This document shows, piece after piece, positions 1 through 60,555 of a stretch of DNA of 60,555 bases. Each line of letters opens with the position of its first letter. Positions within the stretch are counted from its first letter, which is position 1. The stretch comes from an uncultured Gemmiger sp. (lineage in GTDB: Bacteria; Bacillota; Clostridia; Oscillospirales; Ruminococcaceae), in the NCBI GenBank assembly GCA_944382785.1, contig CALWNO010000010.1, positions 1-60,555 of the forward strand. Reading direction: 5' to 3'. A model generated the notes under the pieces. That model was not told the DNA's origin. It searched no databases and saw only the letters and a list, made by a program, of their open reading frames with translations. Position numbers and translations under genes: made by a program.

Positions 1-630
1 GGCTATGAGGAAGGCGGTCAGCTGACCGAGGCCGTCCGCCGTCATCCCTACAGCGTGGTGCTGTTCGATGAGGTGGAAAAGGCCCATCCGGATGTGTTCA
101 ACATCCTGCTGCAGGTGCTGGATGACGGCCGTATCACCGACAGCCAGGGCCGTACCGTGGACTTCAAGAACACCATCCTGATCCTGACCTCCAACCTGGG
201 CTCCGATATCATTCTGGAAGACCTGGAAGAGGGCCGTGCCCAGGGCCGCAACGAGATTTCCGCCGAAGCCCGGGAGAAAATCGACGCCCTGCTCAAGCGG
301 CAGTTCCGTCCCGAGTTCCTCAACCGTCTGGACGATACGGTCATCTACAAGAGCCTGACCAAGCAGGAGATCGGCGGCATCGTGGACCTGATGCTCAACG
401 ACCTGCGCAAGCGTCTGGCCGACAAGCAGCTGAACCTGAAGGTCACCGACGCGGCCAAGGATGCCATCATCGAAGGCGGCTACGACCCCATTTACGGTGC
501 CCGTCCGCTGAAGCGGTATATCCAGTCCCATGTGGAGACCATGCTGGCCAAACAGATTATCGGCGGTGCCAACCAGGCCGGCGATACCATCACCGTGGAT
601 GCCGAAAACGGCAACCTGGTGCTGCGCTGA
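1..630 (+). CDS. clpB: Chaperone ClpB, C-terminal part (5' end outside window)
   Basis: The reading frame is open from base 1 and ends at a TGA at 628-630, so only the last 209 codons are present. ClpB is a cytosolic AAA+ disaggregase that threads aggregated proteins through a hexamer, working with DnaK. Visible here are the end of the second AAA+ module (EGGQLTE, then the Walker B stretch VVLFDEVEKAHPD), sensor 1 (LTSNLGS), the arginine-finger region FRPEFLNR and the C-terminal sensor 2 motif GYDPIYGARPLKR. The ending lacks a long extension. ClpC is the alternative, but the short tail and FRPEFLNRLDDTVIYKSL favour ClpB. A terminator follows 40 bases downstream. Confidence 0.9.
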   Translation, partial: GYEEGGQLTEAVRRHPYSVVLFDEVEKAHPDVFNILLQVLDDGRITDSQGRTVDFKNTILILTSNLGSDIILEDLEEGRAQGRNEISAEAREKIDALLKRQFRPEFLNRLDDTVIYKSLTKQEIGGIVDLMLNDLRKRLADKQLNLKVTDAAKDAIIEGGYDPIYGARPLKRYIQSHVETMLAKQIIGGANQAGDTITVDAENGNLVLR

Positions 631-670
631 TCGCTGCCTGACAGAGCGCTTGCCCGCCATATAGCAATAA

Positions 671-711
671 GCCCCCGACTTGCCAAAAACGGCAGGCCGA
701 GGGCCTTTTTT
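671..711. terminator. Rho-independent terminator between clpB and the ABC permease
   Basis: A stem of about 14 bp (671-684 with 691-704, including G-T pairs) around the loop AAAAAC is followed by a T-run at 706-711. It lies between two convergent genes and ends clpB transcription; the plus strand has the better T-tract. Confidence 0.8.
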
Positions 712-713
712 GT

Positions 714-2315
714 CTATTGGATCTTTTGCAAATCCACATGCAGGCACTGCCGCCACAGCAGCAGGGTCAGGATCGCCAACAGCAGGGAAAGAACGGTATA
801 CACCCAGTCTTTCGGTGCAAACAGCAGGCACAGGGTCGGTAGCCCGGCGGCTGCAAAACCGGCCAGCATGGACAGCAGAGCAGCAGCACTCTGCTTGACT
901 GCCTGGGTCTCGGATTTCCAATGCAGCTGCGGAAAGGCCAGATTGATGCGCAGAGCTGCCACTGCCCCGAACACACAGTACAAGGCCGGTACCAGCACCA
1001 GCCAGAGAAGGTCTGTGCCCCCGGGGTGCAGCGCCAGAATCCCGCCAACGATGGCCACACACCAGCAGGGCAGTGCAATGGTCAGGTTCAGCAGAATCTT
1101 GGCCAGCAGCAGGTCACGGGGACGCACTGGCAAGGTGCGGATCAGAGACCATTGTGCCCCTTCCAGAGAGATGGAACTGGAGGTCACTGGCATGAGTGTT
1201 GCCATCAGGCCCAGGATCACCGGCAAAAAGCGCCCGGCGGTTTCGGGGGTCAGTTCCAGGGCCTGCACGACCCGGTCACCACCCAGCAGGAGCAGCAGGG
1301 GAAAGGCTGCCATGAGCAGATACCCGATCACCGTGTTGGCAAACCAGACAGAACAGGAAAAATAACGTCTTGCTTCCCGCACATACAGGGCGGTCAAGGG
1401 GGTATGAACGCCTGCCTCCCGGACATTACGGCGCCGTCCGGCGGGGGCGTTCAGGGCGGTACACAGTCGGGGATAGTACATGGTCACCACCGAGCCTGCC
1501 AATCCGGCTGCCCCCAGAGAAAGGAGGGTCAGCTTCAGTAGGGCCCAGGTACTGCCTGTACCGCCCGCAAGGGCCTGCCCGAACCAGGCGGCAGGGGGAT
1601 AAGCGCGGGCGGCTGCCTGCAGCGCAGGGCGCAGACTGGACAGCAGCTCCTCCTCGCTCACGTCGGCAGGCAGGGCGGACAGGCTCAGGGACCACACGAG
1701 CACCCCTACCGTAAAGGCCACCAGCAGCAGCCCGGCCACCAGGTTTTTGTGCCGCATCCGCCGCACCACAAAGGCGGTCAGGGCTCCCAGCAGGCAAGCC
1801 AACGCCCCGGCAGGCATCGGGGCCAGCAACAGCCCCCATAAAGCTGCCGCTCCGTATCCCAACCCTACAGAGTGATCGGCTATGGGGTACAGGATCAGGC
1901 CTGGTCCCAACAGCAAAGCGCACAGGGCCAGGTCACACAGATACAATTCCACCAGACGGCTTACAGGGAGGGCGGCCAAAGGCAGGGGCAAGGGAGCGGT
2001 CTGCTCAAAAAAGCCGGGCTGGAACAGGAAATTGCCCGCCCGCAGCATTTCAAAAAGCAGAACGGCCAACGTCGCCCCGGTATACAGGCACCCGGGCAAC
2101 AGGTCCATCAGCCCGAAAACGGCCATTCCCATTGCCATCATGACCAGATAAAAAAGAATGATCCCGACCAGCAGGAACCACAGCAAGGCCAGTCCCAGCC
2201 AGCGGCGGCGGGCTTTTGGGTCCCGGCTGTGGGCAAATTCATTCCAGCCGCCCAGCCGACGGAAGTCAAGTTTCAGAAGCAGGACGATTGCCCGCGGCGT
2301 TGTCGACTTCGCCAT
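714..2315 (-). CDS. ABC-2 type exporter permease
   Basis: A 533-residue, very hydrophobic protein with about a dozen predicted membrane spans and a short charged N-terminus. It is the permease partner of the ATPase just upstream in the same operon; its first 50 bases overlap the 3' end of that gene in another frame, which suggests translational coupling. The ATG at 2315 is preceded by GGAGGTGG. No soluble domain or Walker motif is present. The substrate cannot be read from the sequence; by context (SdpI-like protein and SdpR-like repressor) it may export a toxic peptide or protect the membrane, but this is inference. Confidence 0.75.
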   Translation of the reverse strand: MAKSTTPRAIVLLLKLDFRRLGGWNEFAHSRDPKARRRWLGLALLWFLLVGIILFYLVMMAMGMAVFGLMDLLPGCLYTGATLAVLLFEMLRAGNFLFQPGFFEQTAPLPLPLAALPVSRLVELYLCDLALCALLLGPGLILYPIADHSVGLGYGAAALWGLLLAPMPAGALACLLGALTAFVVRRMRHKNLVAGLLLVAFTVGVLVWSLSLSALPADVSEEELLSSLRPALQAAARAYPPAAWFGQALAGGTGSTWALLKLTLLSLGAAGLAGSVVTMYYPRLCTALNAPAGRRRNVREAGVHTPLTALYVREARRYFSCSVWFANTVIGYLLMAAFPLLLLLGGDRVVQALELTPETAGRFLPVILGLMATLMPVTSSSISLEGAQWSLIRTLPVRPRDLLLAKILLNLTIALPCWCVAIVGGILALHPGGTDLLWLVLVPALYCVFGAVAALRINLAFPQLHWKSETQAVKQSAAALLSMLAGFAAAGLPTLCLLFAPKDWVYTVLSLLLAILTLLLWRQCLHVDLQKIQ

Positions 2316-3021
2316 GGCGTACCACCTCCATAAAGGTCTCTTCCAGCGTCTTGCCGTCGGTCAGGGCGGCGGTTTCTCCGGCGGCCACCAGCTGGCCCTG
2401 TCGGATGATGGCCACCTTGTTACACAGCCGTTCCGCCACATCCAGCACGTGGGTGGAAAAGAAGACGGCGCCGCCTTGCCGGCACAGTTCGTGCATCCGT
2501 TCTTTCAGGGTCACCACGGCCTCAGGGTCCAGCCCCACAAAGGGTTCGTCCAGGATCAGCAGTCGCGGCGCGTGGATCAGTGCGCCCAGGATGGCCAGCT
2601 TCTGCTTCATGCCGTGGGAATAGGAGGAGATCAGATCTCCCAGCACATCGGTCAGTCCGAACTGTCGGGCCAGCTCTCCGGTGCGCCGGCTACGGTCGGT
2701 ACGGGACACCGAAAACACATCCGCCACAAAATCCAGATACTGCTGCCCGGTCAGGTACGGGTACAGCAGCGGGTCATCGGGAATATAGGCAAAAGTCCAC
2801 TTGCAGGTCAGCGGGTCCTGCTGGATGGAGACACCGTCAATGCGGATATCGCCCTGCTCAAATGCCAGCAGTCCCACCGCTGCCTTGATGGTGGTGGTTT
2901 TCCCCGCGCCGTTGTGGCCGATAAAACCGTAGATATCCCCCGGGGCCACGTGCAGGCTCAGATCCCGCACGGCGGTTTTGCCGCCAGGATAAGTCTTGGT
3001 CAGATGTTCAATGGTCAGCAT
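2266..3021 (-). CDS. ABC transporter ATP-binding protein
   Basis: A 251-residue ATPase subunit that powers the neighbouring permease. Walker A is GHNGAGKT at residues 35-42, Walker B is LLILDEPFVGLD near residue 155, and the switch histidine is in FFSTHV. The signature loop reads SHGMKQK rather than the canonical LSGGQ, as is common in ABC-2 exporters of the CcmA/YxlF type. It starts 10 bases after the SdpI-like gene ends and overlaps the permease by 50 bases, so the four genes from 3968 down to 714 are probably one transcript. Confidence 0.9.
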   Translation of the reverse strand: MLTIEHLTKTYPGGKTAVRDLSLHVAPGDIYGFIGHNGAGKTTTIKAAVGLLAFEQGDIRIDGVSIQQDPLTCKWTFAYIPDDPLLYPYLTGQQYLDFVADVFSVSRTDRSRRTGELARQFGLTDVLGDLISSYSHGMKQKLAILGALIHAPRLLILDEPFVGLDPEAVVTLKERMHELCRQGGAVFFSTHVLDVAERLCNKVAIIRQGQLVAAGETAALTDGKTLEETFMEVVRHGEVDNAAGNRPASET

Positions 3022-3031
3022 GATACGCCCC

Positions 3032-3697
3032 TCATTTCATCCGTCCCTTGAATACAAGGAAGGAATACAGGTAAATCCAGACACACCCCAGCAGGGTGGT
3101 CCCCAGCAGAACAAAGGTACTTCCCATGGGGCCCATCAGACCGGAAAAAACGCCTGAGATCAGGGTGGCTGCCCCAATGAGGATAAAGACGAAACCGCCC
3201 ATGCGCTGGGTGCGGTTCCAGTTGTGTTCGTCCGCCAGCGCCCAGGGGGTGCGGCAGCCGAAGGTATAGTTCTGTTTGATGCGGGGCATGTAATTGCCCA
3301 GAATAATGAACAGCAGCCCGATGCTGCCGCCTACCAGAAGCCCGGCGGCACCGCTGCCGTCCTTCAGAATGCCGAACACGGCCAGCTCGCTCAGCCAGCC
3401 GATGGCACAGCCAAACAGGACAGTGGCCAGGACAACCCCATTCCAGATGGGCCGGAATTTTGCAAAGTTTTCCCCTTTGGGATCAATGGCAGGCAGTACA
3501 CGGAACAACAGCAGCAGGCCCAGCGGAAGAAGCCCCAGAGCCAGGGAGCTCCATTTCGGCCCGAAGCCGTCAGCCACACCGGCCCAGTTCCAGTGAATGG
3601 GTACCTCATCGGGCATGGCGGGCAGACACAGAGCATGCCCCAGCAGGTTTGCAAGACACACAGCCCCCAGTGCCCAGTACAGCTTATTGATCTTCAT
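3032..3697 (-). CDS. SdpI-like (DUF1648) integral membrane protein
   Basis: A 221-residue membrane protein with about six to seven hydrophobic segments. The N-terminal DUF1648 signature is visible (P-x-x-V-P-x-H-W-N-x-x-G at about residues 29-40, followed by DGFGPK), and the C-terminal half has the SdpI pattern GNYMPRIKQNYTFGCRTPWAL...NWNRTQRMGG. In Bacillus SdpI gives immunity to the SdpC toxin and senses it to sequester the repressor SdpR. Here the repressor-like gene overlaps its start by 14 bases, the same SdpR-SdpI arrangement, but no SdpC-like toxin gene is seen nearby. The ABC genes downstream suggest a defence or export module. Confidence 0.8.
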   Translation of the reverse strand: MKINKLYWALGAVCLANLLGHALCLPAMPDEVPIHWNWAGVADGFGPKWSSLALGLLPLGLLLLFRVLPAIDPKGENFAKFRPIWNGVVLATVLFGCAIGWLSELAVFGILKDGSGAAGLLVGGSIGLLFIILGNYMPRIKQNYTFGCRTPWALADEHNWNRTQRMGGFVFILIGAATLISGVFSGLMGPMGSTFVLLGTTLLGCVWIYLYSFLVFKGRMK

Positions 3698-3968
3698 GAT
3701 CGGTTTCCTCCTTCATGAACCCGAAATCGTAAAACCACTTCACCACTTCCTGGAACACCGTCAGGTTCAGGCAGTATACAATGTTCTGCCCTCGGCGCTC
3801 GTCGGTTACCAGCCCGGCGGATTTCAGGATGTTCAGGTGATGGCTCACCGACGGCTTGGCCATGGCAAAGTGGGCAGCAATGTCCCCGGCGGTCATTTCC
3901 CCCTGGGACAGCAGTTCCAGAATTTTTCGTCTGGTCGGATCGGCCAGAGCCTTGAAGGCATCTCCCAA
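3684..3968 (-). CDS. SdpR-like ArsR-family repressor (TTG start)
   Basis: A winged-helix repressor with the ArsR/SdpR pattern ALADPTRRKILELL, GDIAAHF, KPSVSHHLNIL and ERRGQNIVYCLN, ending TVFQEVVKWFYDFGF. An open frame extends up to an ATG at 4031, but that longer reading would translate through a palindromic operator. The better start is TTG at 3968: it has AGGGAGGT seven bases upstream and gives MGDAFKALADPTRR, matching the length (94 residues) and N-terminus expected for this family. The gene overlaps the SdpI-like gene by 14 bases. It probably represses its own operon through the site at about 3995-4018. Confidence 0.85.
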   Translation of the reverse strand: MGDAFKALADPTRRKILELLSQGEMTAGDIAAHFAMAKPSVSHHLNILKSAGLVTDERRGQNIVYCLNLTVFQEVVKWFYDFGFMKEETDHEDQ

Positions 3969-3994
3969 TTGCGGCACCTCCCTGTCGGAAATAA

Positions 3995-4018
3995 GATATT
4001 TAGAAAAATATCTAAATA
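3995..4018 (-). promoter_or_regulatory. Palindromic operator in front of the sdpR-like operon
   Basis: The arms ATATTTAGA and TCTAAATAT face each other across the six bases AAAATA, just upstream of the ribosome binding site of the repressor gene. AT-rich inverted repeats of this layout are typical ArsR/SdpR binding sites, so autoregulation is likely. That this repressor binds it is inferred from position and symmetry only. Confidence 0.7.
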
Positions 4019-4070
4019 TAACTTTGAGCACAGTATATCATTCCGGCGGTGGGCTGTCAAGGAGCCGTAC

Positions 4071-4107
4071 AAAAGAAAAACCGCCCCGGACAAATGCCGG
4101 AGCGGTT
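4071..4107 (-). terminator. Terminator of the prolyl isomerase lipoprotein gene
   Basis: On the minus strand an 11-bp stem with one mismatch (4097-4107 with 4079-4089) is followed by a T-rich tract, TTTTTCTTTT. It begins about 26 bases after the stop codon of the gene at 4134. Confidence 0.8.
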
Positions 4108-4133
4108 GGATGGATAGGGAAAAAACAGAACGA

Positions 4134-5297
4134 TCAGGCGTTGACCTCTTCCACCAGATGCTGCATCACCAGGTCGTTCAGGATGCTCATCTTCAGATAG
4201 TTTTCGCCGTAATAATTCACATAGCTGCTGGGATCGCTGCTGCCGAAGTATTCCTGGAATTTGCTTTCCAGCGTGTCGGAGGAGCAGGTGATGCCGTACT
4301 TTTCAGCCAGAGCCTGCATGATTAGGGTTTGCTGGATGGCGCCGTCGATATAATCGCGGGAGCTTTCCAGGTAGGCCACAGCGCTGTCATAGCCGTTGGC
4401 CTGCATGAAGTCGTCCAGAGACATGCTGTACATCTGGGCGTACAGGTAGGGGCTTTCCAGATAGTAGTCCTCGAAATACTTGGTCAGCTCGGCGGGAACC
4501 TCTCCCTGCACACTCAGGGTGTCGGTCAACTGGGAATACAGCTCGTTGCTCTGCTGGTTGAACAGCAGCATGTCAGAGATGTAGCTGTTCAGGGTGGCCA
4601 CATCGTTCAGGCCCAGGCTTTCACCCAGATTCTCCTTCACGAAGTCGTCGGTCAGTTCGGGGGTCACAGTCTCGGAGATATAATTCAGGGTGGTGGAGAA
4701 CACCGCGTCCTTGCCGGCCAGATCGGTGGCCTGGTAATCTTCGGGGAAGGTGACGTTCACATCAAAGGTTTCGCCGGGCATGTGTCCCACAATCTGGTCC
4801 TCAAAGTCATCGATGAAGGAACCGCTGCCCAGGGTCAGGTCGTACCCCTGGGCGGAACCGCCGTCGAATTCTTCGCCGTCCACAGAACCCACAAAGTCAA
4901 TGTTCACCGAATCGCCGTCGGCGGCGGCACGGTCGGTCACCTGGTTGGTGGTGGTGTAATTGGGCAGGATGTTCTCGTTGATATAATTGGTCACATCCTC
5001 GCCGGTGACGGTGTTGGCTTCGTCGGAGAGGGTCAGGCCCAGGTCGTCCGGCAGGGTGATGTAGTCGGTGGCGGTCACGCCGGTGACATAGCCGTTCTCA
5101 TCGAAGATGGAGCTGTAATCAAAATCGGCCAGATAGGCGTAGGGATCGGCAGTCTCCTCGGTAGCGGCGGTTTCCGGGGTGGCGGTTTCAGCGGAGCTGA
5201 CATCCTCGGTTTCCTGCTTGCCGCAGGCAGCCAGCCCCAGGGTCAGCGCGGCGGCGGTCAGCACGGCCACCGGGCGGGTCAAGTTCTTCAGTTTCAT
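4134..5297 (-). CDS. Trigger-factor-like FKBP prolyl isomerase lipoprotein
   Basis: A 387-residue secreted protein. The signal peptide (hydrophobic residues 9-24) ends in the lipobox LAAC, so the mature protein should be lipid-anchored on the outer face of the membrane. The central part is an FKBP-type domain of trigger factor (GDSVNIDFVGSVDGEEFDGG, FEDQIVGHMPGETFDV, TFPEDY), and the rest resembles the trigger factor C-terminal chaperone arm (LTDDFVKENLG onward). The N-terminal ribosome-binding domain of trigger factor is missing and is replaced by the lipoprotein signal and a Thr/Glu-rich linker. It probably folds exported proteins, like PrsA. The ATG is preceded by AGGAGA. It is transcribed divergently from the DUF896 gene. 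Confidence 0.85.
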   Translation of the reverse strand: MKLKNLTRPVAVLTAAALTLGLAACGKQETEDVSSAETATPETAATEETADPYAYLADFDYSSIFDENGYVTGVTATDYITLPDDLGLTLSDEANTVTGEDVTNYINENILPNYTTTNQVTDRAAADGDSVNIDFVGSVDGEEFDGGSAQGYDLTLGSGSFIDDFEDQIVGHMPGETFDVNVTFPEDYQATDLAGKDAVFSTTLNYISETVTPELTDDFVKENLGESLGLNDVATLNSYISDMLLFNQQSNELYSQLTDTLSVQGEVPAELTKYFEDYYLESPYLYAQMYSMSLDDFMQANGYDSAVAYLESSRDYIDGAIQQTLIMQALAEKYGITCSSDTLESKFQEYFGSSDPSSYVNYYGENYLKMSILNDLVMQHLVEEVNA

Positions 5298-5371
5298 GGG
5301 ATTTCTCCTGTCTTTTGGTGTAGTGATACTTCACCATTATACATCATTTTCTCAAAATGTACAGCACAACA

Positions 5372-5400
5372 TTCCAATTTGACCGTAAACATGGTATACT
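5372..5400 (+). promoter_or_regulatory. Putative sigma-A promoter of the DUF896 gene
   Basis: TTCCAA and TATACT are 17 bases apart, 46 bases before the ATG at 5447. The -10 box is good and the -35 box weak. Confidence 0.5.
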
Positions 5401-5446
5401 GAACGGGAATGCATCCGGCGCTGCCGGAATTTTACGGGGGAAAATC

Positions 5447-5671
5447 ATGCAAAAACACGAAATTGACCGGATCAATGAGCTGGCTCGCAAGGCCAAAACC
5501 CAGGGACTGACCGAGGCAGAGATTGCTGAGCGGGCCGACCTGCGCCGCCGCTACATTGCGGATGTGCGTTCCGCCCTGCAGGCACAGCTGGAACACACCG
5601 TGGTACAGGAACCGGACGGAACCCGTCATCCGTTGCTCAAAAAGGGAGGGGCCCACGGTGTCCGTAACTGA
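5447..5671 (+). CDS. DUF896 (YnzC/UPF0291-type) small protein
   Basis: A 74-residue protein starting at the ATG at 5447, behind GGGGGAAAATC. The pattern INELARKAKTQGLTEAEIAE...LRRRYIADVR is the helical-hairpin signature of the DUF896 family. In Bacillus the homologue YnzC is a small two-helix protein of unclear role, linked to the SOS-regulated yneA operon. A longer frame back to 5357 has no ribosome binding site and would read through the promoter region. Its last 14 bases overlap the next gene. Confidence 0.85.
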   Translation: MQKHEIDRINELARKAKTQGLTEAEIAERADLRRRYIADVRSALQAQLEHTVVQEPDGTRHPLLKKGGAHGVRN

Positions 5672-7286
5672 GGAAAAGGGGACACGCCGGTTCTGGATGG
5701 TGGTGCCCTGGCTGTGGTTGTTTGGCGTCTGGCTGTTCGGCGTGATTTTCATGCTGGTGTACGGACGGTCGCTGCTGGACAGCGATATGGCCTCCGAGAT
5801 GGTTCTGGCTGCCCAGCTGAACCGGGAAGGGGGCATCCTGTCCACCAACTGGTATTACTCCACCGAATTGCGGGTGTTCTGTGAGCAGCTGTTGTTCAAG
5901 TTGGGACTTTGGGTCTTTCCGCAGAACTGGCACGCGGCCCGCACCCTGGCCCAGGCGATCCTGTCCGCACTGGTGGCGGTGTCCGGGCTGTATTTTGCGT
6001 ATGGGGCGTCCCTGCGCAAAAGCGCGCCCTGGATTGCCGGTGCGCTGCTGTGTCCTTTCGGGTTCTGGCAGTTGTTCCACGGTGTTTTCGGCGGGTTCTA
6101 TTATGTGCACATGGTCTTTGTCATGCTCAGCATGGGCCTGGTCCTGCGCCTGACGGTTCGTACCGGTTCTTTCCGTCGTACCGCCCTGCGTTGTGTCTTT
6201 CTGGCGATGCTGGCCGGGGCGGCGGGGCTCAACGGCGTACGCATCCTGATGAATCTGTATGTTCCGCTGCTGGCGGCGGCGCTGCTCCTGTTGGTCTGGC
6301 GCTGGAACCGGGCGCCCTTGGAACACGCGGGCACGGTGCCCCAGGTCCGGCTGGCGCTGGCTGCCCTGTGGGCCACCCTGTTCTCCGGTCTGGGATATGC
6401 CTTGAACAGTCGGGTTCTGGCGGCCTCCCACACCTTCTCCGACCAGGGCCAGCGCAACTGGACGGTTCTGGACCCGGGCCGGCTCTGGCAGGCGTGGGCG
6501 GACTTCCTGGCTTTGTTCGGATATCCCGGAGACCGGGGCATGCTGGATTACACCGATCCGGTACCCCTGTTCAGCCTGCCCGGGCTGCTTGGGGCAGTGG
6601 GTCTGCTGACGGCACTGGTTCTGGTGGGGGCGGCGGTGCACCTTCTTTGCCGCCGTGCAAGCCTTTCCTTTGTACATGGTGCGGTGCTGGCAGTTTTTCT
6701 CTCCTGCCTGCTGATTGACGGAATGGTGTTTGCCTTCCTCAACGATATGATCGGTATCAACGGCAGTTACTGGCTGCCGGTGGTGCCGCTGGCGTTTGGT
6801 GTGTTGGGTGCGGAAGGGGAAACCGTGCCCCTGCGTACCGGGGTGCCCCGGCGGGGACTGGCCCTTGCGTTTGCCGCCGCAATTCTGTGCACCAGTGTTT
6901 CCACCACCGTGCAGTTTGTCACGGACCCACCCCGGGGCGATCCTCACCTGGAGACCGTCAGCGACTGGCTGACGGAAAACGGCTATACCAAAGGGTTTGC
7001 CACCTTCTGGTATTCCAATGTGCTTACCGAACTGTCCGACGGCAGCCTGGAACTGTGGACGGTGGATGATATGACCCGCATGAACCTGCATGAATGGCTG
7101 CAGGATCAGGGACATACCCAGCTGCCCCAGGGACAGGTGTTCTTGCTCATCGACCCCACCGTTCCCCGGGATGATCTGCCCTATCTGGATCAGGTGCAGG
7201 TGGTGTATGAGGATGACTGTGGGTTTATGATTCTGTCTGCTGCCGATGCCGGGCCTTTGGTGGAAACGGCCCGGGCGGCTCAATAA
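5658..7286 (+). CDS. Polytopic membrane protein, possibly GT-C type glycosyltransferase
   Basis: A 542-residue protein with about ten to twelve membrane spans and a C-terminal soluble part of about 100 residues. The GTG at 5658 is chosen because AGGGAGGGG precedes it; the open frame further upstream lies inside the DUF896 gene. The first loop carries acidic residues in LLDSDMASEM just after the first membrane helix, the position where GT-C glycosyltransferases keep their catalytic acidic residues. That suggests transfer of sugars from a lipid-linked donor, but no motif proves it. It overlaps the DUF896 gene by 14 bases and is followed by a hairpin. Confidence 0.6.
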   Translation: MSVTEEKGTRRFWMVVPWLWLFGVWLFGVIFMLVYGRSLLDSDMASEMVLAAQLNREGGILSTNWYYSTELRVFCEQLLFKLGLWVFPQNWHAARTLAQAILSALVAVSGLYFAYGASLRKSAPWIAGALLCPFGFWQLFHGVFGGFYYVHMVFVMLSMGLVLRLTVRTGSFRRTALRCVFLAMLAGAAGLNGVRILMNLYVPLLAAALLLLVWRWNRAPLEHAGTVPQVRLALAALWATLFSGLGYALNSRVLAASHTFSDQGQRNWTVLDPGRLWQAWADFLALFGYPGDRGMLDYTDPVPLFSLPGLLGAVGLLTALVLVGAAVHLLCRRASLSFVHGAVLAVFLSCLLIDGMVFAFLNDMIGINGSYWLPVVPLAFGVLGAEGETVPLRTGVPRRGLALAFAAAILCTSVSTTVQFVTDPPRGDPHLETVSDWLTENGYTKGFATFWYSNVLTELSDGSLELWTVDDMTRMNLHEWLQDQGHTQLPQGQVFLLIDPTVPRDDLPYLDQVQVVYEDDCGFMILSAADAGPLVETARAAQ

Positions 7287-7298
7287 AAAATCTGTGCT

Positions 7299-7345
7299 GC
7301 GCCCCGCAAGTTTTGCACCAAGCTGCGGGGCGCGCCTTGTATTTT
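7299..7345 (+). terminator. Probable terminator before purA
   Basis: A perfect GCGCCCCGC/GCGGGGCGC stem (7299-7307 with 7325-7333) is followed by a short T-rich stretch. The tract is weak, and its end overlaps the -35 box of the next promoter. Confidence 0.6.
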
Positions 7346-7365
7346 GGGACAATCTCTGGTATAAT
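7337..7365 (+). promoter_or_regulatory. purA promoter
   Basis: TTGTAT, 17 bases, TATAAT. The predicted transcription start leaves a leader of about 90 bases before the purA ATG. I see no purine riboswitch core in that leader. Confidence 0.75.
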
Positions 7366-7462
7366 CATACCCGGCGGCGTATCCCGGTTTGAACAAATCG
7401 GCCCCTTAGGGGACCGGGCGGAAAAGGCTGTACATTGAACCAAAAAAGAGAGGTTGCAAAAC

Positions 7463-8755
7463 ATGCTTACTGCAATTACCGGCATCAACTGGGGCGATGA
7501 GGGGAAAGGCCGTATGGTCGACCTTCTCAGCCAGGATTACGACATCGTCGCACGGTACCAGGGCGGTGACAACGCCGGCCATACCGTCAAGAATGAGCGC
7601 GGCAAGTTCGTGCTGAACCTGATCCCCTCCGGCATCCTGCGCCCCAATGTGGTCTGCGTCATGGGCGGCGGTATGGTCATTGACCCCGTACACCTGGAAA
7701 AGGAGATTGCTGCCCTGCGGGAACAGGGCATTGAGATCAGCCCCGCCAACCTGAAAATCTCCGACCGCGCCACCATCACCATGCCTTTCCATGTGGAGCA
7801 GGATGGTCTGGAAGAGGCCCGTCTGTCCAAGACCGGCGCCCAGTTCGGTTCCACCAAGCGCGGTATCGCCTACACCTACGGCGACAAGTTCATGAAGAAG
7901 ACCCTGCGGATGGGCGATCTGGTCCATATGGATGCCGGCGTGCGCAAGCGGCTGGAGACCATTGTGGATTCCAAGGACCTGACCATGGTCAACATCTACG
8001 GTCAGAAACCGGTCAGCGTGGAAGAAATGTGGGCCTGGTGCGAGCGTTACTCCGCCGCCTTCAAGGATTACATCTGCGATGTGGGCGACTACCTGGCCCA
8101 GGCCGACGACGCGGGCAAGAAGATCATGTTCGAGGCCCAGCTGGGCGCTCTGCGGGATATTGACTACGGCATCTATCCCTACACCTCCAGCTCCAACACC
8201 ATCAGCGCCTATGCGCCCATCGGTGCCGGCATTCCGGGCCGCAAGCTGGATCTGTCTGTGGGCATCATGAAGGCTTACTCTTCCTGCGTGGGTGAAGGCC
8301 CCTTCACCGCTGAGCTGGCCATGACCGAAGCCGAAAAGGACGTGCTGCGTGAGCACGGCCATGAGTACGGCGCGGCTACCGGCCGTCCCCGCCGCGTGGG
8401 TCCCTTTGATGTGGTGGCCAGCCGCTACGGTGTACAGTGCCAGGGCTGTGATGAACTGGCCCTGACCCTGCTGGACGTGCTGGATTATATGGAAACCATC
8501 CCTGTGGTGGAATCCTACCGCCTGTCCGACGGCACTGTGACCGGTCGGTTCCCCACCGGCAAGACCCTGGACGACGCTCAGCCGGTCATCAAGGAGATGA
8601 AGGGCTGGCACTGCGACATCACCGGTGTGCGCAAGTATGAGGACCTGCCCGCCGAAGCCCGCGCCTATGTGGAATATCTGGAGCAGGCTGTGGGGTGCCG
8701 CATCAAGTATATCTCTGTCGGTCCCGAGCGGGAAGCCTGCATTGTGCGTGACTGA
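7463..8755 (+). CDS. purA: Adenylosuccinate synthetase
   Basis: A 430-residue enzyme, the usual family length. It joins IMP and aspartate using GTP to make adenylosuccinate, the first committed step to AMP, in the cytosol. The GTP-binding loop GDEGKG is at residues 11-16 with catalytic Asp12, and the second catalytic residue His40 lies in GDNAGHT. The ATG at 7463 has AGAGAGG nine bases upstream; a TTG three codons earlier is less likely. It has its own promoter and a terminator-like hairpin after it, so it seems monocistronic. Confidence 0.95.
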   Translation: MLTAITGINWGDEGKGRMVDLLSQDYDIVARYQGGDNAGHTVKNERGKFVLNLIPSGILRPNVVCVMGGGMVIDPVHLEKEIAALREQGIEISPANLKISDRATITMPFHVEQDGLEEARLSKTGAQFGSTKRGIAYTYGDKFMKKTLRMGDLVHMDAGVRKRLETIVDSKDLTMVNIYGQKPVSVEEMWAWCERYSAAFKDYICDVGDYLAQADDAGKKIMFEAQLGALRDIDYGIYPYTSSSNTISAYAPIGAGIPGRKLDLSVGIMKAYSSCVGEGPFTAELAMTEAEKDVLREHGHEYGAATGRPRRVGPFDVVASRYGVQCQGCDELALTLLDVLDYMETIPVVESYRLSDGTVTGRFPTGKTLDDAQPVIKEMKGWHCDITGVRKYEDLPAEARAYVEYLEQAVGCRIKYISVGPEREACIVRD

Positions 8756-8818
8756 TGCCGCCTGAACCTGTTTTGCCTGTGAGGCAGAACAGAATGTAAA
8801 CCAAAAAACACCTTACAC

Positions 8819-8853
8819 AGCGGACTCGCCTTTGTGCGGCTCCGCTGCTTTTT
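8819..8853 (+). terminator. Terminator after purA
   Basis: AGCGGA and TCCGCT (8819-8824 with 8841-8846) pair, with further inner pairs, and are followed by GCTTTTT. A second small hairpin without a T-run lies at about 8769-8791. Confidence 0.6.
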
Positions 8854-8897
8854 CAGCCGGACTTATTTTTGTCCATACAGAAAGGGGAGACCGGGCC

Positions 8898-10109
8898 GTG
8901 ACCCGTTGGCTCATCCGTTTATTCATCAAAAACAGCGAAGATACTTCAAACCCTTCCGTGCGTGCCGCGTACGGTAATCTGGCCAGCATTACCGGTATTC
9001 TGTGCAACCTGCTTCTGTTTGCAGGCAAGTTTACCGTGGGTACGCTGTTCGGCAGTGTGGCTATCGCCGCCGACGGCGTGAACAACCTGTCCGATGCCGG
9101 TTCCAGTGTGGTCAGTCTGGTGGGATTCCGCCTGGGAGCCCGCCCGGCGGATGACAAGCATCCCTTCGGCCATGCCCGGTACGAATATCTGGCGGGGCTG
9201 GCTGTGTCGGTGATGATTCTGGTCATCGGCATTGAACTGCTCAAGGAGAGTGTGGGCAAGCTGATCCAGCCCTCGGCTGTGGAATTCGGTCTGCTCACCG
9301 GGGCGGTGCTGGTGGCCTCCATCCTGCTCAAGGTATGGATCTCTCTGTTCAACCGCAAGATCGGCACCCTCATCGGCTCTGAAACCCTGATCGCCACCGC
9401 GGCCGACGCCCGCAACGACGTGGTATCCACCTCGGCGGTTCTGGTGGCCAGTCTGGCAGCTTCCATCACCGGCATCAACCGCTTGGATGGTCTGGCCGGC
9501 GTGGCTGTGGCAGCCTTCATCCTGTACAGCGGCATCGGTCTGGTGCGGGACACCCTGGACCCCATTCTGGGTGCTGCACCCGACCCGGCTCTCATCCGCC
9601 ATATTGAGGAAAAGGTCATGACCTATCCCGGCGTGTTGGGAATTCATGATCTGATGCTCCACGACTACGGCCCCGGCAATCGCCTGGTCAGCTTCCATGT
9701 GGAAATGTCTGCGGCGGCCGATGTGCTGGCCAGCCATGATGTCATCGACAACATCGAGCGGGATCTGGCCCGGGACGACGGACTGACTGCTACCATCCAC
9801 TATGACCCGGTGGTGGTGGATGATCCCCATGCCAATGAGGTGCGGACCTTTGTGCGCAGCAAGGCGGCGGAGCTGGAACCCGCCGCCGCCATCCATGATC
9901 TGCGCATTGTGCCCGGCAACAGCCACACCAATGTGGTGTTTGACTGTGCTGTGCCGCCGGAATATCTGACTGCCCGGGACCATCGCGGCACCAAACTGAC
10001 CACCGCCCTGCGGGATGCGGTGCGGGAGCGCTGGCCGGACCATTTCTGCGTCATCCGTCTGGAGTCCAACTACGGCGCCGCCCAGCTGGAACCTGAACAT
10101 AAAAACTGA
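8898..10109 (+). CDS. Cation diffusion facilitator (CDF) family transporter
   Basis: A 403-residue inner-membrane metal exporter. The GTG at 8898 follows AAAGGGGAGA by seven bases and gives the N-terminus MTRWLIRLFIKNSEDTSNP. Motifs in order: residues NNLSDAGSS in the second helix (metal-site aspartate), DDKHPFGHARYEY in the loop, and AATAADARNDVVSTSAV in the fifth helix, with the partner metal-site residues. The family normally exchanges Zn, Mn, Fe or similar ions for protons. The C-terminal third is soluble, with the metallochaperone-like dimer domain and a further extension of about 100 residues. The metal cannot be told from the sequence. Confidence 0.9.
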   Translation: MTRWLIRLFIKNSEDTSNPSVRAAYGNLASITGILCNLLLFAGKFTVGTLFGSVAIAADGVNNLSDAGSSVVSLVGFRLGARPADDKHPFGHARYEYLAGLAVSVMILVIGIELLKESVGKLIQPSAVEFGLLTGAVLVASILLKVWISLFNRKIGTLIGSETLIATAADARNDVVSTSAVLVASLAASITGINRLDGLAGVAVAAFILYSGIGLVRDTLDPILGAAPDPALIRHIEEKVMTYPGVLGIHDLMLHDYGPGNRLVSFHVEMSAAADVLASHDVIDNIERDLARDDGLTATIHYDPVVVDDPHANEVRTFVRSKAAELEPAAAIHDLRIVPGNSHTNVVFDCAVPPEYLTARDHRGTKLTTALRDAVRERWPDHFCVIRLESNYGAAQLEPEHKN

Positions 10110-10162
10110 GCTGCCCTGCATAACCGGAGAGGGAGCAACCATCACAGAAAGGAAGTAGCCTT

Positions 10163-11338
10163 ATGGATTACAATGCCGCCGCCCTTGCCATGCACAAAGC
10201 CCATCATGGCAAACTGACCGTCAACAGCCTGGTGGAAGTGCGGGACAAGGACGCTCTGTCCACCGCCTACACCCCCGGTGTGGCCGAACCCTGCCGCAAG
10301 ATCAAGGAAAACCCCGACGATGTCTATACCTATACCCTCAAAGGCCGCACGGTGGCGGTGGTCACCAATGGTACTGCGGTGCTGGGCCTGGGCAATATCG
10401 GCCCCGAAGCCGGCCTGCCGGTCATGGAGGGCAAGTGTGTCCTATTCAAGGAGTTCGGTGGTGTGGATGCCTTCCCCATCTGTCTGAACGCCAAGACCAA
10501 GGAGGAGGTTGTTGCGGCAGTCAAGGCCATTGCGCCTACTTTCGGAGGCATCAACCTGGAGGATATCCGCAGCCCCGAATGCTTTGAGATCGAAGCGGAA
10601 CTGGAGCGGGATCTGGATATCCCGGTCTTCCATGACGACCAGCACGGCACCGCCATCATCGTGCTGGCAGGTGTGCTCAACGCTCTGAAGGTGGTGGGCA
10701 AGCGCATCGAGGATATCCGCATCGTCCAGAACGGCCCGGGCGCTGCCGGTACCGCCATCATCAAGATGCTGCAGACCGCCGGTGCCAAGGATATCATCGC
10801 CGTGGACGAGCATGGCATTCTGGTGCCCGGCCGTCCCGCCGGTTTTGTGGGCCACAAGGCGGCCCTGGCGGAGTCCACCAACCCCCGCCGTGTCACCGGC
10901 GGTCTGGCCGAAGCCATCCGGGGAGCCGACCTTTTCATCGGTACCTCCATCGCCGGGGCGCTTACCCCGGAAATGGCCGCGACCATGGCCCCCGACGCCA
11001 TTGTCTTTGCCATGGCAAATCCCACCCCGGAAATCATGCCCGATGCCGCCAAGGCGGCCGGCGTGCGTGTGGTCGGCACCGGCCGCAGCGACTTCCCCAA
11101 CCAGGTCAACAATGTGCTGGCCTTCCCCGGCATCTTCAAGGGGGCTTTGTCGGTGCGTGCCCGTGACATCAACGCGGACATGAAGCTGGCTGCCGCCCGC
11201 GCCATTGCCTCTCTGATTCCCGACGAGGAACTCAACGAAGAAAACATCCTGCCCAAGGCCTTTGACCCCCGTGTGGCCCCGGCCGTGGCCGACGCTGTGG
11301 CGCAAGCCGCACGGGAAAGCGGTGTGGCCCGCGCATGA
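10163..11338 (+). CDS. NAD(P)-dependent malic enzyme
   Basis: A 391-residue oxaloacetate-decarboxylating malate dehydrogenase (short bacterial type), converting malate to pyruvate and CO2 with reduction of NAD(P). Visible motifs are the N-terminal STAYTPGVAEPC with the catalytic tyrosine, GLGNIGPEAGLPVMEGK, metal-binding NLEDI and FHDDQHGTA, the nucleotide site around QNGPGAAGTA, and FAMANPTPEI. The nucleotide-binding loop is NGPGAAG rather than GxGxxG with Ala. The start has GAAAGGAAG upstream. It overlaps the fumarase alpha gene by four bases, so malate made by fumarase can be used at once. The coenzyme is not certain. Confidence 0.92.
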   Translation: MDYNAAALAMHKAHHGKLTVNSLVEVRDKDALSTAYTPGVAEPCRKIKENPDDVYTYTLKGRTVAVVTNGTAVLGLGNIGPEAGLPVMEGKCVLFKEFGGVDAFPICLNAKTKEEVVAAVKAIAPTFGGINLEDIRSPECFEIEAELERDLDIPVFHDDQHGTAIIVLAGVLNALKVVGKRIEDIRIVQNGPGAAGTAIIKMLQTAGAKDIIAVDEHGILVPGRPAGFVGHKAALAESTNPRRVTGGLAEAIRGADLFIGTSIAGALTPEMAATMAPDAIVFAMANPTPEIMPDAAKAAGVRVVGTGRSDFPNQVNNVLAFPGIFKGALSVRARDINADMKLAAARAIASLIPDEELNEENILPKAFDPRVAPAVADAVAQAARESGVARA

Positions 11339-12183
11339 GCATTCGGGAAATTCAGGCGGCTGCCATCACCGACGCGGTGGAGCAGCTGTGCATCCAGGCC
11401 AATCGTTTCCTGCCGCAGGATATCCGTGCGGCGGAAGAGAATGCCATTGCCGCGGAACCCTGGCCTCTGGCCCGCACCACCCTGGAATTGCTGCGCTCCA
11501 ACCTGGACGCCGCGGCGGACAAAGAACTGCCCATCTGTCAGGATACAGGCATGGCCTGTGTCTTTGTGGAACTGGGACAGGACGCCCACATCACCGGCGG
11601 TACCCTGCGGGATGCGGTGGATGAGGGGGTGCGCCGGGGCTATACCAAGGGGTATCTGCGCAAGAGCATCACCGGCGACCCGCTCAAGCGCCAGAACACC
11701 GAGGACAACACCCCGGCCTTTCTCACGGTGGATCTGGTCCCCGGGGACGGCTGCCGTATTACGGTGGCGCCCAAAGGCGCAGGAAGCGAGAATATGAGCC
11801 GTCTGGCCATGCTCAAACCCGCCGACGGCGTGCAGGGCGTGAAGGATTTCGTGCTGGAGACCGTCCGCCTGGCCGGTTCCAATCCCTGTCCGCCCATCAT
11901 TCTGGGCGTTGGTGTGGGCGGCAGCTTTGACAAGTGCGCCCTGTTGGCCAAGCATGCCTTGCTGCGCCCGCTGGACAAGCCCAACTCGGACCCGTATTAT
12001 GCAGCCCTGGAAAAAGAGCTGTGTGATGCCATCAACGCCATGGGCATCGGTCCCCAGGGCTTCGGCGGAGCCACCACCTGCCTGGGCGTTGCCATTGAGC
12101 AGGCACCCACCCACGTGGCCTGTTTGCCTGTGGCCGTCAATATCGGCTGCCATGTGACCCGCCGCGCCACCGCCGAACTGTGA
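11335..12183 (+). CDS. Class I fumarate hydratase, alpha subunit
   Basis: A 282-residue subunit of the oxygen-sensitive [4Fe-4S] hydratase that interconverts fumarate and malate. Cluster cysteines sit in CQDTGMACV, in SNPCPPIILGVGVGG and in GATTCLGV, the three expected places. The related L(+)-tartrate dehydratase alpha subunit has the same layout, but the malic enzyme next door favours fumarase. Translation start ATG overlaps the malic enzyme stop codon (ATGA). The beta subunit is not directly next; a small ORF lies in between. Confidence 0.88.
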   Translation: MSIREIQAAAITDAVEQLCIQANRFLPQDIRAAEENAIAAEPWPLARTTLELLRSNLDAAADKELPICQDTGMACVFVELGQDAHITGGTLRDAVDEGVRRGYTKGYLRKSITGDPLKRQNTEDNTPAFLTVDLVPGDGCRITVAPKGAGSENMSRLAMLKPADGVQGVKDFVLETVRLAGSNPCPPIILGVGVGGSFDKCALLAKHALLRPLDKPNSDPYYAALEKELCDAINAMGIGPQGFGGATTCLGVAIEQAPTHVACLPVAVNIGCHVTRRATAEL

Positions 12184-12212
12184 TCTGTATCTGTCAGGAA
12201 GTGAGAAAAACT

Positions 12213-12413
12213 ATGCCGGATAAGCGTCAACCCAACATTGATATTCCGCTGGAAGGGGTGGGCCGCCGCACATCCCGCCCCTCCAACATCGATATTCCTC
12301 TCTCCTCGCCCCGGGCTTCGGCCAGCCTGGCTGACCCCAAGCTGGAGGACATGGTCAACCGCCATCATGAGGAAATCAAGGAACTGCACCGCCGTGCACG
12401 GCAGGGGAGGTAA
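12213..12413 (+). CDS. Small conserved-looking protein with a doubled NIDIPL motif
   Basis: A 66-residue, basic, hydrophilic protein between the two fumarase subunits. It starts at the ATG at 12213, with AGGAAG about 11 bases upstream; an in-frame ATG at 12180 overlaps the alpha subunit stop. Residues 7-13 (PNIDIPL) are repeated at residues 24-30 (SNIDIPL), 17 residues apart, and the C-terminus is a charged helix (EDMVNRHHEEIKELHRRARQ). I do not recognise the family. Five bases separate it from the beta subunit gene, so it should be made with the enzyme and may help it fold or assemble; this is a guess from position. Confidence 0.6.
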   Translation: MPDKRQPNIDIPLEGVGRRTSRPSNIDIPLSSPRASASLADPKLEDMVNRHHEEIKELHRRARQGR

Positions 12414-12418
12414 CCGCT

Positions 12419-12982
12419 ATGCAGTATGAGCTTCACACGCCGCTGACCCGGGAGGCCCTGTCCGTCCTGAAAGCGGGAGACACGGTGTTGATTTCCGGTA
12501 CGGTGTACACCGCCCGGGATGCAGCCCATGGCCGGATGATGGAACTGCTGGATGCGGGCGAGCCGCTGCCTTTTGATATCCGTGGTGCTGCCATTTATTA
12601 TGTAGGCCCTACGCCGGAACGCCCCGGCCAGGTCATCGGCGCTGCCGGTCCCACCACCGCCGGGCGGATGGATAAATTTACGCCCCGCCTGCTGGACCTT
12701 GGCCTTGCCTGTATGATCGGCAAGGGCAAGCGGGATGCCGCCGTCAAGGCCTCGGCGGTCAAGAATGGCGCGGTCTACCTGGCTGCCCTGGGGGGCGCCG
12801 GGGCGCTGATGGCTGCCAGCATCCGCAGCTGTGAGATCATCGCCTGGCCGGATCTTGGCTGTGAGGCAGTGCGCCGCCTGACGGTGGAGAAGATGCCCCT
12901 GACCGTTTTGCTGGACGCCCACGGTAGCAATCTGTACGAAAGTGGGCCCGCCGCCTACCTGCAAAGCCTGTCCGCCGATTGA
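12419..12982 (+). CDS. Class I fumarate hydratase, beta subunit
   Basis: A 187-residue subunit that completes the iron-sulphur fumarase. It has the family patterns ISGTVYTARDAAH, YVGPTPERPGQVIGAAGPTTAGRMD and IGKGKRD, ending in the domain that carries substrate-binding residues. The ATG has GGGGAGG upstream, after the small ORF. Its stop codon lies inside the -35 box of the tRNA-Leu promoter. The alpha and beta subunits are separate polypeptides, as is usual in Clostridia. Confidence 0.9.
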   Translation: MQYELHTPLTREALSVLKAGDTVLISGTVYTARDAAHGRMMELLDAGEPLPFDIRGAAIYYVGPTPERPGQVIGAAGPTTAGRMDKFTPRLLDLGLACMIGKGKRDAAVKASAVKNGAVYLAALGGAGALMAASIRSCEIIAWPDLGCEAVRRLTVEKMPLTVLLDAHGSNLYESGPAAYLQSLSAD

Positions 12983-13007
12983 CAAATGGCCCGCCGCTTG
13001 GTACACT
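12979..13007 (+). promoter_or_regulatory. Promoter of tRNA-Leu(TAG)
   Basis: TTGACA, 17 bases, TACACT; the tRNA begins 13 bases after the -10 box. The -35 box overlaps the fumarase beta stop codon. Confidence 0.8.
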
Positions 13008-13019
13008 GATGTGTGTTGA

Positions 13020-13103
13020 GCGGATATGGCGGAACTGGCAGACGCGCTGGTTTTAGGGTCCAGTGTCCATGACGTGCAGGTTCGATTCCTGTTATCCGCA
13101 CCA
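13020..13103 (+). tRNA. tRNA-Leu, anticodon TAG, CCA encoded
   Basis: The 84-base gene has the acceptor pair GCGGATA/TATCCGC, a long class II variable arm, the T-arm GGTTCGATTCC and an encoded CCA. The anticodon loop reads TTTAGGG, giving TAG, which reads CUN leucine codons. A strong terminator follows directly. Confidence 0.95.
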
Positions 13104-13105
13104 AA

Positions 13106-13140
13106 AAGCCCCGGCTGGGTTTTCAGCCGGGGCTTTTCTT
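13106..13140. terminator. Terminator after tRNA-Leu(TAG)
   Basis: A perfect 12-bp stem (13106-13117 with 13124-13135) is followed by TTTTCTT. It also lies just past the stop codon of the convergent MATE gene and has an A-run on its other side, so it can work in both directions. Confidence 0.85.
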
Positions 13141-13159
13141 ATAGAATTTCAAACGGGTG

Positions 13160-14512
13160 TCATTCCGGCAGCAGGGCAGTGCGATGGCGGAAATAGTACA
13201 CAGCCCCCACCAGATCAGCCAGTGCCCAGCCAATGGGTACCGAGATCCAGATTCCCCACACACCCACATGCGGTGCCAGGGCGTACGCCAAGGCCACCCG
13301 GGTGCCCAGGGAACAGACGGTCAATATCACTGACATGGCAGGACGGCGCACCGCCCGATAGAAGCCGTACAACAGAAACAGAATGCCGATGCCGCAATAG
13401 CAGGCGCCCTCAATCCACAGGTACTGTACCCCTACGGCGGTGATCTCGGTCACAGCCGGGTCGGCGGGGTCCACAAAAATGCCCATGAGGGGGGCGGCAA
13501 ACAGGCAGACCACCGTACTGACCATTATACAGAAGACCGTGGAACTTACCACAGCGCTGCGGGTGCCCTTGCGGATCCGCTCTGCGTTGTGGGCGCCGTA
13601 GTTCTGGGCAATAAAAGTGGAGAAAGCATTGCCGAAGTCCTGTACCGGCATATAGGCAAAGGAGTCAATCTTGACGGCGGCGGCAAAGGCTGCCATGACC
13701 ACCTCGCCGAAACTGTTCACCAGCCCCTGCACCATCAGGATGCCGAAGTTCATAATGCTCTGCTGTACACAAGTCAGCAGGGAAAAGGAGACGATCTCGC
13801 TCAACACGCCCCGATTCCACCGGCGGTCCTCCCGGCCGGGCACCAACGCCGGCAGACGAAACAGGGTGTAGACCGTAATGCCGATGCCGGATACATACTG
13901 AGCCAGGACGGTGGCAACAGCGGCACCGGCTACGCCCCAGGCGCATACCAGCACAAAGACCAGGTCCAACACAATGTTCAGCACCGCCGATACCCCCAGA
14001 AACACCAGCGGCACCACCGAATTGCCCACCGCCCGCAGCAGTGCAGCAAAGTAGTTGTACAAAAATACTGCCGGAATCCCCCAGAAGATGCACCAAAGAT
14101 AGCTGTGCATCAGCGGGATGATGCCTTCCGGTACCTGCAGCAGGACCAGAATGGGGTCCAGAAGCGCAAACACGGCGACAGTCAGCGCCAGCGCCGCCGC
14201 GGCAATAAAGACAAAGGCATGGAAGATGCCGCTTTTCAGTCCGGTCTGGTCGCCTTCCCCCCAACGAATGGAAAACAGGGCCCCGCTGCCCATGCACAGC
14301 CCCAGAAGGATGGAGGTCAAAAAGGTCATCAGGGTGTAGGCGGACCCCACTGCCGCCAGCGTGTCGGCTCCCAGGAACCGCCCCACAATAATGGTATCGG
14401 CCACATTATACAACTGCTGCAGAAGATTGCCGGCCATCATGGGCAGGGCAAACAGAATCAGGCTTTGGGTGATGGGCCCTGTGGTCAGGGCAGTGTCGTG
14501 CTTGGTTGCCAT
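13160..14512 (-). CDS. MATE family efflux transporter
   Basis: A 450-residue membrane protein with about twelve spans in two similar halves, as in Na+- or H+-driven MATE drug exporters. The N-terminal family pattern FALPMMAGNLLQQLYNVADTIIVGRFLG is clear, and the second half repeats it less well. The ATG at 14512 (MATKHD) has AAGGAGG seven bases upstream; a longer frame back to 14572 lacks a ribosome binding site. The gene sits between two tRNA-Leu loci and is convergent with tRNA-Leu(TAG). Substrate unknown. Confidence 0.9.
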   Translation of the reverse strand: MATKHDTALTTGPITQSLILFALPMMAGNLLQQLYNVADTIIVGRFLGADTLAAVGSAYTLMTFLTSILLGLCMGSGALFSIRWGEGDQTGLKSGIFHAFVFIAAAALALTVAVFALLDPILVLLQVPEGIIPLMHSYLWCIFWGIPAVFLYNYFAALLRAVGNSVVPLVFLGVSAVLNIVLDLVFVLVCAWGVAGAAVATVLAQYVSGIGITVYTLFRLPALVPGREDRRWNRGVLSEIVSFSLLTCVQQSIMNFGILMVQGLVNSFGEVVMAAFAAAVKIDSFAYMPVQDFGNAFSTFIAQNYGAHNAERIRKGTRSAVVSSTVFCIMVSTVVCLFAAPLMGIFVDPADPAVTEITAVGVQYLWIEGACYCGIGILFLLYGFYRAVRRPAMSVILTVCSLGTRVALAYALAPHVGVWGIWISVPIGWALADLVGAVYYFRHRTALLPE

Positions 14513-14575
14513 AAACGGCCTCCTTGGCAGGAAAAACGGTCCCTGCATGATGATGGTTGCCCGTGCAGGCAAAGC

Positions 14576-14604
14576 AAAAGCCCCGGCACAAAGCCGGGGC
14601 TTTT
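14576..14604 (-). terminator. Stranded original terminator of tRNA-Leu(GAG)
   Basis: A perfect 12-bp stem (14576-14587 with 14593-14604) with A/T runs at the arm ends lies about 26 bases beyond the left copy of the tRNA 3' end (14630-14655). On the minus strand this is where the terminator of an uninterrupted tRNA-Leu(GAG) gene would be. The integrated element now separates it from the tRNA by 7.5 kb. It could also insulate the MATE gene. Confidence 0.7.
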
Positions 14605-14629
14605 GGACGGAGGAAAACCCCCGAAAATC

Positions 14630-14655
14630 TGGTGCGGAAGATGGGACTTGAACCC
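14630..14655. repeat. Left attachment-site repeat
   Basis: These 26 bases are identical to 22166-22191, the 3' end of tRNA-Leu(GAG) including CCA and part of the T-arm. Here they stand alone without the rest of the tRNA, so this is the distal junction. Confidence 0.92.
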
Positions 14656-14764
14656 CGCCATAAAGCTGCCGGTGCGAGTTTTATATTCATAATATCGAAT
14701 TGCTGCGCGGTTTCTGGAACTTTCGGCCTGTTTCCGTGCGGCAAATTCATAACGGAAAAAATAA

Positions 14765-14786
14765 AAGTGCGGTAAAAAGTGCGGTA
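14765..14786. repeat. Left pair of integrase arm-type repeats
   Basis: AAGTGCGGTA occurs twice, 12 bases apart (14765-14774 and 14777-14786). A matching pair with the same spacing lies at the right end (22097-22117). A weaker copy, GTGCGGCA, is at 14736-14743. Paired short direct repeats near both ends of an element are typical arm-binding sites for tyrosine integrases. Confidence 0.7.
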
Positions 14787-14789
14787 TAA

Positions 14790-15860
14790 TCAGGCGTTAT
14801 TTAGCAATCGAAGGAAAATTCCATTGACGGCCTGAGCAGTGTTTTCGGCATCGCCGGTCAGAGTGTGGCTGTATATGCCGAATGTGTCCATGTCCTCGCT
14901 GTGACCCACCAAGGGTTTGATTTCCCCTGCGGGCAGCGTCTTAACCACAGAAACAAAGGTGTGCCGCAGCTCGTACGGAGAACAGGGAGTCAGTCCGTTT
15001 TCGCGGCAGTAGACCCTCCAACGGTGATAATAATACTGCTCTGACACGATGCAAAAGACACTATCTTCGCCGCCTGTATGCTGATGCTGATCTTCCAGCA
15101 CTCGCTGTGCCATATCAGACATAACGAAGGAACGAACAGCGTTCTGATTCTTGCCTTGCGTCTCCTCTCCGTCCACATTGATGGAGCGGGCCACATTTAC
15201 CGTCTTTCCATGAATATCAGACCAACGAAGGCCAATCAGTTCTCCTGGCCGCAAGCCGGTGAGTACCTGGAAGCGGTATGCGTTTATGAATTCGTCCCGT
15301 ACAGTGTTTCCCTTGTATGTTGTTGTGTCTGTATTGAACAGCTTTATTAGATCGGAAGGCTGCAGCACCGTTTTACCTTTGTACCGCGCCCCGGCGGGAA
15401 TTTTCAGATCTTCGGGGATATACTGCGAAAGTTTGGATTTCCGGCAGTACTTACAGAACGCTCTCATATCCGCGCTCAGCAGTTGCAGCGTCTTGCGACT
15501 GCGCCCGGCAGTGTGGGCCTTGTTTATTACGTTCTGCAGGTCTTGATCGTTGAGGGCGTTCACGCGCTTATTACCGATTACCGGCAACACCCAGTTGCGC
15601 CAACGGCTCTCCAGCGGCCTGTAATTCGTACTGCTGGTGGTCTGTTGTACCTCTAACAGCCATTTACCTCCGGCATCATTCACACGCGGGGAACGGGCCT
15701 CTATTCCGTCGTCAAGCCAGGCATCAGCTTTTGCATTGGCCTCGCGCTGGCCTGTTTTTCCGGGCTTGCTGCTGTAAAAGCTCTTTCGGATTCCATCCTT
15801 TTGAACGTCAATGCGCCACCGCTTGCCGTTCCATGCAGCAGTATTCGTTCGTTTACCCAT
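14790..15860 (-). CDS. int: Site-specific tyrosine integrase
   Basis: A 356-residue phage-type integrase that should recombine the element with the tRNA-Leu(GAG) site. The N-terminus holds an arm-binding domain (GKRWRIDVQKDGIRKSFYSSKPGKTGQREA), followed by a core-binding SAM-like domain (about residues 65-150) and the catalytic domain. Catalytic residues: Arg204 in TGLRPGE, a lysine near 238, Arg299 in YELRHTF, His320 in LVGHS and Tyr330 in IYSHT. The first box II position is Tyr instead of His, a frequent variant in Gram-positive phages. The gene lies 135 bases from the left att repeat and reads toward it. Confidence 0.95.
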   Translation of the reverse strand: MGKRTNTAAWNGKRWRIDVQKDGIRKSFYSSKPGKTGQREANAKADAWLDDGIEARSPRVNDAGGKWLLEVQQTTSSTNYRPLESRWRNWVLPVIGNKRVNALNDQDLQNVINKAHTAGRSRKTLQLLSADMRAFCKYCRKSKLSQYIPEDLKIPAGARYKGKTVLQPSDLIKLFNTDTTTYKGNTVRDEFINAYRFQVLTGLRPGELIGLRWSDIHGKTVNVARSINVDGEETQGKNQNAVRSFVMSDMAQRVLEDQHQHTGGEDSVFCIVSEQYYYHRWRVYCRENGLTPCSPYELRHTFVSVVKTLPAGEIKPLVGHSEDMDTFGIYSHTLTGDAENTAQAVNGIFLRLLNNA

Positions 15861-15944
15861 AAAAATCTACCTATCACAAATAAGTGGACAAAGCACAAGC
15901 AAGGCATTATGCTGGCATCTGCTGCAAATGCACTAATTCGGAGT

Positions 15945-16457
15945 CTATTCATCTGCGTCCTGCGCGTCATCCGAAAGAAGATTTAGGGATAGCTTTTCTT
16001 CTGACAGGATAATATCAAGAGCCTTGTCCAAGAAATGTATTGCATTGTCGGCAATAGAAACTACTATCATCTCGTTTTTAGGATGATATGCAATTTTGTC
16101 GGACAATGCTGTCGTTTCATATCCTCTGCGTCTATTTTCTTCTGCGTCCATTCTTTTTGCAACATTCATGTGAGTGTACAATTTTGCCGCAAACTCCGAT
16201 GCAAGCCGATTTATAGTGCTATCATCTGTGATTTTAGGAACAGGAAGAAAGGAATCAGATTGTCCACTCAAGTAGCTTATCGGAACGTCTAGGATTTTAC
16301 TAATCTCTAAAAGTTGTTCTACGCTAGGGCTTCTCGCCCCTTTTTCGTATCGCATAATAGAAACGCCAGTTACTCCAATCGCATTTCCTAACATATCTTG
16401 CGTGAGCCCTCTTAGCTCTCGCATTTTTTTTATTCTATCTCCTATTATGTTTGCCAC
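15945..16457 (-). CDS. XRE-family (CI-like) repressor
   Basis: A 170-residue protein with an N-terminal helix-turn-helix (residues 1-65: IKKMRELRGLTQDMLGNAIGVTGVSIMRYEKGARSPSVEQLLEISKIL) and a longer C-terminal region rich in charged residues that may dimerise or sense a signal. No Ala-Gly/Ser/Lys LexA-type autocleavage motif is visible, so it is unlikely to respond to DNA damage by self-cleavage; in satellites such repressors are often removed by a helper phage protein. It is transcribed away from the Cro-like gene. Confidence 0.85.
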   Translation of the reverse strand: MANIIGDRIKKMRELRGLTQDMLGNAIGVTGVSIMRYEKGARSPSVEQLLEISKILDVPISYLSGQSDSFLPVPKITDDSTINRLASEFAAKLYTHMNVAKRMDAEENRRRGYETTALSDKIAYHPKNEMIVVSIADNAIHFLDKALDIILSEEKLSLNLLSDDAQDADE

Positions 16458-16478
16458 TGAACAATCACCTCATTTATG

Positions 16479-16507
16479 ATTCTAACACAATTACCGGGAA
16501 AAAACAA
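16479..16507 (-). promoter_or_regulatory. Repressor (maintenance) promoter
   Basis: On the minus strand TTGTTT, 17 bases, TAGAAT, about 20 bases before the repressor ATG. The first operator (16507-16517) touches its -35 box, so the repressor may regulate itself. Confidence 0.65.
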
Positions 16508-16570
16508 CCGATTTGGAAACCAAACTGGCTTGACATACAACCAATTCGGTGGTATACTAACCGTATCGGT
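16507..16570. promoter_or_regulatory. Three similar operators in the divergent switch region
   Basis: ACCGATTTGGA (16507-16517), ACCAATTCGGT (16540-16550) and ACCGTATCGGT (16560-16570) share the form ACC-N5-GG(T/A), an imperfect 11-base palindrome. The second sits in the spacer of the early promoter and the third just after its -10 box, so binding there would shut the early genes off. Confidence 0.7.
16530..16558 (+). promoter_or_regulatory. Early (lytic/replication) promoter of the element
   Basis: TTGACA, 17 bases, TATACT: a near-consensus sigma-A promoter driving the Cro-like gene and the early operon. It overlaps two of the three predicted operators. Confidence 0.85.
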
Positions 16571-16587
16571 AGGAGGTGCTTGCTTGT

Positions 16588-16785
16588 ATGAAACTCAGTA
16601 AAAGCAAGGTTGAGATCAATCTTGCTAGAAACGGCATGAATGCACGCGAACTTCGTTCAAAGGGAATCTCATCAACCACTTTGACGCGTGCAATGCAAGG
16701 CAGATCAATCACCGCAAAAAGTGCCGGACGAATCGCAAAAGCCATAGGAGTTGATATTACTGAAATCATTGAAAAAGAGGATTAA
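16588..16785 (+). CDS. Cro-like helix-turn-helix protein
   Basis: A 65-residue DNA-binding protein starting at the ATG at 16588, 11 bases after AGGAGG. The pattern NLARNGMNARELRSKGISSTTLTRAMQGRSITAKSAGRIAKAIGVDITEII is an XRE-type fold without a further domain. As the first gene of the early operon, opposite the repressor, it most likely plays the Cro role by turning off the repressor promoter. A GTG four codons upstream is possible but overlaps the ribosome binding site. Confidence 0.8.
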   Translation: MKLSKSKVEINLARNGMNARELRSKGISSTTLTRAMQGRSITAKSAGRIAKAIGVDITEIIEKED

Positions 16786-16797
16786 AGGAGGTGCACC

Positions 16798-17022
16798 ATG
16801 GAAATATCACACGACAGTGCTTTTGTAATTGCCAGAGCGCTTGACTACTACGCCGAACACATGGAGGACACCGCAAGCCGCGAGAAGTCGCACGGAATGG
16901 CGAAATCGGCGGAATTCCTTGACTATGAAGCGAACGAAGCCCGGAAAGCGAGAGCCGAAATCTTAGATGGCATCGGGCTTCAGCAGGACAGCCCGGCGGC
17001 GGTTCCTGTTAAGTTTGAATAA
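16798..17022 (+). CDS. Small hypothetical protein of the element
   Basis: A 74-residue acidic, helical-looking protein with no recognised motif (sequence begins MEISHDSAFVIARALDYYAEHMED). AAAGGAGGTG lies directly upstream, so it is well translated. It is 12 bases after the Cro-like gene. A role in replication control or excision is possible only by position. Confidence 0.65.
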   Translation: MEISHDSAFVIARALDYYAEHMEDTASREKSHGMAKSAEFLDYEANEARKARAEILDGIGLQQDSPAAVPVKFE

Positions 17023-17050
17023 TCACCAGTGGACGCGAAAGGAGTACACA

Positions 17051-17272
17051 ATGAGACCATTTTACAACTTGCGTGTTCGTTTTGCGGAATGCGAAATCAC
17101 GCAAAATGAAGTTGCCCGGCGGGCTGGTATGGCGCCCAGCACAATGACTTCTCGCATGAATGGGCAACAGCCCTTTGACGCGTGGCAGATGGACGCCGTT
17201 GCCGATGTTCTGAAAATTGACCGTGCCGACTATGGTAAATACTTCTTCCCGCCGAAGAAGGTAAAGACATGA
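17051..17272 (+). CDS. Small helix-turn-helix protein of the element
   Basis: A 73-residue protein. The pattern FAECEITQNEVARRAGMAPSTMTSRMNGQQPFDAWQMDAVADVLKI is a short XRE/Cro-like helix-turn-helix. The ATG at 17051 follows AAAGGAGTACACA; an upstream in-frame reading from 16967 runs inside the previous gene. It could be a second regulator or an excisionase. Its stop overlaps the start of the next gene (ATGA). Confidence 0.7.
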   Translation: MRPFYNLRVRFAECEITQNEVARRAGMAPSTMTSRMNGQQPFDAWQMDAVADVLKIDRADYGKYFFPPKKVKT

Positions 17273-17550
17273 CCGGCAAAGATTTGCAGCGGCTGGTGAA
17301 GCTGCTGATCCGCAAGACCGTAGAGCTGGCAGCGGTCTGCACCGGGTTCTGTATCCTGGCGGCACTGGCCGCCCTCAATGTCCCCGCGCTGCTGGCCTGT
17401 CTGCTGCTGGAAAATGCCCTGCTGGGCCTGTGGTTTGCACTCGAATGCAAAAAGGCCGCCCCGGTGCTGGAACACCGGAACGGCCAAGGCGGTAATTTTA
17501 GAACAGGTTACCGCCTTCAATATAGCAAAATTGGAGGTAAAAGTCAATGA
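17269..17550 (+). CDS. Small membrane protein of the element
   Basis: A 93-residue protein with two adjacent hydrophobic segments (about residues 19-52) and a polar, basic C-terminus. No family recognised. It overlaps its neighbours on both sides by four bases (ATGA), so it is part of a translationally coupled run. Small membrane proteins in this place of phages and satellites can act in superinfection exclusion; nothing in the sequence proves that. Confidence 0.6.
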   Translation: MTGKDLQRLVKLLIRKTVELAAVCTGFCILAALAALNVPALLACLLLENALLGLWFALECKKAAPVLEHRNGQGGNFRTGYRLQYSKIGGKSQ

Positions 17551-17846
17551 ATAAAAGTGAAGTGGAACGCTCCCGCGAGCAAATCATTAAGAATGTTTTA
17601 GAGCTCTCTCCGAATTCCATCAAAATTGTTTCTACGGTTATTCGATGGTTATATTGCTATTATGAACAAAAAGCTCCGGATAAAATGACCGATGAGGAAA
17701 TGGTCAGATATAAAATTGCGCTTTTTGCGGTTCTTAGTGACTTTTGTGAAGTGAAAGAACTTGATGTATGGCGCCGCGCAGTGGCTTCCATATACATGGA
17801 TAAACGCAAGGGAAAAAGAAGCAAGAGGATGCAAACGGGTAAGTGA
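17547..17846 (+). CDS. Hypothetical protein of the element
   Basis: A 99-residue, mostly helical, basic protein (ends DKRKGKRSKRMQTGK). GGAGGTAAAAGTCA precedes its ATG, inside the end of the previous gene. No recognised domain. Codon use is AT-rich compared with the flanking chromosome. Confidence 0.6.
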   Translation: MNKSEVERSREQIIKNVLELSPNSIKIVSTVIRWLYCYYEQKAPDKMTDEEMVRYKIALFAVLSDFCEVKELDVWRRAVASIYMDKRKGKRSKRMQTGK

Positions 17847-17930
17847 CAAGGCAGAGTAAATGGTGCCTGTGTGGTCACGAGAGTTTTGCACATGTCACTG
17901 ACGTTTTATATCAATTGGGAGATTCGGAAA

Positions 17931-18275
17931 ATGGAAGTCATAGATTTTTTGGGGCATGGAGCAGAAAAGGCGGTAAAGGCCGCTGTGCTTTGTGAAAAGA
18001 TGAAAACAACGCCGAGGGGGCTGCGCCATTACATTGCGACAGAAAGGCAGGCCGGACATGAAATACTGTACCAGCCCGGCGGATCAGGTGGCTATTTCCT
18101 GCCAAGCCTTGACCCTGAAAAGGCCCAGGAAGAGCGGCAAGCGTTTTATAAGGTGATGCATGCCCGTGCAATGTGTACGCTGAAAGCACTGCGCCCGGTG
18201 GCGCAGGCTTTGGGGGTCCCTGCGGGGCAGATGAGTGTGGAGCTTTTCGAGTATGGGGCGGAAAAAGAAAGTTGA
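17931..18275 (+). CDS. Winged-helix phage-type protein
   Basis: A 114-residue protein starting at the ATG at 17931 (GGGAG upstream). The N-terminal half fits a winged helix: KAAVLCEKMKTTPRGLRHYIATERQAG, then a wing ILYQPGGSGGYFLPS. A helical tail follows. Proteins of this build often lie next to replication genes in clostridial phages. It overlaps the following initiator-like gene by 23 bases. Confidence 0.6.
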   Translation: MEVIDFLGHGAEKAVKAAVLCEKMKTTPRGLRHYIATERQAGHEILYQPGGSGGYFLPSLDPEKAQEERQAFYKVMHARAMCTLKALRPVAQALGVPAGQMSVELFEYGAEKES

Positions 18276-18621
18276 TCCGCCGTATTGGGTCACGGGCAAG
18301 GGCTGTGGTAAATCAAAAAACGGCCAACCTCTTCCATTTGTCCAGATATATGCTGATCTGATGCAGGACCCTGGATTTCACTCGCTCACAGCAAGTGCCC
18401 GGTGGTGCTACTTGTCAATGGTAATGGAAGCAAAGGGAAAACAGTGTTTTGAGTTTACGCGAAAAACTGCGGAGCACTACGGGATTGCAAAACGCACACT
18501 TGTCCGCAATGTTCGGGAATTGTCCGATTCCGGATTTTTGAAGTGCCTCAGTGGAAGAACCACACGAACTGCCAGCGAGTACGAGTTTTCAATGGATTGG
18601 AAGCTAAAAAAGCTAAAATAG
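18253..18621 (+). CDS. Replication-initiator-like winged-helix protein
   Basis: A 122-residue protein with a domain like that of phage and plasmid replication initiators: FVQIYADLMQDPGFHSLTASARWCYLSMVMEAKGK, then the DNA-binding stretch FTRKTAEHYGIAKRTLVRNVRELSDSGFLKCLSG. It is much shorter than usual initiators, having no second domain. The gene stops at 18619-18621, and directly after it come four 7-3-7 palindromes in 140 bases, the expected place for its origin. In the same frame downstream, short open pieces between stop codons encode CAKMAQ-like peptides, so the ancestral protein may have been longer. Confidence 0.65.
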   Translation: MGRKKKVDPPYWVTGKGCGKSKNGQPLPFVQIYADLMQDPGFHSLTASARWCYLSMVMEAKGKQCFEFTRKTAEHYGIAKRTLVRNVRELSDSGFLKCLSGRTTRTASEYEFSMDWKLKKLK

Positions 18622-18651
18622 AAAGCTAATATATGGCTATATATAAGATAC

Positions 18652-18789
18652 TGTGCCATATTGGCACAAGGTTAATGACGAACAACATAAGATGCTTATG
18701 CCAAAATGGCACAAGATGTCCTAGATAGTAAGCCAAATGAGGGTAAATCTTGTGCCAAAGTGGCACAAGCCTTGTGCCGTTTTGGCACA
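18652..18789. repeat. Four TGTGCCA-N3-TGGCACA palindromes, probable replication origin iterons
   Basis: Sites at 18652-18668 (TGTGCCATATTGGCACA), 18697-18713 (first base pair changed), 18751-18767 and 18773-18789 (one mismatch). The 7-base arms are almost invariant while the 3-base centre varies (TAT, AAA, AAG, TTT), which points to a dimeric protein binding the arms. The whole stretch 18622-18979 carries no convincing gene and is AT-rich downstream of the sites, as origins are. Confidence 0.75.
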
Positions 18790-18979
18790 GCCAAAATGTT
18801 TCTACCACGGTTATTTGCCATGTGGTGGGCTGGTAATGATGCAAAGCTTGCGAGTACATCGGTTTTTGCAGAAAAAACACAGGTTATTTCCGTAATAACC
18901 AATGTTTTTGTTTCAATAATCTTTGTTTCTTCAAGCATTATATGCTGAAATCAGAAAAAAGACAGGAGGATGTATTTTT

Positions 18980-19105
18980 ATGAATGTGACGTTTACATTT
19001 ACCACGCAACAGGCTATTGACCTGGCTTATCTCATCAAGCGAAATGAAAAGAATCCGTGGCTGATCCGTATGGTGCTGGCCTTTGCCAAGCCGTTGGCGA
19101 GATGA
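18980..19105 (+). CDS. Very small ORF of the element
   Basis: A 41-residue ORF with a good ribosome binding site (GACAGGAGG about nine bases before the ATG). The sequence (MNVTFTFTTQQAIDLAYLIKRNEKN...) is amphipathic with a hydrophobic C-terminus. No family recognised. Its stop codon overlaps the start of the next small ORF (ATGA). Confidence 0.45.
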   Translation: MNVTFTFTTQQAIDLAYLIKRNEKNPWLIRMVLAFAKPLAR

Positions 19106-19203
19106 GGCGGACAGCCTTTTACTTACGCAGCCATGACGGTACGGCGCCCGGCGGGCGCGTGTCCAATGTGGACACAACGGTGTTGCAGCGGATACATGAC
19201 TGA
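19102..19203 (+). CDS. Tiny coupled ORF containing a palindrome
   Basis: A 33-residue ORF coupled to the previous one by ATGA. It has no known motif, but the stretch coding for VSNVDTT is itself a perfect GTGTCCA-ATG-TGGACAC palindrome. It may be the remnant of a longer protein whose gene held binding sites, rather than a working gene. Confidence 0.35.
   Translation: MRRTAFYLRSHDGTAPGGRVSNVDTTVLQRIHD
19159..19175. repeat. GTGTCCA-N3-TGGACAC palindrome, left copy
   Basis: A 17-base perfect palindrome (apart from the 3-base centre) of the same 7-3-7 build as the four origin sites but with different arms. Its only partner in the element is at 22016-22032, just after the capsid gene. Confidence 0.7.
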
Positions 19204-19323
19204 CCCCAGGCGCGGACAACGTAGAGAAAGGGGGAGAAAGTTAAGTTTTGCTTACGACATGGTAACATTGTGAGCCATATTAGTGATAGAATCATCTAAA
19301 AATATTTTTTTGAGGTGATTTGT

Positions 19324-19536
19324 ATGGCAAGAGAAAAAGAGGGTTACCGTGATGCATTGGAGCGTGTGCGCCGGGAGGCTGCCGGGGAACTGGTAACGGT
19401 GGCAGAAGCTGCCAAGATAGTCTATGGGCCTGATGATCGGTACGGTCCGCGAAAAGTTACCCAGTTGCATGGATGGATTGGAAAAAATAAGGGCAAGAGG
19501 ATTCCGGCTACGGTCCTTGCCAGCCAAATCTGCTGA
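19324..19536 (+). CDS. Small putative DNA-binding protein
   Basis: A 70-residue protein. ELVTVAEAAKIVYGPDDRYGPRKVTQLHGWIGKNKGKRIPATVLAS looks like a MerR/AlpA-type helix-turn-helix, as in excisionases and some phage late-gene regulators. The ATG at 19324 is preceded by GAGGTGA. It begins the second half of the element after a 120-base gap with AT-rich sequence that may hold a promoter. Confidence 0.5.
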   Translation: MAREKEGYRDALERVRREAAGELVTVAEAAKIVYGPDDRYGPRKVTQLHGWIGKNKGKRIPATVLASQIC

Positions 19537-19592
19537 AAAGAAAAATACAGAGTGCAACACTCTGACTGCATGTAATGTGAGGTGTTTTATTG

Positions 19593-19973
19593 ATGGGTAA
19601 AATTGGGATTGATCGTCTTTCAGAAGAATTGGGAGATCTTCTTGACGACTACGCCGAAGAAGTTGCCGAAGCGGTCAAAGATTCTGCAAAGGCACGAGCT
19701 GCCCAGGTGAAGAAAGAAATCAAACAGAATTCTCCTAAAGATACTGGAGAGTATGCGAAAGGATGGTCGGTTACGACCATCAAGGAAGGCAAGGAGGCTA
19801 TTGGTGCTGTTGTCCACAACAAGAAGGAGCCACAGCTTGCGCATCTTCTGGAGTTTGGCCACGCCAAGCAAAACGGCGGTCGTGTGGAGGGCCATCCCCA
19901 TATTGGCCCGGCGGAACAAAAAGCGGTAAAGGCTTTTGTGGATGATATCAAAAAAGCGGTGGCAGGAAAGTGA
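19593..19973 (+). CDS. HK97 gp10-like phage protein
   Basis: A 126-residue protein of the HK97 gp10 type, a head-tail joining/tail component in siphophages. The family pattern is clear: KARAAQVKKEIKQNSPKDTGEYAKGW, then VVHNKKEPQLAHLLEFGHAKQNGGRVEGHPHIGPAEQKA. The ATG at 19593 follows GAGGTG. Such a gene normally lies after the capsid and connector genes; here it comes before them and without its usual neighbours, one reason to think this is a satellite with a selected set of virion genes. Confidence 0.85.
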   Translation: MGKIGIDRLSEELGDLLDDYAEEVAEAVKDSAKARAAQVKKEIKQNSPKDTGEYAKGWSVTTIKEGKEAIGAVVHNKKEPQLAHLLEFGHAKQNGGRVEGHPHIGPAEQKAVKAFVDDIKKAVAGK

Positions 19974-19974
19974 A

Positions 19975-20574
19975 ATGAAAAATGTCTACATAATTACGGG
20001 AGCTCCCGGCAGTGGAAAAAGTACTTACGTGCGAAACCGTAAAGCGCCGAATGATCTGGTGATCGACCTCGATTATATTTGCGCAGCTCTGCAGCAAGAT
20101 ACCAACGTGCATAACAACCACGATGCTGTATATCAAGCAGCCGTTTGCATGCGCGATTCTTTGTATCCATTTATTGCTATGAGGTATGGAAACTGGAACG
20201 ACTGCTGGATCATAACCAGCGAGGCCCGGCGGGACAAGCTGAAAGAGTTGGCCAAAAAAGTAGGGGCGACTGATATCATCGAAATGGAAACAGCCCTTAC
20301 GGAAACCTTGAACCGAATTGATAATGATCAGAGTCGTGTGCTCCGGGCGGAGGACTTTAAGGAGATGGCAAAACGGTGGCACGCGTTGCATGACCGCCCC
20401 CCCCCTATACAAAAAAATAGGGGACACGAAAAAGACCGGATGGGCAACTTTTTTTTCCTCTCCCGGGGTCAAAAGTTTTTCTTTGGAAGGCGTTACCCAA
20501 TAGGAGTTGGTCGGAATTGGCAGGAAATAACTGGAAATGGAAAAAAATCGCACCGGGCCGCTTTTTGGCTGTGA
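19975..20574 (+). CDS. P-loop ATPase/kinase-like protein
   Basis: A 199-residue protein starting two bases after the gp10-like gene. Walker A is GAPGSGKST at about residues 8-16, and a DLD stretch at about 36-38 may act in nucleotide or metal binding. Similar small P-loop proteins are found near terminase genes of clostridial phages. The last 60 residues are odd: very basic, Phe-rich and coded by C-, A- and T-runs with a 7-bp hairpin (20402-20423), so this part may be a DNA site that happens to be open. Catalytic role unknown. Confidence 0.65.
   Translation: MKNVYIITGAPGSGKSTYVRNRKAPNDLVIDLDYICAALQQDTNVHNNHDAVYQAAVCMRDSLYPFIAMRYGNWNDCWIITSEARRDKLKELAKKVGATDIIEMETALTETLNRIDNDQSRVLRAEDFKEMAKRWHALHDRPPPIQKNRGHEKDRMGNFFFLSRGQKFFFGRRYPIGVGRNWQEITGNGKKSHRAAFWL
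20397..20500. other. Homopolymer-rich, hairpin-bearing region, possible packaging (cos-like) site
   Basis: A C-run, the stem CCCCTAT/ATAGGGG (20402-20408 with 20417-20423), then GACCGGATGGGCAAC, an eight-T run and CCCGGGG follow within 100 bases, at the end of the P-loop gene. From memory, such C/G-tract plus GACCGG-T-run blocks lie at terminase-adjacent cos regions of some Gram-positive phages. No terminase is here to confirm it. Confidence 0.35.
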
Positions 20575-20735
20575 CTACATGCCAGCGGTGTGGTGTAGAG
20601 TTTAACAATGGCAATGTGGCAGCGTCTAAATACTGCCCGGAGTGCGCCAAGATTGTGCAGCGGGAAAAGACCCGCGAGCGCGTTCGCAAATGGCGCGCAA
20701 ATAAAAAGGCTGACCGCCGCGATCACGGCGCTTAG
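20517..20735 (+). CDS. Small zinc-ribbon protein
   Basis: A 72-residue basic protein (TTG start at 20517, TAGGAG upstream). CQRC at about residues 22-25 and CPEC at about 40-43 form a four-cysteine zinc site; a basic helix KIVQREKTRERVRKWRANKKAD follows, suited to nucleic acid binding. The start codon is uncertain. Small zinc-finger proteins of this kind are seen near HNH/terminase genes in phages; here it precedes the capsid gene. Confidence 0.6.
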   Translation: MAGNNWKWKKIAPGRFLAVTTCQRCGVEFNNGNVAASKYCPECAKIVQREKTRERVRKWRANKKADRRDHGA

Positions 20736-20836
20736 CATATATGGCCCGGAGATTTGTAGACGGAGCGATCTACAATCAAGGCGGAGCGACTGGAACGGGC
20801 AAACACAAAAACTCATTCTCATGTTGGAGGTTTAAC

Positions 20837-22006
20837 ATGAACAGAAAAGAAGAAATTGAAGCCCGCCTTGCGGCTATCCGTTTGGAGGTTGACGCGCCGG
20901 GGGCTGATCTGGATGCGCTGACCGAAGAAGTGCGCAGCCTGAAGGAAGAACAGAGGCATATCGAAGAAGCAGCAGAAAACCGCCGCAAACAGCGTGAGGC
21001 CGTTGCAAAAGGTGCCGGTACCCTTATTGGCAGCTTTGACGGCCCGGGCAGTGGTTTTGTCAGAAGCGGAGTATACCGTAAAACGAAAGAAGGGAAAGAG
21101 ATGGGCGGAAGTATGGATATCCGTTCTTTTCAGAAGTATGTTGCCGAAGGCAGCATTGTGAACATGTCCGTTGAAGAACGGGCAGGCCTTGTCACCAGCG
21201 GGGCAGGGGCCGTCATGCCTGTGGACATTTTCGAACGTATGATTACCAGCAGCAAGTATAGCGACCTTCTGAGCCGCGCTACTGTCATGAATCTGTCCGG
21301 TGCTGGAACCGTGAAGGTTCCCGTTGCATCCAATACCGCTGCCAGTTGGAAAACCGAGCTGCAGCCGGTTGACCCCACAGCGCCCACCCTGACGAGCCTG
21401 GATCTGGGGGGAAAGGAACTGATGCGCGCTATCCAGTACAGCGCAGCCGTGGAGCACATGACCGCTGAACAGTTCACCGACTGGATGGCCGACCTGTGCG
21501 CCTCTGAGGTTGTGGAAACTCTGGAAGCGGCATTTATTACCGCCACTGAGGGCACTGACGCGCCGCACAATGGCTTGCAGAATCTGACCTGGACGCCCAA
21601 CACTAACGAGATCGAGGCCACCGGCGAGATCACCGCCGCGGACGTAGCAAAAGGCCTCTCCCTGCTGCCGCAGAAGTACGCCCGCAACGCCATTCTGCTG
21701 ATGAATGCGAACACGGCATATAACACCGTGGGCCTGTTCAAAGGCACCAGTGAATACGCTTATAGCCTGGCAGACGGTGCAGCCCGCTTCATGAGCAAGG
21801 AAATCCACATTTCTGAGTACTGCGCGGACAAAGAGATCTACATCGTTGACCCGGCGCAGCTTTATGTGCGGTTTGCTATGCAGCCGGTTGTTGAGGTCGA
21901 CAAGTCTGCGGGCTTCCTGTCTGCTGCCAATACCATGCGCTGCCTGACTGTGGTGGACTTTGCATGGAACACGACCGCTGCTGTGCGTGTTGGCATTGCC
22001 GGCTGA
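20837..22006 (+). CDS. HK97-family major capsid protein
   Basis: A 389-residue capsid protein. The N-terminal 60 residues are a coiled-coil scaffold (delta) domain (RKEEIEARLAAIRLEV...ALTEEVRSLKEEQRHIEEAAENRRKQRE), followed by the HK97 fold with the typical SAGAVMPVDIFERMITSSKYSDLLSRATVM, LVTSG and late VRVGIAG patterns. The ATG at 20837 has GGAGG six bases upstream. The delta domain is normally removed by a prohead protease, but none is coded in the element, nor a portal or terminase. Either a helper phage supplies them or the protein forms altered capsids with helper proteins. Confidence 0.88.
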   Translation: MNRKEEIEARLAAIRLEVDAPGADLDALTEEVRSLKEEQRHIEEAAENRRKQREAVAKGAGTLIGSFDGPGSGFVRSGVYRKTKEGKEMGGSMDIRSFQKYVAEGSIVNMSVEERAGLVTSGAGAVMPVDIFERMITSSKYSDLLSRATVMNLSGAGTVKVPVASNTAASWKTELQPVDPTAPTLTSLDLGGKELMRAIQYSAAVEHMTAEQFTDWMADLCASEVVETLEAAFITATEGTDAPHNGLQNLTWTPNTNEIEATGEITAADVAKGLSLLPQKYARNAILLMNANTAYNTVGLFKGTSEYAYSLADGAARFMSKEIHISEYCADKEIYIVDPAQLYVRFAMQPVVEVDKSAGFLSAANTMRCLTVVDFAWNTTAAVRVGIAG

Positions 22007-22013
22007 TAAATCA

Positions 22014-22034
22014 GCGTGTCCATATTGGACACGC
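22014..22034. repeat. GTGTCCA-N3-TGGACAC palindrome, right copy
   Basis: Nine-base arms GCGTGTCCA and TGGACACGC flank the centre TAT, eight bases after the capsid stop codon. There is no T-run, so it is not a normal terminator. The core is the same as at 19159-19175. Confidence 0.7.
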
Positions 22035-22096
22035 GCTTGACCGGAATACTTATCCTGGATGGTATTTCACTGTCATTTTGAAGCAGCTTCGTGATG

Positions 22097-22117
22097 AGTG
22101 CGGTCAAAAGTGCGGTA
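22097..22117. repeat. Right pair of integrase arm-type repeats
   Basis: AGTGCGGTC (22097-22105) and AGTGCGGTA (22109-22117), 12 bases apart and in the same orientation as the pair at 14765-14786. Together they mark the two ends of the element's recombination site. Confidence 0.7.
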
Positions 22118-22122
22118 AAGCA

Positions 22123-22165
22123 TAAAGAAAGAGCCTAAGAACTTGCGTTCCTAGGCTCTTTTCTT
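22123..22165 (-). terminator. Element-supplied terminator for tRNA-Leu(GAG)
   Basis: A 13-bp stem (22130-22142 with 22147-22159) with loop TTGC directly follows the tRNA in the minus direction and ends in TTTCTTT. The single non-Watson-Crick position becomes a G-U pair in the minus-strand RNA, which supports reading from the tRNA. Confidence 0.8.
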
Positions 22166-22249
22166 TGGTGCGGAAGATGGGACTTGAACCCACACGTCAT
22201 GGACACACGCACCTCAAACGTGCCTGTCTGCCGATTCCAGCACTTCCGC
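22166..22249 (-). tRNA. tRNA-Leu, anticodon GAG, CCA encoded
   Basis: Class II tRNA of 84 bases on the minus strand with acceptor GCGGAAG/CTTCCGC and the anticodon loop TTGAGGT (anticodon GAG). The last 26 bases form the att repeat, so the integrated element preserves the whole tRNA. It should read CUC and CUU codons. Confidence 0.95.
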
Positions 22250-22289
22250 ATGGCATGACACCGGATCAATCACCAGCGCTGCAAGGGAT

Positions 22290-22318
22290 ATTCTATCATA
22301 CCCACCCTGAAAATGCAA
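22290..22318 (-). promoter_or_regulatory. Promoter of tRNA-Leu(GAG)
   Basis: On the minus strand TTGCAT, 17 bases, TAGAAT, about 40 bases before the tRNA. The stretch 22250-22544 holds otherwise only this promoter, the trkA promoter and a leader hairpin; no gene is seen there. Confidence 0.7.
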
Positions 22319-22441
22319 GACTTTTTTTCTTTCGCCGTACTGGGCGCAGCATCGGAAAGAACGGGAAACAAAAATCAACCATTTTAGGCAAAGAACCGGT
22401 AAAGAATTCTGCCAGGAAATTAAGACACAGCAAAGAAACAG

Positions 22442-22470
22442 TTGAATTTTGTCGCCGGCTCACGTATAAT
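22442..22470 (+). promoter_or_regulatory. trkA promoter
   Basis: TTGAAT, 17 bases, TATAAT, about 75 bases before the trkA ATG. Confidence 0.8.
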
Positions 22471-22494
22471 GAGCAGGAATAGAATGGTAGGTGT

Positions 22495-22518
22495 GCGCAA
22501 AACCGGCTGGTTTTGCGC
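22495..22518 (+). promoter_or_regulatory. Perfect 10-bp hairpin in the trkA leader
   Basis: GCGCAAAACC and GGTTTTGCGC pair around the loop GGCT in the predicted 5' untranslated region. No T-run follows, so it is not a plain terminator; it ends 26 bases before the ATG. Confidence 0.6.
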
Positions 22519-22544
22519 CCTTATTGCGTTTACAGAGGTGCAGT

Positions 22545-23906
22545 ATGAAAATCGTGATCGTCGGCCTGGGCAAGGTGGGACGCGCCCTGACGGAGCAGCT
22601 AACCGCGGAAGGGCATGATATTGTGGGTATCGATATCAACCCCGCCCGGGTGGAAAGCATCGTCAATGTCTTTGATGTGCGGGGGGTGCCGGGCAACGGC
22701 GGTTGCTATGATGTACAAAGCGAAGCCTTTGAAAACGGCGCCGATCTGCTGGTGGCGACCACTTCCAGCGACGAGATCAATATTCTGGCCTGCCTGGTGG
22801 CAAAAAAAATCGGTACCCGCCATACCATTGCCCGTATCCGCAACCCGGAATACGAAAAACAGCTGCGGTTCATGCGCCAGGAGCTGGGCCTTTCCATGTT
22901 CGTCAACCCGGAAAAAGCTACGGCCCGGGAAATTTCCCGTGTGCTGCGTTTCCCCAATGCCATCAAGCTGGAGCAGTTCTGCCGCGGCCGGTTTGAACTG
23001 ATCGAATATCGTCTGAACAATGACAACCCTCTGTGCGGACTGCAGCTGTCTGACCTGTACAGCAACATGCACGTCAAGCTGCTGGTGTGTGCGGTGGCCC
23101 GTGGCCGGGAAATCATCATCCCGGACGGCAATTTTGTGCTGGAAGCGGGGGATAAGGTGTACCTGACCGCGTCCCCCCAGGACCTGGAAAACTTTTTCCG
23201 CCGTCTGGGACTGTTCAAGAGCCGTGCTTCTCATGTGATGGTGGTGGGTGCCAGCCGTATGGCCTATTACCTGCTCAAGGAACTGCGGGACATGCACATG
23301 CACATCACCATCATTGACAATGACCCGGCCCGCTGCCGGGATATGAGCGAGCGCTTGCCCGGTGTTCTGGTCATCCAGGGCGATGCCGCCGACAGTGAGC
23401 TGCTCAAGGAGGAAGGCCTGGCCGATATGGATGCCTTCGTGGCCCTGACCGGCCTGGACGAGACCAATATTATCCTTTCCATGTATGCGGCTCAGCTCAA
23501 TTCCTGCAAGGTGGTGGCCAAAATCAACCGCACCTCCTTTGCAGACCTGGCCACGGCCAACGGCATGGTGGACAGTGTGGTCTCTACGGGGGATGTCACC
23601 GCTGAGACGATTCTTCAGTACGTGCGCGGCATGCAGAATTCCTTCGGCTCCAACATCCGCACCCTGCATCGGGTAGTAGGCGGCCGCGTGGAGATTCTGG
23701 AATTCAATGTGGGTCCGGATGTTCCCTTTGTGGGGATTTCCCTGCGGGATCTGACCCTGAAAAAGGGAATGCTCATTGCCGGTATCGTGCGCGCCAACGG
23801 GCAGACGCTCATCCCTTCCGGTTCCGACAGTCTGCGCCGGGGGGATGATGTGGTCATTGTCACCACCGGCACCCCCATTAACGGTCTTCGCGAGATCGTG
23901 GAGTAA
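22545..23906 (+). CDS. trkA: Trk system potassium uptake protein TrkA
   Basis: A 453-residue cytosolic gating subunit with two RCK units in tandem: each has an NAD-binding Rossmann part (IVIVGLGKVGRALTEQL at the start; VMVVGASRMAYYLLKEL near residue 230) and a TrkA-C part. It binds nucleotide (NAD(H) or ATP) and controls the potassium channel TrkH. The ATG at 22545 follows AGAGGTGCAGT; the open frame further upstream covers the leader hairpin. The trkH gene starts 12 bases after the stop. Confidence 0.93.
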   Translation: MKIVIVGLGKVGRALTEQLTAEGHDIVGIDINPARVESIVNVFDVRGVPGNGGCYDVQSEAFENGADLLVATTSSDEINILACLVAKKIGTRHTIARIRNPEYEKQLRFMRQELGLSMFVNPEKATAREISRVLRFPNAIKLEQFCRGRFELIEYRLNNDNPLCGLQLSDLYSNMHVKLLVCAVARGREIIIPDGNFVLEAGDKVYLTASPQDLENFFRRLGLFKSRASHVMVVGASRMAYYLLKELRDMHMHITIIDNDPARCRDMSERLPGVLVIQGDAADSELLKEEGLADMDAFVALTGLDETNIILSMYAAQLNSCKVVAKINRTSFADLATANGMVDSVVSTGDVTAETILQYVRGMQNSFGSNIRTLHRVVGGRVEILEFNVGPDVPFVGISLRDLTLKKGMLIAGIVRANGQTLIPSGSDSLRRGDDVVIVTTGTPINGLREIVE

Positions 23907-23917
23907 GAGGCGAGCCC

Positions 23918-25390
23918 ATGAATTATCGAATGATTGCTTTTGTGCTCGGCCGCATCTTCATGGCCGAGGCAGCTTTGCTGATCCTGCCGCTGGCCTGTGC
24001 CCTGTTTTACGGGGAAGATACTCTGTTTGCTTTTCTTGTTCCCATCCTGCTTCTGGTGGCTTTGGGCTGCCTGTTCGGTCTGCGCAAGCCAAAGGATACG
24101 GTGATTTATGCCCGGGACGGTTTGGTGGTGGTGGCCCTGGCCTGGGTGCTGATGAGTGCCTTCGGGGCGCTGCCCTTCCTGCTTTCGGGAGATATTCCGG
24201 ACTATACCGACGCTTTCTTTGAGATGGTTTCCGGCTTCACCACCACCGGCTCCAGCATCCTGACCGATGTGGAGGCCATGAGCCGGGGCTGCCTGTTCTG
24301 GCGCAGTTTGTCCCACTGGGTAGGTGGTATGGGCGTTCTGGTTTTTGTCATGGCGGTGGTGCCTATGACCGACGGCCGGGCCATGCATCTGATGCGGGCG
24401 GAAGTGCCCGGCCCCACCGTGGGCAAGCTGTCCAGCAAACTGCAGGATACCGCCAAGATCCTCTACCGTATCTATCTTGTGATGACGGTGGTGGAGGTAG
24501 TGCTGCTGGTGGCGGGTGGGATGCCCTTGTATGACGCGCTCATCCACTCCTTCGGCACGGCCGGTACCGGCGGTTTCAGCTGCAAGGCCCTCAGTGTGGG
24601 GGCGTACAACAGTGTGTATATTGAGATGGTCATCGCCATCTTTATGCTGCTGTTCGGCATCAACTTCAATCTGTATTATTACATTCTGCTGCGTCATTTC
24701 CGGCAGGCTTTCCTGTCGGAGGAACTGCTGACCTACCTGGGGGTGGTGGTGGCATCTACCCTGGCCATTGCCGTCAACCTGGGCCAGCTGTGTGAAAATT
24801 TCGCCCAGGCTCTGCGCCTGTCCTTTTTCCAGGTGGCGTCCATCATCACCACCACCGGGTATGCCACCACCGATTTCAACCTGTGGCCTTCCTTCAGCCG
24901 GACCATTCTGGTCATGCTCATGTTCCTGGGATCCTGCGCCGGTTCCACTGCAGGCGGGTTGAAGGTATCCCGGGTTATCATTCTGGTCAAATCCAGTGTG
25001 CGGGAAGTTCAGCGCATGCTGCATCCCCACGCGGTCACCACCGTCCGGTTTGAAGGCCGCCCCATGGATGACAAGACGGTCCGCGGTGCCAGTGTGTATC
25101 TCAGCGTATATATTTCTCTGTTTGCAGTGTCCATCCTTCTCATCTCTCTGGACGGATTTGACCTGATCACCAGTTTCACTGCCGTGGCCACCTGCATCAA
25201 CAACGTGGGCCCCGGCCTGGAGATCGTCGGCCCCATGGGCTCCTTTGCGGATTTTTCTCCCTGGTGTAAATGGCTGCTCAGTTTCAACATGCTGGCCGGT
25301 CGCCTGGAGCTGTTCCCCATGCTGGCCTTGTTTGCGCCCTCCACCTGGCGCCGGCGGCGTCGCCGCGGTCGGGTGGCCCTGCGCTTCTGA
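23918..25390 (+). CDS. trkH: Trk potassium uptake membrane subunit TrkH
   Basis: A 490-residue potassium translocase with four M1-P-M2 repeats. Selectivity-filter loops are visible as TTTGSS, GTAGTGGFS, ITTTGYATTDF and the last one around CINNVGPGLEIVG. TrkA gates it from the cytosol. The protein ends with a basic Arg-rich tail. The start has AAGAGGCGAG upstream. A terminator follows, so trkA-trkH form an operon. Confidence 0.93.
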   Translation: MNYRMIAFVLGRIFMAEAALLILPLACALFYGEDTLFAFLVPILLLVALGCLFGLRKPKDTVIYARDGLVVVALAWVLMSAFGALPFLLSGDIPDYTDAFFEMVSGFTTTGSSILTDVEAMSRGCLFWRSLSHWVGGMGVLVFVMAVVPMTDGRAMHLMRAEVPGPTVGKLSSKLQDTAKILYRIYLVMTVVEVVLLVAGGMPLYDALIHSFGTAGTGGFSCKALSVGAYNSVYIEMVIAIFMLLFGINFNLYYYILLRHFRQAFLSEELLTYLGVVVASTLAIAVNLGQLCENFAQALRLSFFQVASIITTTGYATTDFNLWPSFSRTILVMLMFLGSCAGSTAGGLKVSRVIILVKSSVREVQRMLHPHAVTTVRFEGRPMDDKTVRGASVYLSVYISLFAVSILLISLDGFDLITSFTAVATCINNVGPGLEIVGPMGSFADFSPWCKWLLSFNMLAGRLELFPMLALFAPSTWRRRRRRGRVALRF

Positions 25391-25411
25391 TCCAGTACCC
25401 AAGAATACATC

Positions 25412-25446
25412 GGTCCGGACCCCCTGTGGGGCCCGGACCGTTTTGT
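25412..25446 (+). terminator. Terminator after trkH
   Basis: A 12-bp stem with one mismatch (25412-25423 with 25428-25439) around CTGT, followed by GTTTTGT. Confidence 0.8.
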
Positions 25447-25508
25447 ATGTCACGGACCCCCACGGCATACACATGAGGCAGAACCATGCCAAAGGGGGAA
25501 AAAGGCCC

Positions 25509-26303
25509 ATGAAGGTTTCGGGTAAGGCGGTCTGTCGCGGCCTGGCGGCACTTGTGTTGCTGTGTCTGGTACTTTATTTTCTGGCCGGAAGGTGGAAATA
25601 CCATTCCGGGGCGGAAACCGACATCCCGGACGACGGGCTGGCGGTACAGGCGGCCGCTGTGCTGGAGGGACAGTACGCCTGCCTGACATTTGACGACGGT
25701 CCTTCGGAGAACACCGCCGCCATCCTGGAAATTCTGGCCCGGTATCAGGCACCCGCCACCTTTTTTGTGACAGCCCAGCCTATCAATGAACCGTATCTGG
25801 ACCAGCTGCCATTGATCCAGGCCGGTGAGAACCAGATCGCCCTGCACAGTGCCAGCCACCGGTATGCGGATATTTACAAAAGCACCACCGATTTCTGGCT
25901 GGACATCAAACAGTTGCGCCAGGTGTTGTCCGCCTGGGTGGACGTGGAAGAAATTCACTGGCTGCGCTTTCCCGGCGGCAGTACCAACACCATCAGCCAC
26001 CGATACGGCGGCAGCGGCATCATGAAAGAACTGGTGGCCCAGGCGGAGGAAAAGGGCTACCACTGGATCGACTGGAACGTCTGCGCCGAGGACGCCACCT
26101 CCGCGCATCCGGATGCCGCTGCCATTCTGCGCAATATCCAAAAGGATGCCCGGGGCAAGGAGGTCTGCGTGGTGCTCATGCATGATACGGCGGCCACCGG
26201 GGAAACAGTCAAAGCTTTGCCGGCTGTTCTGGACTGGTTTTCTGAACAGGGGTATGAATTTTGTACAGTTGAACAAATGTATACCATGACAAAGGCGCAG
26301 TAA
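25509..26303 (+). CDS. Polysaccharide deacetylase (NodB-type), membrane-anchored
   Basis: A 264-residue protein with an N-terminal membrane helix (about residues 10-26) that places the enzyme outside the cell. NodB motifs in order: FDDGPS (Asp62, Asp63), HSASH (113-117), RFPGGS (153-158), DWN (188-190) and LMHD with His225. All metal-binding and catalytic positions are kept, so it should remove acetyl groups from peptidoglycan or another polymer, as PgdA- and PdaA-type enzymes do. The start at 25509 is preferred (GGGGG/AAGG upstream); an ATG 12 codons earlier is possible. Confidence 0.85.
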   Translation: MKVSGKAVCRGLAALVLLCLVLYFLAGRWKYHSGAETDIPDDGLAVQAAAVLEGQYACLTFDDGPSENTAAILEILARYQAPATFFVTAQPINEPYLDQLPLIQAGENQIALHSASHRYADIYKSTTDFWLDIKQLRQVLSAWVDVEEIHWLRFPGGSTNTISHRYGGSGIMKELVAQAEEKGYHWIDWNVCAEDATSAHPDAAAILRNIQKDARGKEVCVVLMHDTAATGETVKALPAVLDWFSEQGYEFCTVEQMYTMTKAQ

Positions 26304-26317
26304 GTTGCAAAATGGAA

Positions 26318-26346
26318 TTGCAAAGACCGGGGGTACCATGTATAAT
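26318..26346 (+). promoter_or_regulatory. Promoter of the small membrane protein gene
   Basis: TTGCAA, 17 bases, TATAAT, about 50 bases before the ATG at 26395. Confidence 0.75.
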
Positions 26347-26394
26347 AAGAACAAATCAAAGGCATATGACGCCTGGATTCTAGGAAGTTTGCAC

Positions 26395-26931
26395 ATGAAA
26401 AATACTCAAAGCCGCCGCATTGCCCTGTGCGGCGTGCTGGCTGCGCTCACCGTTGTCATCCTGTTGGTGGGTCATGCGTTGGGCATCGGCACCTATGCCG
26501 CGCCTATGCTGGCCTCCTTCCTGCTCATTCCGTCGCTGGTGGAATACGGCTCCCGCGCCGCCCTGACCCAGTATGAGGCCGCGGCAGTGCTGGGGCTTCT
26601 CCTTGTGCCAGACCCGGAACTGTCTCTGTTTTATGCGCTGGTGCTGGGACCTTACCCGGTGCTCAAAACATGGCTGGACCGTCTGCACCCGGCCATCCTG
26701 CGCTGGGCGGCAAAGCTGGCGGTGTTCAATCTTTCCACTGCCGTTTTGTATGGGCTGCTCCAGCTGGTATTTTTGCCCGGCATCCTGGATACTATGCCGG
26801 CCACCGCTGCTCTGATGGGGCTGCTGGTGGTCATGTGCAACGTGGCCTTTGTGCTGTGCGACTATGCTGTGGCCGCGTTGACGATGGTTTACCGCCTGCG
26901 TCTGCGCCGATACTGGAAAAAACGCTTTTGA
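26395..26931 (+). CDS. Conserved membrane protein, ECF S-component-like
   Basis: A 178-residue protein with about five membrane spans. The N-terminal pattern RRIALCGVLAALTVVILLVGH and the compact size resemble S-components of ECF vitamin transporters, but no substrate-specific motif is seen. The ATG at 26395 is chosen since it has AGGAAG nine bases upstream and lies after the promoter; the frame is open further up but that would start before the transcription start. Followed 35 bases later by the glycosidase gene. Confidence 0.6.
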   Translation: MKNTQSRRIALCGVLAALTVVILLVGHALGIGTYAAPMLASFLLIPSLVEYGSRAALTQYEAAAVLGLLLVPDPELSLFYALVLGPYPVLKTWLDRLHPAILRWAAKLAVFNLSTAVLYGLLQLVFLPGILDTMPATAALMGLLVVMCNVAFVLCDYAVAALTMVYRLRLRRYWKKRF

Positions 26932-26966
26932 ACTTGGCGTGCAAGTTCAGGAAAGGAAGATCAACC

Positions 26967-28274
26967 ATGTGGTATCAAAATGCTGTCGTCTACCAGATCT
27001 ACCCGCTGGGACTGTGCGGGGCACCTCTGCAGAATGACGGGGTGCCGGAGCACCGCCTGCTGCGGGTGCTGGATTGGGTGGATCATATCCGGGACCTGGG
27101 GGCCACCTGTGTGCTGTTCAACCCCCTGTTTGAGAGTGACGCCCACGGCTATGATACCCGGGATTACCGGAAGGTGGATGTGCGCCTGGGCACCAATGAG
27201 GACCTGCGCCGCGTCTGCCAGGCCTTGCACGAAGCCGGCCTCAAGGTCATGTTTGACGGTGTGTTCAACCATGTGGGGCGGGGGTTCTGGGCTTTCCGGG
27301 ATGTGCAGGAGAAGCGCTGGGACAGCCCTTACAAGGATTGGTTCAACATCCATTTTGACGGCAACACCAATTATAATGACGGCTTCTGGTACGAAAGCTG
27401 GGAAGGCTGCAACGAGCTGGTCAAGCTGAACCTGCACAATCCCGCCGTGCGGGAACACCTGTTTGATGCCATCTCCTCCTGGGTGCGGGATTATGACATC
27501 GATGGCCTGCGCCTGGATGTGGCCTATTGTCTGGACCTGGATTTCCTGGGGGCATTGCGGCAGTATACCTCTGCCCTCAAGGAGGATTTCGTGCTGGTGG
27601 GTGAGACCCTGCATGGGGATTACAACCGCTGGATGAACGATCACGCCTGCCACTCGGTCACCAACTACGAGTGCTACAAGGGGCTGTATTCCAGCTTCAA
27701 CACCGGCAACATGCACGAGATTTCTTACAGCCTGAACCGCCAGTTCGGCTCCGAGCCCTGGTGCCTGTACACCGGCCGCCAGCTGCTCAGCTTTGCGGAT
27801 AACCACGATGTGACCCGTGTGGCCAGCATCCTGACCGACAAGAAGGAGCTGGAACCCTTGTATGGCCTGCTCTTCGGTATGCCCGGCACGCCTGCTGTTT
27901 ACTACGGCAGCGAATGGGGCGTCACCGGGGAGAAGAAGGACGGCGATCCCGCCCTGCGCCCTGCCATCGAGAAGCCGGAGCACAACGAACTGACCGACTG
28001 GATCACCGCCCTGGCCGGAGCCCGTGCTGCCAGTCCGGCTTTGTGCCACGGCAGCTACCGCAATATTCTGGTACAGCCCAAACAGCTGATCTTTGAGCGC
28101 CGCAGCGGGGAGGACCGGGTCCTGGTGGCCATCAACGCCGACAGCCAGCCCTACCATGCCGACTTCAACGCCGAAGCCGGGTGTGCCATGGATCTGATCA
28201 CCGGCAAGCCCCACGATTTCGGCGGCGGCAGCGATCTGCCGCCTTACTCCTGCGCGTTCTGGAAGACTGAGTGA
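26967..28274 (+). CDS. GH13 family alpha-glycosidase
   Basis: A 435-residue cytosolic alpha-amylase-family enzyme (no signal peptide). The four conserved blocks are DGVFNHVG (97-104), GLRLDVAY with nucleophile Asp184, GETLHG with acid/base Glu213 and FADNHD with Asp281. It is shorter than most GH13 enzymes and lacks an N-terminal starch-binding domain; likely a maltodextrin- or oligosaccharide-cleaving enzyme (cyclomaltodextrinase/neopullulanase type). The ATG at 26967 follows AAAGGAAG. Confidence 0.9.
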   Translation: MWYQNAVVYQIYPLGLCGAPLQNDGVPEHRLLRVLDWVDHIRDLGATCVLFNPLFESDAHGYDTRDYRKVDVRLGTNEDLRRVCQALHEAGLKVMFDGVFNHVGRGFWAFRDVQEKRWDSPYKDWFNIHFDGNTNYNDGFWYESWEGCNELVKLNLHNPAVREHLFDAISSWVRDYDIDGLRLDVAYCLDLDFLGALRQYTSALKEDFVLVGETLHGDYNRWMNDHACHSVTNYECYKGLYSSFNTGNMHEISYSLNRQFGSEPWCLYTGRQLLSFADNHDVTRVASILTDKKELEPLYGLLFGMPGTPAVYYGSEWGVTGEKKDGDPALRPAIEKPEHNELTDWITALAGARAASPALCHGSYRNILVQPKQLIFERRSGEDRVLVAINADSQPYHADFNAEAGCAMDLITGKPHDFGGGSDLPPYSCAFWKTE

Positions 28275-28329
28275 TCTTCCGGTTCTCATAATGTCAAACT
28301 CCGTCTGAGCGGAAAAGAGGGACCTTTTT

Positions 28330-29190
28330 ATGTGGCTGCTGTTTGCCGCCGCATCCGCGTTCTTTGCCGGTATTACCGCCATTCTTGCCAAATGCGGCAT
28401 CCGGCAGACCGATTCCACCGTTGCCACCGCCCTGCGCACCTGTGTGGTGTTGGTGATGGCCTGGATCATGGTGCCGGTGTCCGGTCAATGGGCCGGTATG
28501 CAGGAAATGACCGGCAAAGCCATGCTGTTTCTGGTGCTGTCCGGTCTGTGTACCGGGGCTTCCTGGCTATGCTATTTCCGGGCTCTGCAGATCGGGGACA
28601 TCAACCGGGTCGTTCCGGTGGACAAGACCAGCACGGTGCTGACCATTTTGCTGGCCCTGATCTTTTTGGGGGAGGGCGTCACCCTGCTGAAGGTGGCGGC
28701 CATGGTACTGATCCTGGCCGGGACCTGGCTGATGATCGAGAAAAAACAGAGCACTGCCTCTGCGGTTTCCGGTTCCAGCTGGCTGTGGTATGCAATGGGG
28801 TCGGCTTTCTTTGCCAGCCTGACCTCCATCCTGGGCAAGATCGGCGTCAGTGATATCGGTTCCAACCTGGGCACCGCCATCCGTACCACTGTGGTGCTGG
28901 TCATGGCCTGGGTCATGGTCTTTCTGGAGGGCAAGCAACACAAGGTTGCCGCTGTGCCCCGCGGGGAACTGGGATTCCTGTGCCTGTCCGGTCTGGCCAC
29001 AGGGGCCTCCTGGCTGTGCTATTACCGCGCCTTGCAAGACGGCCCAGCCAGCGCAGTGGCGCCGGTGGACAAAATGAGCATTCTGGTCACCGTGGCCTTT
29101 TCCGCCCTGGTCTTTGGCGAAAAACTCAGCCGCAAGGCAGCTCTTGGTCTGGCCCTGAATGTGGCCGGCACGCTGCTGATGCTGGTGTAA
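28330..29190 (+). CDS. EamA/DMT family transporter
   Basis: A 286-residue membrane protein with ten spans in two near-identical halves: GASWLCYFRALQIGDINRVVPVDK in the first matches GASWLCYYRALQDGPASAVAPVDK in the second, the classical EamA duplication. Likely exports or imports a small metabolite; substrate unknown. It has a clear terminator downstream and lies 55 bases after the glycosidase gene. Confidence 0.88.
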   Translation: MWLLFAAASAFFAGITAILAKCGIRQTDSTVATALRTCVVLVMAWIMVPVSGQWAGMQEMTGKAMLFLVLSGLCTGASWLCYFRALQIGDINRVVPVDKTSTVLTILLALIFLGEGVTLLKVAAMVLILAGTWLMIEKKQSTASAVSGSSWLWYAMGSAFFASLTSILGKIGVSDIGSNLGTAIRTTVVLVMAWVMVFLEGKQHKVAAVPRGELGFLCLSGLATGASWLCYYRALQDGPASAVAPVDKMSILVTVAFSALVFGEKLSRKAALGLALNVAGTLLMLV

Positions 29191-29205
29191 TATTCCAACA
29201 AAATC

Positions 29206-29246
29206 AAATCCGCCGCGAGGAAGCTTTCCCTGCGGCGGATTTTTTA
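29206..29246 (+). terminator. Terminator after the EamA gene
   Basis: An 11-bp perfect stem (29206-29216 with 29232-29242) followed by a T-run. Confidence 0.85.
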
Positions 29247-29303
29247 CTGCAATATTTCGACCCTTCCTGCACATACTGAGGTATGGAAAAGGAGGGGAAA
29301 CCC

Positions 29304-30536
29304 ATGCCCAGACATGCCGCGCGGCGCCTTGTGCGCCGCACACTGGGGGCACTGGTTCTGGCCGGTGTTCTGTTGGGAACCATTGTGCTGGGGCTGCGCG
29401 CGGCCCTGCCGGATACGTTTTATATAGAGCCGGGCAGCAGCCTGACCCTGGCCTCCATGCCGTTTCTCCGGGCAGGTGACCCGGCAAAGGGCAGCGCGGC
29501 CGCCGTCAGTGGTACGACTGAAACAGGCAGTGCCAACCAGACTCTGCGCCTGTTCGGTGTGGTGCCTGTTAAGACGGTGCGCACTGTGACATCTGATACC
29601 CGCACAGTCACGGTGTCGGGAGCCCCTTTCGGGGTCAAGATGTTTGCCGACGGGGCTGTGGTGGTGGCCTTCTCCGATCAGCTCACCGCCCTGGGAACCG
29701 AGAACCCCGCCAAGGAGGCGGGACTGCGCTTGGGAGATGTGATCGTATCGGCCGCCGGGCAGTCTGTGCACGGCAATGAGGAACTCTCCGCCGCTATCAC
29801 GGCGGCAGAAGGGGCTGCCATTGAGGTGGTGTATGTTCGGGACGGTGCCCGGCACACCTGTACCCTCACCCCGGTGCGGGACCGGGACAGCGGCGCCTGG
29901 CGGGCGGGTGTGTGGGTGCGGGATTCCTCCGCCGGCATCGGCACCCTGACCTTTGTAGACACGGAACAGGGAACCTTTGCAGGCCTGGGTCATGCGGTCA
30001 GTGATACCGATACCGGGGCCAATTTCCCGCTGCTGTCTGGAGAAATCGTTCCGGTGACCATCATCGGCGTACAGAAAGGAGCCGCCGGAACGCCCGGGGA
30101 GCTGCAAGGTGAATTCTCCGGCGCCGGGGCACTGGGGACCGTCAGCGCCAACGATTCCACAGGCGTGTACGGCAGGCTGCAGGGCACCACTGTGTCCGGG
30201 CAGGTCATGCCAGTGGCGCAGATCCAGCAGGTCGCCCCCGGGCCGGCACAGATCCTGACCACCATCGACGGTACGACCCCCCAGTGGTACCAGGTGACCA
30301 TCGAAAAGGTGAATATGACGGCAGGGGACCCTAACCGCAATCTGCTCATCCGGGTGACCGATGAACGGCTGCTGGCCGCCACCGGAGGGATTGTGCAGGG
30401 GATGTCCGGTAGTCCGGTGGTACAGAACGGCTGTCTGGTGGGAGCTGTGACCCATGTGCTGGTCAACGACCCTACCCGTGGGTATGGTATCTTTGCTGCC
30501 ACCATGCTGGAACGGTCCGACGCCGCGGGGACCTGA
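29304..30536 (+). CDS. spoIVB: SpoIVB peptidase
   Basis: A 410-residue sporulation serine peptidase (family S55). In Bacillus it is secreted from the forespore and triggers pro-sigma-K processing. Order: an N-terminal membrane anchor (about residues 16-33), a PDZ domain (AGLRLGDVIVSAAGQSVHGNEEL) and the peptidase domain with GLGHAV (catalytic His) and GMSGSP (catalytic Ser), ending in VTHVLVNDPTRGYGIF. The ATG at 29304 has AAAGGAGG upstream and is preferred over an ATG seven codons earlier. It is followed by spo0A, the normal order in Clostridia and Bacilli. Confidence 0.92.
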   Translation: MPRHAARRLVRRTLGALVLAGVLLGTIVLGLRAALPDTFYIEPGSSLTLASMPFLRAGDPAKGSAAAVSGTTETGSANQTLRLFGVVPVKTVRTVTSDTRTVTVSGAPFGVKMFADGAVVVAFSDQLTALGTENPAKEAGLRLGDVIVSAAGQSVHGNEELSAAITAAEGAAIEVVYVRDGARHTCTLTPVRDRDSGAWRAGVWVRDSSAGIGTLTFVDTEQGTFAGLGHAVSDTDTGANFPLLSGEIVPVTIIGVQKGAAGTPGELQGEFSGAGALGTVSANDSTGVYGRLQGTTVSGQVMPVAQIQQVAPGPAQILTTIDGTTPQWYQVTIEKVNMTAGDPNRNLLIRVTDERLLAATGGIVQGMSGSPVVQNGCLVGAVTHVLVNDPTRGYGIFAATMLERSDAAGT

Positions 30537-30643
30537 AAACGGGATTTCCAGTCGGGATGCAAAGCCCGGTGGGGAACAATAGGCGGAAAAAGGGCAAAAA
30601 GCGGCAAAAATCCCATGAAACCGGGAAGAAAGAGGGCACTTTG

Positions 30644-30731
30644 TGTCGAGGCGTGGGGAGCGGTGTCAAAAGAATCCGAAAATTTCCTATTGCCAGAATT
30701 GGTAAAATATGGTAATATTTCCATTGTCGAG
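30644..30731 (+). promoter_or_regulatory. spo0A promoter with two 0A-box-like sites
   Basis: TTGCCA (30690-30695), 17 bases, TAATAT (30713-30718) form the promoter. TGTCGAG, one base from the Spo0A box TGTCGAA, occurs at 30644-30650 upstream and again at 30725-30731 just past the -10 box. Such placement suggests Spo0A regulates its own gene. Confidence 0.6.
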
Positions 30732-30784
30732 AGAAACCTGCGCGGCCGGGCGGCTGGCCGCTGATGAATGAGGAGTGTATCACA

Positions 30785-31543
30785 ATGGAGAAGATCAAGT
30801 TTTTGATGACCGATACCGGCGCGCAGACCACGGCGCTGTGCCGCCAGGCGCTGGAGGACAAGGGCGTTGCGGTGACGGTGTGCGAGAAAAACGGCAGCAA
30901 AGCCCTGAAAGCGTTGCTGGACAATCACCCCCAGGCAGTTCTGCTGGATGCCTTCATGCCGGACCTGGATGCTATCACGGTGAAACAGCGATATGAGGCG
31001 CAGGATACTTCCGGCACCCATACCACCTTTTTTGTGACCGGTGCGTTCCAGAGTGAGGAGATCGAGCAGGACCTGCTGGACAACGGTTTCTCTTTCTTTT
31101 TCGTCAAACCCTTTGATGAGACGGTGCTGGTCAGCCGAGTGCTGAAAGCCGCCGGAACGCCGGCGCGGCCCCAGGCCTTTTCTCAGGACAGTGATGAGCT
31201 TACGGTTACCGAGATCCTGCACCAGGTGGGGGTACCGGCCCACATCAAGGGATATCAGTTCCTGCGGGACGCCATTTTGCTGGCGGTGGAGGATCACGAG
31301 TACATCAACGCCGTGACCAAGCGTCTGTACCCGGAAATCGCCAAGCGCAACGGCACCACGGCCTCCCGGGTGGAGCGGGCCATCCGCCATGCCATTGAGG
31401 TGGCCTGGGACCGGGGCGACGTGGATACCCTGAACGGTTATTTCGGCTATACCATCCACAGCCTGCGGGGCAAGCCCACCAACTCGGAATTCATTGCCAT
31501 GATTGCGGACAAGATCCGCCTGGACAAGCGCCGCCGCGCCTGA
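30785..31543 (+). CDS. spo0A: Sporulation master response regulator Spo0A
   Basis: A 252-residue two-domain regulator. The receiver domain has the phosphorylated Asp55 (LLDAFMPDLD), Thr85 and Lys108, but only one residue of the usual acidic pair is acidic (Asp10; the next is Thr11). The C-terminal DNA-binding domain carries the Spo0A signature around TASRVERAIRHAIEVAWDRG and GKPTNSEFIAMIADKIRL, which reads TGTCGAA-type boxes. The ATG at 30785 has AGGAG upstream. Position after spoIVB agrees. Confidence 0.95.
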   Translation: MEKIKFLMTDTGAQTTALCRQALEDKGVAVTVCEKNGSKALKALLDNHPQAVLLDAFMPDLDAITVKQRYEAQDTSGTHTTFFVTGAFQSEEIEQDLLDNGFSFFFVKPFDETVLVSRVLKAAGTPARPQAFSQDSDELTVTEILHQVGVPAHIKGYQFLRDAILLAVEDHEYINAVTKRLYPEIAKRNGTTASRVERAIRHAIEVAWDRGDVDTLNGYFGYTIHSLRGKPTNSEFIAMIADKIRLDKRRRA

Positions 31544-31571
31544 TTTGTCAAAAGTATACCAGTCATGATGA

Positions 31572-31599
31572 CCTCCCGTCCCGGCGGGAGGCTTTTTTA
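31572..31599 (+). terminator. Terminator after spo0A
   Basis: CCTCCCG and CGGGAGG pair (31572-31578 with 31585-31591) and are followed by a run of seven Ts. Confidence 0.9.
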
Positions 31600-31738
31600 T
31601 TTCAAAACTTTTTCAATCTGCCCCAAAGCGGTAGATTTTTCCGTTTGATACTTGTATAATGATAGCATGGTCAAACTGGGGTGTGTGTACGGTAAAACGC
31701 CCCGGGACAATGCAAGGATCGAAAGGAGGCGCCGGGTC

Positions 31739-32866
31739 ATGGCGCAAACCGTAACAGCAATCCTGGTGGCGGCGGGGGCCTCCCGGCGCATGGGATTCGA
31801 TAAACTCAGCTATCGTCTGCCCGGCGGGCTCACCGTACTGCAGGCTAGCCTGCGCGCCTTTGAACGCCATCCCCGGATCAAGGAGATCGTGCTGGTGGCA
31901 GGGGCCAATCTGGAAATCTGCCGGCAGCTGGCCGAGACCTGTTCCAAGCCTTGCAAAGCGGTGTCCGGCGGGGCCACCCGGGCGGAAAGCGTCCGCGCCG
32001 GTCTGGCAGCGGCAACGGGGGATCTTGTGGCCATCCATGATGCGGCCCGCCCCTTTGTCAGCGAGGCAGTCATCACAGCGGCCATTGAGGCTGCGGAACA
32101 AAGCGGCGCCGCCGCCCCGGCTGTTCCGGTCAAGGATACGGTCAAGGTGGCGGACGGCGGCGGCAGGGTGGTCAGCACTCCTGACCGCAGTACCCTGTTT
32201 GCGGTGCAGACACCCCAGTGCTTCCGGCGGGAATTGTACCACCAGGCTCTGGAAGTGGTGACAGGGGAGAAAGCCGACCTTGTCACCGACGATTGCAGCC
32301 TGTTTGAACTGGCGGGTCTGCCGGTGGTGCTGACGCCCGGGGAGTACGCCAACCTGAAAATCACCACAAAAGAGGACCTGAAGGGGGAAGGCACCATGCG
32401 CATCGGACACGGATATGACGTACACCGCCTGGTGGAAGGGCGGAAGCTGATTCTGGGCGGGGTGGACATCCCCTATGAAAAGGGCCTTTTGGGTCATTCC
32501 GACGCCGACGTCCTGCTGCATGCCGTCTCGGACGCGTTGCTGGGGGCTGCCGCACTGGGAGACATCGGCAAGCATTTCCCGGACACGGACCCCCGGTACG
32601 AGGGAGCCGATTCCCTGCGGCTCTTGCAGGAAGTGGGACGTCTGATCCATGAGGCCGGATACACGGTAGGCAATATCGATGCCACCGTTTTGTGCCAGGC
32701 CCCCAAGCTGGCCCCCCACATCCAGACCATGCGGGCCAACATCGCCCAGGCCCTGGGGGTGGAAGTGGACAAGGTCAGCGTCAAGGCCACCACCGAGGAA
32801 CACCTGGGCTTTACCGGGCAGGGGCAGGGCATTGCGGCCCACGCCGTTGCACTGCTGGAGTGCTGA
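31739..32866 (+). CDS. ispDF: Bifunctional IspD/IspF isoprenoid synthesis enzyme
   Basis: A 375-residue fusion of two enzymes of the MEP pathway. Residues 1-219 are IspD (2-C-methyl-D-erythritol 4-phosphate cytidylyltransferase): [22 protein letters not shown] and AVQTPQ. Residues 220-375 are IspF (MECDP synthase): [11 protein letters not shown] with the metal ligands Asp and His, [21 protein letters not shown] and [10 protein letters not shown]. The ATG at 31739 follows AAAGGAGG. A good ribosome binding site and ATG at the domain junction (32396) could allow extra IspF to be made alone. IspE is not nearby. Confidence 0.93.
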
Positions 32867-32957
32867 CGAGTTCCCGCCTGTGTGGCGGGAAGAGTTTTGA
32901 AGAAGAGAGAGCAGATTCCGCCCTTTGCCCGGCGGCTGTAAGGAGGCTGTGACCGGC

Positions 32958-33863
32958 ATGCTCGGCATTTATGATTTTTTCAGCGGTGTGATCAGCAACC
33001 TGCGCACCTTTGGGGTACGCGATCTGGTTGACATTCTGGTCATATCCTTCGCCTTTTATGAATTGTTTCTGTTCGCCCGCAAATCCCGTGCCGGCCAGCT
33101 GGTGCGCGGTCTGATGCTGGCTCTGGTCTGCTTTGCGCTGGCCTATCTGTTTGAACTGCGCACGGTGCGCTGGCTGCTGAATAACTTCCTGCAGGTGGGC
33201 TTTATTGCCGCCGTGGTGCTGTTCCAGCCGGAACTGCGCCGCACCCTGGAACGCCTGGGTCAAAGTGCCAACTGGACCGGGCGGCTGTTCAGTATCCGCC
33301 GCACCGACCCCTCCCTGCGGGCGGTGTGGCAGAGCGCGGTGGTGGCTATCTGCGATGCGGCGGAACAGTTGTCCGACACCCGCACCGGCGCCCTGATGGT
33401 ACTGGAACGCAACAACAACCTGGAAGAGATCATCCGCACCGGTACCCCTCTTTCGGCCAACGTCATTCCGGAAATGCTGGGGACCATCTTTTATGAGGGA
33501 ACCCCTCTGCATGACGGTGCCGTGATCATCCGGGACGGCCGCATTGTGGCGGCCGGGTGCGTGCTGCCCCTTTCCAACAACCTGGAAATGGGCAAGGATA
33601 TGGGCACCCGCCACCGTGCGGGTCTTGGTATGAGTGAAAATTCCGATGCCGTGGTCATCGTCGTCAGTGAGGAGACAGGCATCATTTCCCTGGCCAAAAA
33701 CGGCGTTCTGATCCGCCGCCTGGACCGCCAGAATCTGTTCAATCTGCTGCAGGAAGAGATCATCCCGCCCGAATCGGAAGAGGAGCAGAAGGTTCCGGTG
33801 TGGTCCCGGCTGTTTGGCAAAGGAGGTGCTGTGAAGCATGCCGCTGAACAAAAAGAAAACTGA
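32958..33863 (+). CDS. cdaA: Diadenylate cyclase CdaA
   Basis: A 301-residue membrane enzyme that makes c-di-AMP from two ATP. Three N-terminal membrane helices lie in residues 18-90; the DAC domain follows with DGA (186-188) and RHR (218-220), both needed for catalysis. The ATG at 32958 follows AGGAGG. It overlaps the cdaR gene by 26 bases. In many Firmicutes glmM comes next; it is not in this window. c-di-AMP controls potassium uptake, and the trkAH genes lie 9 kb upstream. Confidence 0.93.
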   Translation: MLGIYDFFSGVISNLRTFGVRDLVDILVISFAFYELFLFARKSRAGQLVRGLMLALVCFALAYLFELRTVRWLLNNFLQVGFIAAVVLFQPELRRTLERLGQSANWTGRLFSIRRTDPSLRAVWQSAVVAICDAAEQLSDTRTGALMVLERNNNLEEIIRTGTPLSANVIPEMLGTIFYEGTPLHDGAVIIRDGRIVAAGCVLPLSNNLEMGKDMGTRHRAGLGMSENSDAVVIVVSEETGIISLAKNGVLIRRLDRQNLFNLLQEEIIPPESEEEQKVPVWSRLFGKGGAVKHAAEQKEN

Positions 33864-35151
33864 ACAACCTGCTGTGGCTCCCAAGGCGCGGGAAAAACGC
33901 ACCATCTGGGATTACCCGGCGGTGTTGTGGTGCGCGGCGGTGGCCTGCGCTGTGCTGGCCTGGTTGATTGTGACCATGTATTTTGACCAGGAAAGCGACA
34001 AAACCGTGACCATCAACAGTATTACCTATACCTACCAGTCCAGCACCTACACCAGTCTGGGTCTGGATATTGTGGAAACCCCGGAAGTCTCCAATGTGAC
34101 CGTACGCATCAAGGGCAGCGGTACCATCATCGGCGGCATCCGGGAAAGCGACATCATGGTTTACCCCAAGTATTCCACCGTGCGCGGTGCCGGTACCGTT
34201 ACCCTGGAACTGGGGGCAAGGTTCATTACCTCGGATTATGATAATCTGGGCATTGAGCTCACAGTAGAAAATCCGTCCACCGTCACGGTGGTCTTTGACA
34301 ACGTGAGCGAAAAAACCGTGCCGGTCACCGCTGATACTTCCCGGATCGCCATTGCAGACGGCTTTATCCTGAACAGCGCCTCCTGTGTGCCGGCGGAAGT
34401 CACCCTGACCGGCCCCACCACCGAACTGGAACAGATCGACTCGGTGGTGGCCACCGTTTCCTCGGAGGATAAGCTGGACGATTCCATCACCCTGGATACC
34501 GCCCTGGAGATGCGGGATGCCAACGGCAATGCGGTGACGCCCCAGTACACCACCATGGACAGCGACTCCGCCGCCGTCACCCTCAACGTGCTGCAGGTGC
34601 GGGAACTGCCCCTGACGGTGGACTTCATCGGTCTGCCCACCGGGTTTGACGTATCCAGCCTGAAATATTCTCTGGATCGCAGTACCCTGCGGGTGGCCGG
34701 CCCTGCCAGGACCATCAGCAAACTGAACGAACTCAGTGTGGCCAGCCTGGATTTGAGCCAGAGCTTTGCCTTTGACCGGGATTACCAGCTGGCGGTGGAA
34801 CTGCCTGACGGAATCGTATCCCAGGACGGCATCACCACCGTCACCCTGACCTTTGACACCACCGAAATGACCAGCACTACCCTGAACGTTTCCAACATCC
34901 GGGTCATCAATGTGCCCAGCGATGCCGAGGTGGACGTGCTGACCAGCCGGATCAGCAACGTGACCCTGTATGGTCCGGCGGACGAGATTGCCGAACTCTC
35001 GGCGGACAATGTGCTGGCCCAGGTGGATTGCCAGAGCATCTCGGTCACTGCCGGCCAGCAGACCCTGCCGGTGAACATTCAGGTCCCGTCTTCCAGCCGC
35101 ATTTTTGCGGTGGGCAGTTACACGGTGCAGTGCGCCATCACCACCCAGTAA
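33838..35151 (+). CDS. cdaR: YbbR-domain regulator of CdaA (CdaR)
   Basis: A 437-residue protein with one N-terminal membrane helix (about residues 28-48) and an extracellular part of four YbbR repeats, each a beta-rich unit of about 80-90 residues (for example VTVRIKGSG..., AEVTLTGPTTELE, STLRVAGPARTISKL, SNVTLYGPADEIAEL). CdaR binds CdaA and adjusts c-di-AMP synthesis. The start lies inside cdaA, 26 bases before its stop, with AAAGGAGG upstream. Confidence 0.9.
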   Translation: MPLNKKKTEQPAVAPKAREKRTIWDYPAVLWCAAVACAVLAWLIVTMYFDQESDKTVTINSITYTYQSSTYTSLGLDIVETPEVSNVTVRIKGSGTIIGGIRESDIMVYPKYSTVRGAGTVTLELGARFITSDYDNLGIELTVENPSTVTVVFDNVSEKTVPVTADTSRIAIADGFILNSASCVPAEVTLTGPTTELEQIDSVVATVSSEDKLDDSITLDTALEMRDANGNAVTPQYTTMDSDSAAVTLNVLQVRELPLTVDFIGLPTGFDVSSLKYSLDRSTLRVAGPARTISKLNELSVASLDLSQSFAFDRDYQLAVELPDGIVSQDGITTVTLTFDTTEMTSTTLNVSNIRVINVPSDAEVDVLTSRISNVTLYGPADEIAELSADNVLAQVDCQSISVTAGQQTLPVNIQVPSSSRIFAVGSYTVQCAITTQ

Positions 35152-35175
35152 ATCAAAAGGAGAAAACATCCAACA

Positions 35176-36777
35176 GTGCTTTTGGTACGCAATATCCGCC
35201 TGCCGCTGACCTGCTCCGATCCCGGGGCCGAGGCCGTGCGCCGGGCACGCAGGATGCTGGGCCTTCCCGCCGGTAAAACAGCGGGGGGCGGCATCGCAAA
35301 ACTTTCGGTGGATGCCCGGCACGGCAAGCCCGTGCTGGTCTACACCGTCGCCATCACACTCAACGACGAGGGTGAGGAATCGGCTTTGGCCGGGGCCTCG
35401 CCCTGTGTCTGTTTCACCCGCAAGCCGGACTTTCACTTTCCCGTGGGGCAGATGCCCCTCGCTCATCGGCCGGTGGTGGTGGGGCTGGGCCCGGCTGGGC
35501 TGTTTGCGGCCTTGCTGCTGGCCCGCCACGGGTTCTGCCCCCTGGTGCTGGAACGGGGCCCCGCTCTGGAACAACGGGTGCAGGCCGTGCAGGCTTTTGA
35601 AAAGGGCGGCGCCCTGAACCAGGACGCCAACATTCAGTTCGGGGAAGGGGGCGCCGGAACCTTCTCGGACGGCAAACTCACCACCCGCACCGGGGATGCC
35701 CTGTGCGCCTATGTCACCGAGACCTTTCTCAAACACGGTGCCCCCGGGAACATTGCCTGGCGCCAGAAACCCCATGTGGGCACCGACCTGCTGCGGGGCG
35801 TCATTGCCGCCATCCGGGCGGAGATTGAATCTCTGGGCGGGACGGTACTTTTTAATACCAGGCTCACCGGTATCGAGACCCGCGGTGGTGCGGTGTGTGG
35901 GGTGAAAACCACCGCCGGAGAGTTTGCCTGTGAACAGCTGATCCTGGCCGTGGGCCACAGTGCCCGGGATACCTTCTCCATGCTGGGCGGGATGGGACTG
36001 CCTCTGGAATGCAAGCCTTTTTCGGTAGGCTTCCGGGCGGAACACCTACAAACCGAGATCGATCGAAGCCTCTACCATGGAGCAGCCGGACATCCGGCCC
36101 TGCCCCGGGGGGAATACCAGCTCAGCCAGCATGTGGACGGCGGCCGGTGCGTGTATACCTTCTGCATGTGCCCTGGCGGTACCGTCTGCGCCGCCGCCAG
36201 TGAGGAGGGCGGTGTGGTCACCAATGGGATGAGTCTGCACGCCCGCAATGGCCGCAATGCCAACGCGGCGGTGGTGGTCAGCGTGGATGGCCGGGACTTT
36301 GACAACGACCCTGCTAAGGCAGTGGCCTTCCAGCGTCAGCTGGAACAGGCGGCCTTCCGGGCCGGAGGCGGCAACTACGCCGCCCCTGCCGAGACGGTGG
36401 GCAGCTTCCTGCAAGGAGCAGGGCGCCTGGATCTGGGGAATGTACAACCCACCTACCCGCGTGGGGTGGTGCCCTGTGATTTGGGCAGCCTGCTGCCCGG
36501 GGAACTGTCGGCTGCCCTGCGCCAGGGGCTGACTGCTTTCGGCCGTAAGATGGCGGCCTACCGTGCCCCCGACGCCGTGCTCACCGGCCTGGAGACCCGT
36601 ACGTCCAGCCCGCTGCGGCTGGTGCGGGGAACAGACTTTCAATGTGTGGCCCTGCCGGGCCTGTATCCCTGCGGGGAGGGAGCCGGTTATGCGGGCGGCA
36701 TCATGACTGCCGCCGTGGACGGTCTGCGCTGTGCAGCCGCCTTGATGGAACACAATGCCCCGCCCCGCGGTCTGTGA
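35176..36777 (+). CDS. FAD-dependent oxidoreductase (uncharacterised conserved family)
   Basis: A 533-residue cytosolic flavoprotein. After an N-terminal RNA-binding-like region of about 90 residues comes the dinucleotide site VVVGLGPAGLFAALLLAR, then GEGGAGTFSDGKL and LAVGHSARDTF, and at the C-terminus LYPCGEGAGYAGGIMTAAVDG, the family signature. The reaction is not known; members are often annotated NAD(FAD)-utilising dehydrogenase. Translation starts at GTG 35176, 11 bases after AAAAGGAG. Confidence 0.85.
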   Translation: MLLVRNIRLPLTCSDPGAEAVRRARRMLGLPAGKTAGGGIAKLSVDARHGKPVLVYTVAITLNDEGEESALAGASPCVCFTRKPDFHFPVGQMPLAHRPVVVGLGPAGLFAALLLARHGFCPLVLERGPALEQRVQAVQAFEKGGALNQDANIQFGEGGAGTFSDGKLTTRTGDALCAYVTETFLKHGAPGNIAWRQKPHVGTDLLRGVIAAIRAEIESLGGTVLFNTRLTGIETRGGAVCGVKTTAGEFACEQLILAVGHSARDTFSMLGGMGLPLECKPFSVGFRAEHLQTEIDRSLYHGAAGHPALPRGEYQLSQHVDGGRCVYTFCMCPGGTVCAAASEEGGVVTNGMSLHARNGRNANAAVVVSVDGRDFDNDPAKAVAFQRQLEQAAFRAGGGNYAAPAETVGSFLQGAGRLDLGNVQPTYPRGVVPCDLGSLLPGELSAALRQGLTAFGRKMAAYRAPDAVLTGLETRTSSPLRLVRGTDFQCVALPGLYPCGEGAGYAGGIMTAAVDGLRCAAALMEHNAPPRGL

Positions 36778-36809
36778 TGGAATTGCCACAAGGAAAGGAA
36801 TCAAAAGCC

Positions 36810-38003
36810 ATGCCTCCCAGAAATCCCTATCAGGACCAGTGCGGCCCTGCCAACAATCAAGAGAATATGCCGCCCCGGGAAACCTATACAGGTATCCCGG
36901 ATCTGGACGATGCGGTGGGAGAAATCGTGCAGGCCGGTGCTCAGATCGGGTCCGGTGTGCTGGACGGTCTGGCCGGCGTTGTCCAGTCGGTGGGGGACGC
37001 CATCCGCAGCCGCGGGGTGGAAAACAAGACGGTCCCTTTTGAAACCTGGCGCCAGCGGATGGACCGCAAGCTGAAAAACAATGACCAGGACGGCTACCTG
37101 GGCATGGCGGTGGGGGGCTGGACCTTTGCCGCCGGTTTCGGCATTGCGGCCCTGGTTATGTTCATTCTGGCCATGGTGGGGCCCCAGGCCATGGGCATGC
37201 TGCCTGAGGAACATGTGGTCTTTCCTGTGCTGACGGCCTGTTTTGCCCCGATGGCTGTGGGATTTGGCGTTATGGGGGTCTTTGGCGTCCGGTTGTGGAG
37301 CCGGTATAACCGGCTGCGCAGTTATCTGCGTGCTGCCCGGGACTGGACCTGGGATATTTCCGCCATAGCCCGGGATACCATGCAGCCGCAGGATCGTGTC
37401 CGGGAGGAACTGCAAAAGGCCATCTCAGACGGCAAAATTCCCGGTGCGCTGATCTCTTCGGACGGGACGACCCTTTATTTGAACGATGCCCTGTACACGC
37501 CGCCGGCACCTCAACCGGAACCGGCGCCGAAGGCTCCGCCTGAACCGGATCAGGCGGACAGCCTGCGCCGGGAGGGCGTGGACTTTCTCAATTATCTGCG
37601 TGCCTGCCGGGGCCATCTGGGCGAAACCGCCGATGAGGAACTTATCGCCATGCAGAAAAACTGCGGCTCCATCCTGGGCTTTGCCCACAACCACCCGGAC
37701 CAGCAGCCAAGGCTGCGTCGCTTCCGGGAATACTATCTGCCTACCACCCGCAAACTGCTGGATACAGCTATGGGACTGGGGGACACGGACGCAGTCGCGG
37801 CCGAAAAGATCCGCGGCGAGATCACCGGCATCCTGCATACCCTGAACCTGGCCTATGCCAAACTGTATGAGACGCTGTTGCAGGATGTAAGCCTGGACGT
37901 TTCCACCGAGATCGATACCCTGGAAACCATGCTGCGCCAGGATGGCCTGACCCATGATTTCCGGCAGGATTTCGGAGCCGAAACCAAGAATGTGAATTTG
38001 TAA
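36810..38003 (+). CDS. XpaC-family protein (5-bromo-4-chloroindolyl phosphate hydrolysis)
   Basis: A 397-residue protein with two central membrane helices (about residues 93-160), a Pro/Ala-Glu-rich linker and a C-terminal XpaC domain: RRFREYYLPTTRKLLDTAMGL and AYAKLYETLLQDVSLDVSTEIDTLETMLRQDGL. The family name comes from a Bacillus gene; its true activity is unclear. The start at 36810 has AGGAAAGG upstream. A TelA-like partner often follows in other genomes but is not here. Confidence 0.75.
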   Translation: MPPRNPYQDQCGPANNQENMPPRETYTGIPDLDDAVGEIVQAGAQIGSGVLDGLAGVVQSVGDAIRSRGVENKTVPFETWRQRMDRKLKNNDQDGYLGMAVGGWTFAAGFGIAALVMFILAMVGPQAMGMLPEEHVVFPVLTACFAPMAVGFGVMGVFGVRLWSRYNRLRSYLRAARDWTWDISAIARDTMQPQDRVREELQKAISDGKIPGALISSDGTTLYLNDALYTPPAPQPEPAPKAPPEPDQADSLRREGVDFLNYLRACRGHLGETADEELIAMQKNCGSILGFAHNHPDQQPRLRRFREYYLPTTRKLLDTAMGLGDTDAVAAEKIRGEITGILHTLNLAYAKLYETLLQDVSLDVSTEIDTLETMLRQDGLTHDFRQDFGAETKNVNL

Positions 38004-38016
38004 GGAGCGACCCGTT

Positions 38017-40059
38017 ATGAACTACCGTGCCTGGCAGCTGAATCAGGCTGCCGATCAGGACGCCGAAGCCCTGCGCGCCGAAGGCTTCGGCGTGCTGCTC
38101 AGCCGTGTGCTGGCCGCGCGGGGGGTCCATACCGCCGAGGCTGCGCACCACCTGCTGGATGGACGGGACGAACTGTCCGATCCTTTCCTGCTCAAGGATA
38201 TGGACAAGGCAGTGGAACGAATCCAGCGTGCGGTGGAGGAAGAGGAGCCCATCGTCATCTTCGGCGATTATGATGTGGATGGGGTTTCCGCCACGGCGAT
38301 TCTGTTTGAATGTCTGTCCAACCAGGGCGCCCAGGTGCGCTGCAAACTGCCCAGCCGGGAAGGCGGCGGCTACGGTCTGAATACCGATATTCTCAAGAGC
38401 CTTGCCGCCAAAGGGTATACCCTGGTCATCACGGTGGACAACGGTATTGCCGCCGTGGAGGAGGCCCGCTGCGCCAAAGAACTGGGTATAGATCTGGTTA
38501 TCACCGACCACCATCTGCCCGGGGAGACCCTGCCCGAGGCGGTAGCGGTGGTGGACCCCAACCGTCCGGACGATGAAAGCCCTTGCAAATATTTGTGCGG
38601 CGCCGGAGTGGCCTTCAAGCTCTGTGCCGCCCTGGAAGGGTGTGAGCCCGCCGAACTGCTGGACATGTTCGGGGAACTGGCGGCGCTGGGCACCATTGCC
38701 GACGTGGTGTCCCTGACGGGGGAAAACCGCACCCTGGTGCGGGAAGGTCTTGCCGTCCTGCAGGAAACCATGCGCCCCGGTTTGCAGGCTTTGCTGGAAA
38801 ATGCAGGTTACGCGGGCAAGCCTGTCACGGCGGAGACGGTCAGCTATGGACTGGCCCCCCGGCTGAATGCTGCGGGACGGATGGACACCGCTGCCGTGGC
38901 CCTCAAGCTGCTTTTGTGTGAAAACGAGGAACAGGCTGCCGGAATTGCGGCGCGCCTGAGTGAGATCAACGCGGAACGGCAGCAGACCGAACAGCAGATT
39001 CTGGCGGCGGCGCTGCAGGCCATCCAGGCCGACCCCGCCCGCACCCATGACCGGGTGCTGGTAGTGGCGGGGGAGGGCTGGCATCCCGGTGTTATCGGTA
39101 TCGTGGCCAGCCGTCTGATGGAGCGGTATGGCCGTCCCGCCATTGTCATCTCTACTGAAAACGGGGAGGGCCGCGGCAGCGGCCGGGCTCCGGCAGGTTT
39201 CAATCTGCATGCGGCACTGGCTGCCTGCTCTTCCTGCCTGATCCGCAGCGGCGGCCATGCGGCGGCTGCCGGTCTGTTGGTGGAGGAAGAAAAAATCGGC
39301 ACTTTCCGGGCTGCCGTCAACGCCTGGGCGGCCAGGGAGTATCCGGTGCCGGAACCCGGAACTCTCCAACTGGACGCCACGGTGCAGCTGGGGGAACTGG
39401 ACCTTGCCTCGGTGCGGCAGCTGTCCCGGCTGGCACCTTTCGGCAGCGGCAACCCGGTCCCGCTGCTGCTTGTGGAAAACGCCGTGGTGGACGGGCTCTG
39501 GCCGCTGGGCAGCGAAGGCCGCCATACCCGGGTGCGTCTGCGGCAGGGGGATGCCTCCTGCTTTGTATCGGTGTTCGGTACAGCACCTCAGGATTTGCCG
39601 TACCAGCTGGGGGCGGCGGTGGATGCTGCCATTGAGGTCAGTGTCTTTCAGGGACGCAACGGCCCCATGGTGTCGGTCCACTGCAAGGCCATGCGCCCGG
39701 CAGGGCTGGGCAATGAACCGGCCAGGCAGGCAGCGGCGTTTGATGCGGTCTGCGCAGGAACCACCCTGCCGCCTGACCGTGCCGCCACCTTTTTGCCCGA
39801 CCGGCAGGATACAGCCAATCTGTACCGCCGTATCCGGGCGGGAGGCGTTCCTGTGGAGGATCTGCAGCCCGTGTTTGCGGCAGCCGGGCCCCAGAACACC
39901 GGAAAGACGCTGGCCAGCCTCACCGCCTTGCAGGAACTGGGGTTGGTGGAACAGCACAGCGGGCGGTGGATGCCCGCGGCAGTCACCGGAAAGAAAAATC
40001 TGGAAGATGCACCCATCCTGCAAAGACTGCGCGCCATGGCGGCAGGGCAGAGGGAATGA
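38017..40059 (+). CDS. recJ: Single-stranded-DNA exonuclease RecJ
   Basis: A 680-residue 5'-3' exonuclease for DNA repair and recombination. DHH motifs: DYDVDG (84-89), VDNG (140-143), TDHHLPG (DHH at 164-166) and VVDPNRPDD. The DHHA1 domain shows GEGWHPGVIGIVASRL and GSGRAPAGFNLH with SGGHAAAAG. An OB-fold region follows (about residues 450-560), then a winged-helix-like extension. The start has TAAGGAG upstream, 13 bases after the XpaC-like gene. Confidence 0.93.
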   Translation: MNYRAWQLNQAADQDAEALRAEGFGVLLSRVLAARGVHTAEAAHHLLDGRDELSDPFLLKDMDKAVERIQRAVEEEEPIVIFGDYDVDGVSATAILFECLSNQGAQVRCKLPSREGGGYGLNTDILKSLAAKGYTLVITVDNGIAAVEEARCAKELGIDLVITDHHLPGETLPEAVAVVDPNRPDDESPCKYLCGAGVAFKLCAALEGCEPAELLDMFGELAALGTIADVVSLTGENRTLVREGLAVLQETMRPGLQALLENAGYAGKPVTAETVSYGLAPRLNAAGRMDTAAVALKLLLCENEEQAAGIAARLSEINAERQQTEQQILAAALQAIQADPARTHDRVLVVAGEGWHPGVIGIVASRLMERYGRPAIVISTENGEGRGSGRAPAGFNLHAALAACSSCLIRSGGHAAAAGLLVEEEKIGTFRAAVNAWAAREYPVPEPGTLQLDATVQLGELDLASVRQLSRLAPFGSGNPVPLLLVENAVVDGLWPLGSEGRHTRVRLRQGDASCFVSVFGTAPQDLPYQLGAAVDAAIEVSVFQGRNGPMVSVHCKAMRPAGLGNEPARQAAAFDAVCAGTTLPPDRAATFLPDRQDTANLYRRIRAGGVPVEDLQPVFAAAGPQNTGKTLASLTALQELGLVEQHSGRWMPAAVTGKKNLEDAPILQRLRAMAAGQRE

Positions 40060-40113
40060 CCCTGTCGTACCGGCGCAGGTATACAATAGAAAAGACCAGG
40101 GGGAGGAACCGAA

Positions 40114-42282
<2,169 letters not shown>

Positions 42283-42286
42283 AACT

Positions 42287-44017
42287 ATGATGAAAAATCA
42301 ACTTTGCCCCTCGTCCCGTTTTCTCCGCCTGATTCCCGCCCTGCTGGGCGCTGTGGCGGGGCTGGCGGTGTTCCTGTGGGTATACGGTACCGCGCCTCTG
42401 CATGTGAGCTGGGACAACTGGATTCTGCGCGGGTATGATGAGCTGGATGTCCAGCAGCACTATGCGGGCTGGCTTTTGTTCCGTAATGCCCACTGGGCCT
42501 TTCCACTGGGCATGGCCGATACGGTGGCCATGCCGGACGGCACCGCCATCTCCTACACCGACAGCCTGCCCTGGGTGAGTATCCTTCTTAAACTGCTACG
42601 GGGCTTTCTGCCTGCCACCTTCCAGTGGTTCGGGCTGTATGTTCTGGGCTGCTTTGTACTGCAGGGAGCCGCAGGCGGCCTTCTGTGTGCCCGCCGGCTG
42701 AAGAGCCGCCGGCAGGCGGCGGTGACCGGTCTGCTGGGCGGTGGGGTGTTTGCCTGTCTGCCCACCTTGTGGGAGCGGGCTTTCCGCCATACGGCTCTGG
42801 CCTCCCAGTGGCTGTTTCTCTTTGCTTTGTATGTGTATCTGGAAAGCCGGGATACCCTTCGCCGCACCGGCCGTGTCCCGAAAGGGCGATGGTGGCTGGC
42901 GGTACTGGCCTTCCTTGCTGTGGGAATCCATCCCTATTTTCTGCCGCCGGTCATGGTCTGCGCCCTGCTTTGGTGTGTGGACCGGGTGCGCCTGAAAGGC
43001 GGAAAAAGGGGAGCGGTGCTGGATTTCGCCGCCGCTTTGGCTGCGGCTCTGGCGGGCAGTGTGCTCTGCGGGGCCGTGGGCACCGAAAGTTCCCTGAGCC
43101 GGGATGGCTACGGCGAGTTTTCCATGAACCTGAACGCCCTCTTCAATCCCTATTCCCGGGGACAATATACCTGGTCCCGCCTGCTGCCGGTGCTGCCCCA
43201 GCAGACCAACCAGTATGACGGCTTCAACTACCTGGGCCTGGGGGTGCTGGCACTGCTGGCGGTTTCCCTGATCCTGTCTGCCGTAGCGGCGTTTCGCCAC
43301 CCGGAACAAATCAGGACCTGGTGGGGCCGCAACTGGCCGGTGGCCATAGTCTGCGGGCTGCTCACCCTGTTTGCGGTCAGCAATCAGGTTTATTGGGGCA
43401 ATTCGGGCTTCACGATCCCTCTGCCCGGTTGGCTGCTCAGCCTTTGTGGAATCTTCCGCGCCAGCGGCCGGATGTTCTACCTGCCCGCCGCCTGCCTGGT
43501 GGTATGGGGCGTGTACACCTTGCAAATCACCTGCCGCCGCCTGCCCAAACCGGCAGTGTGCAGCAGCATACTGCTGGCGGTGTTGCTGGCGGTGCAAGTC
43601 TGGGACCTGTCTGCCGTGGCAGCTGAAAAGCAAAATTACTTTACAGATGCTGTTGCCGATCCGGTGGAAACCGTGGCCGACCATCCCATGACCGCCGGGA
43701 TCGGTGCGGGCCGCAGTGCTCTGCTGGCGGCTGGGGAAGTGCGGGAGGACCGCCTGCGCCTGCTGGCGATTCTGGCGGGCAAGGAGGGGCTGCCCACCAA
43801 TCTGGATATTGCGGTGTCAGGCAGCCATGCAGCTGCGGCGCAGAGCCGCGCGGATACAGCAGCGCAGCTGCTCAGCGGGCAGTATGACCCCACCGCTGTT
43901 TATATCACCACCGATGAGTCGGTGTGGAACCGGTGGCAGCAGATCTTTGCCGATGACCCCAAGCCTTATTTCTTCTCGGCAGATTCCTGTTATTTCATGC
44001 TCTGCCTGGAACCGTAA
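42287..44017 (+). CDS. DUF6311-like polytopic membrane protein
   Basis: A 576-residue protein with about eleven membrane spans, starting four bases after relA. The first outside loop (DELDVQQHYAGWLLFRN...PLGMADTVAMPDGTAISYTDSLPW) is the pattern I recall for DUF6311, a GT-C-like family probably acting on cell-surface sugars. No enzyme activity can be shown. The C-terminal 130 residues are soluble. Confidence 0.65.
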   Translation: MMKNQLCPSSRFLRLIPALLGAVAGLAVFLWVYGTAPLHVSWDNWILRGYDELDVQQHYAGWLLFRNAHWAFPLGMADTVAMPDGTAISYTDSLPWVSILLKLLRGFLPATFQWFGLYVLGCFVLQGAAGGLLCARRLKSRRQAAVTGLLGGGVFACLPTLWERAFRHTALASQWLFLFALYVYLESRDTLRRTGRVPKGRWWLAVLAFLAVGIHPYFLPPVMVCALLWCVDRVRLKGGKRGAVLDFAAALAAALAGSVLCGAVGTESSLSRDGYGEFSMNLNALFNPYSRGQYTWSRLLPVLPQQTNQYDGFNYLGLGVLALLAVSLILSAVAAFRHPEQIRTWWGRNWPVAIVCGLLTLFAVSNQVYWGNSGFTIPLPGWLLSLCGIFRASGRMFYLPAACLVVWGVYTLQITCRRLPKPAVCSSILLAVLLAVQVWDLSAVAAEKQNYFTDAVADPVETVADHPMTAGIGAGRSALLAAGEVREDRLRLLAILAGKEGLPTNLDIAVSGSHAAAAQSRADTAAQLLSGQYDPTAVYITTDESVWNRWQQIFADDPKPYFFSADSCYFMLCLEP

Positions 44018-44042
44018 GTCATATAAAAGGAGATCATTGTTT

Positions 44043-44498
44043 ATGCGTGCCGTGATTCAACGTGTGTCCGCAGCATCGGTGGTGGTCAATGGCGGCGAGC
44101 CACGCACCATCGGCCCGGGCCTAGTGATCCTGCTGGGCGTCCGTGATGGCGAGGACGGAACCATCATTCCCAAGCTGGCCGCCAAATGTGCCAACCTGCG
44201 CATCTTTGATGATGCCCAGGGCAAACTCAACTGCAGCGCCACGGAACTGGGTCTGTCCGCCCTGGTGGTGTCCAACTTTACCCTTTACGGAGACACCTCC
44301 CGCGGCAACCGCCCCAGCTTCATCCGGGCCGCCAAGGGAGAGGCTGCCGAAAATCTGTACAACGCCTTTCTCACCGAACTGGGCACACAGCCTTTGAAGG
44401 AAATTCAACACGGGGAGTTTGGCGCCAATATGCAGGTGTCCTTGACCAACGATGGTCCCGTAACCATCATGATCGACACCGACGAATGGAAAAAGTGA
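44043..44498 (+). CDS. dtd: D-aminoacyl-tRNA deacylase
   Basis: A 151-residue proofreading enzyme that frees tRNA from D-amino acids. Motifs: MRAVIQRVSAASV at the start, SNFTLYGDTSRGNRPSF (the family usually has SQFTL) and TNDGPVT with the Gly-Pro of the active site. The ATG at 44043 follows AAAGGAGATC. It is followed nine bases later by an MBL-fold gene. Confidence 0.92.
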   Translation: MRAVIQRVSAASVVVNGGEPRTIGPGLVILLGVRDGEDGTIIPKLAAKCANLRIFDDAQGKLNCSATELGLSALVVSNFTLYGDTSRGNRPSFIRAAKGEAAENLYNAFLTELGTQPLKEIQHGEFGANMQVSLTNDGPVTIMIDTDEWKK

Positions 44499-44506
44499 GG
44501 TACTCC

Positions 44507-45112
44507 ATGAAACTTCTGCATATTTCCGGCCCCTGGCCGCTGTGCACCAACACCTTCCTGCTCATCACCGAGGCCGGACACGGCATTGCCATCGACCCGG
44601 CCGCCGATGCGGCACGATATCTGGACCCGCTGCAGGAAGCCGGTGCCACCCTGACCCATATCTTCCTGACTCATGGCCATTATGACCATGTGGGCACCGT
44701 GAAGGCCCTGAAACAGCAGACCGGCGCCAAGGTGATGATGGACCCTGCCGACGCGCAAGGCAGCCAGATGTTCCCCCTGACCCCGGATATCATTGACGAA
44801 TCCTGGCCGGAAAACGGCACCGTCACGGTGGATGAACTGACCTTCCGGCTGTGGCACACCCCGGGCCACAGCCCCGGCAGTGTCTGCCTGGCCTGCGGCG
44901 GCTGCCTGTTCAGCGGTGATACCCTGTTTGCTTCCTCCTGTGGTCGCACCGACCTGCCCGGAGGAAGCCCGGAACAGATGCGCCGCAGTCTTTCTCTGGT
45001 GGCTAATCTGCCCCTGCCGGATGAGACCAAGGTTTTGCCCGGGCATGAAAGTTTCTCCACCCTTGGCCAGGAACGGCGCAGCAATCCCTTCCTGCTGGGC
45101 GAATGGTACTGA
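44507..45112 (+). CDS. MBL-fold metallo-hydrolase (glyoxalase II-like)
   Basis: A 201-residue enzyme with the metal motif THGHYDHVG and further ligands in HTPGHSPGS, SGDTLF and PGHES. This set is typical of the short glyoxalase II-like branch of the metallo-beta-lactamase fold. Substrate unknown. The ATG at 44507 has GTGAGG upstream. Confidence 0.85.
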   Translation: MKLLHISGPWPLCTNTFLLITEAGHGIAIDPAADAARYLDPLQEAGATLTHIFLTHGHYDHVGTVKALKQQTGAKVMMDPADAQGSQMFPLTPDIIDESWPENGTVTVDELTFRLWHTPGHSPGSVCLACGGCLFSGDTLFASSCGRTDLPGGSPEQMRRSLSLVANLPLPDETKVLPGHESFSTLGQERRSNPFLLGEWY

Positions 45113-45129
45113 TGCAGGAGGTCGTCCCC

Positions 45130-46623
45130 ATGCAAATCGTTTTGCGCGGTCCGTCGGCGGGGTATGAAGCCGAACATGTGGCCCGTCTGTTTTTCCCGGA
45201 TGCAGTTCTGGCCGGTGCCGATGAGGTACTGGCGGAGGACGGGCCGGATCTCATCGCCGCACTGGATGGCAGTGTGACCCAGCTTGTCTATCTGCGCCAG
45301 GGTGGTATGCTTTTCTGGAAGGCTGCTCCTGTGTCCCGCAATCTGGCGCCCAAACAGCGAGAGTATGCCCTGTGCCGGATGCTGTACACTCTGGCCTGTG
45401 AACACACCGGTATCCGTCCGCCCTGGGGGATGATGACCGGGGTGCGCCCGGTGCGCATCATCCACGATATGCGGGATGCCGGCGCCACCGAGGATCAGAT
45501 CAGACATCGTTTTCTGGAAGAATACGACTGCACACCCAAGCGCTATGACATGGCTCTGTCCATTGCGGATCTGCAGCGCCCGGTGCTGGAAAAATCCGCT
45601 CCCATGGACTGCAGCGTCTATGCGGGAATTCCCTTCTGTCCCACCCGGTGCAGTTATTGCAGCTTTGTTTCCCGCACCGTGGGGGATAAGTCCACCCGCG
45701 CCCTGGTAGAACCCTATGTGGACTGCCTGTGCCGGGAACTCACCGCCACCCGGCAGGCGGTGGACGACTGCGGGCTGCGGGTTCGCACGTTGTATATCGG
45801 CGGCGGTACGCCCACCAGTCTGACAGCTCCCCAGCTGCGCAAGCTCATGGCCCATATGGCGGATATCTTCCCGTTGTCTCAGCTGCAGGAATATACGGTG
45901 GAAGCCGGGCGTCCCGACTGCACCGACGAGGAAAAACTGCGCATCCTGAAGGAGTACGGCGCCACCCGCATCTCCATCAACCCGCAGACTTTTTCGGATG
46001 AGGTGTTGCGCAACATCGGGCGGCGGCATACCGCCCAGGATATTCTGGACTGCTACCGCACCGCCCGGGCCGTCGGCCATGATAACATCAACATGGACCT
46101 GATCGCCGGGCTGCCGGGGGACACGGTGGAGGGATTCCGCCGCAGCCTGGAAACGGCCATCTCCCTGGACCCGGAAAACATCACGGTTCACACCCTGACC
46201 CTCAAACGGGCCTCCAATCTGGTGGTGGAACACCGGGCTGCCGCATATGATGATGTGGTTGCCATGCTGCAGAACTGTGAGCTGCTGTATCAGGCGGGAT
46301 ACCGTCCCTACTACCTCTACCGCCAGAAAGGTACCCTGCAGAATCTGGAAAACATCGGCTGGAGCAAACCCGGTCGGGAATGCCTGTACAACATCTACAT
46401 CATGGAGGAAGTCCACACCATCCTCTCTGCGGGGGCGGGTGGGTCCACCAAGCTGGTCATGCCGGGGCAGCGCCGCGGCAGGATCGAGCGAATCTTCAAT
46501 TTCAAATATCCGACGGAATACATCGATCGCTTCGACACGGTCCTGGACCGCAAGAAGGGAGTGAAACGCTTCTATGACGCTTATCTCCAAACAGACCCCG
46601 CCCAAACGACTGGTGGGGTGTGA
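45130..46623 (+). CDS. hemZ: Oxygen-independent coproporphyrinogen dehydrogenase HemZ
   Basis: A 497-residue radical SAM enzyme. The cluster motif CxxxCxxC is at Cys170, Cys174, Cys177 (CPTRCSYC); before it lies the HemZ-specific N-terminal domain of 160 residues with GMMTGVRPVRI. Later patterns TLYIGGGTPTSL, EAGRPD, RISINPQTF and NMDLIAGLPGDT are typical of HemN-like enzymes. Its real substrate in anaerobes without a full heme pathway is unsure. The ATG at 45130 follows AGGAGG; its 3' end overlaps the kinase gene by 50 bases. Confidence 0.9.
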   Translation: MQIVLRGPSAGYEAEHVARLFFPDAVLAGADEVLAEDGPDLIAALDGSVTQLVYLRQGGMLFWKAAPVSRNLAPKQREYALCRMLYTLACEHTGIRPPWGMMTGVRPVRIIHDMRDAGATEDQIRHRFLEEYDCTPKRYDMALSIADLQRPVLEKSAPMDCSVYAGIPFCPTRCSYCSFVSRTVGDKSTRALVEPYVDCLCRELTATRQAVDDCGLRVRTLYIGGGTPTSLTAPQLRKLMAHMADIFPLSQLQEYTVEAGRPDCTDEEKLRILKEYGATRISINPQTFSDEVLRNIGRRHTAQDILDCYRTARAVGHDNINMDLIAGLPGDTVEGFRRSLETAISLDPENITVHTLTLKRASNLVVEHRAAAYDDVVAMLQNCELLYQAGYRPYYLYRQKGTLQNLENIGWSKPGRECLYNIYIMEEVHTILSAGAGGSTKLVMPGQRRGRIERIFNFKYPTEYIDRFDTVLDRKKGVKRFYDAYLQTDPAQTTGGV

Positions 46624-47503
46624 ACTCATCAATCTGGCTGCTGCCGATCAGGCCCGTTTTGTGCAGGTATGTGAGCAGCGCTACCATGACCGCCTGGATG
46701 CCGCAGCCCATGCGGCTCTGAACAGCGGGGCCCAGATCGTCATGCTCACGGGACCTTCCGCTGCCGGCAAGACCACCACCGCCCGCAAGCTGTCCCAGCG
46801 CATTGCCGCGGCCGGGCGGCGCAGCGCCGTCATCAGCCTGGATGACTTTTTTGTGGGGGAGGGACGCTATCCCAAGCAGCCCAACGGCGCGGACGATTAC
46901 GAGTGTGTGGAGGCATTGGATCTGCCGGTGCTGCGCCGCTGTCTGCGGGATCTGGCCGAGACCGGTGTTTGCGATACCCCAGTTTTTGACTTTCTGACCC
47001 AGAAACCCACCGGCACCACCCGACATATCGACGGCCGGGGCGGGGTGGTGGTCATCGAAGGGCTGCACGCCTTCAACCCGGCGCTGGGGGTGGACAGTCT
47101 GCCCAAGGGGACGGCCATCCACATCTATGCGGGCTTGCGGGAAGAGTATGCGGCGGCGGATGGGGCCCGGATTCTGGCCACCCGGGATATCCGACTGGCT
47201 CGGCGCCTGACCCGGGATTTTTTGTTCCGCGGCCATGATGCCGATTTCACTCTGCGCCTGTGGCCTCATGTCTGCCAGTCGGAGGACCGGTATATCAAGG
47301 CGTTCAAGAGCCGGGCAGACCTGGTTCTGGATACCTCTTTCAGCTATGAAGTCTGCCTGTGGGGACACTATACCCGCAAGATGACCGCCACCGAATATGC
47401 CGACCGCCTGCAGAGGTTGTGCCGACAATTCGGCGATTTTAACCCCCTGCCTGACACGATGATACCTGCGGACAGCATGCTGCGGGAGTTTATTGGACAG
47501 TAA
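46574..47503 (+). CDS. Uridine kinase-like nucleoside kinase
   Basis: A 309-residue P-loop kinase (GPSAAGKTTT at 60-69). VISLDDFFVG and HIDGRGGVVVIEGLHAFNP match the uridine kinase/phosphoribulokinase fold, with catalytic Asp in the DDFF stretch. The clostridial branch often has a threonyl-tRNA synthetase-like N-terminal part; here it is absent or very short. The start lies inside hemZ (50-base overlap). Likely role: phosphorylate a nucleoside in salvage. Confidence 0.8.
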   Translation: MTLISKQTPPKRLVGCELINLAAADQARFVQVCEQRYHDRLDAAAHAALNSGAQIVMLTGPSAAGKTTTARKLSQRIAAAGRRSAVISLDDFFVGEGRYPKQPNGADDYECVEALDLPVLRRCLRDLAETGVCDTPVFDFLTQKPTGTTRHIDGRGGVVVIEGLHAFNPALGVDSLPKGTAIHIYAGLREEYAAADGARILATRDIRLARRLTRDFLFRGHDADFTLRLWPHVCQSEDRYIKAFKSRADLVLDTSFSYEVCLWGHYTRKMTATEYADRLQRLCRQFGDFNPLPDTMIPADSMLREFIGQ

Positions 47504-47567
47504 GCAAGAATGTGTATTGATACTGGCAAATATTAACGAAAACGTAACATTTTGGGCGGATTTCAGA

Positions 47568-47596
47568 TTGCAAAGCGTGGCGCAATCGGCTATAAT
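47568..47596 (+). promoter_or_regulatory. Promoter of the zinc-ribbon protein gene
   Basis: TTGCAA, 17 bases, TATAAT, about 70 bases before the ATG at 47665. Confidence 0.8.
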
Positions 47597-47664
47597 GCAG
47601 ATAGCAGCGGGTCGTGCAGGCACGGCCCGCCCCAGTATCATCATGAATGTGAGGTGCGTTTCCC

Positions 47665-48144
47665 ATGACGTTTGAACTCGATTTTGACAAGATCAAGGAA
47701 CAGAGCATGCAGTTTGTGGACGTTGCCAAAAAGACGGCGTTGGACCTGGCCGATAAGGGCAAGAACCAGCTGGACCTGGTCAACCAGCAGACCCAGCTGG
47801 CCAAGGCACAGCGCCAGCTCGGTGCTCTGGTGTATACCCTGCATAAGTCCGGCGAGGAAAACCAGCCCCTGGTGGATAAGTATATGGAGCACATTGCTTC
47901 CATCGAAGCCGCCATTGAGGAGATCAAGGGCCGCATGACTGCGGACGAGGCTGCTCAGGCTGAGGAAGCCGCCTCCCAGGCCACCGATGTGACCGATACC
48001 GCCGAAGCGGCGGACACCGCGGAGGAAGAATCCTACGAGGATGAGGAAGAAACGCCGAGCCATTACACCAAGGTCTGCCCTGTCTGTCATGCCAAGGTGG
48101 ATATGGATGCGTTGTTCTGCAACCATTGCGGTGCACAGCTGTAA
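47665..48144 (+). CDS. Coiled-coil protein with C-terminal zinc ribbon
   Basis: A 159-residue protein: an N-terminal helical, heptad-like region (about residues 1-95), an acidic Ala/Glu-rich linker (about 96-130) and a zinc ribbon CPVCHAKV...FCNHCGAQL with four cysteines. No catalytic motif. Function unknown; zinc ribbons of this kind often mediate protein contacts. It has its own promoter. Confidence 0.75.
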   Translation: MTFELDFDKIKEQSMQFVDVAKKTALDLADKGKNQLDLVNQQTQLAKAQRQLGALVYTLHKSGEENQPLVDKYMEHIASIEAAIEEIKGRMTADEAAQAEEAASQATDVTDTAEAADTAEEESYEDEEETPSHYTKVCPVCHAKVDMDALFCNHCGAQL

Positions 48145-48151
48145 AATTTGC

Positions 48152-48179
48152 TTGACGAATCCAAATTCTGTTGTACAAT
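48152..48179 (+). promoter_or_regulatory. mazG promoter
   Basis: TTGACG, 16 bases, TACAAT, starting eight bases after the stop codon of the zinc-ribbon gene. Confidence 0.7.
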
Positions 48180-48215
48180 AGAAATCCGGCGCGCCGCGCC
48201 GCCCCAGGTAGAACT

Positions 48216-48902
48216 ATGATCGAATATCCGCAAAAAGCCCGGTATACGGCGGAAGATCTGGTGGCCATCATCGCCATTTTGCGCGATCCCGAAAACGGCT
48301 GCCCGTGGGATCGGGTACAGACCCACGCCTCCATCCGGATGAACTTTCTGGAAGAAGCCTATGAGGCGGTGGATGCCATCGACCTGCAGGACCCCGAACT
48401 GCTGTGCGAGGAACTGGGCGATGTGCTCATGCAGGTGGTGTTTCACGCCCGCATGGAGGAAGAGGCCGGCCGGAACGGCTGGGCAGAGATTTGCGATGGT
48501 GTGTGCCGCAAACTGATCTGGCGGCATCCCCATATTTTTGGTTCGCAAACCGGGACCGAAGGCATAAATGACTGGGATACGCTCAAGAATATGGAAAAGG
48601 GCCGCACCACCATGGAGGCGGACCTGGCCAGTGTGCCCCGGGCCTTGCCGGCCCTGATGCGCGCCGCCAAACTGCAGAAGCGCGCTGCCCGGCACGGTGC
48701 CGAAAGTTCGGCCTGCGAACCGGAACAACTGGCACGGCTGGCTCAGGATGCCGCCCGGGGCGGTCCCCAGGCCGAGCAGGCCATGGGGCAGCTGCTGTTT
48801 GAGGCGGTGGCTCTGGCCCGGGCTGCCGGCATCAATCCGGAGCAGGCCCTGGCCCGCTACAATGATGCGTTTGAGCAAAATCCCCCGCACCCAACCGTCT
48901 AA
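48216..48902 (+). CDS. mazG: Nucleoside triphosphate pyrophosphohydrolase MazG
   Basis: A 229-residue house-cleaning enzyme that turns NTPs into NMPs and pyrophosphate. The MazG core is clear: LRDPENGCPWDRVQTHASIR, LEEAYEAVDAID and EELGDVLMQVVFHA, with the acidic metal-binding residues. A second, weaker MazG-like unit follows. The ATG at 48216 is behind CAGGTAG. It opens the conserved cluster that runs to the S1 protein. Confidence 0.92.
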   Translation: MIEYPQKARYTAEDLVAIIAILRDPENGCPWDRVQTHASIRMNFLEEAYEAVDAIDLQDPELLCEELGDVLMQVVFHARMEEEAGRNGWAEICDGVCRKLIWRHPHIFGSQTGTEGINDWDTLKNMEKGRTTMEADLASVPRALPALMRAAKLQKRAARHGAESSACEPEQLARLAQDAARGGPQAEQAMGQLLFEAVALARAAGINPEQALARYNDAFEQNPPHPTV

Positions 48903-48965
48903 AGGCGGAACTGTGATTGTACGAGACCCGCTTTTGGCATATAAATCACTTGGAGGTATAAACAA

Positions 48966-49238
48966 ATGACCAAAGTTGAACTGATCGCCGCTGTCGCTAC
49001 CAATGCCGGCCTGACCAAGAAGGATGCCGAGAAGGCTGTCAGCGCCACGCTGGATGTGATCACCGATGCTCTGAAGAATGGCGAGAAAGTGTCGCTGGTC
49101 GGCTTCGGCACTTTTGAAGTGCGCGAGCGCAAGGAACGCCAGGGCCGCAACCCCCAGACCCGTGAGCCCATGACCATCCCCGCATCCAAGCTGCCCGCTT
49201 TCAGCGCCGGCAAGGCTCTGAAGGACGCTGTCAAGTAA
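48966..49238 (+). CDS. hup: HU-type DNA-binding protein
   Basis: A 90-residue nucleoid protein. Pattern [25 protein letters not shown] and the arm [44 protein letters not shown] are typical of HU, which bends DNA without sequence preference. Ribosome binding site TTGGAGG. A terminator follows, so it may be made in large amounts alone. Confidence 0.95.
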
Positions 49239-49258
49239 TCAAGCGCTTTACAGCGCAT

Positions 49259-49300
49259 CGCCTGCCCCCGGCCAGCCGGGTCCGGCAGGCGTCTTTTTTA
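49259..49300 (+). terminator. Terminator after hup
   Basis: CGCCTGCC and GGCAGGCG (49259-49266 with 49284-49291) pair with inner GC pairs, followed by TCTTTTTT. Confidence 0.9.
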
Positions 49301-49328
49301 TCATTCTCCCGGAAAGGAATTTCCCCCT

Positions 49329-49574
49329 ATGCGTCTGGATAAATATCTCAAGGTCAGCCGTTTGATCAAGCGCCGCACTCTGGCCAACGAAGTGGCCGAT
49401 GCCGGCCGCGTGTTGGTGGGTGGAAAGCCTGCCAAGGCCAGCTATGCGGTCAAGGTGGGTGATGTGATTGAAATCACCTTCGGCAACCGCCCGGTGAAAG
49501 TCCGGGTCCTCTCGGTGGACGAACCCAAGGGCAAGGATGTGGCCCGCGAACTGTACGAAGTGCTGGAAGGCTGA
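49329..49574 (+). CDS. rqcP: S4-domain RNA-binding protein RqcP
   Basis: An 81-residue S4-domain protein (formerly YabO). MRLDKYLKVSRLIKRRTLANEVADAGRVLVGGKPAKASYAVKVGDVIEI covers the S4 fold. In Bacillus RqcP works with RqcH at stalled 50S subunits, adding alanine tails in ribosome quality control. Position next to yabP, yabQ and divIC matches that gene order. Confidence 0.88.
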   Translation: MRLDKYLKVSRLIKRRTLANEVADAGRVLVGGKPAKASYAVKVGDVIEITFGNRPVKVRVLSVDEPKGKDVARELYEVLEG

Positions 49575-49613
49575 AAAACTTTCCCGCCAGCCCCGCAAAA
49601 GGGGCATAACCCG

Positions 49614-49661
49614 GCTCCCTGGTGCATATGTTTTACCATACCGCACCAAGGGGGCTTTTTT
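49614..49661 (+). terminator. Strong terminator directly before yabP, hiding its ribosome binding site
   Basis: A 12-bp stem with one bulge (49614-49625 with 49643-49655) followed by six Ts. The only Shine-Dalgarno-like stretch for yabP, AAGGGGG, is the 3' arm of this stem, and the yabP ATG is at 49664. Confidence 0.8.
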
Positions 49662-49663
49662 CT

Positions 49664-49975
49664 ATGCCAGAACAAACCAGCCAACATGCCGTTGTGCAGC
49701 CGGCGGAGATCCCGGCATTCAAATCCCATACCCTGCAGCTGGAGGACCGCGCCCGTCTCACCGTCACCGGGGTGACCCGCATTGTCAGTTGCGATGAGAG
49801 CGGCGCTCTGCTCAAAACGGCCCAGGGAGATCTGACCATCGGAGGGCAGGGAATCCAGATCGGAGAGCTGTCGGTGCGCACCGGCCAGGTGCACATCACC
49901 GGCAAGATCGAATTCCTGCAATATACGGAAAACCGGGAAAGCGGCGGCGGGCTGCTGGCCCGGCTTCTGCGCTGA
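49664..49975 (+). CDS. yabP: Sporulation protein YabP
   Basis: A 103-residue spore cortex protein. The YabP core HTLQLEDRARLTVTGVTRIVSCDESGALLKTAQGDLTIGGQGIQIGELSVRTGQVHITGKIEFLQY is typical; it contains no enzyme motif. In Bacillus it is made under sigma-E and needed for the cortex. The ATG at 49664 is right behind the terminator stem. Overlaps yabQ by one base. Confidence 0.88.
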   Translation: MPEQTSQHAVVQPAEIPAFKSHTLQLEDRARLTVTGVTRIVSCDESGALLKTAQGDLTIGGQGIQIGELSVRTGQVHITGKIEFLQYTENRESGGGLLARLLR

Positions 49976-50460
49976 TGGCGGCCGCGCCGGTCCTGTGGGC
50001 CGTGGGCAGGGACGCGCTGTGGTGCCTGGGGCTGGGGCTTCTGTTGGCGGGGGCACGGGATGCGGTGGGCATCCTGCTCGGCAACGGCCGGGTCCTGTGT
50101 TTTGTGTGGGATCTGCTGGCCTTTGCGGCGGCGGCGGTGCTGCTGTACGGCTTTGGGGCGTCGGCCTCGGCGGCAGGGGGGATCCGCTGGTATATGGCTG
50201 CCGGTCTGGGGGCCGGGAGCCTTGGCTGGCGGTGGGCTGTGTCCGGACTGCTCCATGACCTGACCCGCCGTACCGCCCGGGGACTGCTGGCCTGTGCAAA
50301 TCGGATGGAAGCCGGGGTCAAAGCGCCTTTTGTGCATCTTGGGCAGAAAATGGCGGCAAAAGCAGAAACAAAAATTGCCTTGAAAGCGAAAAAAAGCACA
50401 CAAAAAGTAACAAAGCGGAAAAAACAGTTGCAAAAACAGAGGAAAATATTATATAATTGA
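49975..50460 (+). CDS. yabQ: Spore cortex protein YabQ
   Basis: A 161-residue membrane protein with about four spans and a long basic C-terminal tail. The family is recognised by position after yabP and before divIC and by the pattern ALWCLGLGLLLAGARDAVG...VLCFVWDLLAF...GIRWYMAAGLGAG. In Bacillus it localises to the outer forespore membrane and is required for cortex formation. The ATG overlaps the yabP stop (TGATG). Confidence 0.82.
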   Translation: MAAAPVLWAVGRDALWCLGLGLLLAGARDAVGILLGNGRVLCFVWDLLAFAAAAVLLYGFGASASAAGGIRWYMAAGLGAGSLGWRWAVSGLLHDLTRRTARGLLACANRMEAGVKAPFVHLGQKMAAKAETKIALKAKKSTQKVTKRKKQLQKQRKILYN

Positions 50461-50509
50461 TTCTGCATAAATCTGCTATATCCGACATGGTAAAGGAGGG
50501 GAGCAGACC

Positions 50510-50791
50510 ATGACCCGAAAAAGCGGACTCTTGCGGCGGTTGCTCCCGCTGTTTATCCTGATCCTGTGCGCATCACTGGTCTACAGCCTGATACGTTGCC
50601 AGATGACCATCAGCGCTAAACAGCAGGAACTGGTCGGCGTTCAGGCGCAGCTGGACAATCAGCTGGCCCAGAATGAGGAACTGCAGCGCACGCTGGATGA
50701 TGGTGAGGATGCCATTATCGAGCGTATCGCCCGCGATGAAGGATACTCCAAGCCCAATGAGCGCATCTGGAGAGACATCAGCGGCAAATAA
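50510..50791 (+). CDS. divIC: Septum formation initiator DivIC/FtsB-like
   Basis: A 93-residue bitopic membrane protein: a basic N-terminus, one membrane helix (about residues 10-28) and a coiled coil (TISAKQQELVGVQAQLDNQLAQNEELQRTLD), ending IERIARDEGYSKPNERIW. It belongs to the divisome subcomplex with FtsL and DivIB. AAAGGAGGGG precedes the start. Confidence 0.9.
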   Translation: MTRKSGLLRRLLPLFILILCASLVYSLIRCQMTISAKQQELVGVQAQLDNQLAQNEELQRTLDDGEDAIIERIARDEGYSKPNERIWRDISGK

Positions 50792-50876
50792 TCCGAACAG
50801 TGAAGAGCACCCACGCTCTTTTCTGAAATAAAAACAGGCGGGACCCGTGTTCCGCCGGAAAAAGGGGTATCATAGT

Positions 50877-51347
50877 TTGGCATTTCAGGTTGGGGATATC
50901 GTCGAAGGCAAAGTCACCGGCATCAAGCCGTTTGGCGCTTTCGTCTCTTTGCCGGAAGGCAAGAACGGCCTTGTCCACATTTCCGAGGTCTCTTATGAGT
51001 ATGTGCAGGACCTTTCCGCCGTACTGAGCGTCGGTCAAGCCGTCAAGGTGAAGATTTTGTCCATCGCACCGGACGGGAAGATCGCACTTTCCATCAAGCG
51101 CACCCAGCCCGCACCGGAGCGTGGTGCACGGCAGGGCGGTGCCCACCAGCAGCGGCAGCAGGGATCGGGGCCCCGACCCAAGCGTGAAGCGCCGCCCCGT
51201 GTGTGGCAGCCCAAACCTGCGCAGCCGCAGGGAAATCTCAGCTTTGAAGATATGATGGCGCGCTACAAGACCCAGAGCGAAGAAAAAATTGCGGATCTCA
51301 AGCGCGTGACTGAAAATCGCCGCGGGGGCTATTCCCGTCGGCGCTGA
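50877..51347 (+). CDS. S1-domain RNA-binding protein (YabR-like), TTG start
   Basis: A 156-residue protein. Residues 1-70 form an S1 domain (FQVGDIVEGKVTGIKPFGAFVSL...GLVHISEVS). The rest is basic, Gln/Arg/Pro-rich and ends with a short helix. TTG at 50877 is nine bases after AAAGGGG and gives MAFQVGDIVEGKV, the N-terminus expected for the family; an in-frame GTG at 50847 would add ten unmatched residues. Last gene of the mazG-divIC cluster. Confidence 0.85.
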   Translation: MAFQVGDIVEGKVTGIKPFGAFVSLPEGKNGLVHISEVSYEYVQDLSAVLSVGQAVKVKILSIAPDGKIALSIKRTQPAPERGARQGGAHQQRQQGSGPRPKREAPPRVWQPKPAQPQGNLSFEDMMARYKTQSEEKIADLKRVTENRRGGYSRRR

Positions 51348-51373
51348 TTTCCAGAACCTTCACCGCACACAGC

Positions 51374-51429
51374 GGCAGGCCCTGTACAGCCTGGTCCAAC
51401 CGGCCGGGCGGTGCGGCCTGCCTTTTTTG
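51374..51429 (+). terminator. Terminator after the S1 protein gene
   Basis: GGCAGGCC and GGCCTGCC (51374-51381 with 51415-51422) pair across a GC-rich inner part and are followed by TTTTTT. Confidence 0.85.
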
Positions 51430-51479
51430 CATGGCGCGGATTCTTCCGTGCCCCGGCCCATCAAACGAAAGGACGTTCC

Positions 51480-52607
51480 ATGCCCACTACCTACACCCTC
51501 GTTGCTCCCTGCTTTTTCGGTACCGAATCCACCCTGGCCTTTGAGGTGCGCCGTATCGGCGCCCAGAACGTGCAGGTCACCGATGGCCGCGTGATCTTTG
51601 AAGGGGACGCCTCGGTCATCGCTGCCGCCAACCTGAACCTGCGCACGGCCGAGCGGGTCTTGCTGCTGCTCAAGACCTGGCAGGCCACCACCTTTGACGA
51701 ACTGTTTGACGGCGTGTACTCCATCCCATGGGAGGAGATCCTTCCCGCCGACGCTCAGTTTCCGGTCAAGGGCTCCAGCCTGTCCAGCCAGCTGTCCAGC
51801 GTGCCCGCCTGCCAGAGCATTGTCAAAAAGGCGGTGGTCAAGCGGCTGATGGCCGGTCACCATACCAACACTCTGCCCGAGACCGGCAAGCTGTACAAGC
51901 TGCGGTTTGCCTTGCGCAAAAACACGGTGGAAATGATGCTGGATACCTCCGGCGATGGCCTTCACAAGCGGGGATATCGCCGCAATGCCACCCTGGCGCC
52001 TATCAAGGAAACCCTGGCCGCTGCTATTGCCGACCTGGGCCGGGTGCGCCGGGATACCCTGGTGCAGGACCCCTTCTGCGGCTCCGGCACTCTGGTCATC
52101 GAGGCAGCCCAGAAAGCCCTGAATATCGCCCCCGGCCTGCGCCGCCGCTTTGCCGCCGAACAGTTCGACTTTGTCCCGGCGGAGGTCTGGCGTGCCGAGC
52201 GTGCCAAGGCTCTCGAACAGGCCAAGCCGGACGCCGCTTTTGAGGGCTTCGGCTATGATATCGACCCCGCCGCTGTAGCTCTGGCCACCGCCAATGCCAA
52301 GCTGGCCGGAGTGGGGGACCGCTGCCATTTTGCGGTGGCGGACGTGAAAGATTTTGTACCCAAAGAGGGGGCTACCGTGCTGACCAATCCTCCCTATGGG
52401 GAACGCCTGGGGGATGCGGCTGAGGCAGCTGCCCTGGCCACGGTACTGGGCAAAGCCTGGCATGCCCATCCCGGGGCGGGACTGTATGCCATCACCGCCG
52501 ATGCGGACTTTGAAAAGCATTTCGGCGGCAAAGCCACCAAACGCCGCAAAATTTACAACGGGATGATTCCGTGCCAGGTGTATATGTATTTTGACCGTAA
52601 GAAGTAA
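51480..52607 (+). CDS. THUMP-domain rRNA methyltransferase (RlmL-like)
   Basis: A 375-residue SAM-dependent enzyme. The N-terminal half holds a THUMP RNA-binding domain; the Rossmann half shows LVQDPFCGSGTLVIEAA (SAM site), GFGYDIDPAA and the amino-methyltransferase motif NPPYGERLG. Most like the 23S rRNA G2445 methyltransferase RlmL/RlmK N-terminal half. The ATG at 51480 follows AAAGGACG. Confidence 0.87.
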   Translation: MPTTYTLVAPCFFGTESTLAFEVRRIGAQNVQVTDGRVIFEGDASVIAAANLNLRTAERVLLLLKTWQATTFDELFDGVYSIPWEEILPADAQFPVKGSSLSSQLSSVPACQSIVKKAVVKRLMAGHHTNTLPETGKLYKLRFALRKNTVEMMLDTSGDGLHKRGYRRNATLAPIKETLAAAIADLGRVRRDTLVQDPFCGSGTLVIEAAQKALNIAPGLRRRFAAEQFDFVPAEVWRAERAKALEQAKPDAAFEGFGYDIDPAAVALATANAKLAGVGDRCHFAVADVKDFVPKEGATVLTNPPYGERLGDAAEAAALATVLGKAWHAHPGAGLYAITADADFEKHFGGKATKRRKIYNGMIPCQVYMYFDRKK

Positions 52608-52619
52608 GGAGGGAACCTG

Positions 52620-53474
52620 ATGGAAGACCTGAAACTGGCCGTCCTCATTGATGCTGATAATATTTCACCCAAGTACGTCAAGGTCATTCTGGATGAAGCA
52701 GCCTCCTTCGGTGTGGCGGCAGCCAAGCGTATTTACGGCGACTGGAGCGATCCACGACTGAAGAGCTGGAAAGACGCCCTGCTCAACAACTCCATCATTC
52801 CCATGCAGCAGTACAGCTACACCACCGGCAAAAACGCCACCGATTCAGCCATGATCATTGACGCCATGGACCTGCTGTATTCCGGCAATCTGGATGGGTT
52901 CTGCATCGTTTCTTCGGACAGTGACTTCACCCGCCTGGCCGCCCGTTTGCGGGAAGCAGGCAAACTGGTCATCGGCATGGGGGAAAGCAAGACACTGGGA
53001 CCCTTCGTCAAAGCCTGCGACCAGTTCAAATATCTGGACCTGATTCTGGACCACAGTGACCACAATGAGGAACCTGCCGCCGGTGGTCATGACGTGACCG
53101 ATGCCGCCGAAGCTGCTGCCATGGCGGCAGCCGGGGATGACACTGCCATCAATCGGGATTCGGTGAACAAGCTGGTGTGCGGCATGATCGACGAAATGGA
53201 CGACGGCACCGGCTGGGTACGGACCTCCCGGGTGGGGGACCAGCTCATCAAGCGGTATCCGGACTTCGACGTGCGCAACTTCGGGTCCAAGAGCCTCAAC
53301 CGGTTCCTGGCATCCTTCCCCAACCTGGAAGTGGAGGAGCGGATTCTGGCCAACGGCAACCCCATTCAGTTTGTGCGCATCCGCCCCCAGCCGAAACCCG
53401 CCAATAAGAAGAGCGCTCCCCGCAAGGCGCCCTCCCGCCCGTCCTCTAAAAAGCGGACGGCCCATAAAAAGTAA
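52620..53474 (+). CDS. NYN-domain nuclease-like protein with OST-HTH/LOTUS domain
   Basis: A 284-residue protein. Residues 1-145 form a NYN/LabA (PIN-like) domain with acidic residues LIDADN (Asp11, Asp13), DSAMIIDAMDLL and SSDSDF, the usual metal site of these RNases. Residues 170-260 form an OST-HTH/LOTUS domain (LVCGMIDEMDDGTGWVRTSRVGDQLIKRYPDFDVRNFGSKSLNRFLASF), an RNA-binding fold known mainly from animal germ cells and bacterial NYN proteins. A Lys/Ser/Pro-rich tail follows. Likely cleaves or guards RNA; target unknown. Confidence 0.82.
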   Translation: MEDLKLAVLIDADNISPKYVKVILDEAASFGVAAAKRIYGDWSDPRLKSWKDALLNNSIIPMQQYSYTTGKNATDSAMIIDAMDLLYSGNLDGFCIVSSDSDFTRLAARLREAGKLVIGMGESKTLGPFVKACDQFKYLDLILDHSDHNEEPAAGGHDVTDAAEAAAMAAAGDDTAINRDSVNKLVCGMIDEMDDGTGWVRTSRVGDQLIKRYPDFDVRNFGSKSLNRFLASFPNLEVEERILANGNPIQFVRIRPQPKPANKKSAPRKAPSRPSSKKRTAHKK

Positions 53475-53513
53475 GTCGCCGGTCTCGGCGGCTGTGAAAG
53501 GAGCTGTCGAACC

Positions 53514-54308
53514 ATGCAGCGCTGTACCGAGGCAGATCGGCAAGCAATCCTTGCCTACGTCGCCGGGGAACCGGAGATCAACCTGTTTATTTACGGTGAC
53601 GTGGAAACGGTAGGGGTGGATCAACCTCCCGTGCAGGTATGGGCGGAACCCGGTTCCATGGGATGGGATTTCCTGATCCTGCAGTATTTTGACAGTTATA
53701 TTCTGTACAGCCAGAATCCCGGCTACAACGTGGCCGCCGCGGCCGCATTTCTGCGGGAACGCAAGGTGCAGGGGATCAGCGGCAAGCAGGAACTGCTGGA
53801 CCGCCTTGCCCCTTATTTCCCCGGGAAAAGCTGCAGGCTCACCTATATGAGCCGCTGCAATGCCGTAGACCCTGCTTTTGCGGGGCAGGTTCCTGCCGGC
53901 GTTACGGTTCGGAAACTGGGCCCGGAGGACCTGGACCAGGCGCTGGATCTGCTGCGCGGCATTGAAGAATTTGCCGATTCCTACCATGGGGAAGCCCGGG
54001 AACGGGAAGAGCTGGCCCAGTGCTGGAAGTGCGGCGGTATGATGGTGGGGGCTTTCAAAGAAGGACTCCTTGTTTCTACCGCCCAGACCACCGCAGCCAG
54101 CAGCCGCAGCGCCATGGTGGTGGGGGTGGCTACCCGCCCGGATGAACGGGGCCACGGATATGCCAGCGCGGTGGTAGCAGAACTCTGCCGCCGCAGCTTT
54201 GCCCAGGGGCGGGAATTCCTCTGTCTGTTTTATGATAACCCGGCCGCCGGGCGGATCTACCACCGCATCGGCTTTACTGAGGTGGGCGGCTGGTCCATGA
54301 TGAACTGA
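53514..54308 (+). CDS. GNAT family acetyltransferase
   Basis: A 264-residue protein. The GNAT core is in the C-terminal half, with VVGVATRPDERGHGYASAVVAEL (acetyl-CoA loop) and LFYDNPAAGRIYHRIGFTEVG. The N-terminal 130 residues form a second, degenerate GNAT-like unit, as in other members of the clostridial family. Substrate unknown. Followed by a terminator shared with the convergent gene. Confidence 0.85.
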   Translation: MQRCTEADRQAILAYVAGEPEINLFIYGDVETVGVDQPPVQVWAEPGSMGWDFLILQYFDSYILYSQNPGYNVAAAAAFLRERKVQGISGKQELLDRLAPYFPGKSCRLTYMSRCNAVDPAFAGQVPAGVTVRKLGPEDLDQALDLLRGIEEFADSYHGEAREREELAQCWKCGGMMVGAFKEGLLVSTAQTTAASSRSAMVVGVATRPDERGHGYASAVVAELCRRSFAQGREFLCLFYDNPAAGRIYHRIGFTEVGGWSMMN

Positions 54309-54327
54309 ACCGTTCTATAAACAAAAC

Positions 54328-54367
54328 GCGGGCGTCTGCCATCACAGCAGCCGCCCGCATTTTTTTA
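54328..54367. terminator. Bidirectional terminator
   Basis: GCGGGCG...TGC pairs with GCA...CGCCCGC (54328-54358), with As on the left and a seven-T run on the right; between convergent genes. Confidence 0.85.
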
Positions 54368-56254
54368 TTATGTTATTTTGTAGATCCGGTGGTCCTCATC
54401 GCTGTACCACAGTTCATATCGCTGCCGGTACCATTCCTCGTCGGCATGGAACCGGGAATATACTGCACTGTCAAACAGTACGTAATCTACCTCCCAGGCT
54501 TGGAGGGCGGCTTCATCCGGCGCCTCGTACAAACTGACCATGGCCTGGTACTCGTCGGCGTACTCCATGCCATGGAAATACACAAAACTCCCGGACCCGC
54601 ACACGATCTGCCGCCCGGCCAGAGAAAATACTGGCGTCAGGTGATCATCGCTGGTCAAAAACAGGGCATCCGGTTCAGCATTTTCATCCACGTAAGCAGC
54701 CATCCGGATGTCGGCAGCGTTCCACTGCTGGTAATCGCTCACCGCCTCCCGTCCCAGAGTCAACACACTGCCAAACATGCCGACAAGGCAGCACAGAGCC
54801 AGCCCGACGGCCCCCAGCACGCGGGGACGCGGCCGCCCCAGCCAATCACACAAAAGGGATGCCACCAACATGCAGCCCAGGGCGTGCCAGATAAACAGCA
54901 GCTTGTTGTTGTCGTAGTTGTTGGGCTGAAACACCACACACTCAGCCAGGGCCCAGATCAGCACACCGCCGCCGTAAAACCAGCGCTGTTTCCGGTTGGC
55001 ATGGAAAAAGCCGGGGATCAGCAGCAGATACACAAGGCCGATATTTTTGATGTAGAACCAGAAATAGTTGTCCTTGAGTCCGGTGCCGTCGTTGTTCACC
55101 CAGTTGAAATGCAGGCGCAGCATGTTTTGCCCGCTTACCGACTGGGCAAACACGGTGGCCCACATCTGGGCAAACCAGACCACGCCGCAACTCAGTGCCA
55201 GCCACAGCCAGGGCAGAAGCACCGTACCTACCCGGGGGCGGTGGCACAGGGTATACATCCCGCAGACCAGGCAGCACAGCACCAGAGCCAATGCCGCATG
55301 AGTCTGCATCAGCGGCAGGGGCAGAACCAACACCGCCAGAGGCAGCCAAAGGCGGGGACGGTTTTCCATGCAGAACCGCCACAAAAGATACAGTGCCGGA
55401 AACAGCAGGCACCACCCGAACAGGGTGGCCCGCTGGGGGATCAGCAGGTCGGCCAATGGGTTCACCCAGATCACATTATGGGCGGTATCATTGGTGGGGG
55501 TGGTGTAAAAGCCGGTGAAGATGGAAAGAAAGGTCTCCTTGTCTTTGAGAAAATACACAAATCCGAACCCGCTGCCCAGAAAGAACAGCCAGAAGGCCAG
55601 GCTGGCCTTGGCAGCGGTCCCCAGCAGATGGCGGGCCAGCTGCCAGAACATCAGATATAACGCCACAAAGGCCGGCAGCATGGGCAGAAGATAGGCCGTG
55701 CGAAGGCTGCTGCCAAGTACCAGAAACACGCTGGAAACGCACTCGCACAAAAAGGGATAGCCGAAGCGGTGTTCTCCGGCCAGCAGGGGATACAAAGGTG
55801 GGAACTGTCCGGTCACTGCGATATTCTTGATGAATCCCAGGTGCATGGCCATATCGCCGTAGCAGCTTTGCCCGGTATGGTAGGCCCCGTCCACCAGGTG
55901 CAGCACGTGGGTGTGAAGCAGATAACCGGTCAACCCCAGCATGGGCAGGGCACAGGCCCACATGGCAGCGGCTCCCTGTCCGGCGTGAAGAGGTGGCAGA
56001 GGCCCGCCCCGCAGAAGAAGACAGACCGCCAACAGCAAGACCGCTCCGCCTGCGCAGAGAACGGCGGCCACGCCGAACCCCAGAAACAGGGCAAAGAGGG
56101 CGGGCAGAACCGCCAGAAAGCTGACCCCGAACGCACACCCCAGCCCGATGGCCGTTCCGGTCCCGGCACCCGGCAGTGCCCGGCGGGCGGCCAGAAACCC
56201 GGCCAGCAGGAACAGGGCCAGATACGCACAGCTTAGCATTGTCTCCGCCATCAC
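54368..56254 (-). CDS. GT-C-like polytopic membrane protein
   Basis: A 628-residue protein with about 13 membrane spans and a soluble C-terminal part of about 100 residues. In the first large loop, the acidic/His residues of YGDMAMHLGFIKNIA and GEHRFGYPFL are placed like the catalytic loop of GT-C glycosyltransferases. No proven family. It overlaps the radical SAM gene by four bases (ATGA), so both form one operon. Confidence 0.65.
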   Translation of the reverse strand: MMAETMLSCAYLALFLLAGFLAARRALPGAGTGTAIGLGCAFGVSFLAVLPALFALFLGFGVAAVLCAGGAVLLLAVCLLLRGGPLPPLHAGQGAAAMWACALPMLGLTGYLLHTHVLHLVDGAYHTGQSCYGDMAMHLGFIKNIAVTGQFPPLYPLLAGEHRFGYPFLCECVSSVFLVLGSSLRTAYLLPMLPAFVALYLMFWQLARHLLGTAAKASLAFWLFFLGSGFGFVYFLKDKETFLSIFTGFYTTPTNDTAHNVIWVNPLADLLIPQRATLFGWCLLFPALYLLWRFCMENRPRLWLPLAVLVLPLPLMQTHAALALVLCCLVCGMYTLCHRPRVGTVLLPWLWLALSCGVVWFAQMWATVFAQSVSGQNMLRLHFNWVNNDGTGLKDNYFWFYIKNIGLVYLLLIPGFFHANRKQRWFYGGGVLIWALAECVVFQPNNYDNNKLLFIWHALGCMLVASLLCDWLGRPRPRVLGAVGLALCCLVGMFGSVLTLGREAVSDYQQWNAADIRMAAYVDENAEPDALFLTSDDHLTPVFSLAGRQIVCGSGSFVYFHGMEYADEYQAMVSLYEAPDEAALQAWEVDYVLFDSAVYSRFHADEEWYRQRYELWYSDEDHRIYKIT

Positions 56255-57168
56255 ACGCCCTCCAGGTCAAAGGGCGGCGTGTATTCTTCCCGGGCACTGC
56301 TCTTTTCCTGCATATACCCGTCAGTCAGACCCAGGGCGATGGCTTCCTCCACCACCTTGCGGTATTCGTAGGTAGTGATACGCCGCCCCATGCCGTGTTC
56401 CGCTGCATGGTAGAAAGGGGTGAACTGGCTCATCAGGCTGGTCAGGAAGGGAACATTCACCTCCCGGCGGATCTCGGCCAGCCGGCGCAGCACGGCCAGA
56501 CTGTCCTCCACATGTCCAGGCAGGGCCAGATGCCGTATGATCACCCCGCGCTGCAGATATCCATCCGCCCCAAAGACCGGCGCTCCGGTCTGGCGCAGCA
56601 TCTCGCACAGGGCTGCATCCGCCACAGCGGGGTAATCTTCTGCCCGGGACAGTTCTGCCGCCAAAGCAGGGGAGGCATACTTGTAATCGGTGAGCCAGAT
56701 GTCCACATAGGGCTTCAATGCCTGCACGGTTTCCACCGTCTCATACCCGCCGGTATTGTAGACCACCGGCAGATGCAATCCCCGGGTCCGCGCGTCGTCC
56801 AGGGCGGCGGTCACCCAGGGCAGCCACTGGGTTGCGGTGACCAGATTGATGTTCTGTGCTCCCTTGGCCTGCAATTCCAGAAAAATTTCAGCCAGGCGGA
56901 TCTCATCGATCTCTTTGCCCAGGCCCTGCTGGCTGATGGGGTAGTTCTGACAGTAGCAGCAGCCCAGGGCGCAGCCGGTGAAAAAGACGGTACCGCTGCC
57001 GGTGGGGTCATTGGGATCACCGCTCAGGCAGGGTTCCTCCCAGTGATGCAAAGCGGCGCGGGCCACCCGCAAGGTGTCGCCGGCACCGCAGACACCGGTT
57101 TTGCCTGCGGCGCGGTCAGCTCCGCAGGACCGGGGACACAGATGACAATGATGGGGCACAACGGGCAT
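56251..57168 (-). CDS. Radical SAM protein, PflA-like
   Basis: A 305-residue radical SAM protein. Cluster cysteines 66, 70 and 73 are in CALGCCYC; the N-terminus has a further CHLCPRSC motif that may hold a second cluster or zinc. FFTGCALGCCYCQNYPISQQG is the signature of the YgiQ/PflX-like branch, often annotated pyruvate formate-lyase activating, though true substrates are unknown. The ATG at 57168 follows AAAGGAG; the longer frame has no ribosome binding site. Confidence 0.88.
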   Translation of the reverse strand: MPVVPHHCHLCPRSCGADRAAGKTGVCGAGDTLRVARAALHHWEEPCLSGDPNDPTGSGTVFFTGCALGCCYCQNYPISQQGLGKEIDEIRLAEIFLELQAKGAQNINLVTATQWLPWVTAALDDARTRGLHLPVVYNTGGYETVETVQALKPYVDIWLTDYKYASPALAAELSRAEDYPAVADAALCEMLRQTGAPVFGADGYLQRGVIIRHLALPGHVEDSLAVLRRLAEIRREVNVPFLTSLMSQFTPFYHAAEHGMGRRITTYEYRKVVEEAIALGLTDGYMQEKSSAREEYTPPFDLEGV

Positions 57169-57315
57169 GGCAGATTCTCCTTTGTGAAAAATGAGGTCTT
57201 TTGATAAACAGTTTAGCACAAAACGCCAAAATGTGGTATACTAATAGAACCAGGCGGAAAGACCCTGCGTGGGACACAAAAAACCGCATACAAACGAAAC
57301 AAAAGGAGATCCGCT

Positions 57316-58035
57316 ATGTCTACCCCTCACAACCGCGCCGAAAAAGGCGATTTCGCCCGCACCGTTCTGATGCCCGGCGACCCCCTGCGCGCCAAATTCA
57401 TTGCCGAGACCTTCCTCGAATCCCCTCGCCTTGTCACCGATGTCCGGGGCATGCTGGGATATACCGGTACCTACCAGGGACGCCCGGTCAGTGTGATGGG
57501 CAGCGGCATGGGCATGCCTTCCATTGGAATCTATTCCTACGAGCTCTACACCCAGTATGGGGTGGAAAACATCATCCGCATCGGTTCCGCCGGTTCGTAT
57601 ACCGAAAAGGCCAAGCTGTTTGATGTGCTGCTGTCCACCGGCGCTTATTCCGAGAGCAACTACGCCGTGACCCAGTCCGGGGATACCGACGAGATCCAGC
57701 GCCCCAGTGAGGCTCTGAACGATGCCCTGCGCCGCAGCGCTGCAGCCCAGAATATCCCCCTCATTGAGGGCGTCATTCATTCCGCCGATGTGTTCTACCG
57801 GGAACCCAGCGACGGAAAGCCTGCCTATTGGGAACGTCTGCGGGACGAGAAGGGCTGCCTGGCTGTGGAGATGGAGAGTTTCGCCTTGTTCCACAACGCC
57901 AAGGTCCTGGGCAAGAATGCTGCCTGTCTGCTGACCATCTCGGACAGCTTTGTCTCGCCGGAGATCACCACCGCCGAGCAGCGCCAGACCAGCTTCACCG
58001 CCATGATGAAGGTGGCGCTGGGGGCTCAGCTGTGA
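57316..58035 (+). CDS. deoD: Purine nucleoside phosphorylase, DeoD type
   Basis: A 239-residue hexameric-type phosphorylase that splits purine (deoxy)nucleosides into base and (deoxy)ribose 1-phosphate. Motifs: MPGDPLRAKFIA (phosphate site), GMGMPSIGIYSYEL, RIGSAGS and AVEMES (ribose/base site), and TISDSF with the catalytic Asp. AAAGGAGATC lies before the ATG. Overlaps cdd by four bases (GTGA). Confidence 0.94.
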   Translation: MSTPHNRAEKGDFARTVLMPGDPLRAKFIAETFLESPRLVTDVRGMLGYTGTYQGRPVSVMGSGMGMPSIGIYSYELYTQYGVENIIRIGSAGSYTEKAKLFDVLLSTGAYSESNYAVTQSGDTDEIQRPSEALNDALRRSAAAQNIPLIEGVIHSADVFYREPSDGKPAYWERLRDEKGCLAVEMESFALFHNAKVLGKNAACLLTISDSFVSPEITTAEQRQTSFTAMMKVALGAQL

Positions 58036-58475
58036 GCGCCGCTCTTTCTGCCGAAACCCGCACCGAACTGATCCGGGCGGCGTTTGCGGCAAGAAAATTT
58101 GCCTATGTGCCGTATTCCCGCTTTCGGGTGGGGGCGGCCCTGCTGGCCCGGGACGGCCGGGTCTTTACCGGCTGCAATATCGAAAACGCCGGGTATACCC
58201 CCACCAACTGTGCCGAGCGAACGGCCCTGTTCAAGGCGGTCAGCGAGGGCGTGACCCGGTTTTCGGCCATTGCCATTGTGGGAAGCTTGGAAGGCAAGAC
58301 CAATGAACTGGTCACCGGTCCTTGCGGTGTCTGCCGTCAGGCACTGTATGAATTCGGTGGTCCGTCTCTGATCGTGATTATGGCCAAAAGCGAGGAGGAC
58401 TTCATCGAAACCACCCTCGGCGAATTGCTGCCCTACGGCTTTGGCCCCCGGAATCTGGAGATTGACCCCGTCTAA
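58032..58475 (+). CDS. cdd: Cytidine deaminase
   Basis: A 147-residue tetrameric-type enzyme turning cytidine into uridine. Zinc ligands Cys60, Cys98, Cys101 (NCAERTAL and GPCGVC) and the catalytic Glu62 are present. It starts at the GTG at 58032 overlapping the deoD stop. With deoD and the BMP lipoproteins it forms a nucleoside salvage cluster. Confidence 0.93.
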   Translation: MSAALSAETRTELIRAAFAARKFAYVPYSRFRVGAALLARDGRVFTGCNIENAGYTPTNCAERTALFKAVSEGVTRFSAIAIVGSLEGKTNELVTGPCGVCRQALYEFGGPSLIVIMAKSEEDFIETTLGELLPYGFGPRNLEIDPV

Positions 58476-58493
58476 AAGGAGTTTTCTGTTTTT

Positions 58494-59675
58494 ATGTATC
58501 AGTACCCGCATTTTCGTGATTTTCGCCGCCCTATGACCGTTGCTTTCTGCGGCCTGTTGGCTTTCTCCCTGTGCGCCTGCTCGGCGGCGTCTTCTTCCTC
58601 CTCGGGACCGCAGACGGTGGAACAGTCCCCGCTGACGGACGATAGCCTGTATGTGCTGCAGGACAGCGACACAACGTTGACCGGGCAGGGAGCGACGGTG
58701 GCTTTTGTGGCCGATATGGCCGGTACCGAAACCGGTCCCGACGCAGCCCTGTGGAGCGGTGTACAAGCCTTTTCCGATACCTTCGGCTACAATGCCCAGC
58801 TTTACCAGGCGGAGGAGGACTCTCTGGAATCCCGGGAAAATGCACTGCGGTCGGCAGCGGAGAGCGGTGCTGCCGTAGTTGTCTGCCGTGGTGACGCTAT
58901 GGCGGCGGCGCTGTATAACATTCAGAACAATTATCCGTCGGTGTCCTACCTTGCCTTTGACGGGGAGCCTCACACCGAGGATTATACTTCCTATGAGACC
59001 GCATCCAACACCCACTGCATTACCTTCAATGAGGAACAGGCCGCCTACCTGGCAGGGTATGCGGCAGTCATGGACGGCAACACCAAGTTGGGGTTTGTGG
59101 GGGCGGAAGCCATGCCCGGGACCGTGCGCTACTGCACCGGCTTTTTGCAGGGCATAGACGCCGCGGCCCAGAGCCAGGGCGTGCAGGCCAGTGTGGAAGT
59201 GTGGTTCGTGGGCGGTGAGGACGCCGGTGAAATCGTGACCCAGCGGGCGGGCGAATGGTATGCCGACAGTGTACAGGCGGTTATGGCGGCCGGGGAAGGT
59301 ACCCTGCAGAGCTGTATCGACGCGGCACAGGGAACCGGCGCCCTGGTGATCGGCACCGACTGGGATTGCACCGAAACCGACAGCGTTGTGCTGACCAGCG
59401 CCGTGAAGAATTATTCCAGCGAAGTACAGAACGCCCTGTTTGAGTATTTCCAGACCGGCAGCTGGGGCAACAGCGGCGGTACCACCACCCGGGTGGGCGC
59501 TTCGGAAAATGCGGTGGGATTGCCTCAGGTAAACTGGCGCATGTCCGATTTCACCCAGCGGGAATATGAAAAAATTTACAAGAATCTGCACGACAGCGTC
59601 GTCAAGGTGGAACGTCTTTCGGATATTTCCACCCTGCCCGAAACTCCCAACGTGGCAGTGGATGTTTTGGGATAA
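58494..59675 (+). CDS. BMP-family nucleoside-binding lipoprotein
   Basis: A 393-residue lipoprotein with signal peptide and lipobox (SLCAC, cysteine about residue 29). The PnrA/BMP ligand-binding fold is visible: VAFVADMAG, FNEEQAAYLAGYAAVM, LGFVGAEAMPGTVRYCTGFLQGI, VEVWFVGG and LVIGTDWD. In the family these proteins catch purine nucleosides for an ABC importer. AAAAGGAG is upstream; 18 bases after cdd. It is more diverged than the next protein. Confidence 0.85.
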   Translation: MYQYPHFRDFRRPMTVAFCGLLAFSLCACSAASSSSSGPQTVEQSPLTDDSLYVLQDSDTTLTGQGATVAFVADMAGTETGPDAALWSGVQAFSDTFGYNAQLYQAEEDSLESRENALRSAAESGAAVVVCRGDAMAAALYNIQNNYPSVSYLAFDGEPHTEDYTSYETASNTHCITFNEEQAAYLAGYAAVMDGNTKLGFVGAEAMPGTVRYCTGFLQGIDAAAQSQGVQASVEVWFVGGEDAGEIVTQRAGEWYADSVQAVMAAGEGTLQSCIDAAQGTGALVIGTDWDCTETDSVVLTSAVKNYSSEVQNALFEYFQTGSWGNSGGTTTRVGASENAVGLPQVNWRMSDFTQREYEKIYKNLHDSVVKVERLSDISTLPETPNVAVDVLG

Positions 59676-59722
59676 TTGGCGTTTTGTTATGTTTTTGTAA
59701 TGTGATTTCGTTGGTTTTTCCA

Positions 59723-59751
59723 TTGAAAAAAATAAAGGAATCCGGTATACT
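59723..59751 (+). promoter_or_regulatory. Promoter of the second BMP gene
   Basis: TTGAAA, 17 bases, TATACT; transcription should start near 59758, just before a strong hairpin. Confidence 0.8.
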
Positions 59752-59761
59752 GAACTTGTCA

Positions 59762-59812
59762 GGCGGGCGCTGTGGAGTGTTATGCACGCATGCGTCCGCC
59801 CTATTTTTTTTA
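59762..59812 (+). terminator. Leader terminator (possible attenuator) before the second BMP gene
   Basis: GGCGGGCGC and GCGTCCGCC (59762-59770 with 59792-59800) pair with one G-U, followed by CTA and eight Ts. It lies between the promoter and the ATG at 59843, so transcripts must pass it. Confidence 0.7.
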
Positions 59813-59842
59813 CCCTTTCCCAACGAAAAAGGAGAGTACAAA

Positions 59843-60555
59843 ATGAAAAAGTTTCTTTCGCTGAGCATGGCCGCTGTCATGGCGCTGTCTCTGGCCGCCT
59901 GCGGCGGTAGCGGTGACGGAGCCACTTCCGGCAGCACTGCCACCAACGCCACTGCCGAGGGCGCTGCTTCCGCTGAGATCACCGGCATCGCTCAGGTCTG
60001 CGATGTGGGCACCATCGACGACGAGAGCTTCAACCAGGGCTGCTGGACCGCCGTGGAAGCCTACGGCGAGGCGAACGGTATTGAAGTCAACTACTACCTG
60101 CCGCCGAGTGATGAAGCCAACGATGAGGATCGCCAGACCCTGATCCGCAACGCTGTCAATGACGGCGCCAACACCGTTGTCTGCGTCGGCTACCTGTATG
60201 GTCCCTCCCTGGCCTGGGCTGCCACCGAATACCCGGATGTCCACTTCATCGCCGTGGACGTGACCGTGGCGGATATCGGCACCGAGACCATCCCCGATAA
60301 CGTCTACTGCATCACCTACAAGGAAGAGCAGGCCGGTTACCTGGCCGGTTATGCCGCCGTGAAGGACGGCTTCACCGAGCTGGGCTTCCTGGGCGGTATG
60401 GCCGTTCCCGCCGTCATCCGCTTCGGCTATGGCTATGTGCAGGGGGCTGACGCTGCTGCGCAGGAACTGGGCACCAACGTCAACATCAAGTACTGGTACG
60501 GCGGCGCCTTCTCCGGCGATGCCAACATCACCGCCAAGATGGAGAGCTGGTACTC
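59843..60555 (+). CDS. BMP-family nucleoside-binding lipoprotein (3' end outside window)
   Basis: The open frame runs off the window edge after 237 codons. The signal peptide MKKFLSLSMAAVMALSLAAC has a lipobox (LAAC) and a Gly/Ser/Thr linker. The ligand-binding fold follows: VCDVGTIDDESFNQGCW, YKEEQAGYLAGYAAV and LGFLGGMAVPAVIRFGYGY, typical of PnrA/BmpA. Likely binds nucleosides for import by an ABC transporter that should follow. AAAAAGGAGAG is upstream. Confidence 0.9.
   Translation, partial: MKKFLSLSMAAVMALSLAACGGSGDGATSGSTATNATAEGAASAEITGIAQVCDVGTIDDESFNQGCWTAVEAYGEANGIEVNYYLPPSDEANDEDRQTLIRNAVNDGANTVVCVGYLYGPSLAWAATEYPDVHFIAVDVTVADIGTETIPDNVYCITYKEEQAGYLAGYAAVKDGFTELGFLGGMAVPAVIRFGYGYVQGADAAAQELGTNVNIKYWYGGAFSGDANITAKMESWY

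Follow-up and report, generated by a model that had tools for sequence, protein, structure and literature searches.

A Putative 7.5-kb Phage Satellite of Gemmiger with a Lone Capsid Gene and Its Possible Role in Redirecting Helper Capsids

Introduction

The cos-type island SaPIbov5 carries a homologue of the phage major capsid protein (MCP), Ccm, which shrinks the capsid of its helper; Ccm is of the HK97 type, shares 24% identity with the helper capsid protein (CP), makes the pentamers of T=4 shells as the sole satellite protein required, and was unable to form shells alone in this one studied case (PMC8569155). As reported, Ccm expressed alone lowered the helper titre 1,000- to 10,000-fold, and the pac phages tested, whose CP lacks a delta domain, were not blocked (PMC5052747); the authors suggested that the delta domain matters for the phages affected (PMC8569155, PMC5052747). 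In Gram-negative PICIs, an MCP gene is the commonest late gene, present in 21 of 29 reference elements, and these capsid genes are said to be dispensable for transfer (PMC10111431); in EcCICFT073, deletion of the capsid gene is reported to have failed to restore normal phage growth (PMC6092414). The cfPICIs are described as supplying capsid and packaging proteins of their own (PMC12409344, PMC11389934). In these reports, the function of a solitary capsid gene in a satellite has been worked out for SaPIbov5, and Gram-negative PICIs often carry such a gene; a capsid gene unaccompanied by terminase or portal, which the preliminary description of the locus treated here had called an unusual set, is not new in kind.

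Integration at a tRNA-Leu Gene

The integrated element of 7,536 bp occupies positions 14656-22191 of the window, that is, the 60,555-bp stretch of DNA analyzed here from an uncultured Gemmiger sp., a host related to gut Clostridia. Its boundaries show the following features.

14630..14655, unstranded: attL, a 26-bp copy of the tRNA-Leu 3' end, exactly matching 22166-22191
14766..14786, unstranded: arm-type repeat of the AGTGCGGT pair near attL, 95% identical to 22097-22117
22097..22117, unstranded: arm-type repeat near attR, partner of 14766..14786
22128..22161, - strand: terminator-like hairpin of 15 pairs, on the tRNA strand and now 3' of the tRNA
22166..22191, unstranded: attR, the 3' end of tRNA-Leu(gag) (22166-22249, - strand)

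The preliminary description had given the span as 14630..22191 with an exact flanking 26-bp tRNA repeat; the repeat and the right end were confirmed, but the element proper begins at 14656. The arm-type repeats are, from their sequence, probable integrase arm sites. The original tRNA terminator (~14575-14605) lies immediately left of attL; a scan for hairpins found 16 sites, compared with 9.3 in shuffles. Nine loci were fetched from other species with the left flank. The att core and flanking synteny were kept in three of them, all of the same genus, the remaining six being uninformative, and the site was empty in all three (L050, L051, and L052), with a single repeat copy between the original terminator and the tRNA. 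A full prophage at the same site in relatives, the finding anticipated as evidence that this copy is a simple deletion, was not seen, and no prophage with a related integrase was present at the tRNA-Leu site in these three syntenic genomes.

The same whole element was found in none of the other species sampled and matched no plasmid, and phage records (10 records) matched only pieces of 1-4% of its length. Three virome records of 7-8 kb were considered as the same satellite and rejected: the MCP of L080 aligns like that of phage nd12, and L081 and L082 have mainly the integrase in common with the element. L081 also has one weak HTH match to the element. An Rfam scan of the element returned nothing at the gathering threshold, and a PADLOC scan of ten proteins gave no convincing defence cargo (best E 0.0033).

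Early Genes and Replication Region

The left part of the element resembles a PICI in that the integrase gene adjoins attL at one end of an element with its own att site; a divergent repressor/early switch and then iterons with a weakly matched initiator follow.

14790..15860, - strand: tyrosine integrase, 356 aa (PF00589, 1e-13; phrog_1, 4.3e-42)
15945..16457, - strand: HTH repressor, 170 aa, GTG start (HTH_3, 2e-13; phrog_8, 7.4e-18)
16530..16558, + strand: early promoter of the divergent switch, TTGACA-17-TATACT with TG before the -10, 11/12 consensus
16588..17846, + strand: early operon of five small ORFs
16588-16785, + strand: early ORF 1, HTH
16798-17022, + strand: early ORF 2
17051-17272, + strand: early ORF 3, Cro/C1-like HTH
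17269-17550, + strand: early ORF 4
17547-17846, + strand: early ORF 5
17931-18275, + strand: candidate replication ORF (phrog_2113, a family without assigned function)
18235 or 18256-18621, + strand: initiator/DnaD-like ORF (weak; phrog_8102, E 0.0021; phrog_186, E 0.0024)
18650..18790, unstranded: iterons, four somewhat degenerate 7-3-7 palindromic copies, TGTGCCA-N3-TGGCACA
18980-19105 and 19324-19536, + strand: two small ORFs of no family, within 18980..19536

The integrase, switch, and early operon of the preliminary description were borne out by profile matches for integrase and repressor and by the early ORFs; four iteron copies were likewise present, but the initiator matched weakly. 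The divergent promoter, described as well formed, was seen, but a scan returned 10 promoter-like sites against 8.3 in shuffles, and it was therefore taken as consensus evidence only. The genes in 17931..18621 are probably replication genes and the iteron region the probable replication origin, as their sequences suggest; a PHROG profile search found no primase in the element. Relatives of the integrase occurred in 13 of 35 genomes of the genus (its own counted). Among 11 integrase-related loci (L117-L127), the ORF at 17051 was matched at 70-91% in seven, and that at 17269 at up to 75%. In five integrase-related loci, 37 ORFs hand-chosen from 130 matched 52 phage families, and no head, portal, or terminase family was among the 25 of these that were listed.

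Late Module and Capsid Protein

The right part of the element comprises the following features.

19159..19175, unstranded: palindrome GTGTCCANNNTGGACAC, copy 1
19593..19973, + strand: HK97-gp10-like (tail-completion/neck) protein, 126 aa (PF04883, 1.2e-13; phrog_5, 7.6e-20)
19975..20574, + strand: P-loop protein (phrog_4581, labelled terminase small subunit, 1.7e-27)
20517..20735, + strand: zinc-ribbon ORF, 72 aa, TTG start, overlapping the P-loop ORF; weak profile matches
20744..20835, + strand: frameshifted prohead-protease tail (scar), directly before the MCP gene
20837..22006, + strand: HK97-type MCP, 389 aa (PF05065, 4.2e-19; TIGR01554, 5.6e-27, over cut-off)
22016..22032, unstranded: palindrome GTGTCCANNNTGGACAC, copy 2, beginning 10 bp past the last base of the MCP stop codon

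These profile matches upheld the gp10, P-loop, and capsid genes recognized earlier; for the zinc-ribbon gene, the ORF was present but its matches were weak. The gp10-like protein is 50% identical to that of the same-genus prophage L037, with L037 and L032 nearest; its gene precedes the P-loop and MCP genes, but the compared prophages have it downstream of the MCP gene. The P-loop protein is conserved to about residue 148, its tail not being conserved. In L041 and L115 it aligns with HNH-P-loop ORFs, over their C-terminal half, and these ORFs lie before TerS-like and TerL ORFs; a peptide-pattern search of viral contigs returned no relative. Around palindrome copy 1, positions 19146-19176 match 30/31 bp located ~0.4 kb upstream of an ORF labelled TerS-like by eye in prophage L037. 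The reported lack of terminase and portal genes held: the only sense ORFs of at least 180 aa in the element are the integrase, P-loop, and MCP ORFs (three further entries at this length are all antisense), no ORF being long enough to encode a terminase large subunit or portal. As in PICIs, the complement of structural, packaging, and lysis genes is incomplete, and the element has no capsid and packaging set of its own as in cfPICIs, the head genes found being those of MCP and gp10.

The MCP is full length, with an HK97 family match over residues 3-383. Its residues 1-62 constitute a delta (scaffold) domain with 63-71% identity to the MCPs of prophages L032, L037, and L038, and residues ~95-389 a satellite-type core. 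Between 20744 and 20982-21012, the DNA shares 72-73% identity with the protease-3' and MCP-5' ends of these prophages, the similarity spanning the protease-MCP junction. The frames had been described as intact, which holds for integrase and MCP (no internal stop or frameshift) but not for the protease-tail scar at 20744-20835, which had been missed. A delta-core chimera unique to the satellite was ruled out: the phage pair L037/L038 is 65% identical in delta and 24% in core. Since phages show such mosaicism too, the chimera alone is no proof of co-assembly.

MCP relatives above 26% identity were absent from viral contigs (peptide-pattern search), and tblastn against phage records found two relatives, at 30%. 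The MCP sequence gave 0 matches in the PDB at E up to 1, and a profile of three MCP cores a single irrelevant one (E 0.31), which was discarded; a profile of 16 MCPs had 23 matches at E up to 1, led by GTA and phage MCPs, among them Rcc01687 and the 402-aa chain 7rwz_B. Ccm was matched neither by the MCP sequence nor by the three-core profile, and its 355-aa chain was absent among the PDB and Foldseek matches listed; orthology of the MCP to Ccm is therefore unsupported. Of two AlphaFold models, the first (mean pLDDT 37) was unusable and the second (57, moderate) was good enough only to support a predicted HK97 fold; with the latter, the best 50 Foldseek matches listed were all capsids or encapsulins.

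A Second Element with a Related Capsid Core

An element of Merdimmobilis hominis (L005, with relative L004) is 7,289 bp long and flanked by a 28-bp repeat at tRNA-Gly. It resembles the Gemmiger element in MCP core (78%), tRNA 3'-end site, and length, and likewise lacks portal and terminase; it differs in having an MCP fused to a prohead protease of its own (PF04586, 1.2e-32), a replication protein of another kind (phrog_3584), an integrase of ~20% and a delta domain of 24% identity, and otherwise unrelated genes, with no tblastn match of the window proteins beyond MCP and integrase at E 1e-3. The empty-site look-up for this element met tRNA and flank on separate contigs in G145. A statement that G223 has no terminase (PF04860 and PF03354 absent) was dropped after the wider phrog_2 found a TerL-like ORF.

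The two MCP cores are 78-79% identical, with dN 0.15, dS ~1.5, and dN/dS ~0.10, dS being near saturation; in a tree with 18 other cores (prophage, phage, viral-contig, and cfPICI-like), they formed a clade with support 100/100 on a branch of 2.24. Relative to its synonymous divergence, the core has changed little in amino acids between two elements of 7.3-7.5 kb that are otherwise unrelated. At 21 of 24 MCP places, a PF04860 match (that of G126 under the curated cut-off) lay within 5 kb on the same contig; the other three were the two elements and a 3,023-bp contig, whose MCP (G314) was set aside.

Discussion

On balance, we proposed that the element is a PICI-like satellite whose own capsid-protein homologue redirects helper head assembly in the manner of Ccm, a reading drawn from its sequence and from analogy. 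Although it encodes a shell protein, it has no gene with which to fill the shell or add a tail; therefore, it probably travels with other viruses, whose shells it would co-opt or shrink. An HK97/cos-type helper phage would relieve repression, upon which the element would excise and then replicate; its MCP, whose delta domain matches local phage capsid proteins, would use that domain to build small shells together with the capsid protein and portal of the helper; and helper terminase and tails would complete particles with room for about one genome of 7.5 kb. A probable role of the P-loop and gp10 proteins is to adapt packaging or the head-tail joint. The steps seen directly in the DNA are the precise tRNA-Leu insertion with an integrase gene beside attL, the switch, the iterons, the gp10/P-loop/MCP module, the lack of a terminase or portal gene, and the MCP core conserved in a second element. 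As for the helper, the resident phage sequence compared (all of C25 and C32, part of C3, C84; not C64 and C18, which also had phrog_2 matches) gave no significant delta, core, or gp10 match.

Alternatively, though we consider this unlikely, the element might be a reduced capsid-forming satellite, in which the MCP alone builds a small shell and a helper gives portal, terminase, and tail. The full-length MCP with delta and core, the protease fused to the MCP in Merdimmobilis, and the occurrence, within the same bacterial order, of cfPICI-like elements that have head and terminase genes (L036 and L041) are consistent with this, and the two elements differ by only ~3% in length (7,289 vs 7,536 bp; n=2) despite sharing almost nothing but the MCP core, as if the MCP fixed the load. 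However, cfPICIs have portal, protease, MCP, and terminase genes, whereas protease, portal, and terminase genes were not found here. Moreover, the MCP homologue studied is reported to have been unable to form shells alone (PMC8569155).

It is improbable that an integrative element acquired head genes that are now drifting, as a decayed prophage or chance mosaic; the frameshifted scar and the displaced gp10 gene would fit such decay, but integrase and MCP are intact, the MCP core has been under purifying selection relative to Merdimmobilis (at a near-saturated dS), a separate element, with another integrase, Rep, and tRNA site, likewise has a capsid gene and no portal, and the site is empty, with no prophage, in three syntenic genomes. 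The sequence likewise makes a simple deleted prophage unlikely. We give still less weight to interference or immunity, in which the MCP would poison helper or competitor heads and be unused in the element's own transfer: the loss of helper titre caused by Ccm alone (PMC5052747) and the reported dispensability of Gram-negative PICI capsid genes (PMC10111431) speak for it, but the element carries the other satellite modules and no convincing PADLOC match. Finally, it is very improbable that the element rides gene-transfer-agent (GTA)-like particles, which in these bacterial families are reported to package 4.6-8.9 kb, with DNA of 8.4-8.9 kb from Faecalibacterium and Gemmiger and capsids of ~40 nm from F. 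prausnitzii (PMC12946183), a head that a 7.5-kb genome would fit, since the delta domain and gp10 point to HK97-type prophages. Nor does the element itself look like a GTA: it has an integrase, att sites, and empty sites, whereas a GTA is a chromosomal head cluster that lacks integrase and att and packages random host DNA.

Capsid redirection would add a satellite type to the Ruminococcaceae/Oscillospiraceae, where VLP-packaged DNA of 4.6-8.9 kb is reported (PMC12946183). More speculatively, and we regard this as doubtful, the Gemmiger and Merdimmobilis elements may represent an undescribed Clostridia satellite lineage with a private core that sets a head of ~7.3-7.5 kb, moved between unrelated backbones, with delta exchanged with local prophages as a helper key; if true, the capsid core, the scaffold domain, and the backbone would each be inherited on their own, as three modules. 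Since the core is kept in two elements and, in the Gemmiger element, is joined to a local phage-type scaffold, it becomes testable whether the delta domain chooses the helper and whether the core sets head size.

Comparison with Known Satellites

The element shares with cfPICIs an MCP lineage of its own, and cfPICI-like L036 and L041 have an HNH or HNH-P-loop ORF before a TerS-like ORF or TerL (HNH and TerS labelled by eye); it differs in lacking portal, protease, and terminase and in an MCP core only 24-25% identical to theirs. An MCP gene is also reported in Gram-negative PICIs such as EcCICFT073, PmCI172, and 11capE, which belong to another phylum and are described as having an alpA and primase backbone (PMC10111431), whereas the Gemmiger element has an HTH switch, iterons, and a weak initiator. 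A close parallel is SaPIbov5, likewise a small satellite integrated in a member of the Bacillota; like the Gemmiger MCP, its Ccm is an HK97-type MCP homologue that includes a delta domain and is only distantly similar to phage capsid proteins. The Gemmiger element differs in its 7.5-kb genome, in its gp10 and P-loop genes, and in joining a helper-type delta domain to a satellite-type core.

Boundaries and Gene Content of the Element

The element is real and its edges are sharp. As the preliminary description had stated, it is flanked by an exact 26-bp tRNA repeat, the two copies of which agree without a mismatch, and the right copy forms the end (3') of a tRNA-Leu(gag) gene. The main features are as follows:

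14630-14655: left copy of the 26-bp repeat
17051-17272: Cro/C1-like HTH ORF of the early operon
19159-19175: 17-bp palindrome, GTGTCCANNNTGGACAC
20837-22006, plus strand: HK97-type major capsid protein (MCP) gene
22016-22032: second copy of the palindrome
22128-22161: terminator-like hairpin supplied by the element
22166-22191: right copy of the 26-bp repeat
22166-22249, minus strand: tRNA-Leu(gag)

The original tRNA terminator now lies to the left of attL, and the G+C content is 49% in the element versus 59-60% in the flanks. The left flank, mainly a MATE-like gene, was matched in 33 of 35 genus genomes, and ten of these loci were fetched (our own and nine from other species). The preliminary description had allowed for a full prophage at this site in relatives; instead, the three informative loci (L050, L051, and L052) were empty, with terminator, single att core, tRNA, and trkA-like gene contiguous. 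The exact att core was absent from the fetched stretch of the other six (L053-L058), which are uninformative on site occupancy.

From attL, the gene order is an arm-type repeat (with a second copy near attR), integrase (-), repressor (-), a divergent early promoter, and five small early ORFs, followed by what is probably the replication region, where four palindromic iterons lie, and then by a pair of small ORFs, gp10, a P-loop gene, a zinc-ribbon gene, and the MCP gene. The only sense ORFs of at least 180 aa are the integrase, the P-loop ORF, and the MCP; therefore, neither a terminase large subunit nor a portal is encoded, in agreement with the absences noted earlier. PF05065 was matched at three places in the genome, namely the element and two other phage-like regions (C25 and C32). 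Separately, by-eye reading of contig C3 (L133, G000:C3:60000-79900) revealed a short cluster with portal-like (449 aa) and capsid-like (285 aa) ORFs near a phrog_2 terminase match with one TGA; the cluster may be what is left of a prophage, or it may be GTA-like.

In its wider form (GTGTCC-N5-GGACAC), the palindrome occurs only twice in the window, both times within the element (mean in shuffles, 0.00). The palindrome itself has three sites in the whole genome, these two and one at G000:C47:4056, approximately 1 kb from a related integrase. It is also found in L035, L037, L040, and L124, including prophages, for example directly past the MCP stop in L035; of the six sites in genome G004, three lie within L037, which is a prophage stretch, and another is 0.5 kb outside it, and no site was found in G033, G223, or G143. 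It is possibly a signal common to phages and satellites.

A Capsid Core Shared with a Merdimmobilis Element

The MCP was matched at 24 places in 22 of 394 genomes, and at 21 of these a PF04860 portal match lay within 5 kb on the same contig (one under the curated cut-off); the remaining three were the window element, an element of Merdimmobilis, and a match on a contig of 3,023 bp. The Merdimmobilis MCP showed 65% identity to that of the window over the aligned length and 78-79% in the core (approximately residues 95-389), and no other match in this sample exceeded 37% over the part that aligned. Two more samples (396 and 394 genomes, partly overlapping) yielded one further close relative, G436, on a contig equal in length to that of L004, and a peptide-pattern scan of genome contigs recovered only the Merdimmobilis loci L004 and L005. 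In a tree of 21 cores, in which L030 and L044 form long branches, the window, L004, and L005 formed one group with 100/100 support, separated from the remaining 18 by a branch of 2.24 changes per column. Between the window and Merdimmobilis cores, dN was 0.15 and dS about 1.5, giving a dN/dS of about 0.10 that is only rough because this dS is near saturation; the protease-MCP genes of L004 and L005 differ by 11 nonsynonymous and 17 synonymous changes. These comparisons indicate that the core is clearly constrained in evolution.

The element in L005 (Merdimmobilis hominis) spans 7,289 bp between copies of a 28-bp repeat, the 3' end of a tRNA-Gly gene. Besides an integrase, a repressor, small ORFs, and a replication protein of the phrog_3584 family, it carries a gene in which protease and MCP are fused (PF04586, 1.2e-32; PF05065, 2.8e-19); no portal or terminase ORF was found in the element. 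At E 1e-3, no window protein matched this element except the MCP and, at roughly 20%, the integrase. Thus, within one host family, the two elements share a private capsid core, compact size, and nearly equal genome length, but differ in genus, tRNA site, and backbone. Recurrence of the core in two compact elements, based beyond the window on two species of a single other genus, is the main argument against decay, although selection in an unsampled phage could also be the source of the constraint. In another Merdimmobilis locus (L128, G223:C18), a 480-aa terminase-large-like ORF (12977-14419) was observed near HTH and metallopeptidase-like genes, and by eye neither a portal nor a capsid gene was recognised around it.

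Apparent Separate Inheritance of Scaffold Domain, Core, and Backbone

The scaffold (delta) domain of the MCP, residues 1-62, is 71%, 63%, and 65% identical to those of the prophages L032, L037, and L038, respectively, whereas the core is only 17-20% identical to theirs in multiple alignment and 22-27% in pairwise alignment. Against the Merdimmobilis MCP this pattern is inverted (delta 24%, core 79%). The similarity extends to the DNA: from 20744 to 20982-21012, identity with the protease-gene end and MCP-gene start of the three prophages is 72-73%, and the protease tail persists in the element as a frameshifted scar. The gp10 protein is closest to those of L037 and L032 (50%; L038, 39%). This mosaicism is not peculiar to the satellite, because the phage pair L037 and L038 shows the same split (delta 65%, core 24%); in the prophage capsid proteins of the host family (L032, L037, L038, and L042), delta and core thus appear to have been inherited separately.

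Relatives of the integrase (E <1e-40) were detected at 17 places in 13 of the 35 genus genomes, our own included, where a second copy (71%) lies on C47. The Cro/C1-like HTH ORF was matched at 70-91% in 7 of 11 integrase-centred loci (L117-L127), three of which are short contig ends and three of which were read as ORF lists. Five loci (L122 on G000:C47, L118, L120, L123, and L124) have integrase and early ORF in common with the window element. When 37 ORFs picked by hand from these five loci were scanned, 52 phage families were matched; none of the 25 listed is a head, portal, or terminase family, and they comprise repressors and other regulators, sigma factors, primase/helicase families, and unknowns. 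The element therefore resembles an integrative backbone that is common in, and specific to, the genus, with an acquired capsid module. The phage sigma-factor family phrog_351 was matched by 5 of the 37 ORFs.

Relatives of the P-loop gene were present in 10 of 295 genomes, including our own. In two cases the homologue occupies the C-terminal half of an ORF whose N-terminal half is HNH-like; these ORFs lie directly before TerS-like and TerL ORFs in the cfPICI-like L041 and the prophage L115 (HNH and TerS labels by eye), and the gene is therefore probably packaging-associated; in the element it stands without HNH, TerS, or TerL. Runs of C and T (~8 each, by eye) occur within it at 20399-20450, beyond which conservation ends, and there may be a length error in the assembly or slippage here.

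Comparison with Known Satellites

The SaPIbov5 capsid-size protein Ccm, an MCP homologue that the satellite encodes and that has a delta domain, occupies pentamer positions and converts the prolate head of the helper into a T=4 head, forming no shells alone (PMC8569155, PMC5052747, PMC6893505). This is the nearest proven mechanism; the window MCP would join the helper capsid protein via its helper-type delta domain. In the resident phage stretches compared (C25, C32, part of C3, and C84), no significant delta, core, or gp10 match was found. Since packaging of 8.4-8.9 kb in GTA-like particles is described for Faecalibacterium and Gemmiger, with heads of about 40 nm in F. prausnitzii (PMC12946183), 7.5 kb would be a realistic head content.

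Capsid-forming PICIs and other satellites are treated in PMC12409344 and PMC11389934. Two loci of our own samples resemble them: L036 (G388:C19) and L041 (G307:C42) carry a repressor, primase-like gene, portal, protease, MCP, TerL, and integrase (several labels by eye), together with an HNH or HNH-P-loop ORF, and no tail genes were seen. IMG/VR loci such as L154-L158 may also be cfPICI-like, and related MCPs occur in that database on contigs of which several measure about 12-15 kb.

A capsid gene without terminase or portal had initially been considered unusual, a view that is not supported: besides Ccm, 21 of 29 reference Gram-negative PICIs carry an MCP gene (PMC10111431), and deletion of the capsid gene of such an island did not restore phage growth (PMC6092414). 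Among the listed titles and abstract openings of the open-licence literature (in one search, 15 of 5,669 records), no capsid-carrying satellite from Clostridia was found. Satellites that rely on an MCP homologue are already known; the novelty seems to lie in the lineage found in these hosts and in the separate inheritance of backbone, delta, and core.
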